Shown here in pieces: positions 1 through 64,000 of a DNA stretch of 64,000 nt. This DNA is from Paenisporosarcina sp. HGH0030. GTDB taxonomy: Bacteria; Bacillota; Bacilli; Bacillales_A; Planococcaceae. Where the stretch lies: NCBI RefSeq assembly GCF_000411295.1, contig NZ_KE150423.1, positions 62,001 through 126,000 of the forward strand, in the 5' to 3' direction. The notes under the pieces were generated by a model. The model did not search any database and had not been told where the DNA came from. It was given only the letters and a program-made list of their open reading frames with translations. Each line of letters starts with the position of its first letter. Positions within the stretch are counted from its first letter, which is position 1. Position numbers and translations under genes: made by a program.

Positions 1-1133
1 TCAATAATATGACCGAGGCCATACCCAAGATCAAAAGAGACTTGGGTCCGGACGCTCTTATTTTAAATACAAAGCAAATTAAAACAGGCGGTTACTTAGG
101 TTTTTTCAAGAAAGCCAAACTTGAAGTAATTGCTGCAGTTGAACCAGCACCAAGTGAATCAAAGCGAGTCGTATCAATCAAGCCTGAGATTCAAGCTTCT
201 GAAAAGGAAATGGACGAGGATCCTGAGTTAAATAAATCAGTAAGTCCGATTGATAAGAATGAGGGAAATCTGGATGAGCTGATGAGTGAACTGAAAAGCC
301 TGAAGCAGTTCATGTTCCAAGTGATTGATGAAGACCGTTTGCCAGAGACGTTAAAAGCACTAAATAAAAAATTAAATGCACAAGGAATTACCGCAGAAGT
401 TCAATCGGAGATAATGGCTAAGCTGATGCTGGTTTTAGAACAGCATCCTAATACCTCTGAAGATAAAATTAAAGCATTGGCTAAAAGAGAAATCATCAAG
501 TTGATCAATGCCCATAAAAAAAGACCGAGCAGAAGAAAAGCAGATATCATTTGTTTTATTGGTCCAACCGGAGTAGGAAAGACCACAACCATTGCTAAAA
601 TAGCGGCTGATTATTTGCTGAGTGAAGATAAAAAAGTGGGACTGATTACGTCAGACACCTACCGGATTGCAGCAGTGGAGCAATTAAAAACGTATGCAGG
701 CATTTTGAATATCCCAATCAGAGTAGTGGAATCTTCAGTCGACCTGAGTGCGGCTATAGATGATTTAAGCGGCTGCGATATCATTCTAATGGATACGGCC
801 GGCAGAAACTATCAACAAAAACAGTATATTGATGATCTAAAGCAGATGCTTCCAGACAAGAAGGAAATACAAATTAATTTAGTGTTGAGCCTTACCTCCA
901 AGTACGAGGATATGAAGAAAATCATTGATAATTTCCAAACAATTGTGATGGACCAGCTGATTTTGACAAAAAAAGATGAAACCAGTTCATCTGGTGCCAT
1001 CTTGAACTTGATTTATCATTACTCAATCCCAATACGATATATTGCCAATGGCCAAAATGTTCCAGACGATATTCTTAACGTAACCCCTGAATTAATAGCA
1101 AACTTCGTATTAGAGGAAGATGAAAATGATTGA
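1..1133 (+). CDS. flhF: Flagellar biosynthesis GTPase FlhF (5' end outside window)
   Basis: SRP-type GTPase that places the flagellum and helps assemble the export apparatus at the membrane. The open frame runs in from the window edge, and the first visible ATG (position 9) is internal, because the family's usual N-terminal 10-15 residues (basic, before the ELGPDA-like motif, here DLGPDA) are missing. Visible: the conserved start LGPDALILN, an acidic poorly conserved linker to about residue 90, then the NG domain with P-loop GPTGVGKTT (about residue 185 of the visible chain), the DTAGRN G3 motif (about 262) and a TKKDE G4-like motif (TKxD). It overlaps flhG by a few bases, as in Bacillus. Only the extreme N-terminus is lost, so function is clear. 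Confidence 0.95.
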   Translation, partial: NNMTEAIPKIKRDLGPDALILNTKQIKTGGYLGFFKKAKLEVIAAVEPAPSESKRVVSIKPEIQASEKEMDEDPELNKSVSPIDKNEGNLDELMSELKSLKQFMFQVIDEDRLPETLKALNKKLNAQGITAEVQSEIMAKLMLVLEQHPNTSEDKIKALAKREIIKLINAHKKRPSRRKADIICFIGPTGVGKTTTIAKIAADYLLSEDKKVGLITSDTYRIAAVEQLKTYAGILNIPIRVVESSVDLSAAIDDLSGCDIILMDTAGRNYQQKQYIDDLKQMLPDKKEIQINLVLSLTSKYEDMKKIIDNFQTIVMDQLILTKKDETSSSGAILNLIYHYSIPIRYIANGQNVPDDILNVTPELIANFVLEEDEND

Positions 1134-1983
1134 TCAAGCTAAAAAATTAAGGGAAAAAGTGTTGCAAAAGACACCCCAAAAAGAGCGGAGACAAACCCGA
1201 ATTATTGCCGTCACCAGCGGAAAAGGTGGTGTCGGAAAATCAAACTTCGCACTGAATTTTGCTTTGAGTCTTGTTCAACAAAACAAGAAAGTCCTAATTT
1301 TTGACGTAGACCTGGGATTTGCGAATGTCGATGTATTACTCGGCAGATCCAACAAAGAATCCATCGCTACCATGATCGAAAAGGATTTATCTATTTGGGA
1401 TATTATCGAAGAAGGACCGAATGGCTTGTTATTTATCTCAGGAGGATCGGGATTTAATGAGATGTTCAGCCTGGATGAAACGAAAATGAACAAATTTTTC
1501 AGTGAGTTAAGCTCGATACAAGGATCTGTGGATTATATTATTCTGGATACTGGTGCGGGATTATCTTATGAAAATTTACGGTTTATTTTAGCGGCTGATG
1601 ACGTCATTCTAGTCACTACCCCAGAGCCCACTTCGATAACCGATGCGTATTCCATTGTGAAGATGGTTCACGCGAAGGATACAAATGTACATATTAAACT
1701 TATCATCAATCAATGTACGAGTGATAAAGAAGGAAAACAAACAGCCGATAACTTCAAAAAAGTAACCGAGCAATTTTTAAATAAACAAATCGGTACATTG
1801 GGGTTTATCCCAAGTGACATAAATATTCCAAATGCCGTCAAAAAACAAATCCCGTTTTTATTGGCTTTTCCAAACTGTCATGCTTCACAGGCTATGCAAA
1901 ATGTGACAAACGAATTTCTTCAACTTCCTGTTTCTTATAAGCTTGGGATTAAAGGGTTTTTATTGAAAATGCTTTTTAAATAA
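1126..1983 (+). CDS. flhG: MinD-like ATPase FlhG (YlxH)
   Basis: Deviant-Walker ParA/MinD ATPase that partners FlhF and controls flagellar number and pattern at the membrane. The 285-aa product has a basic N-terminal segment (LREKV...RRQTR), the deviant Walker A GKGGVGKS near residue 32, the DVDLGFANVDVLLG motif and the DTGAG switch. The C-terminus ends in a hydrophobic/basic helix (GFLLKMLFK) typical of membrane targeting. Two in-frame ATGs exist at 1120 and 1126; I take 1126 because the GAGGAAG ribosome site at 1113-1119 is at proper distance from it and abuts the first. It overlaps the flhF 3' end, implying translational coupling. Confidence 0.95.
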   Translation: MIDQAKKLREKVLQKTPQKERRQTRIIAVTSGKGGVGKSNFALNFALSLVQQNKKVLIFDVDLGFANVDVLLGRSNKESIATMIEKDLSIWDIIEEGPNGLLFISGGSGFNEMFSLDETKMNKFFSELSSIQGSVDYIILDTGAGLSYENLRFILAADDVILVTTPEPTSITDAYSIVKMVHAKDTNVHIKLIINQCTSDKEGKQTADNFKKVTEQFLNKQIGTLGFIPSDINIPNAVKKQIPFLLAFPNCHASQAMQNVTNEFLQLPVSYKLGIKGFLLKMLFK

Positions 1984-2380
1984 AAGCAATGTTAAATGTT
2001 ATTGTTGATATTCCGCAAAACAGCTACGCTTTCCCTCAGGAAAGACATTAGCCGACCTGTATTCGGTCGATGTCTTTGCGACGAGTAACCGCAGGAGCAT
2101 AGGGGCTTCTACGCTATTTTGCTCCATATATCACTAAATAGTAAGCGATATACTATTACTGTTCTCTTTGATGATTGTAGTGGAAGACGGCGACTCCAGC
2201 GGGATAAGCGTGTCCTAGTGTGACCCCGCAGCGTAGTGAGGAGGCTCACGGACCGCCCGCGGAAAGCGTCCGTCTGTTTCTGCATCTCTACGCTAGCTTC
2301 GAAACATGAAAGTGCGTTGGAACGGAAATCAACAATATAATTTAACAGATTCTAAATAGAAGCATAAGGCATTCTTATAA
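1984..2380. repeat. Intergenic modular repeat, copy 1 (between flhG and sigD)
   Basis: No gene is visible here. The stretch from 2001 to 2336 is bounded by a perfect 9-bp inverted repeat, ATTGTTGAT (2001-2009) and ATCAACAAT (2328-2336). Inside lie a hairpin at 2041-2077 with AAAGACAT/ATGTCTTT arms, a module at 2078-2099 that reappears in reverse orientation twice at the end of the window (63834 and 63867), and a GC-rich half (2185-2275) with GCGACTCCAGCGGG, GACCCCGCAG, GAGGAGGCTCAC and CCGCGGAAAGCG motifs. Similar GC-rich intergenic blocks ending in AAATCAAC are, as I recall, widespread in Bacillaceae/Planococcaceae; their function is unknown. In B. subtilis this position holds cheB-cheA-cheW-cheC-cheD. 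Confidence 0.7.
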
Positions 2381-2395
2381 GTGGTGGTGAAACTC

Positions 2396-3172
2396 ATGTT
2401 GAACAATAAATTGTCTAAAGAAGAACTGGCCTTTTGGGGGAATTGGCAAAAACAGCGTGATCCACAAGCTGGTGAATATTTAGTCGAGCGCTATCTACCG
2501 TTGGTTGATTACATCGTTCAGCGATTTATGATCAGTTTGCCTAAAACAGTCGATAAGGATGACATTCGTAGTTTCGCATATGAGGGACTGCTTGATGCAT
2601 TTGATAAATTCAATATGGATAGAGATATGAAGTTTGAAACATATGCGTCATGGCGAATCAAAGGAGCGGTCATTGATGGACTGAGGCATAGCGATTGGTT
2701 ACCACGTTCCGTAAGGGATAAAGTGAAGAAAATCGAAAATGCCTATGCAATTCTCGAACAGCAGAAAAATGATTCTGTTACAGATGAGGAAGTCAGTGAT
2801 TATTTAGGGATTACAAAAGCGGAACTGAACAAAACGGTTTCAGAAGCGGCACTGTCTACCATGATATCAATTGATGAGACTGTCTACGATGAGGATAATC
2901 AGGTCGGAAAATATTCAATGATTGAAAACGATCAAGCGGAATCGCCAGAACGCCATTTAACAGCACAGATGATTAAAGAATCATTATCAAATGCGATTGG
3001 ACGCTTGCCAGAAAAAGAAAAGCTCGTCATCTCACTTTGCTATTTCGAGGAACTGAAATTAACGGAAATTGCGGAAGTGCTCAGTGTAAGTGTATCTCGA
3101 GTTTCCCAAATGCACTCTAAAGCAATACTTCGTTTAAGGTCAGCGACACTTGCAATACACGAAAACTATTGA
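2396..3172 (+). CDS. sigD: Flagellar/motility sigma factor SigD (FliA, sigma-28)
   Basis: Alternative sigma factor of RNA polymerase for flagellin, motor and autolysin genes. The 258-aa product aligns along its length with the SigD family: region 2 with ERYLPLVDYIVQRF, the DKFNMDRDMKFETYASWRIKGAVIDGLR block and DWLPRSVR; region 3 about 110-165; region 4 with the helix-turn-helix LTEIAEVLSVSVSRVSQMHSKA at the C-terminus. ATG 2396 is chosen; an upstream run of GTG codons (2381-2389) is in frame, but GGTGGTGA there more likely acts as the ribosome site. It is the last classical fla/che gene before the SwrB-like gene, as in B. subtilis. Confidence 0.95.
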   Translation: MLNNKLSKEELAFWGNWQKQRDPQAGEYLVERYLPLVDYIVQRFMISLPKTVDKDDIRSFAYEGLLDAFDKFNMDRDMKFETYASWRIKGAVIDGLRHSDWLPRSVRDKVKKIENAYAILEQQKNDSVTDEEVSDYLGITKAELNKTVSEAALSTMISIDETVYDEDNQVGKYSMIENDQAESPERHLTAQMIKESLSNAIGRLPEKEKLVISLCYFEELKLTEIAEVLSVSVSRVSQMHSKAILRLRSATLAIHENY

Positions 3173-3205
3173 TGTTAAAAAGGATAGAAGGATAAGGTGA
3201 TACCC

Positions 3206-3691
3206 TTGGACTGGTTTCTGATCGCGATGATTATTTTAGTTATATTGGTGAATATCAGGTCATTTCTTGTATTAGCCGAATTGAAACAAAAAAGGGCTCA
3301 AATGAGAGAAGATATAGACGCCATTCACGGAAGCATGGAAGAATTCGTGACGAGTGTGGAAAAAGAAAATGATGAACTTTATGAGAAACTGATCGACTAT
3401 ATTCGAGTAAAAGATAGTAAACTCGATGAGAGAATCCGAATGTTGGAAGAAAAACTCAACACCGTAACGACGGATAGCTTCGCTAAGACGTTTCCACTGG
3501 AGGAGCATGACGATGTAAAGCAGGTGTATCCCGAGGCGTCTGCAGTCAATGATCAGGAAAATGATAAAATGTTGAAATTGTATAAACAAGGTTTTTCTGA
3601 AAAGCAAATTGCCAAAGTATTGCAGATTGATCTGGGAGAAGTGGAGCTTGTCCTGAATATGTTCAAGAAAAAGCAAAGTTATCAAAAGTAG
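3206..3691 (+). CDS. SwrB-like membrane-anchored protein (DUF6115)
   Basis: Probable counterpart of SwrB/YlxL, which follows sigD in Bacillus and promotes flagellar export and swarming. One N-terminal transmembrane helix (WFLIAMIILVILVNI) is followed by an acidic/basic coiled coil to about residue 90, a linker, and a C-terminal helix-turn-helix-like segment (MLKLYKQGFSEKQIAKVLQI) diagnostic of DUF6115. That order equals the family's. The start is uncertain: TTG 3206 has an AAGGTGA ribosome site five bases upstream, while GTG 3197 would add three residues. Sequence identity to SwrB is low, so the name rests on position and architecture. Confidence 0.75.
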   Translation: MDWFLIAMIILVILVNIRSFLVLAELKQKRAQMREDIDAIHGSMEEFVTSVEKENDELYEKLIDYIRVKDSKLDERIRMLEEKLNTVTTDSFAKTFPLEEHDDVKQVYPEASAVNDQENDKMLKLYKQGFSEKQIAKVLQIDLGEVELVLNMFKKKQSYQK

Positions 3692-3706
3692 AATGAGGTG
3701 TTTCAT

Positions 3707-4144
3707 TTGCGTATTGGAATGCAAACGAACTTTTCAAACGACAGGATTTCAAAAAATGCAGTGGAAAGTAAGACATCCGATTCTTTTGCCAACATGATGA
3801 GAAAATCACAGACTAAATTGCACCTGGATTCTTTAAATCAATTAATGTCTCGTGTGGATTCACAAGGGCAGAGGCTGGCTAAGCAAAGAACCCTTGAAAA
3901 CCTCTTGGATTATAAAAACTTAGTAAAGCAGTTCATCGGGGAATCCTTAAGTTTAGGGTTGCAATTGTCCGAAAAACAAAGCTTCAATCAAAGTGGTGGA
4001 ATGAAAACGCATCAATTAGTGGAAGTGATTGATCAGAAACTCATTGAAGTCCAGGATGAAGTATTAAATGATGAAAATGAAGGTCTTAATACGCTTCGTT
4101 TGGTCGGCGAAATCAAAGGGTTGCTCGTTAATTTATATATGTGA
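3707..4144 (+). CDS. YaaR-family protein (DUF327)
   Basis: Soluble all-helical protein of about 145 aa. The family signature is clear: LDYKNLVKQFIGESL in the middle, VEVIDQKLIEVQDEVL, and the C-terminal IKGLLVNLYM that nearly all DUF327 proteins end with. The B. subtilis relative is YaaR, whose role is not established to my knowledge; its placement here, between swrB-like and PilZ genes, suggests a flagellar or surface-related role (inference). TTG 3707 after GAGGTG is the preferred start; GTG 3698 and ATG 3719 are alternatives. Spacing to the previous gene is 15 bases, consistent with one transcript. Confidence 0.8.
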   Translation: MRIGMQTNFSNDRISKNAVESKTSDSFANMMRKSQTKLHLDSLNQLMSRVDSQGQRLAKQRTLENLLDYKNLVKQFIGESLSLGLQLSEKQSFNQSGGMKTHQLVEVIDQKLIEVQDEVLNDENEGLNTLRLVGEIKGLLVNLYM

Positions 4145-4175
4145 TAGAAGTTAATATTAACTGGAGGGAAACGAA

Positions 4176-4535
4176 ATGAGCGAGAATCGTCGCGAGTTTT
4201 TTCGAGTGGTATTTCATCAATCAATCAACGCAGAAATTTCATTGGATGGAGCAATCTTCTTCATGCCGGTAGAGATTGAAAATGTAAGTGTGAGAGGCTT
4301 GAAATTCATCTCATCTATGGATATTCCATTGGAGAGACAAGTAACATGTCGTTTTGAAATTTTAGGTAGTCCTTTTTTATTGGAAGGATCTATTATTCGT
4401 AAGTCCATAAGATTGCATGATATTGAATACGGTGTTGGATTTGAAGTGAACCAAGATACTTCTTCTGAGTTATTTAAGCAATTGAACTATTATCAAATTC
4501 GTCAGCGTAAAGGAAATCCAATGGAAATGGATTGA
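4176..4535 (+). CDS. PilZ-domain c-di-GMP receptor protein
   Basis: A single-domain 119-aa PilZ protein. The two ligand motifs are both intact: RxxxR at the start (RREFFR, residues 5-10) and the N/DxSxxG motif as NVSVRG (about residues 37-42), followed by the beta barrel. It therefore should bind cyclic di-GMP (family knowledge). Position directly behind sigD and the SwrB-like gene suggests it adjusts motility, as PilZ proteins such as YpfA/DgrA do in Bacillus (inference). A GGAGGG ribosome site precedes ATG 4176, and a hairpin terminator follows the gene, closing the flagellar cluster. Confidence 0.88.
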   Translation: MSENRREFFRVVFHQSINAEISLDGAIFFMPVEIENVSVRGLKFISSMDIPLERQVTCRFEILGSPFLLEGSIIRKSIRLHDIEYGVGFEVNQDTSSELFKQLNYYQIRQRKGNPMEMD

Positions 4536-4556
4536 ATCATTTCCCGATTATGCTTA

Positions 4557-4593
4557 AAGACCCGATCAGGAATACAACTGACCGGGTTTTTAT
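4557..4593 (+). terminator. Rho-independent terminator after PilZ gene
   Basis: GACCCGATCAG / CTGACCGGGT stem with an 8-nt loop and a following TTTTTAT tract. It ends the flagellar transcription unit. Confidence 0.85.
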
Positions 4594-4702
4594 ATTTGCG
4601 GGATGCGGTGTATACTTGTGAAGGAAATACTTATCGTGAAAAAATAGATTGAGACGAACCTTTGTCTATGGAATTAAAATAATGCTTGGAGGAAATAAAT
4701 TT

Positions 4703-5044
4703 ATGTCAGTTTTACCAAATTGCCCGAAATGCCATTCAGCTTATACTTATGAGGATGGGAATATGCTGGTTTGTCCGGAATGTGCACATGAGTGGACGCT
4801 GGAATCAAAGGATGAAAATAGTAATGAAGATAAAGTAGTTAGAGATGCAAATGGAAATGTATTGACTGATGGTGATTCCGTAACCGTCATCAAAGACCTG
4901 AAAGTAAAAGGAAGTTCATCTGTTCTGAAAATAGGAACAAAAGTGAAAAGTATCCGTCTGGTTGATGGTGATCATGATATCGATTGCAAAATTGATGGTT
5001 TTGGAGCTATGAAGTTGAAATCTGAGTTTGTTAAGAAGAACTAA
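4703..5044 (+). CDS. Zinc-ribbon PhnA/YjdM-family protein
   Basis: A 113-aa protein with an N-terminal zinc ribbon (CPKC at about 9-12, CPEC at about 27-30) and the C-terminal beta-barrel domain of the YjdM family ([26 protein letters not shown]). The E. coli relative is annotated 'PhnA' for historical reasons only; it has no proven phosphonate chemistry, so no function is assigned. ATG 4703 is chosen because TTGGAGGAAATAAATTT precedes it; an upstream in-frame ATG at 4649 lacks a ribosome site. It stands alone between two terminators. Confidence 0.88.
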
Positions 5045-5063
5045 ATACAGCTTTGTTCAATGA

Positions 5064-5100
5064 AAAACCGCTTACTCCATTTAGGAGTAAGCGGTTTTTC
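5064..5100. terminator. Bidirectional terminator between convergent genes
   Basis: Hairpin AAAACCGCTTACTCC / GGAGTAAGCGGTTTTT with a short loop, A-rich on one side and T-rich on the other, serving both the zinc-ribbon gene (+) and the DUF899 gene (-). Confidence 0.9.
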
Positions 5101-5101
5101 A

Positions 5102-5692
5102 TTATAAAGATTGGATCATCTTCCCTTTTTTCACTGCCTTTGGGTTAAAACCTTCAACACCTGAATCTAACAAGTCAAAGAAGTGCCATGGTGAGCTATA
5201 ATCATCTCCAGGTCCGAATGCATCGTTTGCGACCAAATAAATGACGCCATCTGCTTCTTTTTTAAAGGTCGAAACTCCAGGATATTGGTAATTGTCTCTT
5301 TCAAATCCCATATCCTTTTTGAAACTACTTTTTATCGTCGAAACCATCGGAAATGGCCAATTTCGTTCTTTAGCGAACGATTGTTGAACTTCCGGAGAAT
5401 CTGGCGTAGCCAAAACAAATGGTGCTTTAAGTAAAAGATAATCGTACACTCCGACAAAACCATCCGCCCACATCGTGCAGTATGAACAGGATTTCCCCAT
5501 ATTGTGAACAACAATCAATTCATTGCAATCTCCAAAAAGTTCAAGTAAAGAAATGGACTGACCGTCACTTTTTATAAACTCGTAGTTCTTCACAGGAATG
5601 TACGGAGCAGCTTTTTTTAATTTCTTCAAATGTTGCTTTTTTTCCATGATTTCTTTCTCAAGTTCTTCAATCTCCGCATTGATTTTCAACAT
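5102..5692 (-). CDS. DUF899 thioredoxin-fold protein
   Basis: About 196 aa. The N-terminal 40 residues form a charged coiled coil (EIEELEKEIMEKKQHLKKLKK), then a thioredoxin-like fold with VVHNMGKSCSYCTMWADGF, where the SxCxYC motif sits where peroxiredoxins have their cysteines, and a C-terminal GVSTFKKEADGVIYL...PWHFFDLL block typical of DUF899. The biochemical role is not established; a redox function is only suggested by the fold. Met at 5692 follows AAAGGGTG; an alternative start at 5737 adds 15 residues. It is a lone gene transcribed against its neighbours. Confidence 0.8.
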   Translation of the reverse strand: MLKINAEIEELEKEIMEKKQHLKKLKKAAPYIPVKNYEFIKSDGQSISLLELFGDCNELIVVHNMGKSCSYCTMWADGFVGVYDYLLLKAPFVLATPDSPEVQQSFAKERNWPFPMVSTIKSSFKKDMGFERDNYQYPGVSTFKKEADGVIYLVANDAFGPGDDYSSPWHFFDLLDSGVEGFNPKAVKKGKMIQSL

Positions 5693-5944
5693 CCCGAGCA
5701 CCCTTTCTGGTTGGCAAGTAATTGATGTATTCTCCACAAAGGAAAAAATCTCCTTTACTTCACAAAAAATAGTTAATGGATGTGAGAAAATTAGGATTAT
5801 AGATTAGTTGTATATAGTGTGAAACATTTTTGGCGAGTGAGGATTTTTTAAAGACATGCAACCATTGAACCGAATTGTTTATCTAATCTTTTGAAACAGA
5901 AACAAGGGAATGCAACTTAGTCCCGACAACAGGGAGGTGTATGG

Positions 5945-6484
5945 GTGGTTAATATGAAAGCTTTGGTGAAGAAAGCGAAGAGCGGGGACGGTGAAGCATT
6001 TGTCCAATTAATAAAGCAATACGAAAATGTTCTTTATAGAGTAGCCAGTAAATATCTGAATCACGATGAAGATGTGGCTGATGCCATGCAAGAAACCATC
6101 ATGACAGCGTTTGAAAAACTGCCGACGTTAAAAAAACCGGAATATTTTAATACGTGGATATGCAAGATCTTAATCAATAACTGCAATAGCCTATTGAAGA
6201 AAAATAACAGGACCGTCCAACTGGTCGATATGGAAAGAATTCGAGAAAAAGATAATCCTGCTTTATTGAAAATGGAGCTGGAAGAGGAACTGTCTTCCTT
6301 GAATGCAGATTACAGAACGGCCATTGAGCTGTATTACATCGTCGGGATGAATATCAAGGAAATTGGCGAGTTTCTAAAGGAGCCCGAAGGAACAATCAAG
6401 TCACGACTTTCGAGAGCGAAAGCCATACTACGAATCAATCATGATAAACAAAAAGGAGTGATTGGCTATGAGCAACGAGTTTAA
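5945..6484 (+). CDS. ECF-type RNA polymerase sigma factor
   Basis: A 179-aa group 4 sigma factor. Region 2 spans residues 20-85 (YRVASKYLNHDEDVADAMQETIMTAFEKL, the -10 recognition part) and region 4 spans about 110-170 (SSLNADYRTAIELYYIVGMNIKEIGEFLKEPEGTIKSRLSRAK, the -35 helix-turn-helix). The start is GTG 5945 behind GGGAGGTG. The next gene overlaps by 17 bases and encodes a membrane protein with DUF4179, the common anti-sigma partner of this sub-group, so the sigma is probably held inactive at the membrane until a cell-envelope or osmotic cue arrives (inference). Confidence 0.9.
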   Translation: MVNMKALVKKAKSGDGEAFVQLIKQYENVLYRVASKYLNHDEDVADAMQETIMTAFEKLPTLKKPEYFNTWICKILINNCNSLLKKNNRTVQLVDMERIREKDNPALLKMELEEELSSLNADYRTAIELYYIVGMNIKEIGEFLKEPEGTIKSRLSRAKAILRINHDKQKGVIGYEQRV

Positions 6485-7475
6485 TGACGAGTTCGTCAAA
6501 GAAATTCCGGACCATGTGAGGCAAAGGCTGGATCAAACATACGAGAAGATTCGCTTCCAATCGAAAAAGAAAAAGAAACATAACATATGGATGAGAATGA
6601 CCGCAGCTGCCTGCTGCTTATTAATTGTCGGGATAGCCTCGACAAGTGAACCTGTCAAAGCAGCGATTTCTGGAATCTTCAAGTTCAACGACTCAGGAAT
6701 TGAACAAGCGGTGAATGCCGGGTTTGCAGAAGAAACCGATCAATCGGCAACGAATGAGAACGTGCGGATTACACTCGACAGTTACTTCTCTGATTACAAT
6801 AAAATTGGATTCAGCTTTCAGTTGTTGTTCGAGGATCCTACATTGTTAAGTGGAAAGGTAGAATGGATATCCCTAGATGTGCGGTTGAAGAATGGTGACG
6901 GGGAATATATTGTGGAATTTATTCCAGATACAAAGCCTCTATACGGTAAAAGCGATTATTCAGTTGGCGTGCATGTTATGAACCCGATTATTGAACAGAA
7001 AACTGGTATAGCCCAATTTGACACGGTATTTGATTCCACGGAAGGTAATTTTCCGGCATTGTCAAATGCTGTAATAGAGGTGGAAAGTATAAATGTACAA
7101 TATGCAAATGGAGAATTTAAAAAAATTGATGGTGAGTGGAATTTGCCATTGAATAAGGCTGCAAAACCATTTGAAGTCGTGGAATACGTGGCACGCGAGT
7201 CTGACAAGATTAAGATAGTAAAAGCGAATGGCAATCCAACATCCCTTTCTCTAACCATTTCTATAGATGGAGAACCAACGGAAACCCCATTCGCTATTAT
7301 GAAAGTGGTGGATGAACAAGGAATAGAATATGAGGCGGGTAGTACTAACATGACGGTCAAGAAAGGGTACACCCTCATTTCAACTACGTTTCCAATCTCA
7401 TCTTTCGTTCATGCGGAAAAGCTGCAATTAATCGTGGGGAACGAAGAAGTGGAACTGACCAAAACCAATGATTGA
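6468..7475 (+). CDS. DUF4179 membrane anti-sigma factor
   Basis: Type II membrane protein of about 335 aa. A cytoplasmic N-terminus of about 38 charged residues (the presumed sigma-binding part, ending KKKKKH) is followed by a single transmembrane helix (AAACCLLIVGIAST, about 43-58) and a large extracellular domain. DUF4179 covers about 45-130, and the rest is beta-rich. ATG 6468 with an AAAAGGAGTG ribosome site is taken over the TTG two codons upstream. The overlap with the ECF sigma gene indicates co-translation. What it senses cannot be read from sequence. Confidence 0.85.
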   Translation: MSNEFNDEFVKEIPDHVRQRLDQTYEKIRFQSKKKKKHNIWMRMTAAACCLLIVGIASTSEPVKAAISGIFKFNDSGIEQAVNAGFAEETDQSATNENVRITLDSYFSDYNKIGFSFQLLFEDPTLLSGKVEWISLDVRLKNGDGEYIVEFIPDTKPLYGKSDYSVGVHVMNPIIEQKTGIAQFDTVFDSTEGNFPALSNAVIEVESINVQYANGEFKKIDGEWNLPLNKAAKPFEVVEYVARESDKIKIVKANGNPTSLSLTISIDGEPTETPFAIMKVVDEQGIEYEAGSTNMTVKKGYTLISTTFPISSFVHAEKLQLIVGNEEVELTKTND

Positions 7476-7487
7476 TGAAGAGTGAAT

Positions 7488-7530
7488 GAAACCCTAAGTC
7501 CATGTTGTTTTGGATTTAGGGTTCTTTTTG
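7488..7530 (+). terminator. Terminator after sigma/anti-sigma operon
   Basis: AACCCTAAGTCC / GGATTTAGGGTT hairpin (one G-T pair) followed by CTTTTTG. Confidence 0.85.
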
Positions 7531-7621
7531 ATTTTGCAATACTACAGGCTTACATTTCGGTTCATAAATACGTGCCATAACCCATATAACCATAGAGAAA
7601 AGGATCGTGAGGGTGATTTGG

Positions 7622-8344
7622 ATGTCTTCAATTTTGGCGATGGGCACAATATTTACGGCGTTCGGTTTTGGTCTAGGGGGAATCATTGCTTGGGGGATTA
7701 GGGGACTCAAGAAGAACACCGATGCGGTTCTGTGTTTATGTGCAGGGTTGATTCTCGGGTTACTGAGTTTTGAAGTTGCTCCAGAAGCAATAGAGCTCGG
7801 CAATTGGTTTACTTTTAATGGAGGGTTTTTAGCAGGGGTGCTTTTGTTCAACTTTTTGCACGGGTTCTTCAGGTTTCATGTAGTGAGTGAAAAGGGTGGT
7901 AAAAAGCGAGTCGCATTTTACACAGGCGTGATGCTGCTGATCGGTATTTCCATACATAACATTCCTATAGGAATAAGTTTAGGTGCTGCTCAGGACACCA
8001 GTTTATCTCGTTCCATTCTACAAATAATCCTCCTGCATAATATTCCGGAGGGGATGATCGTCTTCACTCCATTACTTGTAGCGGGAGTGAGGAAAAGGGC
8101 ATTGTTGATATTTACAATGCTTGTTTCATTGCCAGTTGCGGGTGGTGCGTATGTAGGAAGTAAATTAGGGATGGATTATCCTCTTCTCTGGTCAACTTTT
8201 ATCAGTCTGTCCATTGGGATGATTTATATGGTAACGGTAAAAGAGATATTAATTGAATCCATTCACGAGGCAACATCCAAACAAATTTTTATACTGACAC
8301 TTCTTGGGTTTGGTTTGATTGGTGCTTACTTTGCGTTAGTTTAA
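7622..8344 (+). CDS. ZIP-family divalent metal transporter
   Basis: About 240 aa with seven to eight predicted membrane helices. The two metal-site helices carry the ZIP signature, HNIPIGIS (TM4) and HNIPEGM (TM5), where His, Asn and Glu bind the metal. Such proteins import or equilibrate Zn2+, Mn2+ or Fe2+; the exact ion cannot be told. The chosen start is ATG 7622, eight bases after GAGGGTGA; GTG 7607 is an in-frame alternative. It is a single gene between hairpin terminators, and no Zur or MntR box was recognised upstream. Confidence 0.85.
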   Translation: MSSILAMGTIFTAFGFGLGGIIAWGIRGLKKNTDAVLCLCAGLILGLLSFEVAPEAIELGNWFTFNGGFLAGVLLFNFLHGFFRFHVVSEKGGKKRVAFYTGVMLLIGISIHNIPIGISLGAAQDTSLSRSILQIILLHNIPEGMIVFTPLLVAGVRKRALLIFTMLVSLPVAGGAYVGSKLGMDYPLLWSTFISLSIGMIYMVTVKEILIESIHEATSKQIFILTLLGFGLIGAYFALV

Positions 8345-8388
8345 TTAATTCACACCTACTAGTAAGTACTAATAGTGAACCTATCAAG

Positions 8389-8417
8389 TCCCCGCTGACA
8401 GAAAAATTCAGCGGGGA
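8389..8417 (+). terminator. Hairpin after ZIP transporter gene
   Basis: Perfect 10-bp stem TCCCCGCTGA / TCAGCGGGGA with a 9-nt loop. The following T tract is weak (TGTTTGTG), so termination is likely but not certain. Confidence 0.6.
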
Positions 8418-8436
8418 TGTTTGTGATGGAGAAAAC

Positions 8437-8696
8437 ATTAACCGAGTTAACCTATTGCCACTTTGGAAGAGCAAGACGATTTACTGAAACAATCAGGAAG
8501 AGAGAAGTGATTAACATAAGAAGGGAACCACCCTGATTACGACTGCTTGCACTGAAAACCAGTTTGCCGTTACCCCCATCACCAACACTGCTAGCAGTTG
8601 CTTCATTCCATACCCATTGAGATTCTTCCCATCATCTCAATGGGTATGGTTCTGTTGAATCAAGCGCACCCGTTAACAACATGACCACTTGAAAAT
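8437..8696 (-). pseudogene. Degraded 3' fragment of a DHA3-type MFS transporter
   Basis: This stretch closely matches the 3' end of the intact MFS gene at 43374-44567. 8437-8610 corresponds to about 43347-43530, diverging further on, and 8664-8696 matches 43858-43900, so about 300 bases between the two parts have been deleted. The homology also covers sequence just outside the intact gene's stop codon, which means a DNA block rather than a coding region was copied. Small indels and substitutions destroy the frame, including the stop codon. No start or ribosome site remains. It is a remnant of a second copy of the gene; the rest of the 8345-8834 gap holds the next operon's promoter. Confidence 0.85.
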
Positions 8697-8733
8697 GATG
8701 AATTGGACAAATAAAGCACTGATTTACATAACC

Positions 8734-8816
8734 TTAACATTGGATCAATGTGGGATTAATAATGAATGATTATGATTAAACCGTAACAAACAGTAGCAAA
8801 CATTAAAAATCCCACA
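8734..8816 (+). promoter_or_regulatory. Promoter and candidate operator of the ABC/phosphodiesterase operon
   Basis: A -35-like TTAACA (8734-8739) and a -10-like TAATAA (8757-8762) are 17 bp apart. The spacer contains the perfect palindrome ACATTG-GAT-CAATGT (8737-8751), a natural place for repressor binding. In addition, TGTGGGATT (8749-8757) and AATCCCACA (8808-8816) form a perfect 9-bp inverted repeat enclosing the transcription start; its second arm ends 18 bases before the start codon, so the mRNA could also fold near the ribosome site. The DeoR-type regulator encoded at the end of the operon is the obvious candidate to bind (inference). Confidence 0.55.
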
Positions 8817-8834
8817 CTAATTGGAGGCAATTTT

Positions 8835-9947
8835 ATGAATTACAAATTCAAGAAGAATTGTTACAAGTCTATTCAAGTTTTGATGTTAGGAGCGAGTGTA
8901 CTAGGATTAGCTGCTTGTGGAGCTTCTAAAGAGGAGGCAGCTCCAGTTGTTAAGGATCCAAGTACGTTAACCCTGAAAGAAATTGAAACAAAGGCAAAAG
9001 AAGAGGGGACAATTAATAGTGTTGGTATGCCTGATTCATGGGCTAACTGGGGAGAAACGTGGAATGAAGTGAAGCAAAAATATACACTGGAACACAGCGA
9101 TACAGATTTATCCAGTGCCGAAGAGATTGCCAAAATGGAATCTGAAGGAGAGAATGCAACAGCTGATATCGGCGATGTAGGAATTTCCTTTGGGCCAATC
9201 GCGGAACAAAAAGAATTAACGACGCCATATAAAACTTCATATTGGGACGAGGTACCTGACTGGGCAAAAGATGACAACGGAGATTGGGTTGTTGGCTACC
9301 AAGGAACGATTGCATTCTTTACTAATAAAGAATTAGTAGATAACCCGCCAAAATCTTGGGATGACATATTAAAAGGAGATTATAAAGTAACAGTTGGAGA
9401 TGTTCAGCGTGGTACTCAGAACCAAATGGCCGTTCTTGCTGCCGCTATCGCTTACGGTGGTGATGAAACAAATCTCCAACCAGGAATTGACTTTTTTGCT
9501 AAGCTTGCCAAGCAAGGTCGCCTTAGCTTAACGGATGCCAAGCCGGCTAACATCGAAAAAGGGGAAGTGGAAGTTGCCCTTGTTTGGGATTTCAATGCTC
9601 TTGGTTACGCTGACCAAATTGACCGTGATCAATTTGAAGTAGCCATTCCAAGTGAAGGCTCAGTCGTAAGCGGCTACGCAACTATTATTAACAAATATGC
9701 AAAGCATCCGCATGCGGCGATGGCAACTAGAGAATATATCTTAAGCGATGAAGGACAAATTAACTTAGCGAAAGGATTTGCCCGTCCAATTCGCGATGTA
9801 GAACTGCCGAAAGAAGTAGCTGAAAAAATGGTTCCAGAAGTACAGTACAAAAATGCAAAACCAATTGAAGATTACAAAGCTTGGGAAGAAACGGCAAAAA
9901 ATTTACCGCAGCTTTGGCAAGAAGAGGTGTTAGTCCATGTCAAATAA
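8835..9947 (+). CDS. ABC transporter substrate-binding lipoprotein
   Basis: Extracellular solute-binding protein (370 aa) of the spermidine/iron/2-aminoethylphosphonate type (SBP_bac family). A signal peptide ends in the lipobox LGLAAC with Cys27 or thereabouts, giving a lipid anchor. The mature part has the two-lobe fold signature (ADIGDVGISFGPIAEQ, GYQGTIAFFTNKELVDNPPKSWDDIL, WDFNALGYADQ). TTGGAGG precedes ATG 8835. It overlaps the next gene, a phosphatase-superfamily enzyme, by 11 bases, and two permeases and an ATPase follow. The ligand is most likely a phosphorus compound by association; no residue-level proof is possible here. Confidence 0.85.
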   Translation: MNYKFKKNCYKSIQVLMLGASVLGLAACGASKEEAAPVVKDPSTLTLKEIETKAKEEGTINSVGMPDSWANWGETWNEVKQKYTLEHSDTDLSSAEEIAKMESEGENATADIGDVGISFGPIAEQKELTTPYKTSYWDEVPDWAKDDNGDWVVGYQGTIAFFTNKELVDNPPKSWDDILKGDYKVTVGDVQRGTQNQMAVLAAAIAYGGDETNLQPGIDFFAKLAKQGRLSLTDAKPANIEKGEVEVALVWDFNALGYADQIDRDQFEVAIPSEGSVVSGYATIINKYAKHPHAAMATREYILSDEGQINLAKGFARPIRDVELPKEVAEKMVPEVQYKNAKPIEDYKAWEETAKNLPQLWQEEVLVHVK

Positions 9948-10770
9948 AGTAATAGCAATTGTTGTTGATGGTATGAGATACGATAAAGCATGTGAGACTC
10001 TTGGATTTATTCAACATTTAGTTGAAACAAATCAGGCAGCACTTTACAAAGTAAAGTCGGAACTCCCAAGTCTTTCTCGTCCATTATATGAAGTGTTACT
10101 AACGGGAACACCAGCATCAGTGAACGGAATTACGTCCAATCAAGCCGTGCGTTTATCTACTGAGAAAAGTCTCTTTCATCTTACGAAAGAAAACGGCTTA
10201 AGAAACGGGACGGCATCTTATTACTGGGTAAGCGAACTTTATAATCGTGCGCCATTCCATTTTATTGAAGATCGTGAGCAAGAGGATGAGTCTACGCCGA
10301 TTCAATATGGAAAATTTTATTGGGATGATGATTATCCAGACAGTCATGTGTTAATGGATGCAGAAGCTTTGAGAAGAAAGCATGACCCACACTTTCTCTA
10401 TATTCATCCGCTCGGTGTAGATGTAAAAGGAGAAATTTTCGGTTCGGAATCGAAAGAATATCGTGAACAAATCTTAAAAATGGGAAGCTTGTTGGCACAA
10501 CTTTTACCAATTTGGATCAAAGAAGGTTACCACATTTTAATTACATCTGATCATGGCATGAGTGAATCTGGCAACCATGGCGGCATAACTGATGGTGAGC
10601 GAGATGTACCGCTCTTTATCATGAGTCCAAAAGTTGAGCCTGGCGTTTACAGTGAAGTGGTTCCGCAATTAGCTTTTGCACCGCTTGTTTGTGAACTTTT
10701 AAATATTGAGCCATCCAATAAGATGATTTCATATCAACTGCCAGGTCTGAAAGGGAAAATTACCCTTTAA
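9937..10770 (+). CDS. Alkaline-phosphatase-superfamily phosphodiesterase/hydrolase
   Basis: A 277-aa enzyme of the type I phosphodiesterase/nucleotide pyrophosphatase (NPP) family, which also contains phosphonoacetate hydrolase. Metal and nucleophile motifs: VVDGMRYD at the N-terminus, LPSLSRP (predicted Ser nucleophile, about residues 44-50), HPLGVDVKGEIFG (about 152-164), TSDHGM (about 204-209) and GNHGG (about 213-217). In the HPLGVD block the His found in the usual DxxGH pattern is Glu. There is no signal peptide, so it acts in the cytoplasm on the imported substrate. The gene sits between the binding protein and the permeases, unlike typical phosphate-stress enzymes. Confidence 0.75.
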   Translation: MSNKVIAIVVDGMRYDKACETLGFIQHLVETNQAALYKVKSELPSLSRPLYEVLLTGTPASVNGITSNQAVRLSTEKSLFHLTKENGLRNGTASYYWVSELYNRAPFHFIEDREQEDESTPIQYGKFYWDDDYPDSHVLMDAEALRRKHDPHFLYIHPLGVDVKGEIFGSESKEYREQILKMGSLLAQLLPIWIKEGYHILITSDHGMSESGNHGGITDGERDVPLFIMSPKVEPGVYSEVVPQLAFAPLVCELLNIEPSNKMISYQLPGLKGKITL

Positions 10771-10811
10771 AAAAGATGCACGATTCAACATTAAAATGAA
10801 GATCTAGGTAA

Positions 10812-10852
10812 TGGGAATTGGTTTAACAAACGTATTGTTAGACCAATTCCCA
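10812..10852 (+). promoter_or_regulatory. Long intercistronic hairpin before the permease genes
   Basis: TGGGAATTGGT (10812-10822), TAACAA, a 5-nt loop, TTGTTA and ACCAATTCCCA (10842-10852) form an 18-position stem with a single T-G pair. No T tract follows, so it is not a standard terminator. By analogy with malE-malF-type spacers it may stabilise the upstream mRNA so that the binding protein is made in excess of the permeases, or it may be a protein-binding palindrome. Confidence 0.7.
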
Positions 10853-10884
10853 AATTAATAGAGAACATAGAGGGGCGAGAAGTC

Positions 10885-11739
10885 TTGCGAAAAATAAAAA
10901 AACAAAAAATTTACTTATTAGCTCTTTTACTGCCATTTATTATGTTTGTGATTGCATTTGAAATAGGACCATTAGTAGCAATGATTAAAAATAGTTTTTA
11001 TGCAGACGATGGAATTCAAGTTACGATTAATCAATATATTACTATATTTAAAAGTAAATTTTACTTACAAGCCATTCAAAATAGCCTTGTCATTTCCTTA
11101 TTTTCTGCTGTAACTTCTGTGATTATAGCAGTCATAGCAGCCTATTCGTTAACAAAATTCTCACAAAAAATACAAAATCGCTTACTAATGATTACCAATA
11201 TGACTTCGAACTTTGAGGGAATTCCCCTTTCATTTTCATATATTATTTTACTTGGAAACAATGGGTTGTTTACGTTGCTTTTTTCTAAGATTGGTTGGGA
11301 TGTGTTTGCGGATTTTAATTTATATTCATGGACAGGCCTCATTCTTGTTTATGTTTATTTTCAAATTCCGCTTGCTGTTATGCTCATCTACCCGTCTTAT
11401 CAAGGGATTAAGAAACAATGGAAAGAAGCCTCTTCATTATTAGGAGGGTCAAAAGTCTCGTTTTGGCGTCACATTGGGATTCCAGTTCTTTTACCTAGTA
11501 TTGTAGGTACATTCAGTATTTTGTTTGCTAATGCGATGGGAGCTTACGCTACAGCCTATGCATTAGTCGGCAGCAACTATAACTTATTGTCATTGCAAAT
11601 TGCCTCTCTAGTTGCTAGTGACGTTGCCCTAAAGCCGCAGTTAGGTAGTGCGTTGGGAGTTCTTCTAGCAGCGACTATGATAGGGGCGATGTGGTTTAAT
11701 GGACGAATGATGCGTCGCATTAGGAGGGATTTACGATGA
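10885..11739 (+). CDS. ABC transporter permease 1
   Basis: Inner-membrane subunit of the importer, 284 aa and six membrane helices. The cytoplasmic EAA loop reads KEASSLLGGSKVSFWRHIGIPVLLPSI (about 178-204), the site that docks on the ATPase. The start is TTG 10885 behind GAGGGGCGAGAAG. Its stop overlaps the start of permease 2 (ATGA), so both are translated together in a 1:1 ratio. The Binding_protein_dependent_transport (BPD) fold and length match PotB/PhnU-type permeases. Confidence 0.88.
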   Translation: MRKIKKQKIYLLALLLPFIMFVIAFEIGPLVAMIKNSFYADDGIQVTINQYITIFKSKFYLQAIQNSLVISLFSAVTSVIIAVIAAYSLTKFSQKIQNRLLMITNMTSNFEGIPLSFSYIILLGNNGLFTLLFSKIGWDVFADFNLYSWTGLILVYVYFQIPLAVMLIYPSYQGIKKQWKEASSLLGGSKVSFWRHIGIPVLLPSIVGTFSILFANAMGAYATAYALVGSNYNLLSLQIASLVASDVALKPQLGSALGVLLAATMIGAMWFNGRMMRRIRRDLR

Positions 11740-12590
11740 AAGCTTCATTGACTTTTCATAAAGTGATTGTTGGGTTATTAGTTATCTACTTATTAATTCC
11801 TCTTGTAGGAACATTTTTATTCTCGATTGCCGGTAAATGGGATCATACCATTTTACCTGAGAGTTATACAATGCAATGGTATATTGAATTATTTCAAGAT
11901 GAACGGTTTTATGATGCTTTTGGACGAACGCTGTTTTTAATTGTCATGTCTGTAGGTCTTAGTGTTGTTATTATGCTTCCTACTATCTTTATCATCACGG
12001 TATATTTCAGTAAATGGGAAGGATTACTTCAAGCAGCAGCTATGCTTCCTTATGGAATTCCACCCATTGTTGGAGCTGTTGGTTTAATCAAGATATATTC
12101 AGATGGACCGATTCAAATTGCCGGAACACCTTGGATTTTAATCGGTGCTTATTTCATAACGATTCTGCCTTTTATGTATCAAGGTATTCGTAACAGTCTT
12201 AGTACGCTTAATGCTGTGCAACTTGTTGATGCAGCTGAACTACTCGGTGCTACAAAATTCCAGGCGTTTCGCACGGTGGTGTTTCCAAATATTATTTCTG
12301 GTATTTTAGTTTCTACCTTATTATCAGTCGCTCTTTTATTTAGTGAGTTTGCTTTTGCCAATTTGCTTGTCGGGGGCCGATTTGAAACTCTTCAAATTTA
12401 TCTTGCCGACAAACTAAATAGCAGTGGTCACTTAACAAGTGCAATTGTTATTACTTATTATTCAATGATTTTGCTTTTAACGGGGACTGTATTAAAACTT
12501 ACGTTTAAAAACGAAAAAAAAACTGTCGTGTCAAATAAGAAGCGATTTCTTTCATTTCATAAAAATACTACTTTAGAAGGTGAAAAATAA
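11736..12590 (+). CDS. ABC transporter permease 2
   Basis: Second inner-membrane subunit, 284 aa and six helices, PotC-like. The EAA loop is DAAELLGATKFQAFRTVVFPNIISGI (about 165-190). It begins inside the stop codon of permease 1 and ends in a TAATG-type overlap with the ATPase gene, indicating strict translational coupling. The basic C-terminal tail (KNEKKTVVSNKKRF) is cytoplasmic. Confidence 0.88.
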   Translation: MKASLTFHKVIVGLLVIYLLIPLVGTFLFSIAGKWDHTILPESYTMQWYIELFQDERFYDAFGRTLFLIVMSVGLSVVIMLPTIFIITVYFSKWEGLLQAAAMLPYGIPPIVGAVGLIKIYSDGPIQIAGTPWILIGAYFITILPFMYQGIRNSLSTLNAVQLVDAAELLGATKFQAFRTVVFPNIISGILVSTLLSVALLFSEFAFANLLVGGRFETLQIYLADKLNSSGHLTSAIVITYYSMILLLTGTVLKLTFKNEKKTVVSNKKRFLSFHKNTTLEGEK

Positions 12591-13603
12591 TGAGCTATGT
12601 AACCATTGATCAAGTGACTAAGGGGTATGAAAATCAAGTCGTTTTAAATGACATTTCTTTAATACTAAAAAAAGGAGAATTTGCTACACTTCTTGGGCAA
12701 AGCGGATGCGGAAAAAGTACATTATTACGTTCCATTGCGGGGCTTGAAGACGTAGATTTAGGAATAATCTCAATCGATGGAAAAGATATTACTAATTTAT
12801 CACCGCGTCAGCGTGAAGTCGGTATGGTATTTCAGTCTTATGCGCTTTTCCCGAATATGAGCGTTTTTGATAATATCGCGTATGGCCTTAAAATGAAGAA
12901 GGTGAAAAATATTAAATCAAGAGTGAAAAAGATGATTGATATGGTTGATTTAATAGGAAAAGAAGAGTCTTATCCTCATCAGTTATCTGGCGGGCAACAG
13001 CAAAGGGTTGCTCTTGCTCGTGCGCTTGTCATGGAGCCGAAAGTACTGCTTTTGGATGAGCCGTTAAGTGCATTGGATGCGAAAATTAGAAAAAGTTTGC
13101 AAAAAGAATTAAAGAGAATACAGAAAGAATTAGATATTACAACTATTTTTGTTACTCATGATCAGGAAGAAGCAATGACGATGTCTGATCGAATTTTTGT
13201 CATGAATAAAGGACAAGTTGTACAATCCGGTTCTCCATCAGAAATTTATACTTCTCCAGCCAATACATTTGTTGCAAAATTTATCGGAAATTATAATGTT
13301 TGTAATTTGGAAGTTTTCCGTAAACTTGTTCGCAGCACAGAAATAAAAGGGAATGAAGTCGCGATTCGTCCTGAAGTTTTACAATTAGTTTCTGTTGGTG
13401 ACGATAGCGTGGATTTACAAGAGAACTGGGTAATTAAAGGGTTTATTAAAGATGTTTCCATGATAGGGAATGTTTTAAGATATGAAGTAGAAACAGAGGA
13501 GTCCGCTTTCCTTGTAGACTATCTTCACCACCGAGGGAATATGTTTGAGCAAGGAGCACACGTTCATATTCTTGTACCGAAGAAAGAATGCATTATTTAT
13601 TAA
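12590..13603 (+). CDS. ABC transporter ATP-binding protein
   Basis: Motor subunit of the importer, 337 aa. Walker A GQSGCGKST (36-44), Q-loop FQSYALF, signature LSGGQQQR (from about 131), Walker B LLLDEP (about 152-157) and the switch His in VTHDQEEA are all intact. A C-terminal TOBE-type beta domain (about 240-337; VAIRPEVLQL) marks the MalK/PotA/PhnT class. It lies in an overlapping five-gene string with the binding protein, hydrolase and permeases. Confidence 0.92.
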   Translation: MSYVTIDQVTKGYENQVVLNDISLILKKGEFATLLGQSGCGKSTLLRSIAGLEDVDLGIISIDGKDITNLSPRQREVGMVFQSYALFPNMSVFDNIAYGLKMKKVKNIKSRVKKMIDMVDLIGKEESYPHQLSGGQQQRVALARALVMEPKVLLLDEPLSALDAKIRKSLQKELKRIQKELDITTIFVTHDQEEAMTMSDRIFVMNKGQVVQSGSPSEIYTSPANTFVAKFIGNYNVCNLEVFRKLVRSTEIKGNEVAIRPEVLQLVSVGDDSVDLQENWVIKGFIKDVSMIGNVLRYEVETEESAFLVDYLHHRGNMFEQGAHVHILVPKKECIIY

Positions 13604-13630
13604 ATTATTAATGATCACGGGGGAAGAAAT

Positions 13631-14413
13631 ATGTCCGTTTTTCCAGAAGAAAGAAAGAATGAAATTTTAAAAGAACTTAACATAATGGGAAAAGTAAAAG
13701 TGATGGAATTAGTTAATCAGTTTGATGTTTCAGAGGAAACGATTCGACGCGATTTGATGATATTAGAGGAAAAAAGACTTTTAAAAAGGGTTTACGGTGG
13801 AGCGATTAAAACAGTCTTTGAATTTGAGGAGCCTCCATTTACACAGCGTACAACAGTGAATCAAGAAGCGAAAGTCAAGGTTGGAAAAAAAGCAGTAGAA
13901 CTCATTTCTAACGGAGATGTGATTGCCATCGATGTAGGGACAACCATGCTTGAATTTTCGCAGTGTATTGAAAATAAAAAAGACATTACGATTTTAACCA
14001 ATTCTCTTCCTGTGTCGTCTGTGTTGACTGAAAAGCTCAATCAAAATAAGTTTACAGGACAAATTCTATTATTAGGAGGACAAATTGATCCAAAGCATCA
14101 ATCTATAAGCGGCAGTCTCACTGAACAAATGTTAAATCAATTTAATATTGATAAAGCGTTCATTTCAGCTGGTGGTGTTTCCATTCAAAGTGGAGTTAGT
14201 AATTATCATTTACATGAAACATTAGTTTCACGCAAGATGGTCGAGGTATCAAAGCAAGTTATATTACTAACGGATTACTCTAAAATTGGTGTTGAAACAT
14301 TTTGTAAAGTTTGTCCTCTAGAAAAAGTCGATGTGATTGTCAGCGAGCAACCATTTCCAGAGGAATGGAGAAATCATTCAAAATTAGAGGAAATCAATTG
14401 GAATCTAGCATAG
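13631..14413 (+). CDS. DeoR/GlpR-family transcriptional regulator
   Basis: Repressor of 260 aa. An N-terminal winged helix (RKNEILKELNIMGKVKVMELVNQFDVSEETIRRDLMILEE, residues 8-47, family pattern) is followed by the DeoRC sugar-phosphate isomerase-like sensor (VIAIDVGTTMLEFSQ, TNSLPVSSVL, KAFISAGGVS). Members usually respond to a phosphorylated metabolite, which fits a transport operon delivering a phosphorus or sugar compound. It sits 27 bases behind the ATPase gene and probably controls the promoter before 8835. Confidence 0.88.
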   Translation: MSVFPEERKNEILKELNIMGKVKVMELVNQFDVSEETIRRDLMILEEKRLLKRVYGGAIKTVFEFEEPPFTQRTTVNQEAKVKVGKKAVELISNGDVIAIDVGTTMLEFSQCIENKKDITILTNSLPVSSVLTEKLNQNKFTGQILLLGGQIDPKHQSISGSLTEQMLNQFNIDKAFISAGGVSIQSGVSNYHLHETLVSRKMVEVSKQVILLTDYSKIGVETFCKVCPLEKVDVIVSEQPFPEEWRNHSKLEEINWNLA

Positions 14414-14500
14414 TCTTATTTGATTAGATTTTTATTGATAGTAGGTAAAAAAGCTAGAAAGATAATTTAATAGCTAGAATGAGAAAGGAGCTATATAGCC

Positions 14501-15373
14501 ATGAGTTTCATTGCGATAGATTTAGACGGAACATTATTAAACGACAAGAATGAAATTAGTGAAGAAAATATAAAGGCGATTCAATATGCCCAAGATAGAG
14601 GCTTTGAAGTAGTTATTTCAACAGGACGGGCTTATTTTGACGTTCAAACAATTTGTGAAAAAGCCGGGATTTCCCCATTTGTAATCGGGACAAATGGCGC
14701 AACTATTCATTCAAAAAGCGGAAAGCGCATTTCTTCTGTTACGATAACTAAAGATTGTGTCCAATCTATTCTCCAATGGTTAGATGAACGGAATTATTAT
14801 TACGAAGTGTTTACTGATAAAGCCATTTATACTCTTAAAAAGGGAAGAGAACATTTCCAGAATGAGATTAATAGTTTGAAAAGCGCAGAGTTGAATACAG
14901 ATATGAAAGAATTAGTTGAAGTAGCGGAAAGGCAATTTGACCAGTTTGGATATGTTTTAGTTGAAAACTATCATGATATCTTAAAACAGGAGGAAGAATT
15001 CTATAACATTTTAGCTTGTTCTTTTGATAAAAAGAAGTTAGAGGATGCATGGAACCAATTCAAAAAGTTTGATGAGTTGATGGTTGTTTCATCTGCTGAT
15101 CATAACATTGAAATTACAAGTAAAAGTGCTTCAAAAGGAATGGCCCTCGAAAAATTGGCGATCTTGATGAATGGCTCCTTAGATCAGTCTATGGCAATCG
15201 GGGATAGCAACAATGATTTATCCATGTTCCAGAAAGTTGGATACAGCGTAGCGATGGGAAATGCGAAAGATGTCATAAAAACTGTTTGTACAACGACAAC
15301 CCTTAAAAATGACGAGGATGGGGTAGCTCATGCGATTTATCGATATATGGAGAACTTCGTAGTTCAAAAATAA
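14501..15373 (+). CDS. Cof-type HAD-IIB phosphatase
   Basis: A 290-aa haloacid-dehalogenase-superfamily hydrolase. Motif I DLDGTLL (Asp7 nucleophile, Asp9), motif II STGR, a C2-type cap, and the C-terminal GDSNNDLSMF motif with Lys upstream (SKGMALEKL) identify the Cof/YidA subgroup, which removes phosphate from small sugars and cofactors. It follows the DeoR regulator and may dephosphorylate the product of the imported compound (inference). AAAGGAG precedes ATG 14501. Confidence 0.88.
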   Translation: MSFIAIDLDGTLLNDKNEISEENIKAIQYAQDRGFEVVISTGRAYFDVQTICEKAGISPFVIGTNGATIHSKSGKRISSVTITKDCVQSILQWLDERNYYYEVFTDKAIYTLKKGREHFQNEINSLKSAELNTDMKELVEVAERQFDQFGYVLVENYHDILKQEEEFYNILACSFDKKKLEDAWNQFKKFDELMVVSSADHNIEITSKSASKGMALEKLAILMNGSLDQSMAIGDSNNDLSMFQKVGYSVAMGNAKDVIKTVCTTTTLKNDEDGVAHAIYRYMENFVVQK

Positions 15374-15404
15374 GTGTCAATGCCAAAGGAGAGAGCGATA
15401 AAAG

Positions 15405-15734
15405 ATGGCATGGATATATATCATAATGGCAGGGTTTTTGGAAATTGTCTGGGTGATCGGTCTTAAATATTCACACGGATTCACCGAAGTTATACCTAGT
15501 ATAGTAACGATAATTATCATAATCTTTAGTTTCTTTTTACTTTCAAAGGCTTTACACTCAATTCCCTTAGGAGCTGGTTACGCCATTTTTACTGGATTGG
15601 GAACGGTGGGAACTGTAGTAACTGGGATGCTTTTTTGGGGAGAGACCATTAATCCACTGAAAGTATTTTTTGTGGCTTTAATGATACTAGGAATAATTGG
15701 AATAAAAATAGGTCCAGCACAACCTAAACATTAA
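15405..15734 (+). CDS. SMR-family exporter subunit (Gdx/SugE-like)
   Basis: Four-helix small multidrug resistance protein, 109 aa. The conserved membrane Glu lies in GFLEIVWVIGLKYSHGF, which resembles the guanidinium-exporter branch (SugE/Gdx, YkkC) more than the EmrE branch. SMR genes occur in pairs when the active transporter is a heterodimer, and a second SMR gene follows after 40 bases. No guanidine riboswitch fits in the 31-base gap upstream, so control must come from the upstream operon or an internal promoter. Confidence 0.85.
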   Translation: MAWIYIIMAGFLEIVWVIGLKYSHGFTEVIPSIVTIIIIIFSFFLLSKALHSIPLGAGYAIFTGLGTVGTVVTGMLFWGETINPLKVFFVALMILGIIGIKIGPAQPKH

Positions 15735-15774
15735 AGAAAATGAAATGATTTATATAAGGTTAGGGGATGATTCG

Positions 15775-16095
15775 ATGGATTGGATTTTTCTTCTTATTGC
15801 CGGATTTGCCGAGATTGGTAGTGTTATAAGCTTGAAACTTGCAGACGGATTTAAAAAAATTCTCCCCTCTGTAGCGTGTCTTTTTTTTGGGAGTTTAAGC
15901 TTTTATTTTCTTTCTTTGTCATTAACTTCTCTTCCAGTGGGAACTGCCTATGCAATATGGACCGCTATCGGCACTGTTGGAAGTGTTTTAGCAGGAATGA
16001 TATTCTTTAATGAACCTAGAAGTTTAAGATTAACCCTATTGATTATGTGTATAATTACAGGGGCTGTAGGTATTAAAATGACTTCTGGACATTAA
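15775..16095 (+). CDS. SMR-family exporter subunit 2
   Basis: Four-helix partner of the preceding gene, 106 aa. It has the helix 1 Glu (AGFAEIGSVISLKLADGF) and the LPVGTAYAIWTAIGTVGSVLAG signature of helix 3. Compared with subunit 1, Trp-Val after the Glu is replaced by Gly-Ser, as expected for an oppositely oriented heterodimer partner (YkkD or EbrB-like). The start ATG 15775 follows AGGGGATGA; an upstream in-frame ATG (15745) lacks a ribosome site. Confidence 0.85.
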   Translation: MDWIFLLIAGFAEIGSVISLKLADGFKKILPSVACLFFGSLSFYFLSLSLTSLPVGTAYAIWTAIGTVGSVLAGMIFFNEPRSLRLTLLIMCIITGAVGIKMTSGH

Positions 16096-16162
16096 TATCA
16101 GGGTATTAAATGGCAATAAGTAGATACAGAAAAAGGTACGATCCCTATGGAGGCGAAGAGAG

Positions 16163-17524
16163 ATGAAAACTATTCAAGATTGGATAAAAGAATATCCTTT
16201 AATAAACGAGTTAGTTGCTACAAAGGAAGTGTTTTGGTCAAATTCTAAATATGAACCGTTTCAAACAGAGGGTAAGAAACTTCCACTTAATGATAAAGAT
16301 GTAAAAGATGCTGAGGAAAGGCTCAAGCGTTTTGCTCCTTACATTGCTAAAGTTTTTCCTGAAACAAGAAACCTCAACGGAATCATTGAATCTCCGATTG
16401 TACCCATCCCGGCGATGCATCAACAGTTATCAAACACCTATGAGCATCCATTAGAAGGGACATTTTTGTTGAAATGTGACAGCCACCTTCCCATTTCAGG
16501 TTCCATTAAAGCACGCGGCGGCATTTACGAAGTGTTGAAACACGCAGAAACGTTGGCGATTCAAAATGGTTTATTATCAGTAGAGGATGATTATTCGATC
16601 CTTGATAGCGATAAATTTAGAAACTTCTTTTCCGATTACTCCATTGCCGTCGGATCTACAGGCAATTTAGGGTTAAGTATAGGCATAATGAGTGCCAAAT
16701 TAGGTTTTAAAGTATCGGTCCATATGTCTGCGGATGCAAAGAAATGGAAGAAAGATCTCCTTAAAAGTAAAGGAGTAACGGTGATTGAATATAAGGAAGA
16801 TTACAGCAAAGCGGTCGAAGAGGGGCGCAAACAGGCTGATAGTGATCCAAATTGCCACTTCATTGATGACGAGAACTCTCGCGATTTGTTTTTAGGATAT
16901 GCAGTGGCAGCAATTCGACTAAAAAAACAATTAGAAGATTTAAATGTAACTGTAGATGAAAACCATCCACTATTTGTTTACCTTCCATGCGGAGTAGGCG
17001 GTGGGCCAGGAGGAGTGGCTTTTGGTTTAAAACTAATGTATCAACATAGAGTACATTGCTTCTTTGCAGAGCCTACACATTCTCCATGTATGTTACTTGG
17101 GCTAGTAACAGGTCTGCATGATAAAGTCTCTGTACAAGATTTTGGAATTGACAATATCACATCAGCAGACGGCCTTGCGGTAGGAAGGCCATCAGGATTC
17201 GTTGGTCAAACCATCGAGCCTTTATTAAGCGGAAGTTATACGGTTAGTGATGATGAATTATTTAAACTATTAAGCGCATTGGTCGATACAGAAAATATTC
17301 ACCTGGAACCTTCCGCATTAGCCGGTGTAATAGGGCCGGTAAAGTTATGGACTGAAAAAGAAGGAAAAGAATACATACAAAATCATAACTTAACAGATAA
17401 AATGAAAAATGCTACACATCTTATGTGGGCTACCGGTGGAAGTATGGTTCCTAAAGAAACGAAAAACGAATATTATAAAAAAGGAGTAACGTTATCACAA
17501 GGAACCCAGCCGAATTGTGATTAG
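16163..17524 (+). CDS. dsdA: D-serine ammonia-lyase (dehydratase)
   Basis: PLP enzyme converting D-serine to pyruvate and ammonia in the cytoplasm. The 453-aa length is typical. The PLP lysine is in SGSIKARGG (Lys116), the phosphate-binding loop in GSTGNLGLS, and the glycine-rich [10 protein letters not shown] follows at about 275. The C-terminal YKKG block matches DsdA. GAGGCGAAGAGAG precedes ATG 16163. A terminator follows. D-serine can come from peptidoglycan turnover, so the enzyme may serve as detoxification; linkage with the SMR pair may be incidental. Confidence 0.92.
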
Positions 17525-17566
17525 ACGGATTCATGATAAATATTGTCCAATGGCCAGGGACCAATT

Positions 17567-17603
17567 AAGAAAACAGGGCCATAGAGTAAGGCTCTGTTTT
17601 CTC
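17567..17603 (+). terminator. Terminator after dsdA
   Basis: AAAACAGGGC / GCTCTGTTTT stem (one G-T) with a 12-nt loop, followed by CTCT; A-rich before and T-rich after. Confidence 0.75.
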
Positions 17604-17740
17604 TACTCTAGACTTTCTGAATAATATAAAGGAACAAAACAAAGGCTACCTGAAAAGAAGCCTCAGGCTTGTTGATAAAAGAATATTAATCAATATAAAA
17701 GTATTCGCATTCTTATCTTTTGCACTCTATCGAAAAAATT

Positions 17741-17872
17741 ATGGTCGGCTATTTCTTTCGCTTTCCGCGGACGAAACGCTAGCCTCCTCGGCACAGCTGT
17801 CTATGACAGCTGTGCCTGTGGGGTCTAGCTTATTTCGTTTTTCCGCAGGAGTCTTCAGAAATAGCCGACCAT
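17741..17872. repeat. Intergenic modular repeat, copy 2a (cruciform-like)
   Basis: A 132-bp element bounded by a perfect 16-bp inverted repeat: ATGGTCGGCTATTTCT (17741-17756) and its complement at 17857-17872. Nested inside is a perfect 12-bp palindrome, GGCACAGCTGTC (17790-17801) with GACAGCTGTGCC (17805-17816). Between them CTTTCCGCGG and CCGCAGGAG motifs link it to the other GC-rich repeats of the window. No gene is visible in 17525-18403. Confidence 0.8.
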
Positions 17873-17920
17873 CTTACTAATGAAATAATATGAAGAGATA
17901 CGCAAACAGAAGCGAAATCC

Positions 17921-18044
17921 GTTGATTGGAGTGGAGGCGGCGACTTCAGCGGGAACAGCACGAGCTGAAGGCCCCGCAGGAACGTAGTGACGAGGAGACT
18001 AAAGCCGTGCCCCGCGAAACGCGTCCGCCGCAAAGGAAATCAAC
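17921..18044. repeat. Intergenic modular repeat, copy 2b
   Basis: A 124-bp block from GTTGATTGG (17921) to GGAAATCAAC (18044), with inner motifs GGCGGCGACTTCAGCGGG, GGCCCCGCAGG, GACGAGGAG and CCCCGCGAAACGCGTCCGCC. The same order of motifs occurs in copy 1 (2185-2333). It can fold into a long imperfect hairpin. The rest of the gap to 18403 is AT-rich and shows no gene. Confidence 0.75.
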
Positions 18045-18403
18045 ATTTTCTTGCATACGCTCTTTTTCATTAGTATACAGTTATATTCACTCTTTTTATT
18101 TTTTGTCTACAGTCTGAGGCTACCAGAAAAGTAGCCTTTTTTTAAAATAGTAGCTTCTAGCTTGATGGCATGTGATGGGAATCGTATATATCTTTTGTAC
18201 TATACGGTCTAGTGTGAAAGTGTGATTAAAATTACAACATTTGATGAACAGGCAAATGAAGATTTAAGCTTTATACTAGTACTGTGTCTAGGAGCACAGC
18301 CGGTTATTGACTAGTGGGGAATTTCTTCATTTTGCCAGTGCCGGTTTTTTGATGCATAATAATAGTAATCTTATATTTCGTTGAGATAAAGGAAGGGATT
18401 GTT

Positions 18404-20263
18404 TTGAAAAAGATAGACTCTATATCTATGAGAGAAAAAATAGCGAGTTTTTATCTTTATTCTATTTCTTTTCTTGGTATGATTGCTGTTATCAATTCCC
18501 TATTTAAAAGTGAAATGCCTTCTGAATTAATAATCCTTTTGCTGTTAGCTGTGTTTATGGGGATTATTGAGTATTTTCCTTTCCGCATTGGGAGAAGCGG
18601 AATCACGCCCAGCCTTACGCTCATTTATCCAATGATTTGGGGGTTTGGGATACATATAACTGTCATTGCTTCTGTGTGTGTAATGGTATTTTCCCAGTCC
18701 CTTCGCCGTTTTCACATGCAAAGAATACTATTTAATAGTACTCAACTTGCTTTAAGTATCACTCTAGCAGAGTGGTTGTCCAAACAATGTATTTCTTTTT
18801 TTATTACGGAGATGAACCTGCCTTTTTTATATGAAGAATTAATAAGCACGCTTTTATTTACCGTATTCTTTTGCTCTATCAACACCCTTTTATTCGATCT
18901 TTTAATGGTGCTTCTTCCCCAGCCATACACGCGAGAACAATGGCACAAGAAAAATTTGTTAGTATTTTTGAGTGCAAGTTTTTGTTTATTCTACGCCTTT
19001 CTTATATATATTTTAGAACATCGATATCGCGGAGAGATGGATGGAATTACTGTTCCGTTCTTCTTTTTTCCGCTTGTAGCCATTTGCATCATTAGTTCTT
19101 TCTCCTGGCAAATACGGATTGAAAAAGAACGATTATATAAACTTTTTTCTATTACAACGGAGTTGAGTCAGGGTCTGTCTGCCGGAAACTTACATCAGAT
19201 GAAACAATCACTTAAAGGATTCTTGGGAATACAAGCATATGCTTTATGGGCAAAAGATGAAGGGGACTGGCAGATTCTGTTAAAGGATGGAAAAGTACAT
19301 TCCAATATTTCAAGTTCGTTTGATCTGCATCCGAATTTTGAGGAGATAGCCCAAACCTTTGTTGTTACTGATTGGAAAACGGGTATGGCTCCTGGAGATG
19401 AAGTATTTGAAGATGTCATACGCTCCCTCGTCTACTTACCTCTTAAAGTCAATAATGAGTTGGTTGGAATGTTTGTTGCAGGCAAAAGCAGGGGGGCGAG
19501 TTTTATTACCGAAGATATACAGTCTTTAGCTACGTTTGCCAATCATTTGGGTAGCTTGCTTAAAACACGGTCGCTCGTCTCTGAACAGGAAAAGCGAGTT
19601 ATTTTGGAAGAAAGAAATCGACTAGCCCGTGAAATCCACGATGGAATTGCACAAGTATTAGCTGGGGTCATATTTCAGCTGGAATCAGCTCAGAAGCAAT
19701 CCGAAGATCAATCAGGAAACATGCAGCAAGTGGTAGACAAAAGCATAAAAAAATTACGGAATAGTTTAAGTGAAGTTCGGTATTCTATCTTTGCTTTAAA
19801 GCCATATCCTACCCAAAGGCTAGGGCTAAAACAAGCAATTGCTGATAAAATTGAATCTATAAAACAAGAATATGATCTGGCCATTACTTATCATGAAAGA
19901 GGCCGTTCTCGTACACTCAGTTTTTCAAAAGAACGAGTTATTTTTGATACTTTACAGGAAAGCTTGCAGAACATTGTAAAACATGCAAAAGCGGACAAGG
20001 TTGACATTCTCCTAAGCTATCAACGTGAACATACACTTTTAAAGGTGAAGGACAACGGGGTTGGCTTTTCCCTTTTTGAAGCCATGATTAAATCGAAACA
20101 TGAGCCTCATTATGGCATTTTGTATATAAATGAACAAGCTGAACAACTGGGAGCTACCCTTCAGATTGATAGTTCAGTAGGAAAAGGTACAGAAATTACA
20201 TTGTCAATTCCAAATTCAGAAACAGGGGAGGAGTATCATGATTCAAATATTACTAGTGGATGA
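18404..20263 (+). CDS. Membrane sensor histidine kinase (NarL/LiaS class)
   Basis: A 619-aa sensor. Residues 1-225 hold six to seven membrane helices, a linker follows, then a GAF-like domain (about 240-395; LPLKVNNELVGMFVAGKSRG, ATFANHLG). The HisKA_3 dimerisation box EERNRLAREIHDGIAQVLAG carries the phosphorylated His412, and the HATPase_c domain ends the protein (LQESLQNIVKHAKA, DNGVGF, GKGTEI). TTG 18404 follows AAGGAAGGG. It overlaps the response-regulator gene by 26 bases. The many membrane helices suggest sensing in or at the membrane; the signal is unknown. Confidence 0.9.
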   Translation: MKKIDSISMREKIASFYLYSISFLGMIAVINSLFKSEMPSELIILLLLAVFMGIIEYFPFRIGRSGITPSLTLIYPMIWGFGIHITVIASVCVMVFSQSLRRFHMQRILFNSTQLALSITLAEWLSKQCISFFITEMNLPFLYEELISTLLFTVFFCSINTLLFDLLMVLLPQPYTREQWHKKNLLVFLSASFCLFYAFLIYILEHRYRGEMDGITVPFFFFPLVAICIISSFSWQIRIEKERLYKLFSITTELSQGLSAGNLHQMKQSLKGFLGIQAYALWAKDEGDWQILLKDGKVHSNISSSFDLHPNFEEIAQTFVVTDWKTGMAPGDEVFEDVIRSLVYLPLKVNNELVGMFVAGKSRGASFITEDIQSLATFANHLGSLLKTRSLVSEQEKRVILEERNRLAREIHDGIAQVLAGVIFQLESAQKQSEDQSGNMQQVVDKSIKKLRNSLSEVRYSIFALKPYPTQRLGLKQAIADKIESIKQEYDLAITYHERGRSRTLSFSKERVIFDTLQESLQNIVKHAKADKVDILLSYQREHTLLKVKDNGVGFSLFEAMIKSKHEPHYGILYINEQAEQLGATLQIDSSVGKGTEITLSIPNSETGEEYHDSNITSG

Positions 20264-20873
20264 TCATGCTGTTTTGCGTGATGGACTTCGGAGCATATTG
20301 GATCTCGAATCCGACATCCGAGTCGTAGGAGAAGCCGTTACCGGGGAGGAGGTATTGAAGAAAGTAGAGGAGTGTAGACCTGATTTTATTTTGATGGACA
20401 TCAATCTCCCTGGAAAAAATGGCATTGAGGTCACGTCCCTCGTGAAAAGTCAGTATCCGAATTGCCGCGTTCTTATATTGACGATGTTTGAACATGATGA
20501 ATACTTAATGGAAGCACTTCGGGCGGGTGCAGATGGCTATTTATTGAAGGATTCGTCATCTGAACAAGTGGTAGAAGCTATTCGAAAGGTATCACAAGGG
20601 GATTCGGTTATTCATCCTCGCATGACCCAAAAGCTGATAACGTATCATCAAACAAATTCAGAACGTAACGAAAATGTGCTATCAGATCGTGAAAAAGAAG
20701 TACTGTTTGAATTGGTCAAAGGTCTTAGCAATAAAGAAATTGCTGAAGTCCTATTTATCAGTGACAAGACAGTTAAAATTCACATCAATAAGATTTTCAA
20801 AAAGCTGAATGTGAAAAGCCGTACACAAGCAGTCATTTATGCCGTTCAAAATCAACTTGTTCCTTTTTCTTAA
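20238..20873 (+). CDS. NarL/FixJ-family response regulator
   Basis: A 211-aa two-domain regulator. The receiver domain has the acidic pocket DDH at the start, phospho-acceptor Asp54 in LMDINLPG, Thr in LTMF and Lys in LLKD. The C-terminal LuxR-type helix-turn-helix is LSDREKEVLFELVKGLSNKEIAEVLFISDKTVKIHINKIFKKL. It is partner to the overlapping kinase. Because four secreted proteases with a common upstream region follow immediately, they are the most attractive targets (inference). Confidence 0.93.
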   Translation: MIQILLVDDHAVLRDGLRSILDLESDIRVVGEAVTGEEVLKKVEECRPDFILMDINLPGKNGIEVTSLVKSQYPNCRVLILTMFEHDEYLMEALRAGADGYLLKDSSSEQVVEAIRKVSQGDSVIHPRMTQKLITYHQTNSERNENVLSDREKEVLFELVKGLSNKEIAEVLFISDKTVKIHINKIFKKLNVKSRTQAVIYAVQNQLVPFS

Positions 20874-20917
20874 AGAACTATCCTGCGCCTAGACAAGGTG
20901 CGGATAGTTCTTTTGTT
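20872..20917 (+). terminator. Terminator after two-component operon
   Basis: AAAGAACTATCC and GGATAGTTCTTTT form a long stem (inner GCGCC/GGTGC) with TTTTGTTTT following. Confidence 0.85.
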
Positions 20918-21025
20918 TTATGTTGGTATAGAACCAAAAGCTGTAGCAATTATAACTTTTGGTTAATTTTCAGAAAAGTGAAAAAGTGAAATAATAAAGA
21001 TAGATTTGAAGTTTACTAGTTTCAT
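20910..21025 (+). repeat. Shared protease upstream region, copy 1 (divergent)
   Basis: Similar to the regions before the next three protease genes: TTTTGTTTTAT, GTATAGAACCAA, AATTTTCAGAAAAGT and TTTACTAGTTTCAT are in the same order and spacing. This copy alone has the inverted repeat AACCAAAAG / CTTTTGGTT. It contains the presumed promoter of the first protease. Confidence 0.7.
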
Positions 21026-21061
21026 CTATTTATTTTTTTATTAGGAAAAGGAGATAGGTTC

Positions 21062-24000
21062 ATGAAAAAAAGAAAAATGAAGGCATGGAAAGTCATGACC
21101 ACAGCAGCGATGACTTCCTTATTATTTTCATCACTTACCGTTTCTGCAGAAGGTGATGTTAAGCAAGCTAAGTCGCAAATGGTTGGAGAAATTGAGGAAC
21201 AAGGAAGAAATTTATTTTTTGATAATGACAAGTTAGAGCCTGGAAGTAATGATTTATATAATAAAGACATTAAAAAAGAAGGTTCGAATAAAGCCTATAA
21301 TCCAAATGATATTGTTCGTCTAATTGTAGAAGTAGAACAACCAACAGATGTGGACAATACAGACATCACATCTAAAAATAAAAAAACATTAATGAAGCAA
21401 AAGCAAAACAAAGTAATCGACCAAATCGCTAACACGAAATCTTCAAAATCAAATTCACCGACTAAAGTAAAGCACCGTTATTATGAAGGGTTTAACGGAT
21501 TCAGTGTAGAAACAGAGTTCCAAAATATAAAAGATATCCAGTCTATTCCAGGGGTTACGAATGTCCACATTGCTAGAACTTTTCAGGAAAATATGGCATC
21601 AAGTAAAGAATTAGTACAAGCTCAAAAAGTATGGGAACAATATGGTTATAAAGGTGAAGGATTAGTAGTAGCGGTCGTAGATTCCGGGATTGATTATACG
21701 CACAAAGATATGAATCTATCTGACACAGCCAAAGCGAAAGAAAAATGGACTCAAGATAAAATTAATCAAAAATTTACTGAGACAGACGTAAACGAAATTT
21801 GGTATTCCGAAAAAGTTCCAACAGGATATGATTGGGCAGACAATGATACCAATGTCATTCCGGGAACAAAAGGCAGTCCGCATGGTACACACGTGGCTGG
21901 TACAATTGGAGCAAATGGCGACGAAACGAAGGGTGCTGTTGCTGGAATTGCACCAGGTGTTCAACTATTAGCTGAGAAGGTATTTTCTGATAATGGCGGT
22001 GGAGCCTATGAGGATGATATTATCGCAGGAATTGAGCATGCAGTCACAATGAGTGCAGATGTAATCAACATGAGTTTAGGTGTTGATGCAGGCTATGTAG
22101 ATGAAGATTTTGATCCGATCCAAAAATCAATCCGAGTTGCGACAGAACAAGGCACCCTTGTTGTAGTGGCAGCTGGTAATTCAGCCTATAGTACAAAGAA
22201 TAATATTATTCTCTCTTCATTAAGACCATATGCGGAAAATCCAGATATTGGAACAGTTGGTGCGCCGGGTGTAAGTCCATATGCGTTATCGGTTGCTTCC
22301 TATGAAAATACTAAACTTCATTTAAATGCATTAGCAGATCCAAGTGGTTTTTCAGTGCCGTTCAAAGATCAAACACAATTTCCAGCATCGTATAATTTTA
22401 AAGTCTCTAAGGTTCTTTCACCAGATGTACCTTATGATTTGGTATATGTTGGGGAAGGAAAGAATGCATCAGATTATCCTAAAGGCAAAACTGACTACAT
22501 TGCAGTGGTTAAACTATTAAATCCATATAGTACTGTTTCAACCATTCAGTTTACTGCAAAGAGTGCAGGAGCAAAGGCTATTATTATGATACCACCTGCA
22601 GTATGGTCAGATTATTCTTCTCTACCAGTAACGCCAACTGCAGCACCAACGGCTTCAACTAGCAAAGCTGAAGGTGAAGCATTGATAAGTAATATGAGCA
22701 AGCTACCAAGTGGTCAATATTTAACCATGAAATTATCAAGCGATACTTCAGTAGATAACCCAGCGAAAGACACAATGTCCCATTTTTCATCTATTGGTTC
22801 ACCTAGTACATTAGATTTTAAACCTGAGATTTCGGCTCCTGGTGGAAATATTTATTCAACTGTTCCAGGAAATGATTATGAAATCATGAGCGGTACATCA
22901 ATGGCAGCACCTCATGTTGCAGGCGGCTCAGCATTGTTATTGCAGGCCCTTTATCAAAAAGGATTAACCCATTCAGAAGATACAGTTTTAAAAGCAAAAC
23001 TTGCTTTAATGAATACAGCTAATATTGCCATGGATCCAAGGACAAATGGAGAAGTTCCATATTCACCACGTGTACAAGGGTCTGGGATAATGAAAATTCA
23101 AAATGCCATTAATACACCAGTCATTGTGACAAGTAGAAACACGCCTTTAGAACAAGCTGGAGCGGTTGCATTAAAGGAAATCGGTCAAAATACAAGCTTT
23201 AAATTAAACATGGAAGCATTCGACACTCCTAAGGGTAAAAATAATAGTGATGATATTGAATACAATGTTTATGTAGATCTATTGAAAGATAAGACTGAAA
23301 TGAAGGAATTCGATTTAGATAGTGATGGGCAATTGGATACTAAAGAGTATTTAACATTAACGAGTGAACGAATTAATGGTGCGACTGTCACTGTAAATGA
23401 TAATGAAGTAACCGATAAAACTGGAGCATTAGTTAAAATTAAACCAGGTCAAACAAAAATGCTAACTGTTAATGTAAATTTACCAGATTCCTTAAAGAAA
23501 AATAGTTTTGTAGAAGGGTTTGTTCGTCTAGTTCCAGTAGCCAAGGACCAAGATAAAGCAGTGCCTTTAACTGTTCCTTATATGGGCTTCTATGGAGAAT
23601 GGGATGAACCAGGAAATATCGATGCTCCTGCATGGGAGAAAGATGCATTTGTGGGATATACGGCACTTTGGGATGAAAGTGCAGAAAGATATCCATTAGG
23701 ATATAACCCGTATTCTGATACATTCTCTCTTAACCATATTGCCTTCTCACCAAACTATATTAATGATGGAATCTTTCCGTCATTCCAAGCATTACGTAAT
23801 TTAGAAAAAGTTGAAATGTATGTTGAAGATCAATCTGGAAATCTCATTAAAAATTTAGGTGATTTTAGTGAATACACTGGAACACCATGGAAATTCAGAA
23901 AAAATATTATGTCATACGGGGATATAATGTATGGCGGATATAAATGGGATATGAAGGACACTTCCGGTCAATTTGTACCAGACGGTATATACCAATATGT

Positions 24001-24616
24001 TATCAAATCAACATTAGAATATGAAAACGCAAAACCACAGATTGTTAAAATGCCAATGACGGTAGATTCCATCGCTCCGACCGTTTCAAATATTCAAGTA
24101 ACACCAAAGAACGGAAAATATGAAGTTTCCTTTGATGCGCAAGATAATGCCACTGACTTTAATTCGGCACTTCTTTGGGTTAATGGGAATTTTTATTCAC
24201 CAGCAGTTGGAGTAAAATCTATACTCTCAAATACAGAACCACAAAGTATTGTTATTTTAGCCATTGATTATGCAGGAAATCAATCCTACAAAGTTTGGGG
24301 AGATCCGAGCTATATTAAATATACTATGGCCGTTCAAACGATCAGTATAACTCCGACTGCAAATATTAACAAAAGCAAACCTGCAAAAATTAGTGCCTGG
24401 GCTTATTCTAGAGTAGACTGGACGATTAATGTTAAAGATGCAAGTGGAAAGATAGTCGATTCGTTTAAAGTAGAAAATGAACATTCACTGAAAACACAAT
24501 GGGTACCTAATACGGACCTTCAAAATGGAACGTATTCTATATCAGTTGATGTCGTGACAAAAGACGGTTTTAAAGTAACAACAACGCCTAAACAAGTAAC
24601 GGTTCTCCAACAATAA
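21062..24616 (+). CDS. Secreted S8 subtilase 1 (Vpr-like, PA domain)
   Basis: Extracellular serine protease precursor, 1184 aa. Signal peptide 1-29 (basic, then hydrophobic, ending VSA). An inhibitor-I9-like propeptide runs to about 180. The catalytic domain has Asp207 (VVDSGIDYTHKDM), His274 (HGTHVAGTIGANG) and Ser613 (GTSMAAPHVAGG), with a PA domain inserted between His and Ser (about 410-560). Downstream are beta-sandwich (Fn3-like) regions, including an EF-hand-like loop DLDSDGQLDTKEY near 750 that could bind calcium, and a C-terminal filament-type domain. AAAGGAGA precedes ATG 21062. No LPXTG or SLH anchor is seen, so it is probably released. Confidence 0.92.
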   Translation: MKKRKMKAWKVMTTAAMTSLLFSSLTVSAEGDVKQAKSQMVGEIEEQGRNLFFDNDKLEPGSNDLYNKDIKKEGSNKAYNPNDIVRLIVEVEQPTDVDNTDITSKNKKTLMKQKQNKVIDQIANTKSSKSNSPTKVKHRYYEGFNGFSVETEFQNIKDIQSIPGVTNVHIARTFQENMASSKELVQAQKVWEQYGYKGEGLVVAVVDSGIDYTHKDMNLSDTAKAKEKWTQDKINQKFTETDVNEIWYSEKVPTGYDWADNDTNVIPGTKGSPHGTHVAGTIGANGDETKGAVAGIAPGVQLLAEKVFSDNGGGAYEDDIIAGIEHAVTMSADVINMSLGVDAGYVDEDFDPIQKSIRVATEQGTLVVVAAGNSAYSTKNNIILSSLRPYAENPDIGTVGAPGVSPYALSVASYENTKLHLNALADPSGFSVPFKDQTQFPASYNFKVSKVLSPDVPYDLVYVGEGKNASDYPKGKTDYIAVVKLLNPYSTVSTIQFTAKSAGAKAIIMIPPAVWSDYSSLPVTPTAAPTASTSKAEGEALISNMSKLPSGQYLTMKLSSDTSVDNPAKDTMSHFSSIGSPSTLDFKPEISAPGGNIYSTVPGNDYEIMSGTSMAAPHVAGGSALLLQALYQKGLTHSEDTVLKAKLALMNTANIAMDPRTNGEVPYSPRVQGSGIMKIQNAINTPVIVTSRNTPLEQAGAVALKEIGQNTSFKLNMEAFDTPKGKNNSDDIEYNVYVDLLKDKTEMKEFDLDSDGQLDTKEYLTLTSERINGATVTVNDNEVTDKTGALVKIKPGQTKMLTVNVNLPDSLKKNSFVEGFVRLVPVAKDQDKAVPLTVPYMGFYGEWDEPGNIDAPAWEKDAFVGYTALWDESAERYPLGYNPYSDTFSLNHIAFSPNYINDGIFPSFQALRNLEKVEMYVEDQSGNLIKNLGDFSEYTGTPWKFRKNIMSYGDIMYGGYKWDMKDTSGQFVPDGIYQYVIKSTLEYENAKPQIVKMPMTVDSIAPTVSNIQVTPKNGKYEVSFDAQDNATDFNSALLWVNGNFYSPAVGVKSILSNTEPQSIVILAIDYAGNQSYKVWGDPSYIKYTMAVQTISITPTANINKSKPAKISAWAYSRVDWTINVKDASGKIVDSFKVENEHSLKTQWVPNTDLQNGTYSISVDVVTKDGFKVTTTPKQVTVLQQ

Positions 24617-24625
24617 ACCGATTGC

Positions 24626-24659
24626 GACCCAAGTGAGAATGAATCACTTGGGTTTTTTC
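24626..24659 (+). terminator. Terminator after protease 1
   Basis: ACCCAAGTGA / TCACTTGGGT perfect 10-bp stem, 7-nt loop, then TTTTTTC. Confidence 0.92.
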
Positions 24660-24926
24660 ATGCTCGGTGCATGGTGCCATTTTTATACGCAAAAGATGAA
24701 TGATTAAATTAAAAGTCGTGGAGTAGTGCTTTTGTTTTATACTTGTATAGAACCAATAACAGCAACATTTACATCCTATGTTCAATTTTCGGAAAAGTAT
24801 AAATATGGGATGATAAAAGACGGAATCGAGTTAACTAGTTTCATAGATTCTTCTTTAAAAGACTTGGTTGTAAAAAATATAAGTTAAGAGAGAAAAAACA
24901 ATTACATAAGGACAAGGGGATGCGGT
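24655..24926 (+). repeat. Shared protease upstream region, copy 2
   Basis: About 270 bp nearly identical to 33915-34189 and, in its second half, to 38915-39118. It holds no complete gene. One frame is open from GTG 24728 to TAA for about 50 codons with no ribosome site; the same frame is open in copy 3 but closed in copies 1 and 4. It ends with AAGGACAAGGGGATGCGGT directly before the protease start. Confidence 0.85.
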
Positions 24927-27900
24927 ATGAAGAGGGAAAAAATCAGTAAGATTTTTACAGGAACGCTCAGAAAAAAGTTTAGTAAGAGACAAGCAAAGAA
25001 AGTATTTTCGCTCTTTGCGTTAAGTGTAATGCTATTAAACATTGCATTACCTCAGGCTTTAACACATGTACATGCTGAAACTAAACCAAATCAGCAAATT
25101 TTATCCAGTGAAACCTTTAATGCAAAAGAAGTAAATCGTATTCTTGACGGGCTTACTCCTGAGCAAAAAGCAAACATTAATAAGCTCACTGGAGCAGATA
25201 ACGCTCAAAAAATCCATGTGGACCAAAAAGATTTACGTAGTTCAAAAAATATTAACGTGATTGTTCAATTTAAAGAAGACCCAGCTAAGATACAAATCAT
25301 TAAGAAATCGTTGGCTAAAGGTGGAGCAACTGTAGATAGTAAAGCTTTTGCAAGCGAATATTCCGACGCACAAAAAAAAGTTGAAGATTCTCATGCTAAA
25401 TTTAAAAGCTTTGTGAATACGCAGCCTAAAACGCAAATAATTGGCGGGAAATCTGTTAAAACGGCTATGAGTATTACGCGAGAATATTCAGAAGCATTTA
25501 ATGGAGTAGCTTTATCACTACCTGCAAAATTAGTTGAAAATATTGTCGAAAATCCAGAAGTTGCTTCTGTTTGGTCTCAAGTAGAATATACGGTTGCAGA
25601 AGGATCTACTCCAAAAGCTTTAGAGACAAGTGAGTCTGTAGGCAAGCCTACAACAGGGCTTTCTTTATTAGGATTAGATAAACTTCAAGCTGAGGGTCAT
25701 ACAGGTATTATTAAATCAGGTCCTCGTGCAGGCCAAAAAGTTAAGGTCGGTGTATTGGATACTGGTATTGACTACAACCACCCTGATTTAAAGGCTGTAT
25801 ATAAAGGTGGACATGACTTAGTCAATAATGCAGGATTCGATGCAAATGGAAATGTCATTTATGTGGATGACCATGATCCAATGGAAACAAATTATGAAGA
25901 TTGGGTAGCTGCTAAGGCGAATCCTAATCCAGTTGTTGGACCACCTCCTGCAGATTATAAACAGTATATTACATCTCATGGATCTCACGTTTCAGGGACT
26001 ATAGCTGCAAATACGACAAATAATAACGACGTTTATTCAGCAAATGGTGTAGCGCCAGATGTGGACCTTTATGGTTATCGTGTACTAGGACCAGGTGGAC
26101 GTGGCACAACAGACTCCGTATTGAACGGTATTGATCAAGCAGTTAAGGATGATATGGATGTCATCAATCTTTCGCTTGGTGCAACGATTAATGATCCACT
26201 TTACCCAACCAGTATAGCTATTAACAATGCTACCTTAGCTGGTGTTGTGTGTGATGTTGCAGCAGGTAATAGTGGTCCAGGTGCAGCTACTGTAGGCTCA
26301 CCAGGAACTTCTGCACTGGCGATAACGGTTGGTGCAAGTACGATTCCTGGAGATATTCCAGTGATGACCTTAAAGAACGGCGCAACTTCCTATCAAGCTC
26401 GTTTGTTTGGTAAAACCTTCGCACAAGCAGACGATGCATTTAAAGGACAATCATTCCCAATTGTTGATGTCGGCTTAGGTAGTGCGGCAGATTACAATGG
26501 TTTAGATATGTCTGGTAAAATTGCTCTTGTGAAACGTGGTGGAGAGTTTTTACAGACTAAAATGGCAAATGCTAAAAAAGCCGGCGTTGCAGGTATGATT
26601 ATTTGGAACAATAGTGCCGATGCAGATAACCAAGGTTATATAACAAGCTTCTTAGGCGTTAGCATGGATAATGTTTATTCTGTTTCATTGACTCAAGCGC
26701 AGGGACAAGCTCTTTCTGATGCCATCTATAAGGATCCTAAATCAGCAACGATTACGTTCCCAGATACACTTGATGCGCCGATCGCAAAGAAAGGCGACGA
26801 GTTGGCAAACTTTAGCTCAACGGGGCCGGTAAAAGATTGGACAATCAAGCCAGATGTTGTAGCGCCTGGTGTTGACATTTCGTCTACCGTTCCATATGAC
26901 GTTTGGGAGCCACAAGACGGAGTAAGTGTAGAAAATAGAGATTATAAGTATGCTTATGAATTAATGTCCGGGACTTCAATGGCAACGCCTCACGTTGCAG
27001 GTATTTCAGCATTGATTTTAGCTGCAAATCCAGAATATACTCCGGCAGATGTTAAGTCGGCATTAATGAATACAGCAAAGGATATTAACACAGATTCAAA
27101 GACTTATAGCGTATACCAAGTCGGTGCTGGACGTGTTGATCCTGCACGTGCGATAAAAGAGGATGTAAAAATCCAAGTTTTAGATAAAGCATATACCGTT
27201 GATTCAGATTCATCTACGCTAAGTCAAATTGATAACCTTACAGGAAGTATGTTCTTTGGCTTTAAAGGTAGAGGAGAAGGCGCAACGAACGGCTCTGATG
27301 ATGTGATTTCATCAAAAGACTTTAATATAACTAATCAAGGAACTAGCAGTAAAACATTTAATGTAAGTACACAATTTATTTCAACAAAATTTGCTGGATC
27401 AAATAAAGTAGGTCCTGGCACAGGAAATGATGTCAAAATTGATTTTTCTACCGGTGGTACAAAAGTGTCATCCATTAATGTTGACGGTGGTAGCAGTGTT
27501 AAAACCGAAGCGAAAATTACGGTTCCGTCAAACGCATTAGAGGGCACTTATGAGGGTTATATTTACCTGGTAAATGCGGCGAACTCATCGGAATCATATC
27601 GTATTCCATTCACTATTACCGTTGCGGAAAAAGGAATTGATACTTTTAAAGTTGATTATAAGGCAATGACAATGCCAGGTGGAGCTGCTGGATATCGCTT
27701 CTCCATTAATAGTTCAATGGAAAACTTCTATATTGTATTAAAAGATAAGAATGGAAATTATTTGGGCGTAGCTAACACATTAAATGATGCAAGTTGGCTT
27801 TCCCCAGGTGTACAATACGGACCATATATAACGCTTTTTAATGGACAATATCTACCATTTACAAAGCCATATGAGGGCTCATTGGATCAATCCGGAATAG

Positions 27901-30900
27901 CAACAAAGACCGAATCTATTAAAGAGGGCGCATATTCCCTTGAAATGATTATGACTGATGAAGCTGGAAAACGTTACACAGCAGAAGAAACAGTCTATGT
28001 AGACAGTACGCCGCCAACCATCAACATGGACAGCGATTCAAAGCCTGGGATCTATGAAATCGACCCTACAGGCTACTCACCTGGACAAGAGATTAAAGGA
28101 TTTTATGGTTCAGTCTACGATTCTAACATCGATGTTATGAAAAATAATGGTGAAACTTCGGTGCTAAGTCCTAAAGATGGTAGGACACCTGTTCCTGTAG
28201 ATCAAGCATTGAACACGGTTACTGGCTACCAAGATAGTTATTTCCCAACTGTATTCTTTGATACAGATGAGAAAGGTCGTTTCCATTTTGGAATTACTCC
28301 TGAGGACTTAACTTCAAAATTCGGAAGCGCATTTTGGATTTATCCAAGTGATTATTCTGGGTCAGGTGATTCAGATATAACTAAACAGGAATATTATTTT
28401 ATCAAAAAAGGTACCCCATATTTAACACTTACATCTTCTGGAGGTGTTGATGCAGGTCAAGGTAACGAAGATAAGGTTGTAATTGATGCGAATAAACCGT
28501 TCAAAACGACAATCGCAACGAAAAATGGATTAGGAATGTCAGGCGGTAAAATTACTCTCAATGATGCGGGTGTTTACGCTTTTAGCAATATTAGATTGAC
28601 AGATGAGTATAAAAACTATCTAATCAGCAAAGGGATTGACCCTACTAAGGTTCTAACTGTAGGTGAGCCGTATGCTCATCCAGTCTATCAAATCGGTAAA
28701 AACATTGATGTGACAATATCTGGCATTGGTCCAGAGGGTGCTCTTGACCATGATATGAATATTTTTGAAGCGGATGTGACTTTTACAAGCGAAGATCCAA
28801 TTGTTGGACCAAAAGAGTTCCCACTATTACAAGCTAATTTAACCTTGTCAGGTGAGAATTCGAAAGTGACGTGGTTCCCAACCAATGTACCTTATTTACG
28901 ACAGTCAACATCCCTGCTTAGAGGTCGTTTGGCGGCAGAATCTTTCGCAAGAAACAATGTAAACAATCAATATCCTCAATTCACAGTGGATTCAGGTGCG
29001 AAGGTAACTGTCAAAGATGATAAGGGTAAAACATTTACAACAGATAGCCCTACAACTCCAAATAATACAATGGCGTATGCTTTTATCAACCCGTATTATG
29101 CCGTGACGATGGATGTAAGTAATTCACCATATTCTGTCGAAGCGAATGTACCAGGTCACTTCAAGGGATATGGGCAAACACCAGTCATTGGTCAAAATAA
29201 ATTTGGATATCAATCAGGAACTGTAAAAGATCTCCCAGGTCTTTTCCCGATTCTTTTAGGTGGAGATTTCAATGAGGATAACGTCATCGACATGAAGGAT
29301 TTGACGGATGAAATCAATGTTTATTATCAATATAAGAACCTAAATACACCTAGTAATCCGGCCAATACGTTAGCCAACAAAACGGCATTCCTTAACAGCA
29401 ACAGAAATGCTGATATTTATTGGATAAAACCAGGATCTCCCGGTTATGGAATTGATTATAATGACTTCTATTTCATCTTCAAAAACTTTGGTAAACAAAA
29501 TCAAAATGCGATTGATGCAGGGTTAACGGTTCCAACCGCCCAAATGACGGTGGATCAAGATGTGACCATTACGACTCAGTATGGCGGATCCATCACGTTA
29601 AATGCGGGAGACACACTACAACAAGTCATGAAAAAGCTAAATTTTGCAGGACCAAAACAAAAAACGTTAGAAACGACCATTCCAAAGTTACAAGACTTAC
29701 AAAATGGTGCGACAGTTTCCGTCATCCCATTTAGCGATGTGTTCGTAGATGATGTGGTATGGAGAAAAGCGATTACAAAAGTTATGCTCGGTTCAACCGA
29801 TGTAACAAGTGCAGTAAATATTAAAGAAGCGTATACGTATCGTGACCAAAATGGTGCAACACAGACTATGCCTTCTAAAATTACGTTACCTGGTTCTTTA
29901 TTCACGACGGCAGCTAATTACACAGTTACAGTTAAGGCTGCTGACTATCAAGATGTAACTACTAGCTTTACGGTTTCGGCGGAACAAATTCTGACGCCTA
30001 CGATTCCTTTGGTTACCGACCCGCAAAAAGCGCATGTAGGTAAAGATTTAACCTTAACCTTCGAAGATGATGCTAATTGGCGAAATGGGATTGATAAAAT
30101 CGTAGTTAAGACGTTAAACTACCCAGCGGGTGTAACGATCCTTGATAAGACAAATCCAAGTAATATTATTGATTTGACAGATGGCAGTGGTAACAAATAT
30201 TACGATATAAGCGTACCAGGAAAAATTACATTTAAGGCAGATTTATTTAAGACGAATGCATCACCTGTTGGTCCTTCTTCGGCAATAAATCCTAGTGGAA
30301 CGAACTGGTTGCCTCAGTTGTATAAGTTTGAAATCAACTCAACAGGTGTAGATAATACGATCTACCCGCTTAAAGCGGTAGGAGTAGATTCAAACGGCAG
30401 TGCTGCACAGGCCCTTGGATTTGGCATTACTTTTGATAGTCAAGGTGGTGCTCCAGTTGACTCAGTAGCGGTTGGGTACAGAGCAGATAGAACAAAGGTT
30501 GGTAATGAGCTTATATACAATAATATTGGTAACTTCATTAATCCAAGTAGTACAAGACCAGGATATAAATTTATCGGTTGGTTTAAAGATTCAGCAGGTA
30601 CAAGTTATTGGGCCACAAGTGAGACTCTAAATGCAGATCAAACTGTCTATGCTAAATGGCAAATGGACTTTACACAAAGCTATTCACCTGTTGATGTAAC
30701 GAAACCCAATGGTATCAAGTTCGACAGTACAAGTGGAGCTAACGGAACTGGTTGGGTGCTTGGTGAAGGAGATCTTAAAATCAACATTCCAGATTATGCA
30801 ACTAACATTCCTTGGTTAACAAATAAGGATAAAATTGCTAAAATCGATGCAACTTATTATAAAATCAAGAGTGATGGAACAACGGAAGATAAACCTACAA

Positions 30901-33461
30901 CTTATACGTTAGATCCAAGCACATATGAAATGTCAACTAACGATAGAATTGGAACGCTTTCATTTACGACAGCGACTGAAAGTTATGCTACTGGACATCC
31001 AAATGAAAAGTTTGCTTTTAGTGAAGCACCAAGTATATCGAATGGACAAATTAAAGGTTACAAGTTAATAGTGACAGCAACAACTGGTGAAACGATTGAG
31101 ATTCCGGATGTTAAACTAGGTTACAGAAGCCACATTGACTTAAACGGCGGAACGTTAAAGAATTCAAATGATTTATATTTGGCTGATGTATTAATCAATG
31201 GAAAAGCTACTTCACCTAATATGCAAACAGCTGGTTCTCATGTAACTAATGGACTATTATCGCTAAGCGATAAACTCTATTTGGACCGTGAAAACTCAAG
31301 TGATAAGGTTGTTGATTTTTCAAAAAATGGTAGCTTAACAGATAATGCAACTTACTATTTAGGTTGGATTAAAACTCCTCCTACCGTTTTGAAAGATACA
31401 GTTGGAAACATTGTAGGTAGTGATATTACTTTAACATTTACGGATGATGGAACATGGAAAAATAATATCAAACAAGTGAAGATTGGTTCAAAAGAATTAG
31501 TTTTAGATAAGGATTATACGATTACAAATAGCTCCATTACGCTAAACCATGACTTATTTACAGCAGGACAAAAGGTCAATGTGATGATTGTTTCTGAAGG
31601 TTATGCGGATGCAATCGTTACGGATCAGGTTATAGGATATAAAGTAACATTTGAATCAAATAGCGGAGATCCTGTACCGTCTCAAATCGTAGATCGAAGT
31701 GCAACGAAGCCGATCGATCCAACAAAAGTCGGCTATAAGTTCTACGATTGGTATACAGATCAAAATTTAACAATACCATATGATTTTGCAAGCATTGTGA
31801 CAAAACCAATTACGCTTTATGCTAAATATGCTTTAGTAGGTTCTCTTGTACTAACAGATACTACAGATAACGCTCTTGGAAACGATATTACACTTGAATT
31901 CATTGATTCTGAGTGGGCAAATTCTATTTCGAGAATTAAGGTTGGTGCAGTTACTGTAGATGGAACGAAATTCAAAGTAGATATGGCTGCACATACGATT
32001 ACATTGGATAAGAGTGTCTTCACAAAAACTGGAGAATTCACTATCAATATTAGCGCAACTGATTATGCAGATGTAACCGTAACCCAAAAAGTAGTGAATG
32101 GATATAATGTGCATTTCGAAGTGAAAGATAATGCTCCATTTGAAGTAAAAGACCAAATTGTAGCACGCAGAATAACAGCACCGACTGTTTATGGTTATGA
32201 TTTAGCTTGGTTCGCAGATGAAGCATATACAATTCCTTGGGATTTCACGAGCTCGATCTATTCTGCAAAAACACTTTATGGAAAATGGTCACCTACTAAA
32301 TTCACTGTTATTTTTGATGGTCAAGATGGTGGCTTAGTACAGACTAAGACAGCAGAATATAATACAACAATCACAGCGCCTACAGCGACAACAAGACCTG
32401 GTTATACTTTTGTTGGTTGGTATAAGGATGCTGCAGGGCAAACTGCTTGGAATTTTGCGACAGATAAAGTAAGAGAAAACACCGTTCTTTATGCGAAATG
32501 GAGTATCAACTCGTATGCAGTATCATTCGATAGCCAGGGTGGAAGTGCAGTAGATTCTAAAACAGCAATCTTTAATACTACTGTTGGAGAACCAACAGCA
32601 CCAACAAGAAAAGGATACACATTTGCTGGTTGGTATAAAGATGCTGCAGGTCAAGTAGCATGGAATTTTGCAACAGATAAAGTGACAGGTAATGTAACGC
32701 TTTACGCAAAATGGTTACTAAATAGTCCAGTTATTAATCCAATCGATGACAATGATACAAAGATTTCAGGAACGACTGTAGCAAATACAACGATCACTGT
32801 AAAAATCGGTAGTGTTGTCATTGCAACAGGAAAAGCTGATTCTAATGGGAAATTTAGTATCAAGATTAAACAACTAAAAGCAGGTACAGAGTTATCTGTA
32901 TATGCTATAGATAAAACTGGAATTCAAAGTGCGGATACAAAAGTCAAAGTTTTAGATCGTAAAGCACCAAATAATCCGAGTGTCAACAAGGTTGATAATA
33001 ATGATACAGTTGTAACTGGTAAGGCAGAATCTGGAGCTATGGTTACAGTTAAAAGTGGTAAGACAGTAATAGGAACTGCAAAAGCAACTTCTAAAGGAGC
33101 TTTCTCAACAAAAATAGCTGTTCAAAAAGCAGGCACAAAGTTAGTAATCACAGCTAAAGATAGTGCTGGAAATGTGAGTACAAGTGTGACAATAACTGTT
33201 TCAGATGTTGTTGCACCAAGCAAGCCAACGGTTAATAAAGTAGATGATAACGATACAAAGGTAACAGGAAAAGCTGAAGCGAACTCAACTGTTAATGTGA
33301 AAGTAGGAAGTAAATCTCTTGGCGCAGCTACTGCTGATTCAAAAGGGAACTATTCAGTTAAGATAAAAGTACAGAAAAAAGGAACTACAATTACTGTAAC
33401 TGCAAAGGATAAGGCAGGAAATAGTAGTCAAGCGGCAACGTTCAAGGTTGTAAAACATTAA
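24927..33461 (+). CDS. Giant secreted S8 subtilase 2 (2844 aa, multi-repeat)
   Basis: Very large secreted protease. Residues 1-51 form a long basic signal peptide ending VHA; an I9-like propeptide reaches about 230. The triad is Asp278 (LDTGIDYNHPDLK), His351 (HGSHVSGTIAAN) and Ser684 (GTSMATPHVAGI), with a PA domain between. Then come Fn3-like parts, a cohesin-like region (about 1165-1290), a dockerin-like calcium motif (GGDFNEDNVIDMKDL, about 1446), four modules resembling the DUF1533/Shr hemoglobin-interacting fold (about 1600, 1690, 2165, 2315), InlB/Flg_new-type beta repeats ending YAKW (several between 1830 and 2600), and three C-terminal Ig-like repeats starting NKVDDNDT-like. An extracellular or surface adhesive protease; substrate unknown. 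Confidence 0.88.
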   Translation: MKREKISKIFTGTLRKKFSKRQAKKVFSLFALSVMLLNIALPQALTHVHAETKPNQQILSSETFNAKEVNRILDGLTPEQKANINKLTGADNAQKIHVDQKDLRSSKNINVIVQFKEDPAKIQIIKKSLAKGGATVDSKAFASEYSDAQKKVEDSHAKFKSFVNTQPKTQIIGGKSVKTAMSITREYSEAFNGVALSLPAKLVENIVENPEVASVWSQVEYTVAEGSTPKALETSESVGKPTTGLSLLGLDKLQAEGHTGIIKSGPRAGQKVKVGVLDTGIDYNHPDLKAVYKGGHDLVNNAGFDANGNVIYVDDHDPMETNYEDWVAAKANPNPVVGPPPADYKQYITSHGSHVSGTIAANTTNNNDVYSANGVAPDVDLYGYRVLGPGGRGTTDSVLNGIDQAVKDDMDVINLSLGATINDPLYPTSIAINNATLAGVVCDVAAGNSGPGAATVGSPGTSALAITVGASTIPGDIPVMTLKNGATSYQARLFGKTFAQADDAFKGQSFPIVDVGLGSAADYNGLDMSGKIALVKRGGEFLQTKMANAKKAGVAGMIIWNNSADADNQGYITSFLGVSMDNVYSVSLTQAQGQALSDAIYKDPKSATITFPDTLDAPIAKKGDELANFSSTGPVKDWTIKPDVVAPGVDISSTVPYDVWEPQDGVSVENRDYKYAYELMSGTSMATPHVAGISALILAANPEYTPADVKSALMNTAKDINTDSKTYSVYQVGAGRVDPARAIKEDVKIQVLDKAYTVDSDSSTLSQIDNLTGSMFFGFKGRGEGATNGSDDVISSKDFNITNQGTSSKTFNVSTQFISTKFAGSNKVGPGTGNDVKIDFSTGGTKVSSINVDGGSSVKTEAKITVPSNALEGTYEGYIYLVNAANSSESYRIPFTITVAEKGIDTFKVDYKAMTMPGGAAGYRFSINSSMENFYIVLKDKNGNYLGVANTLNDASWLSPGVQYGPYITLFNGQYLPFTKPYEGSLDQSGIATKTESIKEGAYSLEMIMTDEAGKRYTAEETVYVDSTPPTINMDSDSKPGIYEIDPTGYSPGQEIKGFYGSVYDSNIDVMKNNGETSVLSPKDGRTPVPVDQALNTVTGYQDSYFPTVFFDTDEKGRFHFGITPEDLTSKFGSAFWIYPSDYSGSGDSDITKQEYYFIKKGTPYLTLTSSGGVDAGQGNEDKVVIDANKPFKTTIATKNGLGMSGGKITLNDAGVYAFSNIRLTDEYKNYLISKGIDPTKVLTVGEPYAHPVYQIGKNIDVTISGIGPEGALDHDMNIFEADVTFTSEDPIVGPKEFPLLQANLTLSGENSKVTWFPTNVPYLRQSTSLLRGRLAAESFARNNVNNQYPQFTVDSGAKVTVKDDKGKTFTTDSPTTPNNTMAYAFINPYYAVTMDVSNSPYSVEANVPGHFKGYGQTPVIGQNKFGYQSGTVKDLPGLFPILLGGDFNEDNVIDMKDLTDEINVYYQYKNLNTPSNPANTLANKTAFLNSNRNADIYWIKPGSPGYGIDYNDFYFIFKNFGKQNQNAIDAGLTVPTAQMTVDQDVTITTQYGGSITLNAGDTLQQVMKKLNFAGPKQKTLETTIPKLQDLQNGATVSVIPFSDVFVDDVVWRKAITKVMLGSTDVTSAVNIKEAYTYRDQNGATQTMPSKITLPGSLFTTAANYTVTVKAADYQDVTTSFTVSAEQILTPTIPLVTDPQKAHVGKDLTLTFEDDANWRNGIDKIVVKTLNYPAGVTILDKTNPSNIIDLTDGSGNKYYDISVPGKITFKADLFKTNASPVGPSSAINPSGTNWLPQLYKFEINSTGVDNTIYPLKAVGVDSNGSAAQALGFGITFDSQGGAPVDSVAVGYRADRTKVGNELIYNNIGNFINPSSTRPGYKFIGWFKDSAGTSYWATSETLNADQTVYAKWQMDFTQSYSPVDVTKPNGIKFDSTSGANGTGWVLGEGDLKINIPDYATNIPWLTNKDKIAKIDATYYKIKSDGTTEDKPTTYTLDPSTYEMSTNDRIGTLSFTTATESYATGHPNEKFAFSEAPSISNGQIKGYKLIVTATTGETIEIPDVKLGYRSHIDLNGGTLKNSNDLYLADVLINGKATSPNMQTAGSHVTNGLLSLSDKLYLDRENSSDKVVDFSKNGSLTDNATYYLGWIKTPPTVLKDTVGNIVGSDITLTFTDDGTWKNNIKQVKIGSKELVLDKDYTITNSSITLNHDLFTAGQKVNVMIVSEGYADAIVTDQVIGYKVTFESNSGDPVPSQIVDRSATKPIDPTKVGYKFYDWYTDQNLTIPYDFASIVTKPITLYAKYALVGSLVLTDTTDNALGNDITLEFIDSEWANSISRIKVGAVTVDGTKFKVDMAAHTITLDKSVFTKTGEFTINISATDYADVTVTQKVVNGYNVHFEVKDNAPFEVKDQIVARRITAPTVYGYDLAWFADEAYTIPWDFTSSIYSAKTLYGKWSPTKFTVIFDGQDGGLVQTKTAEYNTTITAPTATTRPGYTFVGWYKDAAGQTAWNFATDKVRENTVLYAKWSINSYAVSFDSQGGSAVDSKTAIFNTTVGEPTAPTRKGYTFAGWYKDAAGQVAWNFATDKVTGNVTLYAKWLLNSPVINPIDDNDTKISGTTVANTTITVKIGSVVIATGKADSNGKFSIKIKQLKAGTELSVYAIDKTGIQSADTKVKVLDRKAPNNPSVNKVDNNDTVVTGKAESGAMVTVKSGKTVIGTAKATSKGAFSTKIAVQKAGTKLVITAKDSAGNVSTSVTITVSDVVAPSKPTVNKVDDNDTKVTGKAEANSTVNVKVGSKSLGAATADSKGNYSVKIKVQKKGTTITVTAKDKAGNSSQAATFKVVKH

Positions 33462-33468
33462 ATCTAAT

Positions 33469-33503
33469 GAAAAAGTCAAGGGTTAATCCCTTGGCTTTTC
33501 ATT
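33469..33503 (+). terminator. Terminator after protease 2
   Basis: AAAAGTCAAGGG / CCCTTGGCTTTT stem with a 5-nt loop (one G-T pair), then CATTG. Confidence 0.8.
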
Positions 33504-33574
33504 GTAGACAAAAAATAAAGAAGCATTATTAAAAAACCCTTAATAGTCCACAAAATTTTACTACCACATACATT

Positions 33575-33712
33575 TCAAGGCTCTCATCGATTCTTCTATC
33601 GGATCTACAATATAACTCTGTTGTATTTTGTGAAGTGGAATAAGGTGATGGACATGAATAAAATCTTTCCCTAGTTCTCCATATGTGTTTTCAAAATTCA
33701 AATCACAAACTT
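33575..33712 (-). pseudogene. HNH endonuclease fragment
   Basis: The translated minus strand reads CDLNFENTYGELGKDF followed by IHVHHLIPLHKI and YIVDPIEES. This matches the core of McrA-like HNH nucleases (C..NF...YGE.GK.FI.VHH..PL......VDP), including the HH of the active site. The N-terminal half and the following zinc-binding PVCPNCH-like end are gone, and no start is present. It is a remnant in the gap between proteases 2 and 3. Confidence 0.7.
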
Positions 33713-33777
33713 GGTAAAGGAACATTTTCAGTGAAATTATCAAAAGTAAGTAAAGTAATAATAAAAAAACATTACAA

Positions 33778-33830
33778 GAAATTGATAAAGCTGGAAATAA
33801 AAGCAATGAAGTAAACCGTTATGTAACAAT
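33778..33830 (+). pseudogene. Fragment of an Ig-like repeat end
   Basis: The frame reads EIDKAGNKSNEVNRYVTI, matching the closing strand of the Ig-like repeats at the C-terminus of protease 2 (KDKAGNSSQ). It looks like the tail of a lost or truncated protease copy; the following hairpin at 33879-33916 would have been its terminator. Confidence 0.5.
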
Positions 33831-33878
33831 TAGGGTGGGGGTAGGTGGTTCAAATCCCTCACAGGTCATCATATCTGG

Positions 33879-33920
33879 AAGGCTGAAATTCTTGATCTAT
33901 CAAGGGTTTCAGCCTTTCTT
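33879..33920 (+). terminator. Hairpin terminator in protease 2-3 gap
   Basis: AAGGCTGAAA / TTTCAGCCTT with inner CTTGAT/ATCAAG and then TCTTC. It has no intact gene before it and fits the fragment at 33778. Confidence 0.75.
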
Positions 33921-34189
33921 CATGCCCGGTGCATGGTACCATTTCTATACGCAAAAGATGAATGATTAAATAAAAAGTTGTGGAGTAGTGCTTTTGTTTT
34001 ATTCTGGTATAGAACCAATAACAGCAAAATATACATCCTATGCTCAATTTTCTGAAAAGTATAAATATGGGATGATGAAAGACAGAATCGAGTTAACTAG
34101 TTTCATGGATTCTTCTTTAAAAGACTTGTTTGTAAAAAATATAAGTAAAGCTAGAAAAAAACAATTACAAAAGGACAAGGGGATGCGGT
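33915..34189 (+). repeat. Shared protease upstream region, copy 3
   Basis: Near-identical to 24655-24926 over its whole length, so a block including promoter, leader and ribosome site was duplicated. A 74-codon frame beginning GTG 33988 runs through into the protease start region; it has no ribosome site at usable spacing, so translation is doubtful. Confidence 0.85.
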
Positions 34190-37100
34190 ATGAAGAGGAA
34201 AAAAATCAATAAGGTTCTTACAGGAACGTTAGCTGTTGGCATGTTATTATCTCAAGGTGCTCCATATAACGTATTGGCGAAAAGCCCGTTTGAGCTGAAT
34301 CCAGTTGAAAATGCGGAAGAGATCTTAGCGAGCCTGTCTGTAGAACAAAGAAAGGCATTAGAGCAATTAGAAACAAATACAACCTTTACCATTTCACCGG
34401 ATATTGATGCGAATAGCACTGAATTAGTCAAAGTCATAGTCGAATTTGAACAGGCGCCGGCGAAAATTGAAGTGATGAAACAAGCAGCGAAAGGAAAGAA
34501 ACTATCTTCTGCTGATGCGAATGAGAAAGTGGAAAAAGCTCACAAAGATTTTAAACAGCATGTGCAATCATTGAAAGTGCAGAAGAACTTGACCGAATAC
34601 AAAGTGGAAGATGTAAACATTACAAGAGAGTATAAAAAAGCCATCAACGGTGTAGCGATGACACTGCCTGGTGTGGCAGTTAAGGATTTGCTGCAATCTG
34701 GAGTAGTTAAACGTATTTTTAAAGATTACGAGGTAAAAGTGGAACCGCCGGTAAAAACGAAAGAAGCCATTGAGCCGAAAATGGCAGACAGTATTCCGCA
34801 AATTGGCGTGGACAAGTTACATGCCGAGAACATTACCGGTAAAGGAATTAAAGTTGGTGTTATTGACACGGGTATTGACTACAATCATCCTGACTTAAAA
34901 GATGTTTATAAAGGCGGATATGATTTTGTAAATAACGATGCAGATCCGATGGAAACAACATACGAGGATTGGATAAAAGCCGGTAAGCCAACTGCTCCTG
35001 GCAATGTATATTACACAAACCATGGTACACATGTAGCAGGGACGATTGGAGCCCAAAAGAAAAACAATGTAGATTATGCTGTGAGAGGTGTAGCACCTGA
35101 AGTAGAATTATATGCATACAAAGTATTGGGACCTTGGGGCGGAGGAAGTACAGCGGGAGTCCTTGCTGGAATAGATAAAGCGATTGAAGATGGTATGGAC
35201 GTCATCAACTTGTCTTTGGGTGCTCAGACCAACAATCCGTTATATCCCACTTCTGTCGCAGTAAATAACGCCATGCTTTCAGGCTTGGTGACCGTCGTTG
35301 CTGCGGGCAACGCCGGACCGAACGAGAAAACTCTTGGTTCTCCAGGAGCAGCGGCTCTTGGCATATCAGTAGGTGCAAGCGATGCCTCCATGTCCATTCC
35401 TTCATTTAGTGGAAGCGTTTTCACTAATGAAAATGATAATTTGCAACGTCTCGACGAAGACCTTTCTCCTCAACTAGAAGCTTCAAAACGTCTCGTCAAA
35501 GATTTTTCTCCTAAATTAGAAAATAAGAAGGAGGGCTTGTCTCACCAATTAGAAGATTTGCAACTTCTGGGCAAAGATTTTTCTGATCGATTAGAAGATT
35601 TACAAGGGAAATCCTTACCAATTGTATATGCGGGACTTGGTAAAGCAACTGATTTTGCCGGGAAAGATGTCAGCGGGAAAATTGCGTTGATTCAGCGCGG
35701 GGAACTTGCGTTTGATGAAAAAATCAAAAACGCTAAAAACGCTGGGGCTAAATCAGTGATTGTGTATAACAATGTCGACGGGCAAATACCTGCCTACTTG
35801 GGTGAGGTCGTCGGGTTAATCCCTTCTTTCCGCCTGTCAAAAGCAGATGGTGAGCGGTTAAAAGAGCTGGGCGAAGGTACTTTCACATTTGAAACGTTAA
35901 GTAATACAAAAACAGAAGGCGATCATTTAGCAGATTTCAGTTCACGCGGACCGGTAAATGGAAATTATGATATCAAGCCGGATGTAGTCGCTCCAGGTGT
36001 GTCGATATTCTCTACGACACCGGAATTCATCAACGATCCACAGGACGGCATTAATTACGGGAATGCCTATGTACGTATGTCGGGGACATCGATGGCCACG
36101 CCACACGTGGCAGGTACAGCAGCATTGATTTTACAGGAGCATCCTGAATACACGCCTTTCGATGTAAAATTGGCACTCATGAATACTTCGGATGATTTAA
36201 AAGGGAATAATTCTGTATACGAAGTAGGCGCAGGACGAATCGATGCCTATCAAGCGGTTCATACAGATACATCCATCAAAGTATGGGATAAGACACAAAA
36301 TATCGAGAATGGAAAAGTCGTAGAAATTGATGAAGAAACAGGTTCCATTGTATTCGGCAAACATTATAAAAAAGATGATCAACCCATTGAAGCAAGTAAA
36401 AAAGTGACGGTTCAAAACAACAGCCAGGAAGAAAAATCTTTTACACTAGAAGTGGAGTATCACGGTGAGCGTAAAGGGATTCAAGATGCAGTGAGTAACG
36501 GTGTTACAGTGGATGTGCCTTCATCGATTACAGTGGGAGGCGGCCAAATACAAGCGCTTCAGCCAAAAATGACGATACCAGCCAGCGCTACGGAAGGAAG
36601 ATATGAAGGGTATATTCATGTGACCAATGCCAACAATCCGACCGAAACCTATCAAATTCCATTTGCTGTCATGGTGACGGAAAAGGGATTTGCTTATCTG
36701 AAAACAACTAGAACATCCGTGACAAATACGACGGCTTTCTGGGAATTTCATGACGCAGTTATCCATGGCATCATGAAGTTGAATAGCCCAATGAAAACCA
36801 TGGATGTGCTTGTAAAAGACAGTAAAACAGGTAAAGCAGTAGGGTTCAGAGGAACAGCGGACTTAAGTAGATTATTAGTAGATGTAGAAACTTATTTTAC
36901 TGGTGCGTTCACCGGGACAGTCTTTCCGTTTACAAATGATTCATCCAACCCAATCAGTGATGTTCCTATAAAGCTTCCAGATGGCGACTATATACTAGAA
37001 ATGATTGCACATGATGCGGATGGGAAATCATATGTTTTTGAAAATCCGCTTATCGTGGACAATGTAGCACCAGAAGTGAACATGGATATAAAATCGGGTG

Positions 37101-38464
37101 TAATCGAAATCAATGATTCTATGTTTACAGTAGAAGATGGCCAAAAAGCAGTGTGGCTGCATGGAACAGCTAAGGATGCGACAGTGAATCTATTACAATC
37201 TAAAGGGATGGACGTCGATCAATCGTCCAATACTATGGCTTACTATGCAGGTGCCGATACAAGAATAGCTGGGTTCCTCCCGGTTCAAGCGAATGGAGAT
37301 GTAAAAGTAGGAATTGAGGAGAGGGATATTGCAACACAACCTTTAAGACTTTGGTTGAGAACGTGGGATACTGCAACGGCAGTTGGTTACCAAAAGTATT
37401 ACTTCATGAAAGAAGGAACGGAATATACGACTACCAGTTATGACAAGAATGAGTTTAAAGTCGGCGATAACATTACGATGACACTCAGCCTTAATAATGT
37501 GAAACAGCTTGTCTCCGGAGAATTTAATGTAGAATTCGACAAAGGCTTCTTCAAGTTTGGGAATGTGAAGCTGAACAATGCAGTCAAACAATATGCAAAG
37601 GAAAAAGGCTTACAGGTATCACTCCATGAGCCAGTTGTGACGGAAGAAGGACCATACCTTAATAGTGTGAAAATCGGTGCTTCCATTACTGGAAATGCAT
37701 TCAGCGGACTGGAAGGAGATATGCCGTTCCTCGATGTAACGATTAAAGTATTGAATGATGAAGTTTACGAGAATGAACTTCGTGGATTTGAGGTCAAGAA
37801 GGGGTCTTATAAGAAATCGGGACAAATAGCAGGCACTGCCATTCCTTTTTACGGCACTGAAGATCTTAAAATAATTCCTAAACATACACAGTTGCTGGGA
37901 TCCATCTCGCCGGAAGCATTTTTGGTAGGGAATCCAGGGAGTGAATTTTTGAGGAAAGGGGATTATTCAAAAATAGGTGCGCAAGTCTACGCTCTCTCTA
38001 GAAGTGGTAAAAAATATCCAGGAACAATTGATACGAGAGGAAAATTCACAGTCAATGATATTCCTGCTTCCGATCAAGTATATACAGCCGTCTTCGATGT
38101 TCCGGGGCATCTTAAAGTGATGAAGAAATTCATTCCTGGATATCATGATGCAAATGGTGAGCTACGTGGGCAATATTTAAGTATTAGTCAGAGAAGTATT
38201 GCGGGGGATGTGAACGGCGACAAAATGATTGATATCCTCGATATCCGAAGTGTCGTTGATGCATACGGTACGAAGGATTCATCCATCGTGCCGCAAGATC
38301 TTAATCAAGATGGTGTGGTGAACGAGACAGACATTCGCTTCGTTGAGAAAAATTTCTTAACGAAGGGACCGGATGCACCTGCTGATAAACAGCCAAAAGA
38401 AACAATTGGCAAGAAAGGGCTGGAATACTTCCTGCGTCTTATCGGTCTTGAGCCGAAGCAATAA
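34190..38464 (+). CDS. Secreted S8 subtilase 3 with cohesin-like and dockerin modules
   Basis: A 1424-aa secreted protease. A signal peptide (KKINKVLTGTLAVGMLLSQG, cleaved near residue 31) precedes an I9-like propeptide to about 195. The triad is Asp226, His278 (NHGTHVAGTIGA) and Ser634 (GTSMATPHVAGT), with a PA domain. Between His and the PA domain is a 39-residue expansion absent from its sister at 39119. Fn3-like parts follow, then a cohesin-like domain (about 1088-1205; VGDNITMTLSLNNV), a carboxypeptidase-regulatory-like domain (about 1240-1335) and a type I dockerin pair (GDVNGDKMIDILD and DLNQDGVVNETD, about 1339-1395). The tail LEYFLRLIGLEPKQ is shared with the sister. No wall anchor is visible. 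Confidence 0.9.
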   Translation: MKRKKINKVLTGTLAVGMLLSQGAPYNVLAKSPFELNPVENAEEILASLSVEQRKALEQLETNTTFTISPDIDANSTELVKVIVEFEQAPAKIEVMKQAAKGKKLSSADANEKVEKAHKDFKQHVQSLKVQKNLTEYKVEDVNITREYKKAINGVAMTLPGVAVKDLLQSGVVKRIFKDYEVKVEPPVKTKEAIEPKMADSIPQIGVDKLHAENITGKGIKVGVIDTGIDYNHPDLKDVYKGGYDFVNNDADPMETTYEDWIKAGKPTAPGNVYYTNHGTHVAGTIGAQKKNNVDYAVRGVAPEVELYAYKVLGPWGGGSTAGVLAGIDKAIEDGMDVINLSLGAQTNNPLYPTSVAVNNAMLSGLVTVVAAGNAGPNEKTLGSPGAAALGISVGASDASMSIPSFSGSVFTNENDNLQRLDEDLSPQLEASKRLVKDFSPKLENKKEGLSHQLEDLQLLGKDFSDRLEDLQGKSLPIVYAGLGKATDFAGKDVSGKIALIQRGELAFDEKIKNAKNAGAKSVIVYNNVDGQIPAYLGEVVGLIPSFRLSKADGERLKELGEGTFTFETLSNTKTEGDHLADFSSRGPVNGNYDIKPDVVAPGVSIFSTTPEFINDPQDGINYGNAYVRMSGTSMATPHVAGTAALILQEHPEYTPFDVKLALMNTSDDLKGNNSVYEVGAGRIDAYQAVHTDTSIKVWDKTQNIENGKVVEIDEETGSIVFGKHYKKDDQPIEASKKVTVQNNSQEEKSFTLEVEYHGERKGIQDAVSNGVTVDVPSSITVGGGQIQALQPKMTIPASATEGRYEGYIHVTNANNPTETYQIPFAVMVTEKGFAYLKTTRTSVTNTTAFWEFHDAVIHGIMKLNSPMKTMDVLVKDSKTGKAVGFRGTADLSRLLVDVETYFTGAFTGTVFPFTNDSSNPISDVPIKLPDGDYILEMIAHDADGKSYVFENPLIVDNVAPEVNMDIKSGVIEINDSMFTVEDGQKAVWLHGTAKDATVNLLQSKGMDVDQSSNTMAYYAGADTRIAGFLPVQANGDVKVGIEERDIATQPLRLWLRTWDTATAVGYQKYYFMKEGTEYTTTSYDKNEFKVGDNITMTLSLNNVKQLVSGEFNVEFDKGFFKFGNVKLNNAVKQYAKEKGLQVSLHEPVVTEEGPYLNSVKIGASITGNAFSGLEGDMPFLDVTIKVLNDEVYENELRGFEVKKGSYKKSGQIAGTAIPFYGTEDLKIIPKHTQLLGSISPEAFLVGNPGSEFLRKGDYSKIGAQVYALSRSGKKYPGTIDTRGKFTVNDIPASDQVYTAVFDVPGHLKVMKKFIPGYHDANGELRGQYLSISQRSIAGDVNGDKMIDILDIRSVVDAYGTKDSSIVPQDLNQDGVVNETDIRFVEKNFLTKGPDAPADKQPKETIGKKGLEYFLRLIGLEPKQ
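35415..35605 (+). repeat. In-frame repeat expansion in protease 3
   Basis: Within protease 3 the segment encodes several variants of a unit of the form L-x(2)-D-x-S-x(2)-L-E. The sister gene at 39119 has a single unit (LLGKDFTDQLEDLQ) here. The insertion adds 39 residues on the surface between the catalytic core and the PA domain. Confidence 0.8.
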
Positions 38465-38625
38465 ACATAATCCCATCAGTGAAGTTAATAAAAGAAGAGG
38501 GCTCAAAGTAAAATATCCCCTTTCTAAAGGACAAAACAGGTTAGGCCACAAAAGAAGTTGATTTCTGTATTCTGGACTTACCCCTCTCAAGTAGAAAGTA
38601 ATTAAAAAGTGATTATTAAGCAACC

Positions 38626-38710
38626 TTAGCCCTGTATTCTTGAGGGCTAAGGTTTTAATTTCTTCTGGAATCGTTTGTTATTGTAGCGCTTCACCGCATG
38701 CTCCACTTGT
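38626..38710 (-). pseudogene. IS3-family transposase (OrfB) C-terminal fragment
   Basis: Read on the minus strand it gives KRYNNKRFQKKLK and, after a one-base frameshift, SPQEYRAKVA and a stop, the classic end of IS3-type OrfB transposases (YNNxRxQKKLKxLSPxEYR). The integrase core is missing. Confidence 0.75.
38632..38660 (+). terminator. Hairpin downstream of protease 3
   Basis: AACCTTAGCCC / GGGCTAAGGTT perfect 11-bp stem, then TTAATTT. It lies 170 bases after protease 3 and inside the transposase remnant; it could end the protease 3 transcript. Confidence 0.65.
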
Positions 38711-38794
38711 TTCTGTTACGTAAACTGATATCGATAAAACACACTGTGTTTTATCACGAAGGGATTGCTGGAGCACTTTTAAGTTGTGTTCCAT

Positions 38795-38900
38795 GCCTGA
38801 AGAAAATAGGAATTGAACAATATATTGACTTTTTGTTCTGACAGCGAGATGACGTTTAAAGCCAAACCAGAAGAAGTTCTTCCCTTTATTATTCCGCTTT
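38795..38900 (-). pseudogene. Fragment of an IS1182/DDE-type transposase
   Basis: The minus strand encodes KGKNFFWFGFKRHLAVRTKS followed by QYIVQFLFSSG, which resembles the WxGyKaHLaVdtkSqyil block of IS1182-like DDE transposases. Both ends are lost and it is joined to the IS3 remnant, so two insertion sequences decayed at this spot. Confidence 0.6.
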
Positions 38901-38914
38901 AATACTAGTGATTG

Positions 38915-39118
38915 AAGTAGTGCTTTTGTTTTATACTGATATAGAACCAATAACAGCAACATTTACATCCTATGTTTAATTTTCGGAAAAGTAGAAATAT
39001 GAGATGATAAAAGACAGAATCGAGTTAACTAGTTTCGTGGATTCTTCTATAAAAGAATTGTTTGAAAATATATAAGTTAAGAGAAAAAAACAATTACATA
39101 AGGACAAGGGGATGCGGT
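38915..39118 (+). repeat. Shared protease upstream region, copy 4
   Basis: About 200 bp closely similar to copies 2 and 3, starting GTAGTGCTTTTGTTTTATAC. The frame that is open in copies 2 and 3 has two stops here (after TCCTATGTT and in AAAAGTAG), arguing that the region is conserved as regulatory DNA or RNA rather than as protein. Confidence 0.85.
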
Positions 39119-42100
39119 ATGAAGAGGAAAAAAATCAATAAGATTCTTACAGGAACGCTAGCTGTTGGCATGTTATTATCTCAAGGTGCTCCATATAACG
39201 TATTGGCGAAAAGCCCGTTTGAGCCGAATCCAGTTGAAAATGCGGAAGAGATCTTAGCGAGCCTGTCTGCAGAACAAAGAAAGGCATTAGAGCAATTAGA
39301 AACAACTACAACCTTTACCATTTCACCGGATATTGATGCGAATAGCCCTGAATTAGTCAAAGTTATCGTCGAATTTGAACAGGCGCCGGCGAAAATTGAA
39401 GTGATGAAACAAGCAGCGAAAGGAAAAAAACTATCTTCTTCTGCTGCAAATGAAAAAGTGGAACAATCACACAAAGCTTTTAAAGCGCATGTGCAATCAT
39501 TGAAATCACAGAAAAACGTGACTAATTACAAAGTGGAAGATGTAAACATCACAAGAGAATATAAAAAGGCCATCAACGGTGTAGCGATGACGTTGCCTGG
39601 TACGGCCGTACAAGATTTGCTGCAATCAGGTGTTGTTAATCGTGTCTTTAAAGATTACGAGGTAAAAGTAGAACCATCGGTAGAAACGCAAGAAGCCATT
39701 GATCCTAAAATGGCAGATAGTATTCCGCAAATTGGCGTGGACAAGCTTCATGCCGAGAATATTAAGGGTAAAGGCATTAAAGTCGGTGTGCTGGATACAG
39801 GGATTGACTACAATCATCCAGACTTAAAAGATGTTTATAAGGGCGGATATGATTTTGTAGATGATGATGCAGATCCGATGGAAACGACCTACGAGGATTG
39901 GATTAATGCTGGCAAGCCAACATATCCTGGTCGTGTGTATTTCACAAACCATGGAACACATGTCGCAGGGACGATTGCAGCTCAACAGAAAAACGGTGTG
40001 GATTATGCTGTGAAAGGGGTAGCACCGGAAGTAGATTTATATGCTTATCGAGTATTAGGAGTTTGGGGTGGAGGAGATACAGCGGGAATCCTTGCTGGAA
40101 TCGATCAAGCGATTACAGATGGCATGGACGTCATCAATATGTCGCTCGGCGCCGCGACGAACAATCCTTTATACGCCACTTCTGTCGCAGTAAATAATGC
40201 CATGCTTTCAGGTGTGGTGACCGTCGTTGCTGCAGGTAACGCCGGACCGAACGAAAAAACGCTTGGTTCTCCAGGAACAGCGGCTCTCGGTATTTCAGTA
40301 GGGGCAAGCGATGTTTCCATGACCATTCCTACATTTAGTGGAAGCGCTTCCGCCGAGAAGTTTGAAAATATGCAGCTGCTAGGCAAAGACTTTACTGACC
40401 AATTAGAAGATTTACAAGGACAATCTTTACCAATTGTATTTGCGGGACTTGGTAAAGCAACTGATTTTGCCGGGAAAGATGTCAGCGGGAAAATTGCGTT
40501 GATTCAGCGCGGGGAAATTGCATTTGATGAAAAAATCAAAAACGCCAAAAACGCTGGGGCTAAATCAGTGATTGTGTATAACAATGTCGACGGGCAAATA
40601 CCTTCCTACTTGGGGGAGGTCGTCGGTTTAATCCCTTCTTTCCGCCTGTCAAAAGCAGATGGTGAGCGGTTAAAGGAGCTAGAAGAAGGTTCTTTCACAT
40701 TTGATACGTTAAGTAATACTAAAACAGAAGGCGACCAGTTAGCAGATTTCAGTTCTCGTGGCCCGGTAGAAGGAAATTATGATATCAAGCCGGATGTCGT
40801 CGCTCCAGGTGTGTCCATATTCTCTACGACACCTGAATTCATCAATGATCCACAAGACGGCATTAATTATGACAATGCTTATGTACGTATGTCGGGAACA
40901 TCGATGGCCTCGCCACATGTGGCAGGTGTAGCAGCATTGATTTTACAAGAGAACCCAGAATACACGCCTTTCGATGTGAAATCTGCACTTATGAATACGT
41001 CGGATGATTTACAAGGGGATAATTCTGTATACGAAGTGGGCGCGGGACGAATCGATGCCTATCAAGCAGTTCATACAGATACATCCATCAAAGTATGGGA
41101 TAAGACTCAAAATATCGAGAATGGAAACATCGTAGAAATTGATGAACTAACAGGCTCCATTGTATTTGGCAAACATTATAAAAAAGATGATCAACCCATT
41201 GAAGCAAGTAAAAAGGTGACAGTTCAAAACATCGGTGAGGAAGAAAAATCTTATACACTAGAAGTGGAATATCACGGTGAGCGTACGGGTATTCAAGATG
41301 CGGTGAAGAACGGTGTTACTGTCGATATTCCTTCATCGATTACAGTGGGAGGCGGCCAAGTACAAGAGCTTCAGCCCAAAATTACGATACCAACTAGCGC
41401 TGCGGACGGAAGATATGAAGGGTATATTCATGCGACCAATACCAACAATCCAGACGAAACCTATCAAATTCCATTTGCTGTGATGGTGACGGAAAAGGGA
41501 ATTGCTTATCTCAAAACGACTAGACCATCCGTGACAAATATGAATCCTAACTGGCTAAATCATGACCCAATCATTCATGGCATCATGAAGTTGAATAGCC
41601 CAATGAAAACCATGGATGTGCTTGTAAAGGACAGTGAAACAGGAAAAGCTGTAGGGTTCCTAGGAACAGCGAATATGAGTAAATTACTAGTAGACGTAGA
41701 TACATTTCTTGTGGGTGCGTTCGCCGGTTCGGTCTATCCATTTACAAATGATCCTTCCAAGCCGATCAGTGATTATGCTGTAAAGCTTCCAGCAGGCGAT
41801 TATATACTGGAAACAATTGCACACGATGAGGAAGGTGGATCATATGTTACACACAATCCGCTTATCGTGGACAACACAGTACCAGAAGTGAACATGAATA
41901 TAAAACCGGGTGTAATCGAAGTTAATGATTCGATGTATACAGTAGAAGATGGCCAAAAAGCAGTATGGCTACATGGAACAGCTAAGGATGCGACAGTGGA
42001 TCTATTACAGTCTAAAGGATTGGACTTCGATCAATCGACCAACACGATGGCTTACTATGCAAACGATACACAAATAAGCGGGTATTTACCGGTTGAAGCA

Positions 42101-43267
42101 AATGGAGAGGTGAAAATCGGAATTGAACCGAGTGATATTGCAAGACAACCTTTAAGTTTGAATTTGAGAACGTGGGATATTGCAACGGTAGATGATACAC
42201 AAATGTATACCTTCTTGAAAGAAGGGACGGAATATACGACTTCTAGTTATGATAAGACCAGTGTAAAAGTCGGCGATAATGTTACGATGACGCTCAGCCT
42301 TAATAATGTGAAGCAGCTTGTATCCGGAGAATTTAATCTACAGGTCCACAATATATTCAAGTTTGCGAATGTAAAGCTGAACAATTCAGTAAAAAAATAT
42401 GCCAAGGAAAAAGGCTTACAGGTATCACTCCATGAGCCTGTCGTGAAGGAAAGCTCTTCCTGGAATAGTTTGAAAATCGGTGCTTCCATTACTGGAAATG
42501 CATACAGAGGACTGGATGGAGATATGCCATTCCTCGATGTAACTTTTAAAGTAGTGAATGATGAATACTACAATTATACACCTGGATTTTTGGTACAGAA
42601 GTCTTCTTATAAAAAATCGGGACAAACAACAGACACGGCCATTCCTTATTACTACAGTGAATACTTTACGATAATTTCTAAACATACACAGGTATATGGA
42701 AACATTACGCCAGAAGCATTTTATATATCTGCAGGACCAGGGCAAGGAGAATATTTGAAAAAGGCGGATTATTCGAAAATAGGTGCACAAGTATATGCTC
42801 TCTCCAGAAGCGGTAAAAAATATCCAGGAACAATTAATAATAAAGGAGCTTACACAATCAATGATATCCCGGCTAGCGATCAAGAATATTCGGTTGTTGT
42901 CGAGATTCCGGGGCATCTCAAAGCAATTCAGAAGTTCATTCCTGGATATAATGAAAAAGGTGAGTTACGTGGGCAAGCTATAAGAATTACTCAGAGAAAT
43001 CTTGCAGGGGATTTGAATGGTGACAAAATGATTGATATCCTCGATATCCAGAGTGTCGTCGATGCATACGGTATGAAGGATTCATCTATTGTGCCGCAAG
43101 ATATCAATCAAGATGGTGTGGTAGACGAAGCGGATGTTCGTTTGATTGAGAAAAACTTCTTAACGAAGGGACCTGACGCACCTGCCAACAAACAGCCGAA
43201 AGAAATGATTGGCAAGAAAGGGCTGGAATACTTCCTGCGTCTTATCGGTCTTGAGCCGAAACAATAA
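39119..43267 (+). CDS. Secreted S8 subtilase 4 with cohesin-like and dockerin modules
   Basis: A 1382-aa sister of protease 3 with the same order: signal peptide, propeptide, subtilase (Asp226, His278, Ser595 in GTSMASPHVAGV), PA domain, Fn3-like parts, cohesin-like domain (about 1050-1160), carboxypeptidase-regulatory-like domain and dockerin pair (GDLNGDKMIDILD, DINQDGVVDEAD, about 1296-1352). Long stretches are identical at the DNA level to protease 3, above all around the PA domain and signal peptide, while the cohesin-like part has drifted more. ATG 39119 is the true start (same leader as its sisters); an upstream in-frame ATG at 39062 is unlikely. A recent tandem duplication. Confidence 0.9.
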   Translation: MKRKKINKILTGTLAVGMLLSQGAPYNVLAKSPFEPNPVENAEEILASLSAEQRKALEQLETTTTFTISPDIDANSPELVKVIVEFEQAPAKIEVMKQAAKGKKLSSSAANEKVEQSHKAFKAHVQSLKSQKNVTNYKVEDVNITREYKKAINGVAMTLPGTAVQDLLQSGVVNRVFKDYEVKVEPSVETQEAIDPKMADSIPQIGVDKLHAENIKGKGIKVGVLDTGIDYNHPDLKDVYKGGYDFVDDDADPMETTYEDWINAGKPTYPGRVYFTNHGTHVAGTIAAQQKNGVDYAVKGVAPEVDLYAYRVLGVWGGGDTAGILAGIDQAITDGMDVINMSLGAATNNPLYATSVAVNNAMLSGVVTVVAAGNAGPNEKTLGSPGTAALGISVGASDVSMTIPTFSGSASAEKFENMQLLGKDFTDQLEDLQGQSLPIVFAGLGKATDFAGKDVSGKIALIQRGEIAFDEKIKNAKNAGAKSVIVYNNVDGQIPSYLGEVVGLIPSFRLSKADGERLKELEEGSFTFDTLSNTKTEGDQLADFSSRGPVEGNYDIKPDVVAPGVSIFSTTPEFINDPQDGINYDNAYVRMSGTSMASPHVAGVAALILQENPEYTPFDVKSALMNTSDDLQGDNSVYEVGAGRIDAYQAVHTDTSIKVWDKTQNIENGNIVEIDELTGSIVFGKHYKKDDQPIEASKKVTVQNIGEEEKSYTLEVEYHGERTGIQDAVKNGVTVDIPSSITVGGGQVQELQPKITIPTSAADGRYEGYIHATNTNNPDETYQIPFAVMVTEKGIAYLKTTRPSVTNMNPNWLNHDPIIHGIMKLNSPMKTMDVLVKDSETGKAVGFLGTANMSKLLVDVDTFLVGAFAGSVYPFTNDPSKPISDYAVKLPAGDYILETIAHDEEGGSYVTHNPLIVDNTVPEVNMNIKPGVIEVNDSMYTVEDGQKAVWLHGTAKDATVDLLQSKGLDFDQSTNTMAYYANDTQISGYLPVEANGEVKIGIEPSDIARQPLSLNLRTWDIATVDDTQMYTFLKEGTEYTTSSYDKTSVKVGDNVTMTLSLNNVKQLVSGEFNLQVHNIFKFANVKLNNSVKKYAKEKGLQVSLHEPVVKESSSWNSLKIGASITGNAYRGLDGDMPFLDVTFKVVNDEYYNYTPGFLVQKSSYKKSGQTTDTAIPYYYSEYFTIISKHTQVYGNITPEAFYISAGPGQGEYLKKADYSKIGAQVYALSRSGKKYPGTINNKGAYTINDIPASDQEYSVVVEIPGHLKAIQKFIPGYNEKGELRGQAIRITQRNLAGDLNGDKMIDILDIQSVVDAYGMKDSSIVPQDINQDGVVDEADVRLIEKNFLTKGPDAPANKQPKEMIGKKGLEYFLRLIGLEPKQ

Positions 43268-43279
43268 CAAGGGATGTTG

Positions 43280-43324
43280 ATAGAAGGGGAGGAATGCGAA
43301 AGCATTTCTCCCCTTTTTACTATA
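43280..43324 (+). terminator. Terminator after protease 4
   Basis: AAGGGGAGGAATGC / GCATTTCTCCCCTTTTT hairpin (GAAA loop, one mismatch) ending in TTTTTACT. Confidence 0.88.
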
Positions 43325-43373
43325 TGGGCTAATCGTTTCAGTGTTTGGCATTTACCGAGTTAACCTATTGCCA

Positions 43374-44567
43374 CTATGGAAGAGCAAGACGATTTACTGA
43401 AACAATCAGGAAGAGAGAAATGATTAACATAAAAAGGGAACCACCGATTACGACTGCTTGAACCGAAAATGAGTGTGCCGCTATCCCAAAAATCAGAACA
43501 GCCAACAGTTGCAAAGAATAGATGACCATTCCGTATAAACTTGAGATTCTTCCCATCATGTCTATCGGAATGTTTTCTTGGATATAGGTCGTGAATCCCG
43601 TATTTGCCAACGCAAGTGCAAAACAAAGGATAAAGAAACCGCTGCTGGCCATCAAATAATTCATTGAAAAACTGTAGATGACATACCCGGTGGATACCAA
43701 AATGGTCCCACTGCACATCAAATGTTTGGCCGACATGAATTTAACGAGTAGATTTGTGCAAAATGCCCCTACTAAAAAGCCGATTCCTGCCACACTGACT
43801 AGTGAACCATATGCCGCATCCGTTAGATGAAGAACTTCTTTCGCAAAAGCCACTTCTGTTGAATCAAGCGCAGCCGTTAACAGCATGACCACTTGAAAGA
43901 CCATATACACGACAACAAAAGGGAAAGCCATTTTACTGAACTTCCAGACTAAATGCCAATCCTGTACGATTGTTCCCCAAGTAAAGTTTGTAGAATCAGA
44001 TAAGTCTATACGGTTTTGTCTCGGAAGCAAATATATCAATCCAGCTGATAATAAAAACGTACCAGTATTCACAAACAACGCCATTTCAAGAGAGCCTAGC
44101 ATAAATAATATCCCCGCAAGAGCAGGTCCCAAGATGAACGCACCAGAATGAACAAAACTGAGCATGGCATTGAATTGTTTTCTCTCGTCTTCCGGCAATA
44201 GCAACGTCATATAGGTAAAAGAGGCAGGTCCAAACATTGCGCCTGCCATTTGAATAATCATCACAACCGCATAGATGCCCCATATGGAATCTAGAAAAGG
44301 AATGAACAGAATGAGTGATGCCCGTACTACATCAAGGACAATCATCAAATGCTTCGTCGATACACGATCAATCACACTGCCCGACCAAAATCCCATCAGC
44401 ATAAACGCAAACGGTTTAATCATATACAGTACCGCAACTGCCAATGCGGAACCTGTCGTGTTAAAAATCATTAAGTTGATGGCCAATAAATAAATCCATC
44501 CTCCAATATTCGCTATTCCTACGGCACTTAAATAATATGCGCGGAATTTCCATTTAGATAATTCCAT
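43374..44567 (-). CDS. MFS transporter (DHA3/MFS_3 type)
   Basis: Twelve-helix exporter-type permease of about 397 aa. The loop 2-3 motif A-like sequence is GFWSGSVIDRVSTKH and the second half repeats it. The fold and the start (KWKFRAYYLSAVGIANIGGW) match the MFS_3 group containing macrolide and siderophore exporters. ATG 44567 lies seven bases after GGAGGG; an ATG at 44585 is in frame but overlaps that site. A T-box leader precedes the gene, so its expression responds to an uncharged tRNA, suggesting it moves an amino acid, an amino-acid-derived compound or an inhibitor of a tRNA synthetase (inference). A decayed second copy of its 3' end lies at 8437. Confidence 0.88.
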   Translation of the reverse strand: MELSKWKFRAYYLSAVGIANIGGWIYLLAINLMIFNTTGSALAVAVLYMIKPFAFMLMGFWSGSVIDRVSTKHLMIVLDVVRASLILFIPFLDSIWGIYAVVMIIQMAGAMFGPASFTYMTLLLPEDERKQFNAMLSFVHSGAFILGPALAGILFMLGSLEMALFVNTGTFLLSAGLIYLLPRQNRIDLSDSTNFTWGTIVQDWHLVWKFSKMAFPFVVVYMVFQVVMLLTAALDSTEVAFAKEVLHLTDAAYGSLVSVAGIGFLVGAFCTNLLVKFMSAKHLMCSGTILVSTGYVIYSFSMNYLMASSGFFILCFALALANTGFTTYIQENIPIDMMGRISSLYGMVIYSLQLLAVLIFGIAAHSFSVQAVVIGGSLFMLIISLFLIVSVNRLALP

Positions 44568-44597
44568 TTCATATCCCTCCGACATGTTTTTTTGGCA

Positions 44598-44900
44598 AAC
44601 AAAAAAATCCCACCTCCAAGACGAATTGTCTTGGGGACGAGATTGACATGTCGTGGTACCACCCCAGTTTGTTCTGATGTCACCATCAGAACCTTTTCAA
44701 GTACGGCATATATTTCATGCTTATACTGTAGCTCGTTAACGGGAGCATCCGTCACACCATCCCCCTAAAATTCAAGGTTCCCATGTGAGGCTCAGAGACT
44801 TGTTTCAATCAGTGAATGCTTACCCTTTTTCAGCTACGGGGCTCTCTGTTCAAGAATTCAGATGATTTACTGTTCTCTTCATTGCTTTTAATTTTCGCTA
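44598..44900 (-). promoter_or_regulatory. T-box riboswitch leader of the MFS gene
   Basis: On the minus strand the canonical T-box GGGGTGGTACCACG (44652-44665) is present, preceded by a perfect stem III-like hairpin GTTCTGATG / CATCAGAAC, an AGTA loop-E-like motif and an AGAGAG distal-bulge motif in stem I (44840-44880). It is followed by an intrinsic terminator, CCAAGAC / GTCTTGG then TTTTTTT (44602-44640). These are the ordered parts of a tRNA-sensing attenuator. I could not fix the specifier codon with confidence; triplets in the CTGAGCCTCAC segment are candidates. Confidence 0.88.
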
Positions 44901-45029
44901 TCATAACATAAGGAATCTCTTCTTGGAATCTATTTTATCTAATTATTAAAATAAATAAAAAATATCATTGTAAATAAATAACAGTATATGCCACAATCTT
45001 AGTAAGTGTATTTTTTATGGAGGGTTTTT

Positions 45030-45647
45030 ATGGAATTATTAATCATAAGGCATGGAGAATCAGAGGCAGATTTATTGGAGGTACATGAAGGTAGGGCAGA
45101 CTTTCCTTTAACAAAACTGGGGGAACAACAAGCTAGCTTAATGGCAACATACATAGAACAACATTATAGACCAAACATCATCCTAACTAGTCCTTTAAAA
45201 AGGGCTAGAAGGACCGCAACCATTTTACAAGAATCTATTGGCTGTGGATTAATTGTAGAGAATGATTTGATGGAATTTAACAATGGAATCCTGGCAGGAC
45301 TATTAAGAAATGAAGCTGCAATTAAATATCCCTTACCACAAGGAGGGAGACCAATTCATATCCCTATTCAAGATGGTGAATCTGAATTAGAATTCCGTTT
45401 CCGGGCAGATAGCGTCTTCCATAAAATCTTATTTGAATATCAACATTATGACCGAGTAGCTATTGTCTCTCACGGAGGAATGATTTCAAACATATTAAAA
45501 GCATTTCTCAAACAACCGATGAATCAGGAATTTGCTTTTCCGACGGGAGATACAGGAATTCATTTGCTCGAAATCAAAGCGAACACTCGTATCATCAGGT
45601 TTCTCAATAAGCAGGAACATCTTCAGCTAATAGAAGACGAGAATTAA
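45030..45647 (+). CDS. Histidine phosphatase (phosphoglycerate-mutase-like)
   Basis: A 205-aa cytoplasmic phosphatase. The catalytic RHGE motif (phospho-His at residue 8) stands at the start, LTSPLKRARRTA supplies the arginines, and VSHGGMI (about 150) the second His. These belong to the GpmB/CobC-like branch, where substrates range from phosphosugars to nucleotides, so no specific reaction is assigned. ATG 45030 follows GGAGGG. It is a single gene behind the divergent T-box leader. Confidence 0.85.
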   Translation: MELLIIRHGESEADLLEVHEGRADFPLTKLGEQQASLMATYIEQHYRPNIILTSPLKRARRTATILQESIGCGLIVENDLMEFNNGILAGLLRNEAAIKYPLPQGGRPIHIPIQDGESELEFRFRADSVFHKILFEYQHYDRVAIVSHGGMISNILKAFLKQPMNQEFAFPTGDTGIHLLEIKANTRIIRFLNKQEHLQLIEDEN

Positions 45648-45684
45648 GTTCACTGTGACTGGTAGCGGCCTTCTCGTATAGTCC

Positions 45685-46068
45685 TCAGTCTTTTCTGAAG
45701 TCATACGTATCTTTTCGAACATCAAGTTCCATTCCATTTATGGAGACAATATGATCATTAATCCACTCGATTTCTCCTTCTTCAATTCGGTAAGCCCAAT
45801 ACAGATTTCGTTTGTTATCGTTCTTATTATGATAGATCACTTCGCCTCTGACGGCAGGTGCAACTGTTGAGTGACCGTTACTTATATAAGTCAGGACCGT
45901 ATAGTCTCCGGTGGGGGAAACTTCCTCAGCAAGCAAATCACCCTTAGGAACCCGATCAATATTGAAGAACAAATGATTTACGATCAGTACTATTCCAAAT
46001 ATAAGGGAACCGAAAAGCAAAATAAAATATCCAGCTACTTTCAAGACTGTTCTTTGCTTATTAGACAC
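45685..46068 (-). CDS. DUF5412 membrane-anchored protein
   Basis: A 127-aa protein with one N-terminal membrane helix (FILLFGSLIFGIVLIVNHLFF) and an extracellular beta domain matching DUF5412 (LLAEEVSPTGDYTVLTYISNG, AVRGEVIYHN, YWAYRIEEGEIEWIND, ending TYDFRKD). The function is unknown. GGGAGTGG precedes the start. Confidence 0.82.
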   Translation of the reverse strand: MSNKQRTVLKVAGYFILLFGSLIFGIVLIVNHLFFNIDRVPKGDLLAEEVSPTGDYTVLTYISNGHSTVAPAVRGEVIYHNKNDNKRNLYWAYRIEEGEIEWINDHIVSINGMELDVRKDTYDFRKD

Positions 46069-46198
46069 GATTCCACTCCCTTTATCTAAGAAACGTATTG
46101 GAAAGAAATTGGTTCCGTCGTTAAAAAAATAACTAATAGTATTATGGTTTGTCTGATTAAATGAGATAAATCAATAAATAAAATTAGGGGTGAAGTTA

Positions 46199-46525
46199 TT
46201 GAATCGTGGTTTTTACTGTGAGAGATGCAGGAAAGAAATTAAGTATCGAGATGATTTAGTAACGACAACTTTTTTATTTCAATTAGTACCGTATCATGAT
46301 GAATGTTATTCAAAAGATATAAAAGGTATGCGGACATTTTTTGTTGGAAATCAACCACTCAACGGGTTGTCCGGTAATATTCAGACGTTAATAGCTTTAA
46401 TATTAGGAATAGCTGCTTTCTTCTTATTAGATGAAAATGGGAGATTGACTAGTTTGCTGGCTTTTGTCGTCCTTGGATATCGTCTTTATTCATATTTTAA
46501 GTTTGAAAAAAAGTTGGCACCTTAA
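46199..46525 (+). CDS. Small membrane protein with treble-clef-like zinc motif
   Basis: Unassigned protein of about 108 aa. The N-terminus has CxxC (YCERCRKE) and HxxC (YHDECY), spaced 30 residues, a likely zinc site; two membrane helices follow (LIALILGIAAFFLL and LLAFVVLGYRLYSYF). TTG 46199 is chosen because GGGGTGA lies before it; GTG 46190 would add three residues. It stands alone, so context gives no clue to its role. Confidence 0.65.
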   Translation: MNRGFYCERCRKEIKYRDDLVTTTFLFQLVPYHDECYSKDIKGMRTFFVGNQPLNGLSGNIQTLIALILGIAAFFLLDENGRLTSLLAFVVLGYRLYSYFKFEKKLAP

Positions 46526-46706
46526 AACTAATGTGGAAGAGAAGAAAACAATATTTTCTGCCCTGCATTCATAAAGAGTGCGGGGCTGAAAATATGTTAA
46601 ATCTAGGCATTTTGACCGCAATTAATAGATAGGTAATTATAGACGATATTATCTGATAATTCCATGGTAATATAGGAATATCTTATTTAATTGTTGGAGG
46701 TAGGAA

Positions 46707-48200
46707 GTGAAAATAAAACGAAAGATTTTAATTGGAATGACGACATTGGTCATGTTTACTGGGACGATTTTCATAACTTTGCCCGAGGAGTCAACTGTAC
46801 AGGCTGCTTCTTCTTATACAAGTTTACAGAACTCAGTGAATACGGTTATGAGAGACAGTAGAATGACCAGTGCTTCATCGAGTGTGACGATTCGTAAAGC
46901 AACTACAGGTGAGATTGTCTATCAAAAAGATGCGAATAAAGGCATTACTCCCGCTTCAACTCTAAAATCCCTCACCGCATCTGCCGCTTTGGAAACACTT
47001 GGAGAAAACTATCGCTTTTCCACAGATGTTCTTACAAATGGAACTGTTTCAAACGGAACTTTGTATGGAAATCTGTATCTTCGTGGAAAAGGGGATCCAA
47101 CTCTACTAAAAAGCGATTTCGATCATTTTGCTTCAATTCTAGCTAATCGTGGAGTAAAGCGACTGTCTGGACACGTTATCGGGGACGACAGTTGGTACGA
47201 TGCTGACCGGCTTTCGCCGGGGATTGCAAGAGAAGACGAATCCTATTATTACGCTGCACAAATTTCTGCTTTAAGCCTTTCACCGAATACGGATTATGAT
47301 GCAGGCTCGGTCATTGTGAGTGCCAAACCTTCAGTGAATGGACGAGCTGCACAAATTACGTTAACACCTGCTACGGGTGTCGTACGCATTGTTAATTTAT
47401 CTAAAACAGTTCCTAAAGGGTATAGCAATACGTTGAAAATCAAACGTGAAGTCGGCACGAATAAAGTCGTGATAACAGGAAATGCTCCAATCGGTTCTGC
47501 AGGCAGTAAAGAATGGATTGCCGTTTCCAACCCAACTGCGTATGCGATGGATGTTTTCAAGAGTTCTTTATCTTCTAAAGGGATATCGTTTGTTTCAACA
47601 TCTAAAGTGGTACAGGGCACTACACCTAGTACGGCACGCGTTCTTCTTTCCAAAAAATCGATGCCATTAAAAGATTTAATGATTCCATTTTTGAAGTTAA
47701 GCAACAATACGCACGCGGAAGTTTTGGCAAAGGAAATGGGTAAAGTTACATATGGAAAAGGCAGCTGGGATGCCGGACTTAGAGTCATGCGAAATTATGC
47801 AGCTTCTATCGGCTTAGATGTGAACCAATGGGTATTTGAAGACGCATCTGGAATGTCACATGCAAATAAAGTACCTTCAAGCCAGATGTCCAAGTTACTG
47901 CATCTAGTCAGGTCAGAACCTTGGTATGGAACATTCCGTAAAGGATTGCCAATAGCAGGCGGCTCTGAACGATTTGTTGGCGGAACGTTACGAACGCGAA
48001 TGAAGACAGCGCCTGCTAAAGGAAATGTAATTGCCAAGACGGGCAGTTTAGACGATGTAAGTGCTCTAGCGGGCTATGCTAAAACAAGAAATGGTGAATG
48101 GCTGATTTTTACCGTCCAAACTCAAAATACAAAATCTAGCACAGTTCCTGTCATTGATCGCTTGGCAACCGCCATTGCGAATACCAATACATCCCAATAA
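46707..48200 (+). CDS. dacB: D-alanyl-D-alanine carboxypeptidase/endopeptidase, PBP4 type (S13)
   Basis: Secreted class C low-molecular-mass penicillin-binding protein, 497 aa. The signal peptide ends near residue 36 (VQAA). The active site has SxxK with Ser84 (STLK), SxN at Ser332 (SNN) and KTG at 444-446. It trims peptidoglycan peptides and can be inhibited by beta-lactams. GTG 46707 follows TTGGAGG. The name dacB is used in the E. coli PBP4 (S13) sense, not the B. subtilis spore DacB. Confidence 0.88.
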   Translation: MKIKRKILIGMTTLVMFTGTIFITLPEESTVQAASSYTSLQNSVNTVMRDSRMTSASSSVTIRKATTGEIVYQKDANKGITPASTLKSLTASAALETLGENYRFSTDVLTNGTVSNGTLYGNLYLRGKGDPTLLKSDFDHFASILANRGVKRLSGHVIGDDSWYDADRLSPGIAREDESYYYAAQISALSLSPNTDYDAGSVIVSAKPSVNGRAAQITLTPATGVVRIVNLSKTVPKGYSNTLKIKREVGTNKVVITGNAPIGSAGSKEWIAVSNPTAYAMDVFKSSLSSKGISFVSTSKVVQGTTPSTARVLLSKKSMPLKDLMIPFLKLSNNTHAEVLAKEMGKVTYGKGSWDAGLRVMRNYAASIGLDVNQWVFEDASGMSHANKVPSSQMSKLLHLVRSEPWYGTFRKGLPIAGGSERFVGGTLRTRMKTAPAKGNVIAKTGSLDDVSALAGYAKTRNGEWLIFTVQTQNTKSSTVPVIDRLATAIANTNTSQ

Positions 48201-48203
48201 TTT

Positions 48204-48241
48204 TTGGCTGCATCCTTTAAACGGTGCAGCCTTTTATTGTG
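48204..48241 (+). terminator. Terminator after PBP4-type gene
   Basis: GGCTGCATCC / GGTGCAGCC stem, then TTTTATT. Confidence 0.85.
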
Positions 48242-48317
48242 CTATTTCGTTTAATATAAAGGAATATGAAAAGATAGATAGAATATTCAATGTAGAGACC
48301 AAAATTGGGGGAACAAC

Positions 48318-49709
48318 ATGAAATTACGAATTTTACATACCAATGACCTACATAGCAACTTTGACAATTTTTCACGAATGGCCACACTGATTTCAACATA
48401 TAAAAATGAAAATACCATTGTGCTCGATGGTGGGGATTTTGCAGACTTTAAAAGCATTGAACTGCAGGGCACAAAAGGCATCGCAGCTATTGAGCTGTTA
48501 GAAGAAGTGGGATATGACGCCTTAACCATAGGAAACAACGAGATGTTCAATGGTGTGGGAACTCTCGAGCATATGGCGAGTCATAGCTCCGTTCCTTTTA
48601 TCAGCAACAATTTGGTGAAAAAAGATTTGAGTATCATTCAAGGAGTTGTTTCCAGCGCTATTGTGGTGAAAAATGGTCTCCGCATTTTGATTACCGGTTC
48701 ATCTCCGGATATGGGGGTTTTCAATGAGGGTCTAGGAATCCATGTATATTCTTATAAAGACATGATAGCAAACGAAATCAAACGCAATGAAGGACAGTAT
48801 GACCTGTGTATTCTACTGAGCCATATAGGCACGGTAGCCGATGAGGAAGTGGCAGAGGATATTTCGGAAATAGATATCATTCTGTCTGCACATGATCATC
48901 AGCTGTATAATGAAGCGAAAATTGCCCATGGCACCATCATGAACAGTGCTGGCAATTACGGTGAATACTTAGGGATAGTGGACATTGAAATAAACGAAAA
49001 TAAACAAGTAGAACTGATTTATTCGGCCACTCTCCCAACAAAAAACGAAGAAATTGATGAACGTATAACGACCATTTTGAAAGAGAATAAAGCAAAAGCC
49101 ATAACGACATTGAGTCGTCCCCTCTATCATCTTGAACAACCACTTTGGCATGATGTCCTGGAAGAAAATCCGCTGACAAATCTCATTGCAGACGGATTGA
49201 AAGATATGTTAAAGTGCGAGATTGGATTAATCAACAGTGGCATTGCGAATTCAGGTATTTTTCACGATCTATCCCATAAAAAGTTGATCGAGGTATGTCC
49301 GTCCCCCTTAAACCCCACATCATTTGAAGTGAAAGGCAAAGACATCAAGTTAGCGTTGGAGCAATCACTAGATGCCCAGGTTTGTTTGGCAGATGGCAGA
49401 GGACCTGGCTTCAGAGGGAAATTCGTTGGCAGGCTGCACATTTCCGGAGCTGACATAATTCACGACGGCAAAACAATTGAAGGTGTAATGATTGGCAAAA
49501 GGCTAATGGAAGACGAGGTTTGGTATTCAGTCGCTAGTTCCGATTATTTACAGCGAGGTTCTGGCTACCCATCACTTGCCCATAACCGAAATGATCAGTA
49601 TAGCCCGGATGAAATCAAAGATGTTATACGTCAGTATGCAAATCAACCCGACTTTGTAGAGCGTGCAATGATGAATCGATGGAAACAAGTGGCGAGTGTG
49701 AGTGTGTGA
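48318..49709 (+). CDS. Bifunctional metallophosphatase/5'-nucleotidase (YunD-like)
   Basis: A 463-aa two-domain enzyme: calcineurin-like metallophosphatase (HTNDLHSNF at 7-15, DGGDF, GNNE, LLSHIG, SAHDHQ) and the C-terminal 5'-nucleotidase domain (LTNLIADGLKD). The usual GNHE motif reads GNNE, which also occurs in the YunD branch. There is no signal peptide, so it works in the cytoplasm, unlike UshA. It probably hydrolyses nucleoside monophosphates or related phosphates. GGGGGAAC precedes ATG 48318. Confidence 0.85.
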   Translation: MKLRILHTNDLHSNFDNFSRMATLISTYKNENTIVLDGGDFADFKSIELQGTKGIAAIELLEEVGYDALTIGNNEMFNGVGTLEHMASHSSVPFISNNLVKKDLSIIQGVVSSAIVVKNGLRILITGSSPDMGVFNEGLGIHVYSYKDMIANEIKRNEGQYDLCILLSHIGTVADEEVAEDISEIDIILSAHDHQLYNEAKIAHGTIMNSAGNYGEYLGIVDIEINENKQVELIYSATLPTKNEEIDERITTILKENKAKAITTLSRPLYHLEQPLWHDVLEENPLTNLIADGLKDMLKCEIGLINSGIANSGIFHDLSHKKLIEVCPSPLNPTSFEVKGKDIKLALEQSLDAQVCLADGRGPGFRGKFVGRLHISGADIIHDGKTIEGVMIGKRLMEDEVWYSVASSDYLQRGSGYPSLAHNRNDQYSPDEIKDVIRQYANQPDFVERAMMNRWKQVASVSV

Positions 49710-49745
49710 ATTTAGTAAACCCTTAAGCTCCACGGAGGGCTAAAT

Positions 49746-49813
49746 AAAAAAGCACGAGTTTTCGAAGATCCCTTTAAATTAGAAGAGATTCTGCGAAAGC
49801 CGTGCTTTTTCTT
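49746..49813. terminator. Bidirectional terminator between nucleotidase and fhs
   Basis: AAAAAGCACG / CGTGCTTTTT outer stem continued by GTTTTCG / CGAAAGC, with T tracts for both directions. Confidence 0.85.
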
Positions 49814-49894
49814 ATTCATGCGGAACGTGCGGCAAGAGCGAATGTACGATAAACAACCGTCCCGTTTAACAGAGTCATTTATTCAAATCAGAGG

Positions 49895-51559
49895 TTAAAA
49901 CAACCCGACAGCATTTCCTTCTGCATCAATATCCATTTTTAACGCTGCTGGTTGTTTTGGCAATCCGGGCATCGTCATGATATCACCCGTCAGGCAGACT
50001 AGGAACCCTGCACCCAGTTTTGGGATGATATCGCGAATGGTAATAACGAAGCCTTCAGGGCGACCAAGAAGGGACGGTTGATCCGAAAGGGAATATTGTG
50101 TTTTCGCCATGCAAATAGGCAAAGCATCCCAGCCGTATTTCTTCAATTCGACCAGCTTTTTCTTCGCGCTGTCCGTTAACTGTACGCCAGCTCCACCGTA
50201 TACTTGTTGAACAATCACACGCAGTTTTTCTTCGACGGAGTCCATTTCGTCATACAGTAACTTGAAGTCAGTAGGTTTGTCCAGTTCTTGTTTGACGAGC
50301 TTCGCCAATTCAAGTCCACCTTTGCCACCTTGCTCCCACACATTTGTCAGGGCAATATTCACGCCTTGTATTTGAGCCCACTCCATAATTTCTTGCATTT
50401 CCTCTTGTGAATCGGTAATAAAACGGTTCAAAGCAATAACCGGCTCAATGCCAAACTGACGGACCGTATCCACATGCTTCGCCAAATTGGTCATGCCTCG
50501 TTTAACCGCATCAGCATTTGGCTGAGTCAGCTCGTTTTTCAAGATGCCACCATGCATTTTCAATGCACGAACCGTTGCGACTATGACAACGGCATCAGGA
50601 TGGAAGTTACCTTTTCTTGATTTTATGTGCATGAATTTCTCCGCACCTAGGTCTGCTCCGAATCCTGCTTCTGTTACGACGATATCAGCAAGTCTTCTTG
50701 CTGTGTTGGTTGCCATCAAGGAGTTGCAGCCATGTGCAATATTGGCAAAAGGACCACCGTGAATAATGGCGGGTGTTCCTTCTATGGTTTGGACCAAGTT
50801 CGGCTTGAAGGCATCTTTCAAAAGCATCGTCAAGGAGCCTTCTACGCCTAACTGACGAACCGTTACGGGTTCTTTATCGTATGTATACGCAATGACCATT
50901 TGCGCAAGCTTCTCCTTCAAATCTTCTAAAGAAGTGGCAAGGCAAAGAACGGCCATAATTTCAGAAGCTACAGTGATATCGAAACCATCTTGTCTAGGGA
51001 TTCCTTGCATAGGACCGCCCAATCCAATGGTAATTTGTCTTAATGCACGGTCATTCATATCGAGCACTCGTTTCCATGCAATTCTTCGTGGATCTAGATT
51101 CAATTCATTTCCTTGATGTAAATGATTATCAATAAACGCGGATAATGCGTTGTTGGCAGTCGTGATGGCATGGATATCTCCCGTAAAATGCAGGTTGATA
51201 TCTTCCATTGGCAATACTTGCGCAAATCCACCACCAGTGGCACCACCTTTTACACCCATCACAGGACCTAAAGACGGTTCACGCAATGCAACAATGACCG
51301 ATTCATTCAACTGGTTGAACGCGTCAGCCAATCCTACCGTCACGGTTGATTTTCCTTCTCCTGCGGGCGTCGGACTGATGGCGGTAACTAAGACAACTTT
51401 TCCATTTTTCGTTGCAGGTGGCAGGGAAGAAACGTCAATTTTGGCTTTGAAATTGCCGTAAAGTTCAAGTGCTTTTCTAGGAATCCCTGCTTTGTCTGCG
51501 ATTTCCTGGATTGGTAACATGGTTGCATTTGTTGCGATGGATAAGTCTGTAAATGTCAT
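49895..51559 (-). CDS. fhs: Formate-tetrahydrofolate ligase
   Basis: Makes 10-formyl-tetrahydrofolate from formate, ATP and tetrahydrofolate in one-carbon metabolism. The 554-aa length is full. The ATP loop TPAGEGKST (about 66-74) and the family blocks [25 protein letters not shown] and [13 protein letters not shown] are all present. The gene is monocistronic and ends in the shared terminator. Just upstream on the same strand is the remains of an oxalate/formate-type transporter. Confidence 0.96.
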
Positions 51560-51627
51560 GAATTTCCCAACCTTCCTTGTTCCTTTTATTGATCCTGATG
51601 AGTAAACTTTTTCTCAGTTACCTTTGC

Positions 51628-51864
51628 TTACGATTTAACAACAAAATCTCGTTGCTGTGCATTTAATTGGCGAAGCTTTTGAACATCTAATCGAAATAAC
51701 AGTGAAATGAGAAGCGAGAATACGATTAGCGTACCTTGGTAACTGCCGGTTGTTTCACGAATCCATGATACAACTATCGGGCCTACCAATCCAGCTGCAG
51801 CCCAAGCTGTTAATATATAGCCTTGGATTGCACCAAGCAGTTTTGTACCAAAAAGGTCCCCTAT
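51628..51864 (-). pseudogene. C-terminal remnant of OFA-family (oxalate/formate) MFS transporter
   Basis: The sequence DLFGTKLLGAIQGYILTAWA and the following AAGLVGPIVVSWIRETTGSY is diagnostic of the eleventh and twelfth helices of OFA transporters. The first ten helices are missing; the upstream 38 residues in frame are unrelated. No start fits. It lies 69 bases from the start of fhs on the same strand, so the two may once have formed a formate uptake and use pair. Confidence 0.85.
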
Positions 51865-52200
51865 AACGGATAATGCAATCAACCAACGATGTTTAGTTTT
51901 CATGATCTGCTTCAATTGTAATAATATTTGTGTGAATGGGAATTCGCAAATTGATTCCCTTAAATCTATATTTGACAATAGTAACTTACAAAATTCATGG
52001 ATTCAAGTGGATATTAAGTTAAAAATCGAACGATTTTAATAATAAAATTAAAAAACATTCGTCTTTTTGCGATTACATCCGAGTGAAAATAAAATGGTTG
52101 TGATCCTTGGGAAAAAATCTCCCCTAGTACTATAAGGGTGTGATAAAAGTGAATTGCGGGTATACCTATATCTAAACAAACATATTGAGGGGGTGTACCT

Positions 52201-52365
52201 ATGTTTGAACCAAAGAACAAAGATAAACAAGATGAAAGAATCATGACACATAAGGAAACTGAGAAAAAGAATGTAAAACTTTCCTCAAATGATGTATCGG
52301 AAGAAAAAAATGAAAATACAGAGACTGTGGTCACACAACCACGTATCAGTACTGAAGGTCTCTAA
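52201..52365 (+). CDS. Small hydrophilic protein (54 aa), unknown
   Basis: Short gene supported by a strong GGGGG-type ribosome site (ATTGAGGGGGTGTACCT then ATG 52201) and a following hairpin. The product is charged throughout (Lys, Glu, Asn), has no Cys and no membrane helix, and ends EGL. I do not recognise a family; size and composition resemble small spore or stress peptides, but that is only an impression. Confidence 0.55.
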   Translation: MFEPKNKDKQDERIMTHKETEKKNVKLSSNDVSEEKNENTETVVTQPRISTEGL

Positions 52366-52404
52366 AACAAAAGGCGGGCTCTGATGGGGTTCGCTTTTTT
52401 GTTG
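52366..52404 (+). terminator. Terminator after 54-aa gene
   Basis: AACAAAAGGCG / CGCTTTTTTGTT stem with a T-rich downstream arm. Confidence 0.65.
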
Positions 52405-52547
52405 GCATTTCTGTTGTCACCCGAATGAGATTTCACTCGAAACTTTTATGTCTCTTGGTGTATAATGCAACAGTAAGCAAGTGCATAAGCGGTCATTTTA
52501 GTAATAGTATGATATAGATACATATACGTGAAAGAGAGTGAAACGAT

Positions 52548-53267
52548 ATGGGACGTAAGTGGAATAATATTAAAGAAAAGAAAGCTTCAAAGGATTCAAA
52601 TACAAGTCGGATTTATGCAAAGTTTGGTCGCGAAATTTATGTGGCAGCTAAACAAGGTGAGCCGGATCCAGAATCAAACCGTGCACTTAAAGTTGTACTT
52701 GAGCGTGCGAAAACGTACAGTGTGCCAAAAACTATTATTGATCGTGCGATTGAAAAGGCAAAAGGCGGTTCGGAAGAAAACTACGATGAACTTCGTTATG
52801 AAGGTTTTGGTCCAAGTGGATCGATGGTTATCGTTGAAACACTGACGAACAACGTAAACCGTACAGCTTCGGATGTACGCGCGGCATTTGGTAAAAATGG
52901 CGGGAACATGGGTGTAAGTGGATCGGTTGCCTACATGTTTGACGCAACGGCTGTCATTGGTATTGAAGGCAAATCAGCAGACGAAGTATTTGAACTTTTA
53001 GTAGAAGCGGACGTTGATGTGCGTGACGTATTAGAAGAAGAGGAATCAGTGATTGTATATGCTGAGCCTGATCAGTTCCATGCTGTGCAAGAAGCATTCA
53101 AGAACGTAGGAATTACTGAATTTACAGTGGCTGAACTGACGATGCTAGCACAAAATGACATCACGCTTGAACAAGATGCACAAGCGCAATTCGAGAAAAT
53201 GATTGATGCGATTGAAGACCTAGAAGACGTTCAACAAGTCTACCATAACGTGGATTTAGGTGAATAA
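52548..53267 (+). CDS. YebC/PmpR-family protein (YeeN/YeeI type)
   Basis: A 239-aa protein with the complete YebC signature: [29 protein letters not shown] at the start, the PNxxLRxAIxKAKG-equivalent ([16 protein letters not shown]), [14 protein letters not shown] and TDNxNRT-equivalent ([12 protein letters not shown]). Family members act as transcription regulators or, as shown recently for some, in translation of difficult sequences. The B. subtilis relative of this branch is YeeI. ATG 52548 follows GAGAGTGAAACGAT. Confidence 0.9.
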
Positions 53268-53271
53268 ATAA

Positions 53272-53320
53272 TAGAAAGCCGCACCGAACCCAGGGGAACC
53301 TGGCAGTAGGTACGGCTTTT
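53272..53320 (+). terminator. Terminator after YebC gene
   Basis: AAAGCCGCACC / GGTACGGCTTTT stem with an inner CCAGG/CCTGG hairpin, then TATTG. Confidence 0.85.
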
Positions 53321-53344
53321 ATTGTGATTTCAAATTAAAATTGG

Positions 53345-53632
53345 AAAAGGGACATACCCGATTGGGCATGTCCCTTATATAGATAAGATAACATAAAGTC
53401 TGAATGATAATTTTTCATCCCGAATATTCGGGGAATAATTTCCTAAGAAAGTGTTCCTTGCTTTCCGTGCCGCGGTCATTTGTCCACTGGGTGTCTTCCT
53501 TAAGCAACGTAAACCCTACCTTCTTTTACGTCCTTGCGACCCTATAGTCGCGCCAGTGTGAATAAGTTTAATCAAAAACATCGAGTAGATGCCAGAATTT
53601 CAAAACTTAATTGTTACCTTACATGTTAACTA
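53345..53632 (-). ncRNA. Candidate structured small RNA, minus strand
   Basis: A near-consensus promoter on the minus strand (-35 TTGACA at 53660-53665, 17-bp spacer, -10 AATAAT at 53637-53642 preceded by TG) drives a region without ORF. The RNA (about 285 nt) can form CACTGG / CCAGTG enclosing two hairpins, GCGAC-tatag-GGTCGC and ACGTAAA / TTTACGT, then a GC-rich 3' part with GACCGCGGCACGG and a CCCGAATATTCGGG palindrome. It ends in AAGGGACATGCC / GGGTATGTCCCTT followed by TTCC. No gene lies downstream on this strand, so it is not a leader. I could not match it to 6S, SRP, RNase P, tmRNA or a riboswitch class I know. Confidence 0.6.
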
Positions 53633-53800
53633 GACAATTATTACATACACAATGGTCTTTGTCAATGAATATCCTATAAATTGTAAAAGGAATCATCATT
53701 TCAGTAAACAAAAAAGCTCATTTACTCCGCTAAATCCCTAGGTCCTTCATCATCCCCTTCATATCATATAAGAATCTTTGAAGGAAAGGGGGACTTTATC

Positions 53801-53965
53801 ATGGATTATTACGGCGGCGGTTACGGTCAATGTGGTGGCTATGGACCATGTGGTGGTCAATACGACCACTGCTCTCGTAGAGGCGGGAGTACTTTTGCAA
53901 TAATTGTAGTTCTTTTCATTTTACTAATTATCATCGGTGCATCTTTCCACCATAGAAAATGCTAG
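53801..53965 (+). CDS. YjcZ-family small spore-associated membrane peptide
   Basis: A 54-aa peptide. A Gly/Tyr/Cys-rich head (YYGGGYGQCGGYGPCGGQ) leads into one membrane helix (STFAIIVVLFILLIIIGASF), the YjcZ/YdgA pattern of small sporulation proteins. AAGGAAAGGGGG precedes ATG 53801. The four to five cysteines in the head are more than in most members. It is a single gene, and a sigma-K or sigma-E promoter is expected but was not identified. Confidence 0.8.
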   Translation: MDYYGGGYGQCGGYGPCGGQYDHCSRRGGSTFAIIVVLFILLIIIGASFHHRKC

Positions 53966-54120
53966 TAAAATAGGAAATTCTCTCGCAAGTATGATGGTTA
54001 TATACACTCGAATTTCCCCTGAAAAATACCGACTGATTTAAGGAGTGCCTAAACAGCACTCTTTTTTAATGAAACTCGAATATTGCTCCACCTTCGCTAC
54101 TTCTGGGGAAACAGAATGTG

Positions 54121-54292
54121 GTCTAGGTAGACAGTTTGTGTGTCCAGGTAGACAGAGTCGCATTCCAGGTTGTATAAAATACATTTCCCATTCATAGTGG
54201 CGAAGGGTTTGGGGTATTTTCAAATAGCATACCTCCAGGTAGACAGTTTGAGGTTCCAGGTAGACAGAATCGCATTCCAGGTTGCACAAAAA
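54121..54292. repeat. Direct repeats built on CCAGGTAGACAG
   Basis: The core (C)CAGGTAGACAG occurs at 54123 (with one change), 54143, 54235 and 54256, and CGCATTCCAGGTTG follows the second of each pair (about 54160 and 54271). Thus a unit of about 60 bp is present twice, 112 bp apart. The complement gives TGTCTACCTGG and would read VYLE repeatedly in a 90-codon minus-strand frame, which has no ribosome site. No function is evident. Confidence 0.75.
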
Positions 54293-54379
54293 TATAAATT
54301 CCTTTTGCAAAGTTTCAGGATATGTTGTTTTGATTAAATGATCTACGGGAACAGTTACATAAAAAAAGGAGTTTTTCGC

Positions 54380-54547
54380 ATGCCTTGGAACAACAATGAT
54401 TATCCGGATTCATTGAAAAACCTGGACACGTCTGTCCGCAAGAAAGCTATCGAAGTTGCCAACGCACTTCTTTAGGATGGAATGGAAGAAGGATGTATGA
54501 CTATGATTAAAGCTTATTTACATAAAAACGCCCACTTCATTTCATAG
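54380..54547 (+). pseudogene. Broken small gene (MPWNNNDYP family)
   Basis: A good ribosome site (AAAAGGAG) and ATG 54380 begin MPWNNNDYPDSLKNLDTSVR and continue KKAIEVANALL. Then TAG (54473-54475) interrupts, and the same frame resumes DGMEEG. The intact family, a small conserved protein of Bacillales that starts MPWxxxDYPxSxKNLxxxxRKKAIxIANAxL, continues EEGxxEGxAIxIA, so the nonsense codon replaces the next residue, and downstream the sequence is scrambled and short. Either a pseudogene or a shortened 31-aa peptide. Confidence 0.75.
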
Positions 54548-54566
54548 ATGAAGTGGGCGTTTTGGG
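54521..54566. terminator. Bidirectional terminator before the amino-acid permease stop
   Basis: AAAACGCCCACTTCAT / ATGAAGTGGGCGTTTT, a 16-bp stem with a short loop, T tract in the plus direction and A/T-rich in the other. Confidence 0.92.
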
Positions 54567-54568
54567 TA

Positions 54569-55969
54569 TTAAATGTTGTTGTTTGCTTTTTTAACTCGAC
54601 TGTAAAACAGAATCCCGCTGGCTAATAGGATTACACCAAATGTAAAAGTCTTGAGGTCGGCTGTACCCGCATAAATAACCCAAATGGAGTAAAGGGTAGC
54701 AAGAACTCCTATAATCGCATCCGTAATTCTACCTCTTCCGTTTTCATATGTTTCACCAGTAAATACCAGCTTCAACTGGAAAGCAGAAGAAATGAAATAA
54801 GGAACTAAATATGACAGCGTTGCGACGATAATGATGAAATCAAAAGCGGCTGCTATCGTATTTGATACCGTGGAGAATATGAACACCTGTGCAACTAAAT
54901 TAGTGATGACCAAAGAAAAGACGGGTATCCCTTTCTTATTCACTTTTGCGAATGAAGGGAGAAATAAACCTTGTTTAGCTGCCTGGTAAGGAATTTCAGC
55001 ACTCAGCATAACCCAACCAATTGTGGAACCAAATAAACTGACCAGACCGATGGCGGCAAGAATTTTTCCACCGACTGGTCCCAACACAGTTGAAATGGCA
55101 TCGATAAGTGGTTTATCAGAAGCGATTAGTGCTTCATGGCTTAACATTCCTAAAACTAGCGTGCTGATCCCTACATAAATGGTAAGAGCAATAAGAAGTC
55201 CAATCGTCGTTGCACGCTTAACATCGATTGGTTTTTTAGCACGAGATGCAAATACTACGGCAGATTCAACACCAACGAATGCCCAAAGAGTTGCTACTGC
55301 TGCACCATTAACTTGCCCCAAAAGACCAATAGATTGTCCAAGCTCATCATATCTCGGCGCTACAAAAGGAAGAATGTTCGCTTTTTGAAATGCAAATAGA
55401 CCAATTACAATAAATAATATGAATCCAATCACTTTCGTGGCAGTGGCAACGAAATTTATCTTCCCGGCATTTTCTAGACCGTTTAGGATGATATAATGCA
55501 CACCCCATAACAATAATGTACAAACTGTAAAGGTAAGTGCATTCCCCATTTTCAAAGTGAAGTTACCAATGGTAAACAGTTCAGCCTGATTAACTAAAAT
55601 AGGGAAGAACGTGGACAAATAACCTGCAAAAGTGGTGATGATGGCAACATTACCAGCAACATTACCAATCCAATATCCCCAAGAAGACATAAATCCTGAC
55701 AACGTGGAAGCGTTACTGCCCGGCTTAAACAATTCCTTTGCATAAATCTGTGGACCACCAGTTAAATTTGGTTTTCTCAATGCAAGATTGCCAAACACAA
55801 GTGCAATCATCAACACTCCAAATCCCGTAATCAACCAAGCGGATAATACACCGGCAGGGCTTGCAACTTCACTCAATGTGCGGGGGAGCATAAAAATGCC
55901 GGATCCCACCATATTTCCAACTACTAACGCAGTTAAAATCCATAAACCTAGTTTTTTGTTCGTGTTCAT
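54569..55969 (-). CDS. Amino-acid permease, APC superfamily (lysine-riboswitch controlled)
   Basis: Twelve-helix transporter of about 466 aa in the basic amino acid/polyamine antiporter group (ArcD/PotE/YfnA-like). The helix 1 unwound motif GNMVGSGIFMLP and helix 6 GAAVATLWAFVGVESAVVFASRAK are typical. A lysine riboswitch precedes it, so lysine is the probable substrate or it exchanges lysine for a related amine (inference). ATG 55969 lies nine bases after AGGAG; ATG 55975 is only three bases from it. It ends at a strong terminator. Confidence 0.88.
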   Translation of the reverse strand: MNTNKKLGLWILTALVVGNMVGSGIFMLPRTLSEVASPAGVLSAWLITGFGVLMIALVFGNLALRKPNLTGGPQIYAKELFKPGSNASTLSGFMSSWGYWIGNVAGNVAIITTFAGYLSTFFPILVNQAELFTIGNFTLKMGNALTFTVCTLLLWGVHYIILNGLENAGKINFVATATKVIGFILFIVIGLFAFQKANILPFVAPRYDELGQSIGLLGQVNGAAVATLWAFVGVESAVVFASRAKKPIDVKRATTIGLLIALTIYVGISTLVLGMLSHEALIASDKPLIDAISTVLGPVGGKILAAIGLVSLFGSTIGWVMLSAEIPYQAAKQGLFLPSFAKVNKKGIPVFSLVITNLVAQVFIFSTVSNTIAAAFDFIIIVATLSYLVPYFISSAFQLKLVFTGETYENGRGRITDAIIGVLATLYSIWVIYAGTADLKTFTFGVILLASGILFYSRVKKANNNI

Positions 55970-56039
55970 AAGCATATGCTCCTTTCGTTCATCTTCTATC
56001 TACCCAAAAAATTTGATTTGTAAAATAAAAATACATAAA

Positions 56040-56272
56040 ACGCATTCAGAAACGGTGTGCAAAAACCGAATCAGACAAAAAGATAGTTTTCATGGTCAAT
56101 CACTTTGACAGTTCTGCACATATTCAGTGCCAGTCCCAGCAACAGTAATCAGAGCGATCAGTGCTTCTGCGAAAAATCCTTTCGCTTGAAATCAGCAAGT
56201 TCAGTTCTCTGACTTTCTTTCAAGTAACTATTATTTATCGCGATCTCTACCTCATCTTAAGCTGATGAGGGC
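56040..56272 (-). promoter_or_regulatory. Lysine riboswitch (L box) with expression platform
   Basis: Minus-strand signature elements in order: CCTCATC-loop-GATGAGG P1-type stem start with the conserved GAGGTAGAGATCGCG, then GAAGCACTGATCGC, GTTGCTGGGACTGG and GCAGAACTGTCAAAG (56101-56272). Downstream, GATTCGGT and ACCGTTTC form an imperfect hairpin followed by a T-rich stretch (about 56020-56065), a plausible terminator. Binding of lysine would shut off the permease gene. The GGTAGAGGTGCG consensus reads GGTAGAGATCGCG here. Confidence 0.88.
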
Positions 56273-56385
56273 TATATTTATTCACTGTACTAATATAGAT
56301 ACGTTTAAATGATTAGTCAATTGAAATGATTTACTATAGTAGTGTACGAAAGTTCAGCTTATTGCAAGTTTTTTAGATTTTCCAA

Positions 56386-56416
56386 TTGACATTGACGCAA
56401 CGTCAAGGTGTACGAT
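56386..56416 (+). promoter_or_regulatory. MerR-type promoter with 19-bp spacer and dyad
   Basis: -35 TTGACA (56386-56391) and -10 TACGAT (56411-56416) are separated by exactly 19 bp, and the spacer carries the perfect dyad TTGACG-CAA-CGTCAA (56392-56406). This is the geometry of promoters that MerR-family activators untwist, so the following regulator very probably activates its own gene. Confidence 0.85.
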
Positions 56417-56438
56417 GAAATCAAGAGGAGGTGACGAG

Positions 56439-57203
56439 ATGGAATACACAGTTCAAAAATTAGGGAAAATGTCGGGAATCAGTTCACGCACATTGCGATA
56501 CTACGACGAGATGAATCTTCTCAAGCCGGCGAGAATCAATTCATCAGGATATCGGATATATGGTCAAGCGGAAGTCAATAAGTTACAGCAAATCTTGTTT
56601 TATAGAGAACTTGGTTTGAGTCTCGAACACATCAAACAAATCGTGAACAATCCTTCATTTGATGGTGTGAAAGCCTTGAATGATCATCGTTCACAACTCC
56701 TCGACAAACGAAAGCAGCTAGATCTACTGATTGCCAACGTGGAAAAATCGATTTCTTCAACAGAAGGGAGAAGTACCATGACGAACGATGAGAAATTTGA
56801 AGGCTTCAAACAAAAAATGGTAGATGATAATGAACAACAATACGGCAAAGAAATTCGTGCGAAATATGGAGATGACACGGTCAATCAATCAAATAGCAAA
56901 TTAAAAAACATGACGCAGGCACAACATGATGAAGTAACAAAGCTTGCCAATGAAATTGCCATGACTTTAGCGGAAGCTTTCAAGACGGGAGATCCCGCAA
57001 GTGAGAAAGCCCAAAAAGCCGCTGAACTGCATAAACAATGGCTTATGTACTATTGGCCAAAGTATAGCAAGGAAGCACATGCAGGACTTGGGCAGATGTA
57101 TGTGGATGATGAACGCTTTACTGCCTACTATGATAAAGAACAGCCAGGAACGGCTGCATTCTTCAGAGATACCATTCAAATTTATACCGGTATGAAGTCA
57201 TAA
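56439..57203 (+). CDS. MerR-family regulator with TipAS drug-binding domain
   Basis: A 254-aa activator like Mta and TipAL. The N-terminal winged helix-turn-helix (YTVQKLGKMSGISSRTLRYYDEMNLLKPAR) and coiled coil extend to about residue 110, followed by the TipAS ligand domain (about 125-250; Trp/Tyr-rich QWLMYYWPKYSKEAHAGLGQMYVDDERF). The domain recognises bulky hydrophobic drugs in relatives. ATG 56439 follows AGAGGAGGTGACGAG. No efflux gene is adjacent, so it probably acts on itself and on distant targets. Confidence 0.9.
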   Translation: MEYTVQKLGKMSGISSRTLRYYDEMNLLKPARINSSGYRIYGQAEVNKLQQILFYRELGLSLEHIKQIVNNPSFDGVKALNDHRSQLLDKRKQLDLLIANVEKSISSTEGRSTMTNDEKFEGFKQKMVDDNEQQYGKEIRAKYGDDTVNQSNSKLKNMTQAQHDEVTKLANEIAMTLAEAFKTGDPASEKAQKAAELHKQWLMYYWPKYSKEAHAGLGQMYVDDERFTAYYDKEQPGTAAFFRDTIQIYTGMKS

Positions 57204-57250
57204 CAAAAGAGCAGATTGAGTCAATTCGACTTCAATCTGCTCTTTCTTTC
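57204..57250. terminator. Terminator between MerR gene and asparagine synthetase
   Basis: AAGAGCAGATTGA / TCAATCTGCTCTT stem with T tract; serves both convergent genes. Confidence 0.9.
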
Positions 57251-57260
57251 GTTGAAATAA

Positions 57261-59108
57261 TCAATCAATCAATTGAATATTGTTATCTTTATACCAAACG
57301 TGCATTTGAGCGAGATGGGCAAGAAGCTGTGGCCCAGACATCAATTGACCAAACCATGGAACTTTGAATGCAGTTCCTTTCGACTCAACCAATTCATTCA
57401 ACCGGTCACGGTCAAATAGTTCATGCAGAATCGAATTTTTGTCAATCAGAATGTCTTTCAGCCAGCCTTGGACACGGTCGGTGTAATACGGATTATGGGT
57501 TTTAGGATAAGGGCTTTTTTTGCGGTAAAGGACTTCGTCTGGTAACATGCCCTCTAATGCTTTTCGCAAGATACCTTTTTCCCGATTTCCCGCCATTTTT
57601 ATTTCCCAAGGAATATTCCAGGCATATTCGACAAGCCGGTGATCGGCAAATGGTACCCGCACTTCCAAGCTAGCTCCCATACTCATTCGGTCTTTACGAT
57701 CAAGAAGTGTTGTCATGAACCAAACCATGTTCAGATAAAACATTTCTCGCCGTTTTGCTTCAAGACTTGATTCGCCATCGAGACGAGGAGTTTCGGCAAC
57801 ACTCTGTTCATAGGCCTGACGTGCGTAATCTTCGAGTTTGAGTTTTTTGCGCCAATCATCTTTTAATAAGGAGACTCGCTCGGTTGTGGAGCGCATCCAC
57901 GGAAAACCAGTGCCATTTAAATCATTTGCATTGTGAAACCATGGATAACCACCAAAAATTTCATCCGCGCACTCCCCGGACAAGCCAACTGTGAAATCCT
58001 CTTTTATTTCTCTGCAAAACCACAACAAGGAAGAGTCAACATCCGCCATACCAGGTAAATCACGGACATGCACAGCTTCAGTCAGATAATCTATTAGTTG
58101 ATCTTGCGTAATGATGGAAGAGTGATGCACGGTTCCGAATGTATTGACGACTTTATCAATCCAAGGTCCATCGGCATTGGGTTGAAATTCATTTGCTTTA
58201 AAGAACTTGGCATTGTCTTCGTAGTCAATGGAATAAGTATGAAGAGGTCCTTTTCCTTCTTGTTTGTAACGATTGGCTGCAATGGCCGTAATGGCACTGG
58301 AATCAACCCCTCCTGATAAAAAGGAACAGAGTGGAACGTCTGATACAAGTTGTCGTTCGACGGCATCCGTTACGAGGAAACGAACTTTTTCTGCCGTTTC
58401 ATCCACTGAATCTGTGTGATGTTCACTTTTGACGTTCCAGTAGCGCCAAATTCGAAGACCTTGGCGTGAAACGGTTAATGCGTGAGCAGGTCGCAATTCC
58501 TTCACTCCATGGAATACCCCGGAACCGGGTTTTCGGGATGGCCCCACAGCCAGCACTTCTGCTAATCCTTCGCGAGACAGTTGCGATTTCATATCTGGAT
58601 GGGCAAGAAGAGCTTTAATTTCTGAAGCGAAAAGCAACCCCCCTGCATGTTCCGTATAAAACAGCGGTTTTACGCCTAAACGATCGCGAGCAATAAACAC
58701 TTTTTGTTCCTTTTCATCCCAAATGGCAAAGGCAAAAATGCCATTGAGATATTCCACACACTGTTCTTTCCATTCAATGTAGGAAGTTAGTAGTACTTCT
58801 GTATCGGAGTGTCCAGAGAAGGTATAGCCTTTTCGCAGTAGTTCCTTCCGAAGATCTTCCGTGTTATATAATTCTCCGTTATAGCAAAGTGTATAGCGGG
58901 TATCATGCTGTACTTTCGTCATTGGCTGCCTGCCACCTATAGGATCAACAACTGTCAATCGTCGGTGCCCAAATACTGCATGTGATTCTAACCATACATT
59001 TTCATCATCGGGTCCGCGTTTGGCCAATGTTTTTGTCATGTTTTCAACTACAGATGCTTGTGTTCGCAAGTCGCGTTCAAAGTGAACCCATCCTGTAATT
59101 CCACACAT
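57261..59108 (-). CDS. asnB: Asparagine synthetase, glutamine-hydrolysing
   Basis: Makes asparagine from aspartate, glutamine and ATP. The 615-aa protein has the class II glutaminase domain (Cys2 nucleophile in MCGITGW, RRLTVVD, YNGELYN) and the synthetase domain with the pyrophosphate loop SGGVDSS (about 258-264). Length and sequence suit the AsnB/AsnO class, and AsnO (614 aa) of B. subtilis is nearest in size. It stands alone; the upstream region shows no evident riboswitch. Confidence 0.92.
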   Translation of the reverse strand: MCGITGWVHFERDLRTQASVVENMTKTLAKRGPDDENVWLESHAVFGHRRLTVVDPIGGRQPMTKVQHDTRYTLCYNGELYNTEDLRKELLRKGYTFSGHSDTEVLLTSYIEWKEQCVEYLNGIFAFAIWDEKEQKVFIARDRLGVKPLFYTEHAGGLLFASEIKALLAHPDMKSQLSREGLAEVLAVGPSRKPGSGVFHGVKELRPAHALTVSRQGLRIWRYWNVKSEHHTDSVDETAEKVRFLVTDAVERQLVSDVPLCSFLSGGVDSSAITAIAANRYKQEGKGPLHTYSIDYEDNAKFFKANEFQPNADGPWIDKVVNTFGTVHHSSIITQDQLIDYLTEAVHVRDLPGMADVDSSLLWFCREIKEDFTVGLSGECADEIFGGYPWFHNANDLNGTGFPWMRSTTERVSLLKDDWRKKLKLEDYARQAYEQSVAETPRLDGESSLEAKRREMFYLNMVWFMTTLLDRKDRMSMGASLEVRVPFADHRLVEYAWNIPWEIKMAGNREKGILRKALEGMLPDEVLYRKKSPYPKTHNPYYTDRVQGWLKDILIDKNSILHELFDRDRLNELVESKGTAFKVPWFGQLMSGPQLLAHLAQMHVWYKDNNIQLID

Positions 59109-59251
59109 TGATTCTCATCCCTTCTAACTCTAAAACTCTTCTATTTGCATCTTTCTAGCCTATGCAAAAAAATCATTAATGCTCATACGATAGGAAATTA
59201 TCGACTGATTGGCGAATTACTTATTTAAGTGAAAGAGAAAGGAGAATACAG

Positions 59252-59734
59252 ATGAAGACATTTTTTCAGTACAACTGGATTGTAAGAGAAGAATGGTACA
59301 AATGGTGTGAAGACGTACCTCAGGAGGAATTATTAAAAGTCCGGACAGGTGGAGTGGGGGGGATTTTGCACACATTGTTCCATATTATCGATGTGGAGTG
59401 GAGCTGGATTCGTGTCTTGCAAGGCAAGCCTGATTTCCAGGAGAGTTTTGACGAGTATCAAAGTCTGGAGCGGGTGAAGGAATTGGATGCACTCTTTCAA
59501 AAAGACGTAAGAGAGTTTGTCCATGTATGGGATAACCATATGGAAATGAACGAATTACAAGAAACCAGACAGGATGGAAGCATTGAAATTCTCACATGGG
59601 GAGAAGTGATGCGTCACACCATTGCACACGAAATCCACCATATAGGCCAGTTATCCGTTTGGTCTCGTGAGTTAGGGGGAAAACCGGTATCTGCAAATTT
59701 GATTAGAAAAGGACTCACAACTTTAAAACCTTGA
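59252..59734 (+). CDS. DinB-family protein
   Basis: Four-helix-bundle protein of 160 aa. The three metal-binding histidines expected in DinB are seen in LFHIIDVEW (about residue 46) and in HTIAHEIHHIGQ (about 127-138). The family includes thiol transferases and damage-induced proteins; no reaction can be assigned. GAAAGGAG precedes ATG 59252. Confidence 0.88.
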   Translation: MKTFFQYNWIVREEWYKWCEDVPQEELLKVRTGGVGGILHTLFHIIDVEWSWIRVLQGKPDFQESFDEYQSLERVKELDALFQKDVREFVHVWDNHMEMNELQETRQDGSIEILTWGEVMRHTIAHEIHHIGQLSVWSRELGGKPVSANLIRKGLTTLKP

Positions 59735-59744
59735 GGAGCTCATT

Positions 59745-60269
59745 TTACTCCGGGTTAGTTTCATGGGGCTGTTCAAGGTTTGAAGAGGAATATTCACCTG
59801 TTCTTGGATTGAAAGTGTAGTATAAGATATTTTCATCTTTAATAGCCGCGATAAAATAAAGTTCTTTGTTGCCGTGTGTAGGAACTTTTTTTGCATCTTT
59901 CCAGCCAAAATCATCTGCATTGAATTTCTCAACATTGTCTTTGTTCGGAAGCTCTACTTTTTCTTTTTGTTCAATTAACAATTGAGCATCATGAAATGTA
60001 TATTGAGGATGTATGATGAAGTAGTAAATCGGTAAACCAATCAAAATCCCGTATAGAAATAAAAGTACCCGATTCTTGCGTTTTTGTTGAGTAGGCTCTA
60101 TCAGAAAAACGTGCAAAAAAAACGTTTGAAAAATGACCATGGTTAAAAGTGAAATGTGAATCATGTAGTCTTCCATATAAACATAATCCCTTGCCTTGAA
60201 TGTATAATAAATTCCTTCAGAAATTGCTAGAAGAAATACACCGAGAGTCAGCTTTTCATTCTCAAACAT
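59745..60269 (-). CDS. Membrane protein with C-terminal extracytoplasmic domain, unknown
   Basis: About 174 aa. Three to four N-terminal membrane helices (TLGVFLLAISEGIYYTF, HISLLTMVIFQTFFLHVFLI, VLLFLYGILIGLPIYYFII) are followed by a polar domain of about 85 residues containing ADDFGWKDAKKVP and a KDENILYYTFNPRTGEY motif that resembles PepSY-like sensors in style only. Met 60269 lies after AAGGGTGG and is preferred to an upstream start at 60401, which overlaps the divergent gene. I do not recognise the family. Confidence 0.65.
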   Translation of the reverse strand: MFENEKLTLGVFLLAISEGIYYTFKARDYVYMEDYMIHISLLTMVIFQTFFLHVFLIEPTQQKRKNRVLLFLYGILIGLPIYYFIIHPQYTFHDAQLLIEQKEKVELPNKDNVEKFNADDFGWKDAKKVPTHGNKELYFIAAIKDENILYYTFNPRTGEYSSSNLEQPHETNPE

Positions 60270-60352
60270 CTGTTGCACCACCCTTATTAAAATGTATAGA
60301 TAAATCATACAACAATGTAAAAAATAAACATATACAAAATCGAGGTAATAAC

Positions 60353-60757
60353 ATGAAACCTTCCATACAAACCCGCCCATACAAACCGAGTGATTATCCA
60401 TTCATCAAGCAATTGAACCAGCTAGAAGGATGGAATAATCTTGTAGAAAAAGAAGAAGACACAAAAAAAGCGTGGGATCATTCCAATATTGCATATGTTG
60501 CAACAATCAATGAAGTAATAGTTGCCTATGTGAGGGGAATGACCGATCAAGCAATCACACTTTATATTTGTGAAATCCTCGTCAGTGAACAGGTACGCGG
60601 TCAGGGAGTTGGGCAACAGTTGCTCAAGTTTGTACATAACCAATACCCAACAACCAGAATGGAAATGTTGGCAAGCTCCACTTCACATACTTATTATGAA
60701 CAACATGGCTTCAGACCTTTTCATGGATTCCGTAAAACATTACCTGAATGGAATTAA
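60353..60757 (+). CDS. GNAT-family N-acetyltransferase
   Basis: A 134-aa single-domain acetyltransferase. The acetyl-CoA motif A is VRGQGVGQQLL (about 82-92), preceded by the beta bulge strand LYICEILVSE, and it ends in YYEQHGFRPFHGFRKTL. The class is close to aminoglycoside 6'-acetyltransferase-like proteins, but substrate is unknown. CGAGGTAATAAC precedes ATG 60353, and upstream in-frame codons belong to the opposite gene's leader. Confidence 0.85.
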   Translation: MKPSIQTRPYKPSDYPFIKQLNQLEGWNNLVEKEEDTKKAWDHSNIAYVATINEVIVAYVRGMTDQAITLYICEILVSEQVRGQGVGQQLLKFVHNQYPTTRMEMLASSTSHTYYEQHGFRPFHGFRKTLPEWN

Positions 60758-60782
60758 CTAACTACAAAGGATGTTTTAAAAG

Positions 60783-61028
60783 ATGAGCAATATAGATAAA
60801 CGAAATCGTCTGGATGAAGAGGTTTTTAGTTATCGAGTGAGTAAAAATAATTCGGTCTTTATTGACTTTAAGGGGAAAGAAATCAAAATTGTAAAAGGCA
60901 AGGAAGCAGAGAGGTTGATTTCAAAAATTCAAGCGGCTGAAACAGATAAAGAAATCCAGTTGGCTCTTGCGAAAATCACAGGAAACTTTAAACATGGCAA
61001 TGAAAAAAACAGTAAAAAGAAGGCATAG
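60783..61028 (+). CDS. Small conserved-type protein (81 aa), unknown
   Basis: Charged, helical product with a central FIDFKGKEIKIVKGKEAERLISKI segment and a Lys-rich tail. It lies 25 bases after the GNAT gene and is probably cotranscribed; the start has a modest site (GGATG). There is no membrane helix or Cys. The stop codon lies inside the hairpin that follows. Confidence 0.65.
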   Translation: MSNIDKRNRLDEEVFSYRVSKNNSVFIDFKGKEIKIVKGKEAERLISKIQAAETDKEIQLALAKITGNFKHGNEKNSKKKA

Positions 61029-61054
61029 TTACCTAAATTTCAAGGTAACTATGC
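61022..61054. terminator. Terminator shared by convergent units
   Basis: GGCATAGTTACC / GGTAACTATGCC perfect 12-bp stem with a 9-nt loop. In the minus direction it is followed by TTCTTTTT, so it is mainly the terminator of the flavoprotein operon. Confidence 0.8.
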
Positions 61055-61063
61055 CAAAATTCA

Positions 61064-61261
61064 TCACTTATTAATTACACCAGTTGCCTGTATAAATGAC
61101 TGATAGGTTACTGGACCAAAGTGGTTCGGATTTCCTTTAAAGAATTTTTCGAGCATGTATTGTTGTGCACAGATAACGGAGCATTGCTTCGCTTGGATAA
61201 TTAAATTCAGATAAGCGATAAAATAAGCTATTGATAAATTCCCGCCATTGTTTACAACCAT
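61064..61261 (-). CDS. Small protein (65 aa) in flavoprotein operon
   Basis: A strong GGAGGG ribosome site six bases before ATG 61261 and an 18-base gap to the flavoprotein gene support it as a real cotranscribed gene. The sequence is helical with two cysteines four apart (CSVIC, residues 27-31) and a C-terminal HFGPVTYQSFIQATG. I do not recognise a family; if the operon is an arsenic response unit, the Cys pair may be relevant (inference). Confidence 0.6.
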   Translation of the reverse strand: MVVNNGGNLSIAYFIAYLNLIIQAKQCSVICAQQYMLEKFFKGNPNHFGPVTYQSFIQATGVINK

Positions 61262-61279
61262 TTTAAACCCTCCATATTG

Positions 61280-62608
61280 TTAACAACATGAACTCTTCCC
61301 ACCGATATTTGTACTGCAAACACCTGTTTCAGGTAAATCCAGTTCCACACGTTTTGCCGCATCCTGATCACCTGTTAAGTGGGCAACAATGGAACGGACT
61401 TGTTCGTAGCCAGTGGCCATTAAAAATGTTGGCGCACGTCCGTAACTCTTCATGCCCACAAGATAAAAGTTCTTTTCTGGTTGCCGAAGTTCAGCTTCTC
61501 CGTGAGGACGAACGGTCCCGCAGCTGTGAATATTCGGGTCAATAAGTGGTGCCAAGGCAGATACACTCTCGATAGCAGAATCAATGTCGAGTCTAATTTC
61601 ACGCAGGAAACTGAAATTGGGACGAGAACCAGTGTTTGCAATGATTTCATCGATATTATCAATTGAGTATCTCTCGTTTTTCATAGTACCATGAATGGTT
61701 AACTTGCCATTCTCTTTAGAGATTTCGTTTACCAGGAAAGGGGTATGAACGCTAATTTTGCCGCTGTCCACCAGTTGATGAATACGTGAACCTAATTGAC
61801 CTCTTGCTGGAAGTGCATCCCGGGATTCTCCACCATAAACTTCCTCGACACGATTCTTACGCAAAATCCACACGATTTCCGTTCCTTCCAATTCAGCTAA
61901 TTCCAAGATTGTATTGATTGCAGAATGACCACCACCTACAACAGCCACACGTTTTTGTTCAAATTTAATACGTTCGGATTCTTTTATATTTGGAATGCCG
62001 TATGTGATATGAGGTGAAAGCAATTCTTCCCCTTTTGTCCACACATTATCTGCATTCACAGGATTTGGTTGTGCCCAAGTACCAGTAGCATCTATGACTG
62101 CTTTTGCTTCAATTCTTTCAGTTGTGCCTTCTTCTTCGATATACAGGATGAAAGACTGTCCATCTCTGTTGGCATCTTTCATTTTGTCCATTCCCTGTTT
62201 ACTGATTGCCACTACTTTTGCATTTAATTTGATGAATGGGTTAATTTGAGGCAGATTGGCTAAAGGGATTAAATAGTCTTCCACAAGATCTTTACCAAAA
62301 GGTAATCTCTTCATGACAGGTGCCTTCCAGTGGCTTTCTTCCAATAGCTTCAAAGCCACTTTGTCGATATTATATTGCCAAGGGGAAAATAATCGGACGT
62401 GACCCCATTTTAAAATATTATGTCCTACTGTGGGTCCGGCTTCGATTATCAAAAACTGTTCGTTTTTAGCTGCCAGATGCGCAGCTGCAGCCAAGCCGAC
62501 TGGCCCTGCTCCGACGATTACCGTTGGCAAATTCGATTCCTCAAGTATAGATTCAGGAGAACTACAGCAATTCGTCAAAATGTTAAAACTCATTTTTTCA
62601 TTGTTCAT
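61280..62608 (-). CDS. FAD/NAD(P)-dependent oxidoreductase with vicinal cysteines (ArsO-like)
   Basis: A 442-aa flavoprotein of the monooxygenase type with two dinucleotide folds: GAGPVGLAAAAH near residue 30 for FAD and VVGGGHSAINTILELAE near 230 for NAD(P)H. An ATG motif precedes the second (IDATGTW). Unusual ends: Cys14-Cys15 in TNCCSSPES and Cys441-Cys442 at the very C-terminus (GGKSSCC). Such Cys pairs bind As(III) or Sb(III) in arsenic proteins, and flavoproteins of this class are found in ars clusters (family knowledge; exact reaction unproven). ATG 62608 follows GAGGGAC. It lies downstream of the MarR gene and a TTGCA-N3-TGCAA palindrome. Confidence 0.75.
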   Translation of the reverse strand: MNNEKMSFNILTNCCSSPESILEESNLPTVIVGAGPVGLAAAAHLAAKNEQFLIIEAGPTVGHNILKWGHVRLFSPWQYNIDKVALKLLEESHWKAPVMKRLPFGKDLVEDYLIPLANLPQINPFIKLNAKVVAISKQGMDKMKDANRDGQSFILYIEEEGTTERIEAKAVIDATGTWAQPNPVNADNVWTKGEELLSPHITYGIPNIKESERIKFEQKRVAVVGGGHSAINTILELAELEGTEIVWILRKNRVEEVYGGESRDALPARGQLGSRIHQLVDSGKISVHTPFLVNEISKENGKLTIHGTMKNERYSIDNIDEIIANTGSRPNFSFLREIRLDIDSAIESVSALAPLIDPNIHSCGTVRPHGEAELRQPEKNFYLVGMKSYGRAPTFLMATGYEQVRSIVAHLTGDQDAAKRVELDLPETGVCSTNIGGKSSCC

Positions 62609-62630
62609 CGTTAGTCCCTCTTTTCTTTGT

Positions 62631-62643
62631 TTGCATAATGCAA
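62631..62643. promoter_or_regulatory. Candidate MarR operator 1 (flavoprotein promoter)
   Basis: TTGCA-TAA-TGCAA, 23 bases before the flavoprotein start codon, on the edge of its ribosome site. The same arms recur at 63161. Confidence 0.65.
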
Positions 62644-62678
62644 GTATATAGTGAGTAAATAAGCAAGATTTCTCTTGC

Positions 62679-63125
62679 TCATATAATAGGCGTACAGCAC
62701 ACACTTGATTTTGCCATAGCATTGTTCAATAATTTAATAGATCTCAAGACTGTTTCTTGTTCAAATTCATTCATATGTGAAAAAATTTCATCCAAGTAGT
62801 TATTCAAGGAAGTTTCGATGGCAGTAGCCATGAATTTACCTTGAGTAGTTAAGGATAAAATATAATACCTTTTATCATCAAGGGAAGGGGATTTTGTGAC
62901 TAGTCCCATTTTGGTTAATGTTTGAATCTGTCTACTAAATGTCGTTACATCAATTGCCAAAAGCTCTGCAATTTGTTGCATGGTTGGTTCATGTTGTTTA
63001 TCAATTTCGTATAAAATATGACTATGCACAGCTGAAATATCAATGCCACCAATGGCGCAACAATTTTTATTCAAAAGGCCGAAGCGGCGGGTCAATACTT
63101 GAAATAACTCACGTTTGTTTTCCAT
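62679..63125 (-). CDS. MarR-family regulator with vicinal cysteines
   Basis: A 148-aa winged-helix repressor. DNA-binding core: TMQQIAELLAIDVTTFSRQIQTLTKMGLVTKSPSLDDKRYYILSLT (about 48-93). Cys22-Cys23 in the N-terminal helix (LNKNCCAIGG) and Cys143-Cys144 at the end (VCCTPII) could come together in the MarR dimer to form a soft-metal or organoarsenical sensor (inference). It is divergent from the acetyltransferase gene at 63217; palindromes TTGCA-N3-TGCAA lie on both sides of it, consistent with autoregulation. Confidence 0.85.
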   Translation of the reverse strand: MENKRELFQVLTRRFGLLNKNCCAIGGIDISAVHSHILYEIDKQHEPTMQQIAELLAIDVTTFSRQIQTLTKMGLVTKSPSLDDKRYYILSLTTQGKFMATAIETSLNNYLDEIFSHMNEFEQETVLRSIKLLNNAMAKSSVCCTPII

Positions 63126-63160
63126 GATTCACCTCTTTAATATAGTTATATGTTAATTGT

Positions 63161-63173
63161 TTGCAAAATGCAA
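63161..63173. promoter_or_regulatory. Candidate MarR operator 2 (divergent promoter)
   Basis: TTGCA-AAA-TGCAA midway between the divergent MarR and ArsN1-like genes. Identical arms to the site at 62631. Confidence 0.65.
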
Positions 63174-63216
63174 CTAAAAACTAAGATAAAATTAAATTGA
63201 TAAAGAAGGTATAAAA

Positions 63217-63714
63217 ATGTCCGTAAAAATTCGTCCCATGCTGGCAACTGACTGGCAAGAAGTAAAAGAGATTTACGAAGAGGGCATCAAATCAAAAAAT
63301 GCCACTTTTGAAACACAGGCACCCACGTATGAAAAATGGATGGAAACCTCTCATCCTGAGTGTCACATGGTTGCAGTAGAAAATAATCACGTGTTGGCTT
63401 GGGCGAAGGTGCTGTATACTTCGGCACGTCCTGTATATGCAGGGGTGGGTGAAGTTAGTATATACGTACATCCAGATGCGAAAGGTAGAGGTGTAGGCAA
63501 GCGTTTACTACAGGAACTAATCAAAACATCTGAACAAAAGGGTTTTTGGACATTAAAAGCAGTCATTTTCCCTGAAAATGTAGCGAGCCTCAAACTTCAT
63601 TTGTCCTGCGGTTTTCGGGAAGTCGGATTTCATGAGCGAATGGGTAAGATGGACGGGGTCTGGCGTGATAATACGGTATTGGAAAGACGCAGCACACTTG
63701 TAGGTATTGACTAA
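63217..63714 (+). CDS. ArsN1/phosphinothricin-type N-acetyltransferase
   Basis: A 165-aa GNAT enzyme of the Pat family. Motif A is VHPDAKGRGVGKRLLQ (about 87-102). The C-terminal block GFW...IFPENVASLKLHLSCGF and REVGFHERMGKMDGVWRD is the hallmark of the phosphinothricin/arsinothricin (ArsN1) acetyltransferases that acetylate the amino group of these glutamate mimics. AAGAAGGT precedes ATG 63217. Divergent from a Cys-pair MarR gene, it favours arsinothricin or a similar compound as substrate, but phosphinothricin or methionine sulfoximine are alternatives. Confidence 0.8.
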   Translation: MSVKIRPMLATDWQEVKEIYEEGIKSKNATFETQAPTYEKWMETSHPECHMVAVENNHVLAWAKVLYTSARPVYAGVGEVSIYVHPDAKGRGVGKRLLQELIKTSEQKGFWTLKAVIFPENVASLKLHLSCGFREVGFHERMGKMDGVWRDNTVLERRSTLVGID

Positions 63715-63748
63715 TACCTTTTTATTTAAAGGCTTTGTTAAACACTAC

Positions 63749-63989
63749 TGTTGATTAGACACTCCGGCGGAATTACGTGCGGGCAAGACCTCGCAGCGAG
63801 GACAAAGGAACGAAAGCTAGAACGCCACCTCCCTGCTCCTGCGGTTACTCGTCGCATAAAAAAGATTGCTCCTGCGGTTACTCGTCGCAAAATGCAATTT
63901 GTGGAAACGCCATCTTGAGCAACATCCTGTTGGCCCGAGGAGGCTTGCCTGTTCGTCCGCGGAAAGGGAGCAAATTCCCTAAATCAACA
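63749..63989. repeat. Intergenic modular repeat, copy 3
   Basis: Bounded by TGTTGATT (63749-63756) and AATCAACA (63982-63989). It contains two direct copies, 33 bp apart, of a 22-bp module at 63834-63855 and 63867-63888 that also occurs once, inverted, at 2078-2099, plus CCCGAGGAGGCTTGCC and CCGCGGAAAGGGAG motifs like copies 1 and 2. No gene is visible. Confidence 0.75.
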
Positions 63990-64000
63990 TTAAAAGTTAA

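Follow-up and report, generated by a model that had tools for sequence, protein, structure and literature searches.

Bacterial arsenic sensing is credited mostly to ArsR, and the locus described here raises the question of whether a MarR-family regulator with two pairs of adjacent cysteines might play a comparable role, and toward which arsenicals. The locus lies in a window of 64,000 nucleotides from Paenisporosarcina sp. HGH0030, the whole stretch of DNA that was analysed. A first-pass annotation had described four adjacent genes as a new, self-contained arsenic response unit that is built on paired cysteines and controlled by the MarR protein, and had named a lack of synteny among homologues and a loss of the cysteine pairs as observations that would speak against this proposal.

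Four adjacent genes and their cysteines

An ORF check of the window recovered the four genes at the proposed positions, and three of the products carry Pfam domains (Pyr_redox_3 in the flavoprotein, MarR in the regulator, GNAT in the acetyltransferase). The features of the locus are:

61022..61055, minus strand: terminator-like hairpin after the flavoprotein and 65-aa genes (a stem of 13 pairs followed by a T run; the window has 3 matches of this kind vs. 2.0 in shuffles)
61064..61261, minus strand: 65-aa protein from a family without a name, whose gene adjoins that of the flavoprotein in many loci (22 other loci encode a relative)
61280..62608, minus strand: flavoprotein of 442 aa that binds FAD/NAD(P), judged ArsV-like from its gene context (Pfam, NCBIfam, motifs)
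61283..61288, minus strand: codons of the flavoprotein C-terminal Cys441-Cys442
61520..61522, minus strand: codon of flavoprotein Cys363 (HSCGTV motif)
62631..62643, no strand assigned: putative MarR operator TTGCATAATGCAA, immediately ahead of the flavoprotein start
62679..63125, minus strand: MarR-family regulator, 148 aa, two Cys pairs (Pfam, alignment)
62694..62699, minus strand: codons of MarR Cys143-Cys144
63057..63062, minus strand: codons of MarR Cys22-Cys23
63139-63167, minus strand: promoter-like match of the MarR gene, overlapping the 63161-63173 operator (a bare consensus match, of which the window holds 15 vs. 8.6 in shuffles)
63161..63173, no strand assigned: putative MarR operator TTGCAAAATGCAA, in the gap that separates the MarR start from that of the acetyltransferase
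63217..63714, plus strand: GNAT acetyltransferase of 165 aa, similar to ArsN1-A and transcribed divergently to the MarR gene (NCBIfam)

The length of the flavoprotein is counted from an ATG after a ribosome-site-like stretch, as judged by eye; its open frame extends past this ATG to 62722.

The cysteines are placed as annotated, with Cys22-Cys23 and Cys143-Cys144 in the MarR protein and Cys14-Cys15 and Cys441-Cys442 in the flavoprotein. In alignments that include the window sequence and omit sequences below a length limit, Cys22 and Cys23 of MarR are kept in 42 of 42 sequences and Cys143 and Cys144 in 41 of 42 each, and the pairs are also present in a Pseudomonas MarR that is only 24% identical. 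Among 61 flavoproteins, Cys363 (61/61), Cys431 (60/61), Cys441 (55/61) and Cys442 (58/61) are widely kept, but the N-terminal pair is retained in about half (Cys14 in 27, Cys15 in 32). Nor does the 65-aa protein contain a conserved CxxxC, because Cys31 is kept in just 5 of 23 sequences (Cys27 in 19 of 23). The conservation of cysteines thus holds for both MarR pairs and the C-terminal flavoprotein pair, and fails for the small protein and in part for the flavoprotein N-terminus. The picture of a self-contained four-protein unit on paired cysteines is not supported. The small protein itself gave nothing significant in Pfam (best E 0.14 over 19 members) or among PDB sequences (best E 0.69), and nothing useful in NCBIfam. 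Synteny, in turn, is pronounced: 200 genomes of the family encode 68 close relatives of the MarR protein, and 55 of these genes stand directly upstream of a flavoprotein gene.

A putative operator and the genes next to it

The MarR gene is flanked by a conserved palindrome, TTGCA-N3-TGCAA, with window copies at 62631-62643 and 63161-63173 and with (T)ACTTGCA-N3-TGCAAGT(A) as its fuller form. With at most one mismatch, this putative operator occurs upstream of MarR in 37 of 41 loci (vs. 0.9% of mononucleotide shuffles) and before the flavoprotein gene in 32 of 41 (vs. 0.2%); it is missing in four of the 41 (L032, L038, L039, L041), and also in L026 and the Pseudomonas locus L084. A single site was found in 291 kb across 25 flavoprotein loci that lack a Cys-pair MarR. 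By itself the 13-base core lacks specificity, since 14 exact sites exist genome-wide (3 for a reversed control pattern) and, among the 10 of 12 other exact sites that were analysed, 6 fall within ORFs and 4 are intergenic, L096 being the best flank match of these four. Over the whole window, 6 sites with one mismatch allowed compare with 4.4 in shuffles, which is no excess. A gene for a DkgA-like aldo/keto reductase carries the operator as well.

A palindromic operator at the regulator's own and at a target promoter is a trait of the MarR family, and the conserved putative sites present here fit this trait. Control of the flavoprotein gene by MarR, a prediction already made from the window, is supported by the conserved Cys pairs and by the operator common to the MarR and neighbour promoters. 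The same kind of MarR, together with the operator, precedes ArsP (PF03773) in two loci, lies beside ArsO-like genes in five, and is followed directly by ArsN1a in Paenibacillus lautus; it is also linked to ArsI and an arsenite methyltransferase. Distant MarR proteins with the same Cys pairs adjoin ArsN1a and a flavoprotein, or genes for arsinothricin export and biosynthesis (arsQ/arsL/arsM).

Taken together, we see a slightly better than even chance that the Cys-pair MarR is an arsenical-sensing repressor of a new class, a counterpart to ArsR, in which vicinal N- and C-terminal Cys pairs would bind a trivalent organoarsenical or antimonite and which, via TACTTGCA-N3-TGCAAGTA, would control interchangeable organoarsenical defence genes (ArsV-like, ArsO-like, ArsP, ArsN1), with a distant proteobacterial branch that has the same pairs beside arsinothricin resistance and biosynthesis genes. 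No report of an arsenic-sensing MarR was found in the literature searched (by title or abstract opening), and this regulator with its putative operator appears to be the novel part of the locus. The earlier claim that the module is new as a whole is not supported: the flavoprotein fits the known context of the ArsV family, and ArsN1-like acetyltransferases are known.

Arsenic genes, partner enzymes and a proposed mechanism

Among 60 loci with a full-length flavoprotein relative, 43 have ArsR, ArsB, ArsC, ArsA or ArsD within 6 kb, and 38 still do so when ArsR is left out; ArsC is found in 36, ArsB in 32 and ArsR in 37, and in 11 loci ArsR precedes the flavoprotein instead of MarR. Neighbour families were named through cluster representatives, and the counts are not independent events, since the loci are related. 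None of the five ars genes lies within 6 kb in 17 of the 60, among them the close relatives L003, L004 and L008. The window locus itself has, as was initially noted, no ArsR, ArsB or ArsC near the four genes, but the same contig encodes ArsR-ArsB-ArsC about 77.6 kb away; Acr3 has no match anywhere in the genome. Judging from the ars linkage, the conserved MarR cysteines and the common operator, the proposed arsenic function of the gene set is well supported.

Because most of the neighbours identified are genes for inorganic arsenic, such as ArsC and ArsB, the unit might instead respond to inorganic As(III) or Sb(III), with MarR sensing arsenite or antimonite and the flavoprotein oxidizing or otherwise handling the ion as an accessory to ArsB/ArsC. 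This alternative is considered unlikely: the links of the same MarR kind to ArsP, ArsN1a, ArsI and an arsenite methyltransferase, and of its distant relatives to ArsQ/ArsL/ArsM, point to organoarsenicals, and inorganic arsenic could be served by the ArsR that is so often nearby.

The flavoprotein, currently annotated as “NAD(P)-binding domain-containing protein” or “FAD-dependent oxidoreductase”, is most likely ArsV-like, i.e., of a known kind of organoarsenical/antimonite monooxygenase; this assignment is by gene context and not by direct comparison with an ArsV sequence. Ensifer adhaerens ST2 is a source of ArsV, and the alphaproteobacterial gene order is ArsR-ArsV-ArsK/ArsW. This order is not present at the window locus and is matched in two relatives, one of them 46.8% identical and encoded between ArsR and ArsK in E. 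adhaerens E-60 (L082), the other between ArsR and an MFS gene on a Paracoccaceae plasmid (L085). A passage of a review describes ArsV for Paracoccus sp. SY as well. GxGxxG and ATGTW motifs occur in the window protein and each in 55 of 61 sequences; FMO and BVMO signatures occur in none of the 61, and no model named ArsV is among the 25 NCBIfam matches listed. Thioredoxin reductase (40.4 of 343.45 bits) and ArsO (model NF040505) were rejected, and so was a dithiol reductase like MerA, because none of the 61 sequences has a core CxxC or CxxxxC.

Cys-based switches are known among MarR proteins, and MarR might accordingly be a general thiol/redox sensor, like OhrR or SarZ, that answers disulfide or electrophile stress with arsenicals as one trigger, the flavoprotein being a thiol-disulfide reductase. 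The operator at the aldo/keto reductase gene would suit such a sensor, as would the top NCBIfam match of the flavoprotein, the YpdA bacillithiol disulfide reductase model (TIGR04018). However, this match reaches 64.3 bits with a cut-off of 339.9, the active-site cysteine motif of YpdA, GGGPCG, is found in 0 of 61 sequences, as are the core motifs of dithiol reductases, and the recurring neighbours are arsenic genes; YpdA was rejected as an identity, and the redox reading is judged quite improbable.

The acetyltransferase, initially assigned to the ArsN1 type, is indeed closest to ArsN1 family A (NF040503), but its 150.5 bits fall below the curated cut-off of 170; it scores 74.5 bits against ArsN1 B and 52.6 bits against the PPT acetyltransferase, and two other acetyltransferases from such loci exceed the family A cut-off (214.5 and 234.1 bits). 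If the module were dedicated to arsinothricin or another such glutamate mimic, this enzyme would be the effector and the flavoprotein its helper. This reading would agree with the ArsN1-like gene that stands divergently here and in the loci of many relatives, with the MarR-ArsN1a order in P. lautus, and with arsQ/arsL/arsM beside a distant MarR. It is nevertheless very improbable given the sub-threshold score and the lack of an acetyltransferase relative by blastp in several MarR-flavoprotein loci (e.g., L006, L009, L010, L013, L024), and the flavoprotein-MFS pairing resembles ArsV-ArsW, which, according to a published excerpt, acts on methylarsenite. The partner genes point broadly to organoarsenicals rather than to arsinothricin or a glutamate mimic specifically.

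With ars linkage, cysteine conservation and operator conservation and placement computed, we infer binding, repression, ligand and chemistry, and likewise the role of each cysteine and of the 65-aa protein. The MarR repressor would bind the palindrome in its own promoter region, common with the divergent acetyltransferase gene, and the one before the flavoprotein gene. Its ligand would be a trivalent arsenical, for which an organoarsenical such as methylarsenite is the likeliest candidate and antimonite or arsenite are possible ones; by binding to the N- and C-terminal Cys pairs, this ligand would make the repressor leave the DNA. The flavoprotein, presumably a monooxygenase of the ArsV kind that uses NAD(P)H and FAD and ends in a Cys pair, would then oxidize the trivalent compound to a pentavalent form of lower toxicity. 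The ArsN1-like acetyltransferase may block amino-acid-like arsenicals, and the separate ArsR-ArsB-ArsC operon may handle inorganic arsenic. As a whole, this model of an arsenical-released Cys-pair MarR in control of an ArsV-like, arsenical-oxidizing flavoprotein with ArsN1-like and ArsR-ArsB-ArsC partners is regarded as moderately probable.

Comparison with known systems

If true, the problem of arsenic sensing would have one more independent answer besides ArsR and NemR: a MarR branch that keeps its Cys pairs, operator and target genes across Bacillales and has distant relatives in Pseudomonas. The analysis provides a short operator and a list of candidate targets, aids annotation of a vaguely named flavoprotein, and the regulator could supply an organoarsenical-selective biosensor part.

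Like ArsV, relatives of the window flavoprotein are encoded within ars operons and adjoin ArsK or an MFS gene, but the window gene, compared by context and not by sequence, has a Cys-pair MarR gene, and not ArsR, at its head and adjoins the 65-aa and ArsN1-like genes. ArsO is likewise an NAD(P)/FAD flavoprotein of ars clusters, and ArsO-like genes are found beside the same MarR kind; the window protein, however, scores 52.9 of 425 bits, and on a Streptomyces plasmid an annotated ArsO is followed by a window-protein relative about 2 kb on. For the acetyltransferase, ArsN1 family A is the top model, yet below its cut-off.

With MarR proteins such as MexR, SlyA, AdcR and OhrR, the regulator shares the domain (PF01047, 41.3 bits, gathering score 24.6) and the palindrome at its own and a neighbour promoter; it differs in its conserved N- and C-terminal Cys pairs and its linkage to arsenic genes, and its scores stay below the cut-off of every named NCBIfam MarR model (best 44.5 of 125 bits). 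ArsR/SmtB regulators occupy the same position in the circuit, as in the loci where ArsR precedes the flavoprotein, but belong to another protein family, to which the window protein has a weak match (PF01022, HTH_5, 16.3 bits, gathering score 22). NemR belongs to the TetR family, and is set apart from the window MarR by this description and not by sequence. A part of PMC10080717 describes NemR as a trivalent-organoarsenical-selective repressor of Enterobacteriaceae that controls trivalent organoarsenical oxidation, and the Cys-pair MarR would similarly be a non-ArsR repressor placed over such an oxidation.

Genes of the locus and their cysteine pairs

All four genes proposed in the first-pass annotation are present in the window:

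61064-61261, minus strand, small protein of 65 residues
61280-62608, minus strand, flavoprotein
62679-63125, minus strand, MarR regulator
63217-63714, plus strand, acetyltransferase

The window belongs to contig 3 in a genome of 3.52 Mb. Among the relatives found that carry a name, Paenisporosarcina quisquiliarum is the nearest, at 90% for the flavoprotein and 97% for MarR. The open frame of the flavoprotein extends back to 62722, overlapping the end of MarR; the ATG at 62608 is preceded by a stretch that by eye resembles a ribosome site, and a start there yields 442 residues, matching the residue numbering used previously. An 81-aa ORF (60783-61028, plus strand), convergent with the small-protein gene, is kept in P. 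quisquiliarum (92.6%) and has no match in Pfam or NCBIfam. A 22-base direct repeat, also noted by eye, lies 3' of the acetyltransferase gene (63835-63889; copies 63835-63856 and 63868-63889).

From a starting set of 66 loci with a flavoprotein relative, one sequence per locus above a length limit was aligned; counting those of the window, this gave 61 flavoproteins, 42 MarRs and 23 small proteins. Conservation of the suggested paired cysteines stands for MarR, where Cys22 and Cys23 are kept in 42/42 sequences and Cys143 and Cys144 in 41/42 each, and for the C-terminal pair of the flavoprotein (Cys441 55/61, Cys442 58/61), but not for the N-terminal flavoprotein pair, kept in just 27/61 and 32/61, nor for the CxxxC of the small protein, which does not hold because its second Cys is kept in 5/23. 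Flavoprotein Cys363 (61/61) and Cys431 (60/61) are kept as well, and 15 of the 61 flavoproteins carry at least two CC pairs within the final 90 residues. For the acetyltransferase, the best model is ArsN1-A at 150.5 bits, short of the cut-off of 170. The solved protein 5jtf, which we take to be PpArsN1, scores 39.2 bits and ranks behind phosphinothricin-acetyltransferase-like structures, the best of which reaches 74.5 bits; the description as a full ArsN1 block was too strong.

MarR relatives occur in 76/200 genomes of the family (E<=1e-20) and 71/261 of the order (E<=1e-35), flavoprotein relatives in 107/200 genomes of the family (E<=1e-100). The proposed neighbourhood search bore out the MarR-flavoprotein pair in the 200 family genomes: among the best 68 of 80 MarR places (E up to 1.3e-50; 12 places with E of 1e-27 or higher were set aside), 55 are followed on their own strand by the flavoprotein at a distance of <400 bp, and this MarR leads 55/117 flavoprotein places. 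Eight of the 13 MarR places without a downstream flavoprotein were fetched. Five adjoin an ArsO-like flavoprotein gene, upstream of MarR in four; the assignment comes from 271-281 of 425 bits for the three scanned and from blastp similarity for the remaining two, one of them incomplete, on a short contig. In two, MarR stands ahead of an ArsP permease gene (PF03773, 149.9 and 155.4 bits vs 32.3), and in one, a congener, no flavoprotein adjoins it. Directly 3' of the ArsP gene in comparison locus L089 (2454-2606, minus strand) is a frame of ~50 residues with three CC pairs, by eye like the Cys-pair tails of the flavoproteins.

The likely operator and its candidate targets

The palindrome TTGCA-N3-TGCAA, first noticed in an ArsP locus, has just two exact copies in the whole window, one on either side of the MarR gene:

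62631-62643, MarR operator, exact
63161-63173, MarR operator, exact

At one mismatch the window holds six matches, no excess over chance (mean 4.4), so it is the placement of the sites and their conservation that carry the argument. Of the 41 loci compared, which include the window and have a MarR >45% identical, 37 carry the core at <=1 mismatch ahead of MarR (24 exact), and 32 carry it no more than 130 bp beyond MarR, in most cases in front of the flavoprotein (18 exact). Mononucleotide shuffles of these stretches give 0.9% and 0.2%, respectively. Upstream sites cluster at -41 to -46 from the MarR start, with -60 in two Exiguobacterium loci; 25 flavoprotein loci without this MarR yielded one site in 291 kb, and in 7/7 fetched ArsO-like or ArsP loci the ArsO-like or ArsP gene is preceded by one or more sites, exact or with one mismatch. 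The core is absent in four of the 41 loci (L032, L038, L039, L041), all MarR-acetyltransferase-flavoprotein operons, and the operator is also missing in L026 and Pseudomonas L084. The whole genome contains 14 exact sites vs 3 for a reversed control pattern; 6 of the 10 other exact sites analysed fall inside ORFs. The flanks suggest an extended operator, TACTTGCA-N3-TGCAAGTA. The 63161 site and a -35-like hexamer of MarR share bases, an arrangement that would suit repression. Control by MarR through this operator is very likely.

A DkgA-like aldo/keto reductase is a possible further regulon member: in the window's genome its gene is preceded by an exact site, with a one-mismatch second site 33 bp on. 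Elsewhere, both sites are exact in one congener and another has one-mismatch sites only; four further loci that were fetched have no site. Sites before DkgA-like genes lie at 1465 and 1498 in L096 (G000:C1:766000-769000) and at 1587 and 1620 in L135.

Arsenic genes and the probable role of the flavoprotein

ORFs of the loci were clustered, and one member of each cluster was identified with NCBIfam and Pfam: neighbours include ArsC, ArsB, ArsR (two clusters), ArsA, ArsD, a dual-specificity phosphatase, a HesB-like protein, an MFS permease and ArsN1 family A. Among 60 loci with a flavoprotein ORF >1100 bp, 43 have ArsR/A/B/C/D and 38 have ArsA/B/C/D within 6 kb, counts that are a floor because Acr3 pumps were left out; 17, including the close relatives L003, L004 and L008, have no ArsR/A/B/C/D within 6 kb. 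ArsR precedes the flavoprotein in place of MarR in 11/60 loci; the neighbour count overlooked MarR in L004, L051 and L060 owing to the choice of ORFs. In the window's own genome, ArsR-ArsB-ArsC shares the contig with these genes at a distance of about 77.6 kb, and Acr3 has no match. An association with arsenic is near certain.

ArsO, YpdA and thioredoxin reductase were ruled out as identities of the flavoprotein by curated cut-offs. ArsV, reportedly discovered in E. adhaerens ST2, is found in ArsR-ArsV-ArsK/ArsW operons. Relatives of the window flavoprotein lie between ArsR and ArsK in Ensifer adhaerens and between ArsR and an MFS gene in Neotabrizicola; on a Streptomyces plasmid, one shares a cluster with an annotated ArsO. 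Passages of a review describe methylarsenite as oxidised by ArsV and extruded by ArsW, ArsP or ArsK (PMC10080717), and a passage elsewhere counts ArsV among organoarsenical oxidases (PMC11719878). Because its relatives adjoin ArsR and ArsK or MFS genes, and given this published role, the flavoprotein, likened to ArsV by gene context, likely works like it.

Wider reach of the Cys-pair MarR

The regulator precedes ArsN1a on a Paenibacillus lautus plasmid and stands among ArsI, arsenite methyltransferase and ars core genes on a plasmid of Paenibacillus sp. Cedars. In locus L107 (4475-6604), an arsenite methyltransferase near a Cys-pair MarR bears CC pairs in its N-terminal stretch, and the ArsO-like frame before it is split into two overlapping pieces. 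A Pseudomonas nitroreducens MarR, 24% identical, retains the two Cys pairs and stands at the head of ArsN1a and the flavoprotein. The P. amygdali relative has CC close to its N-terminus and another CC at the extreme end. It is divergent from arsQ and arsL/arsM, which are annotated as genes for arsinothricin export and biosynthesis, and within its plasmid locus (L111:1-4498) it lies next to an ArsR operon. A paper on the arsinothricin pathway suggests ArsR control and nowhere uses the word MarR (PMC8552651).

We infer the ligand of MarR and the chemistry of the flavoprotein. What is new here is the Cys-pair MarR together with its regulon. Among known systems, a review passage names NemR as a non-ArsR organoarsenical repressor (PMC10080717), and the effectors look like variants of kinds already known.
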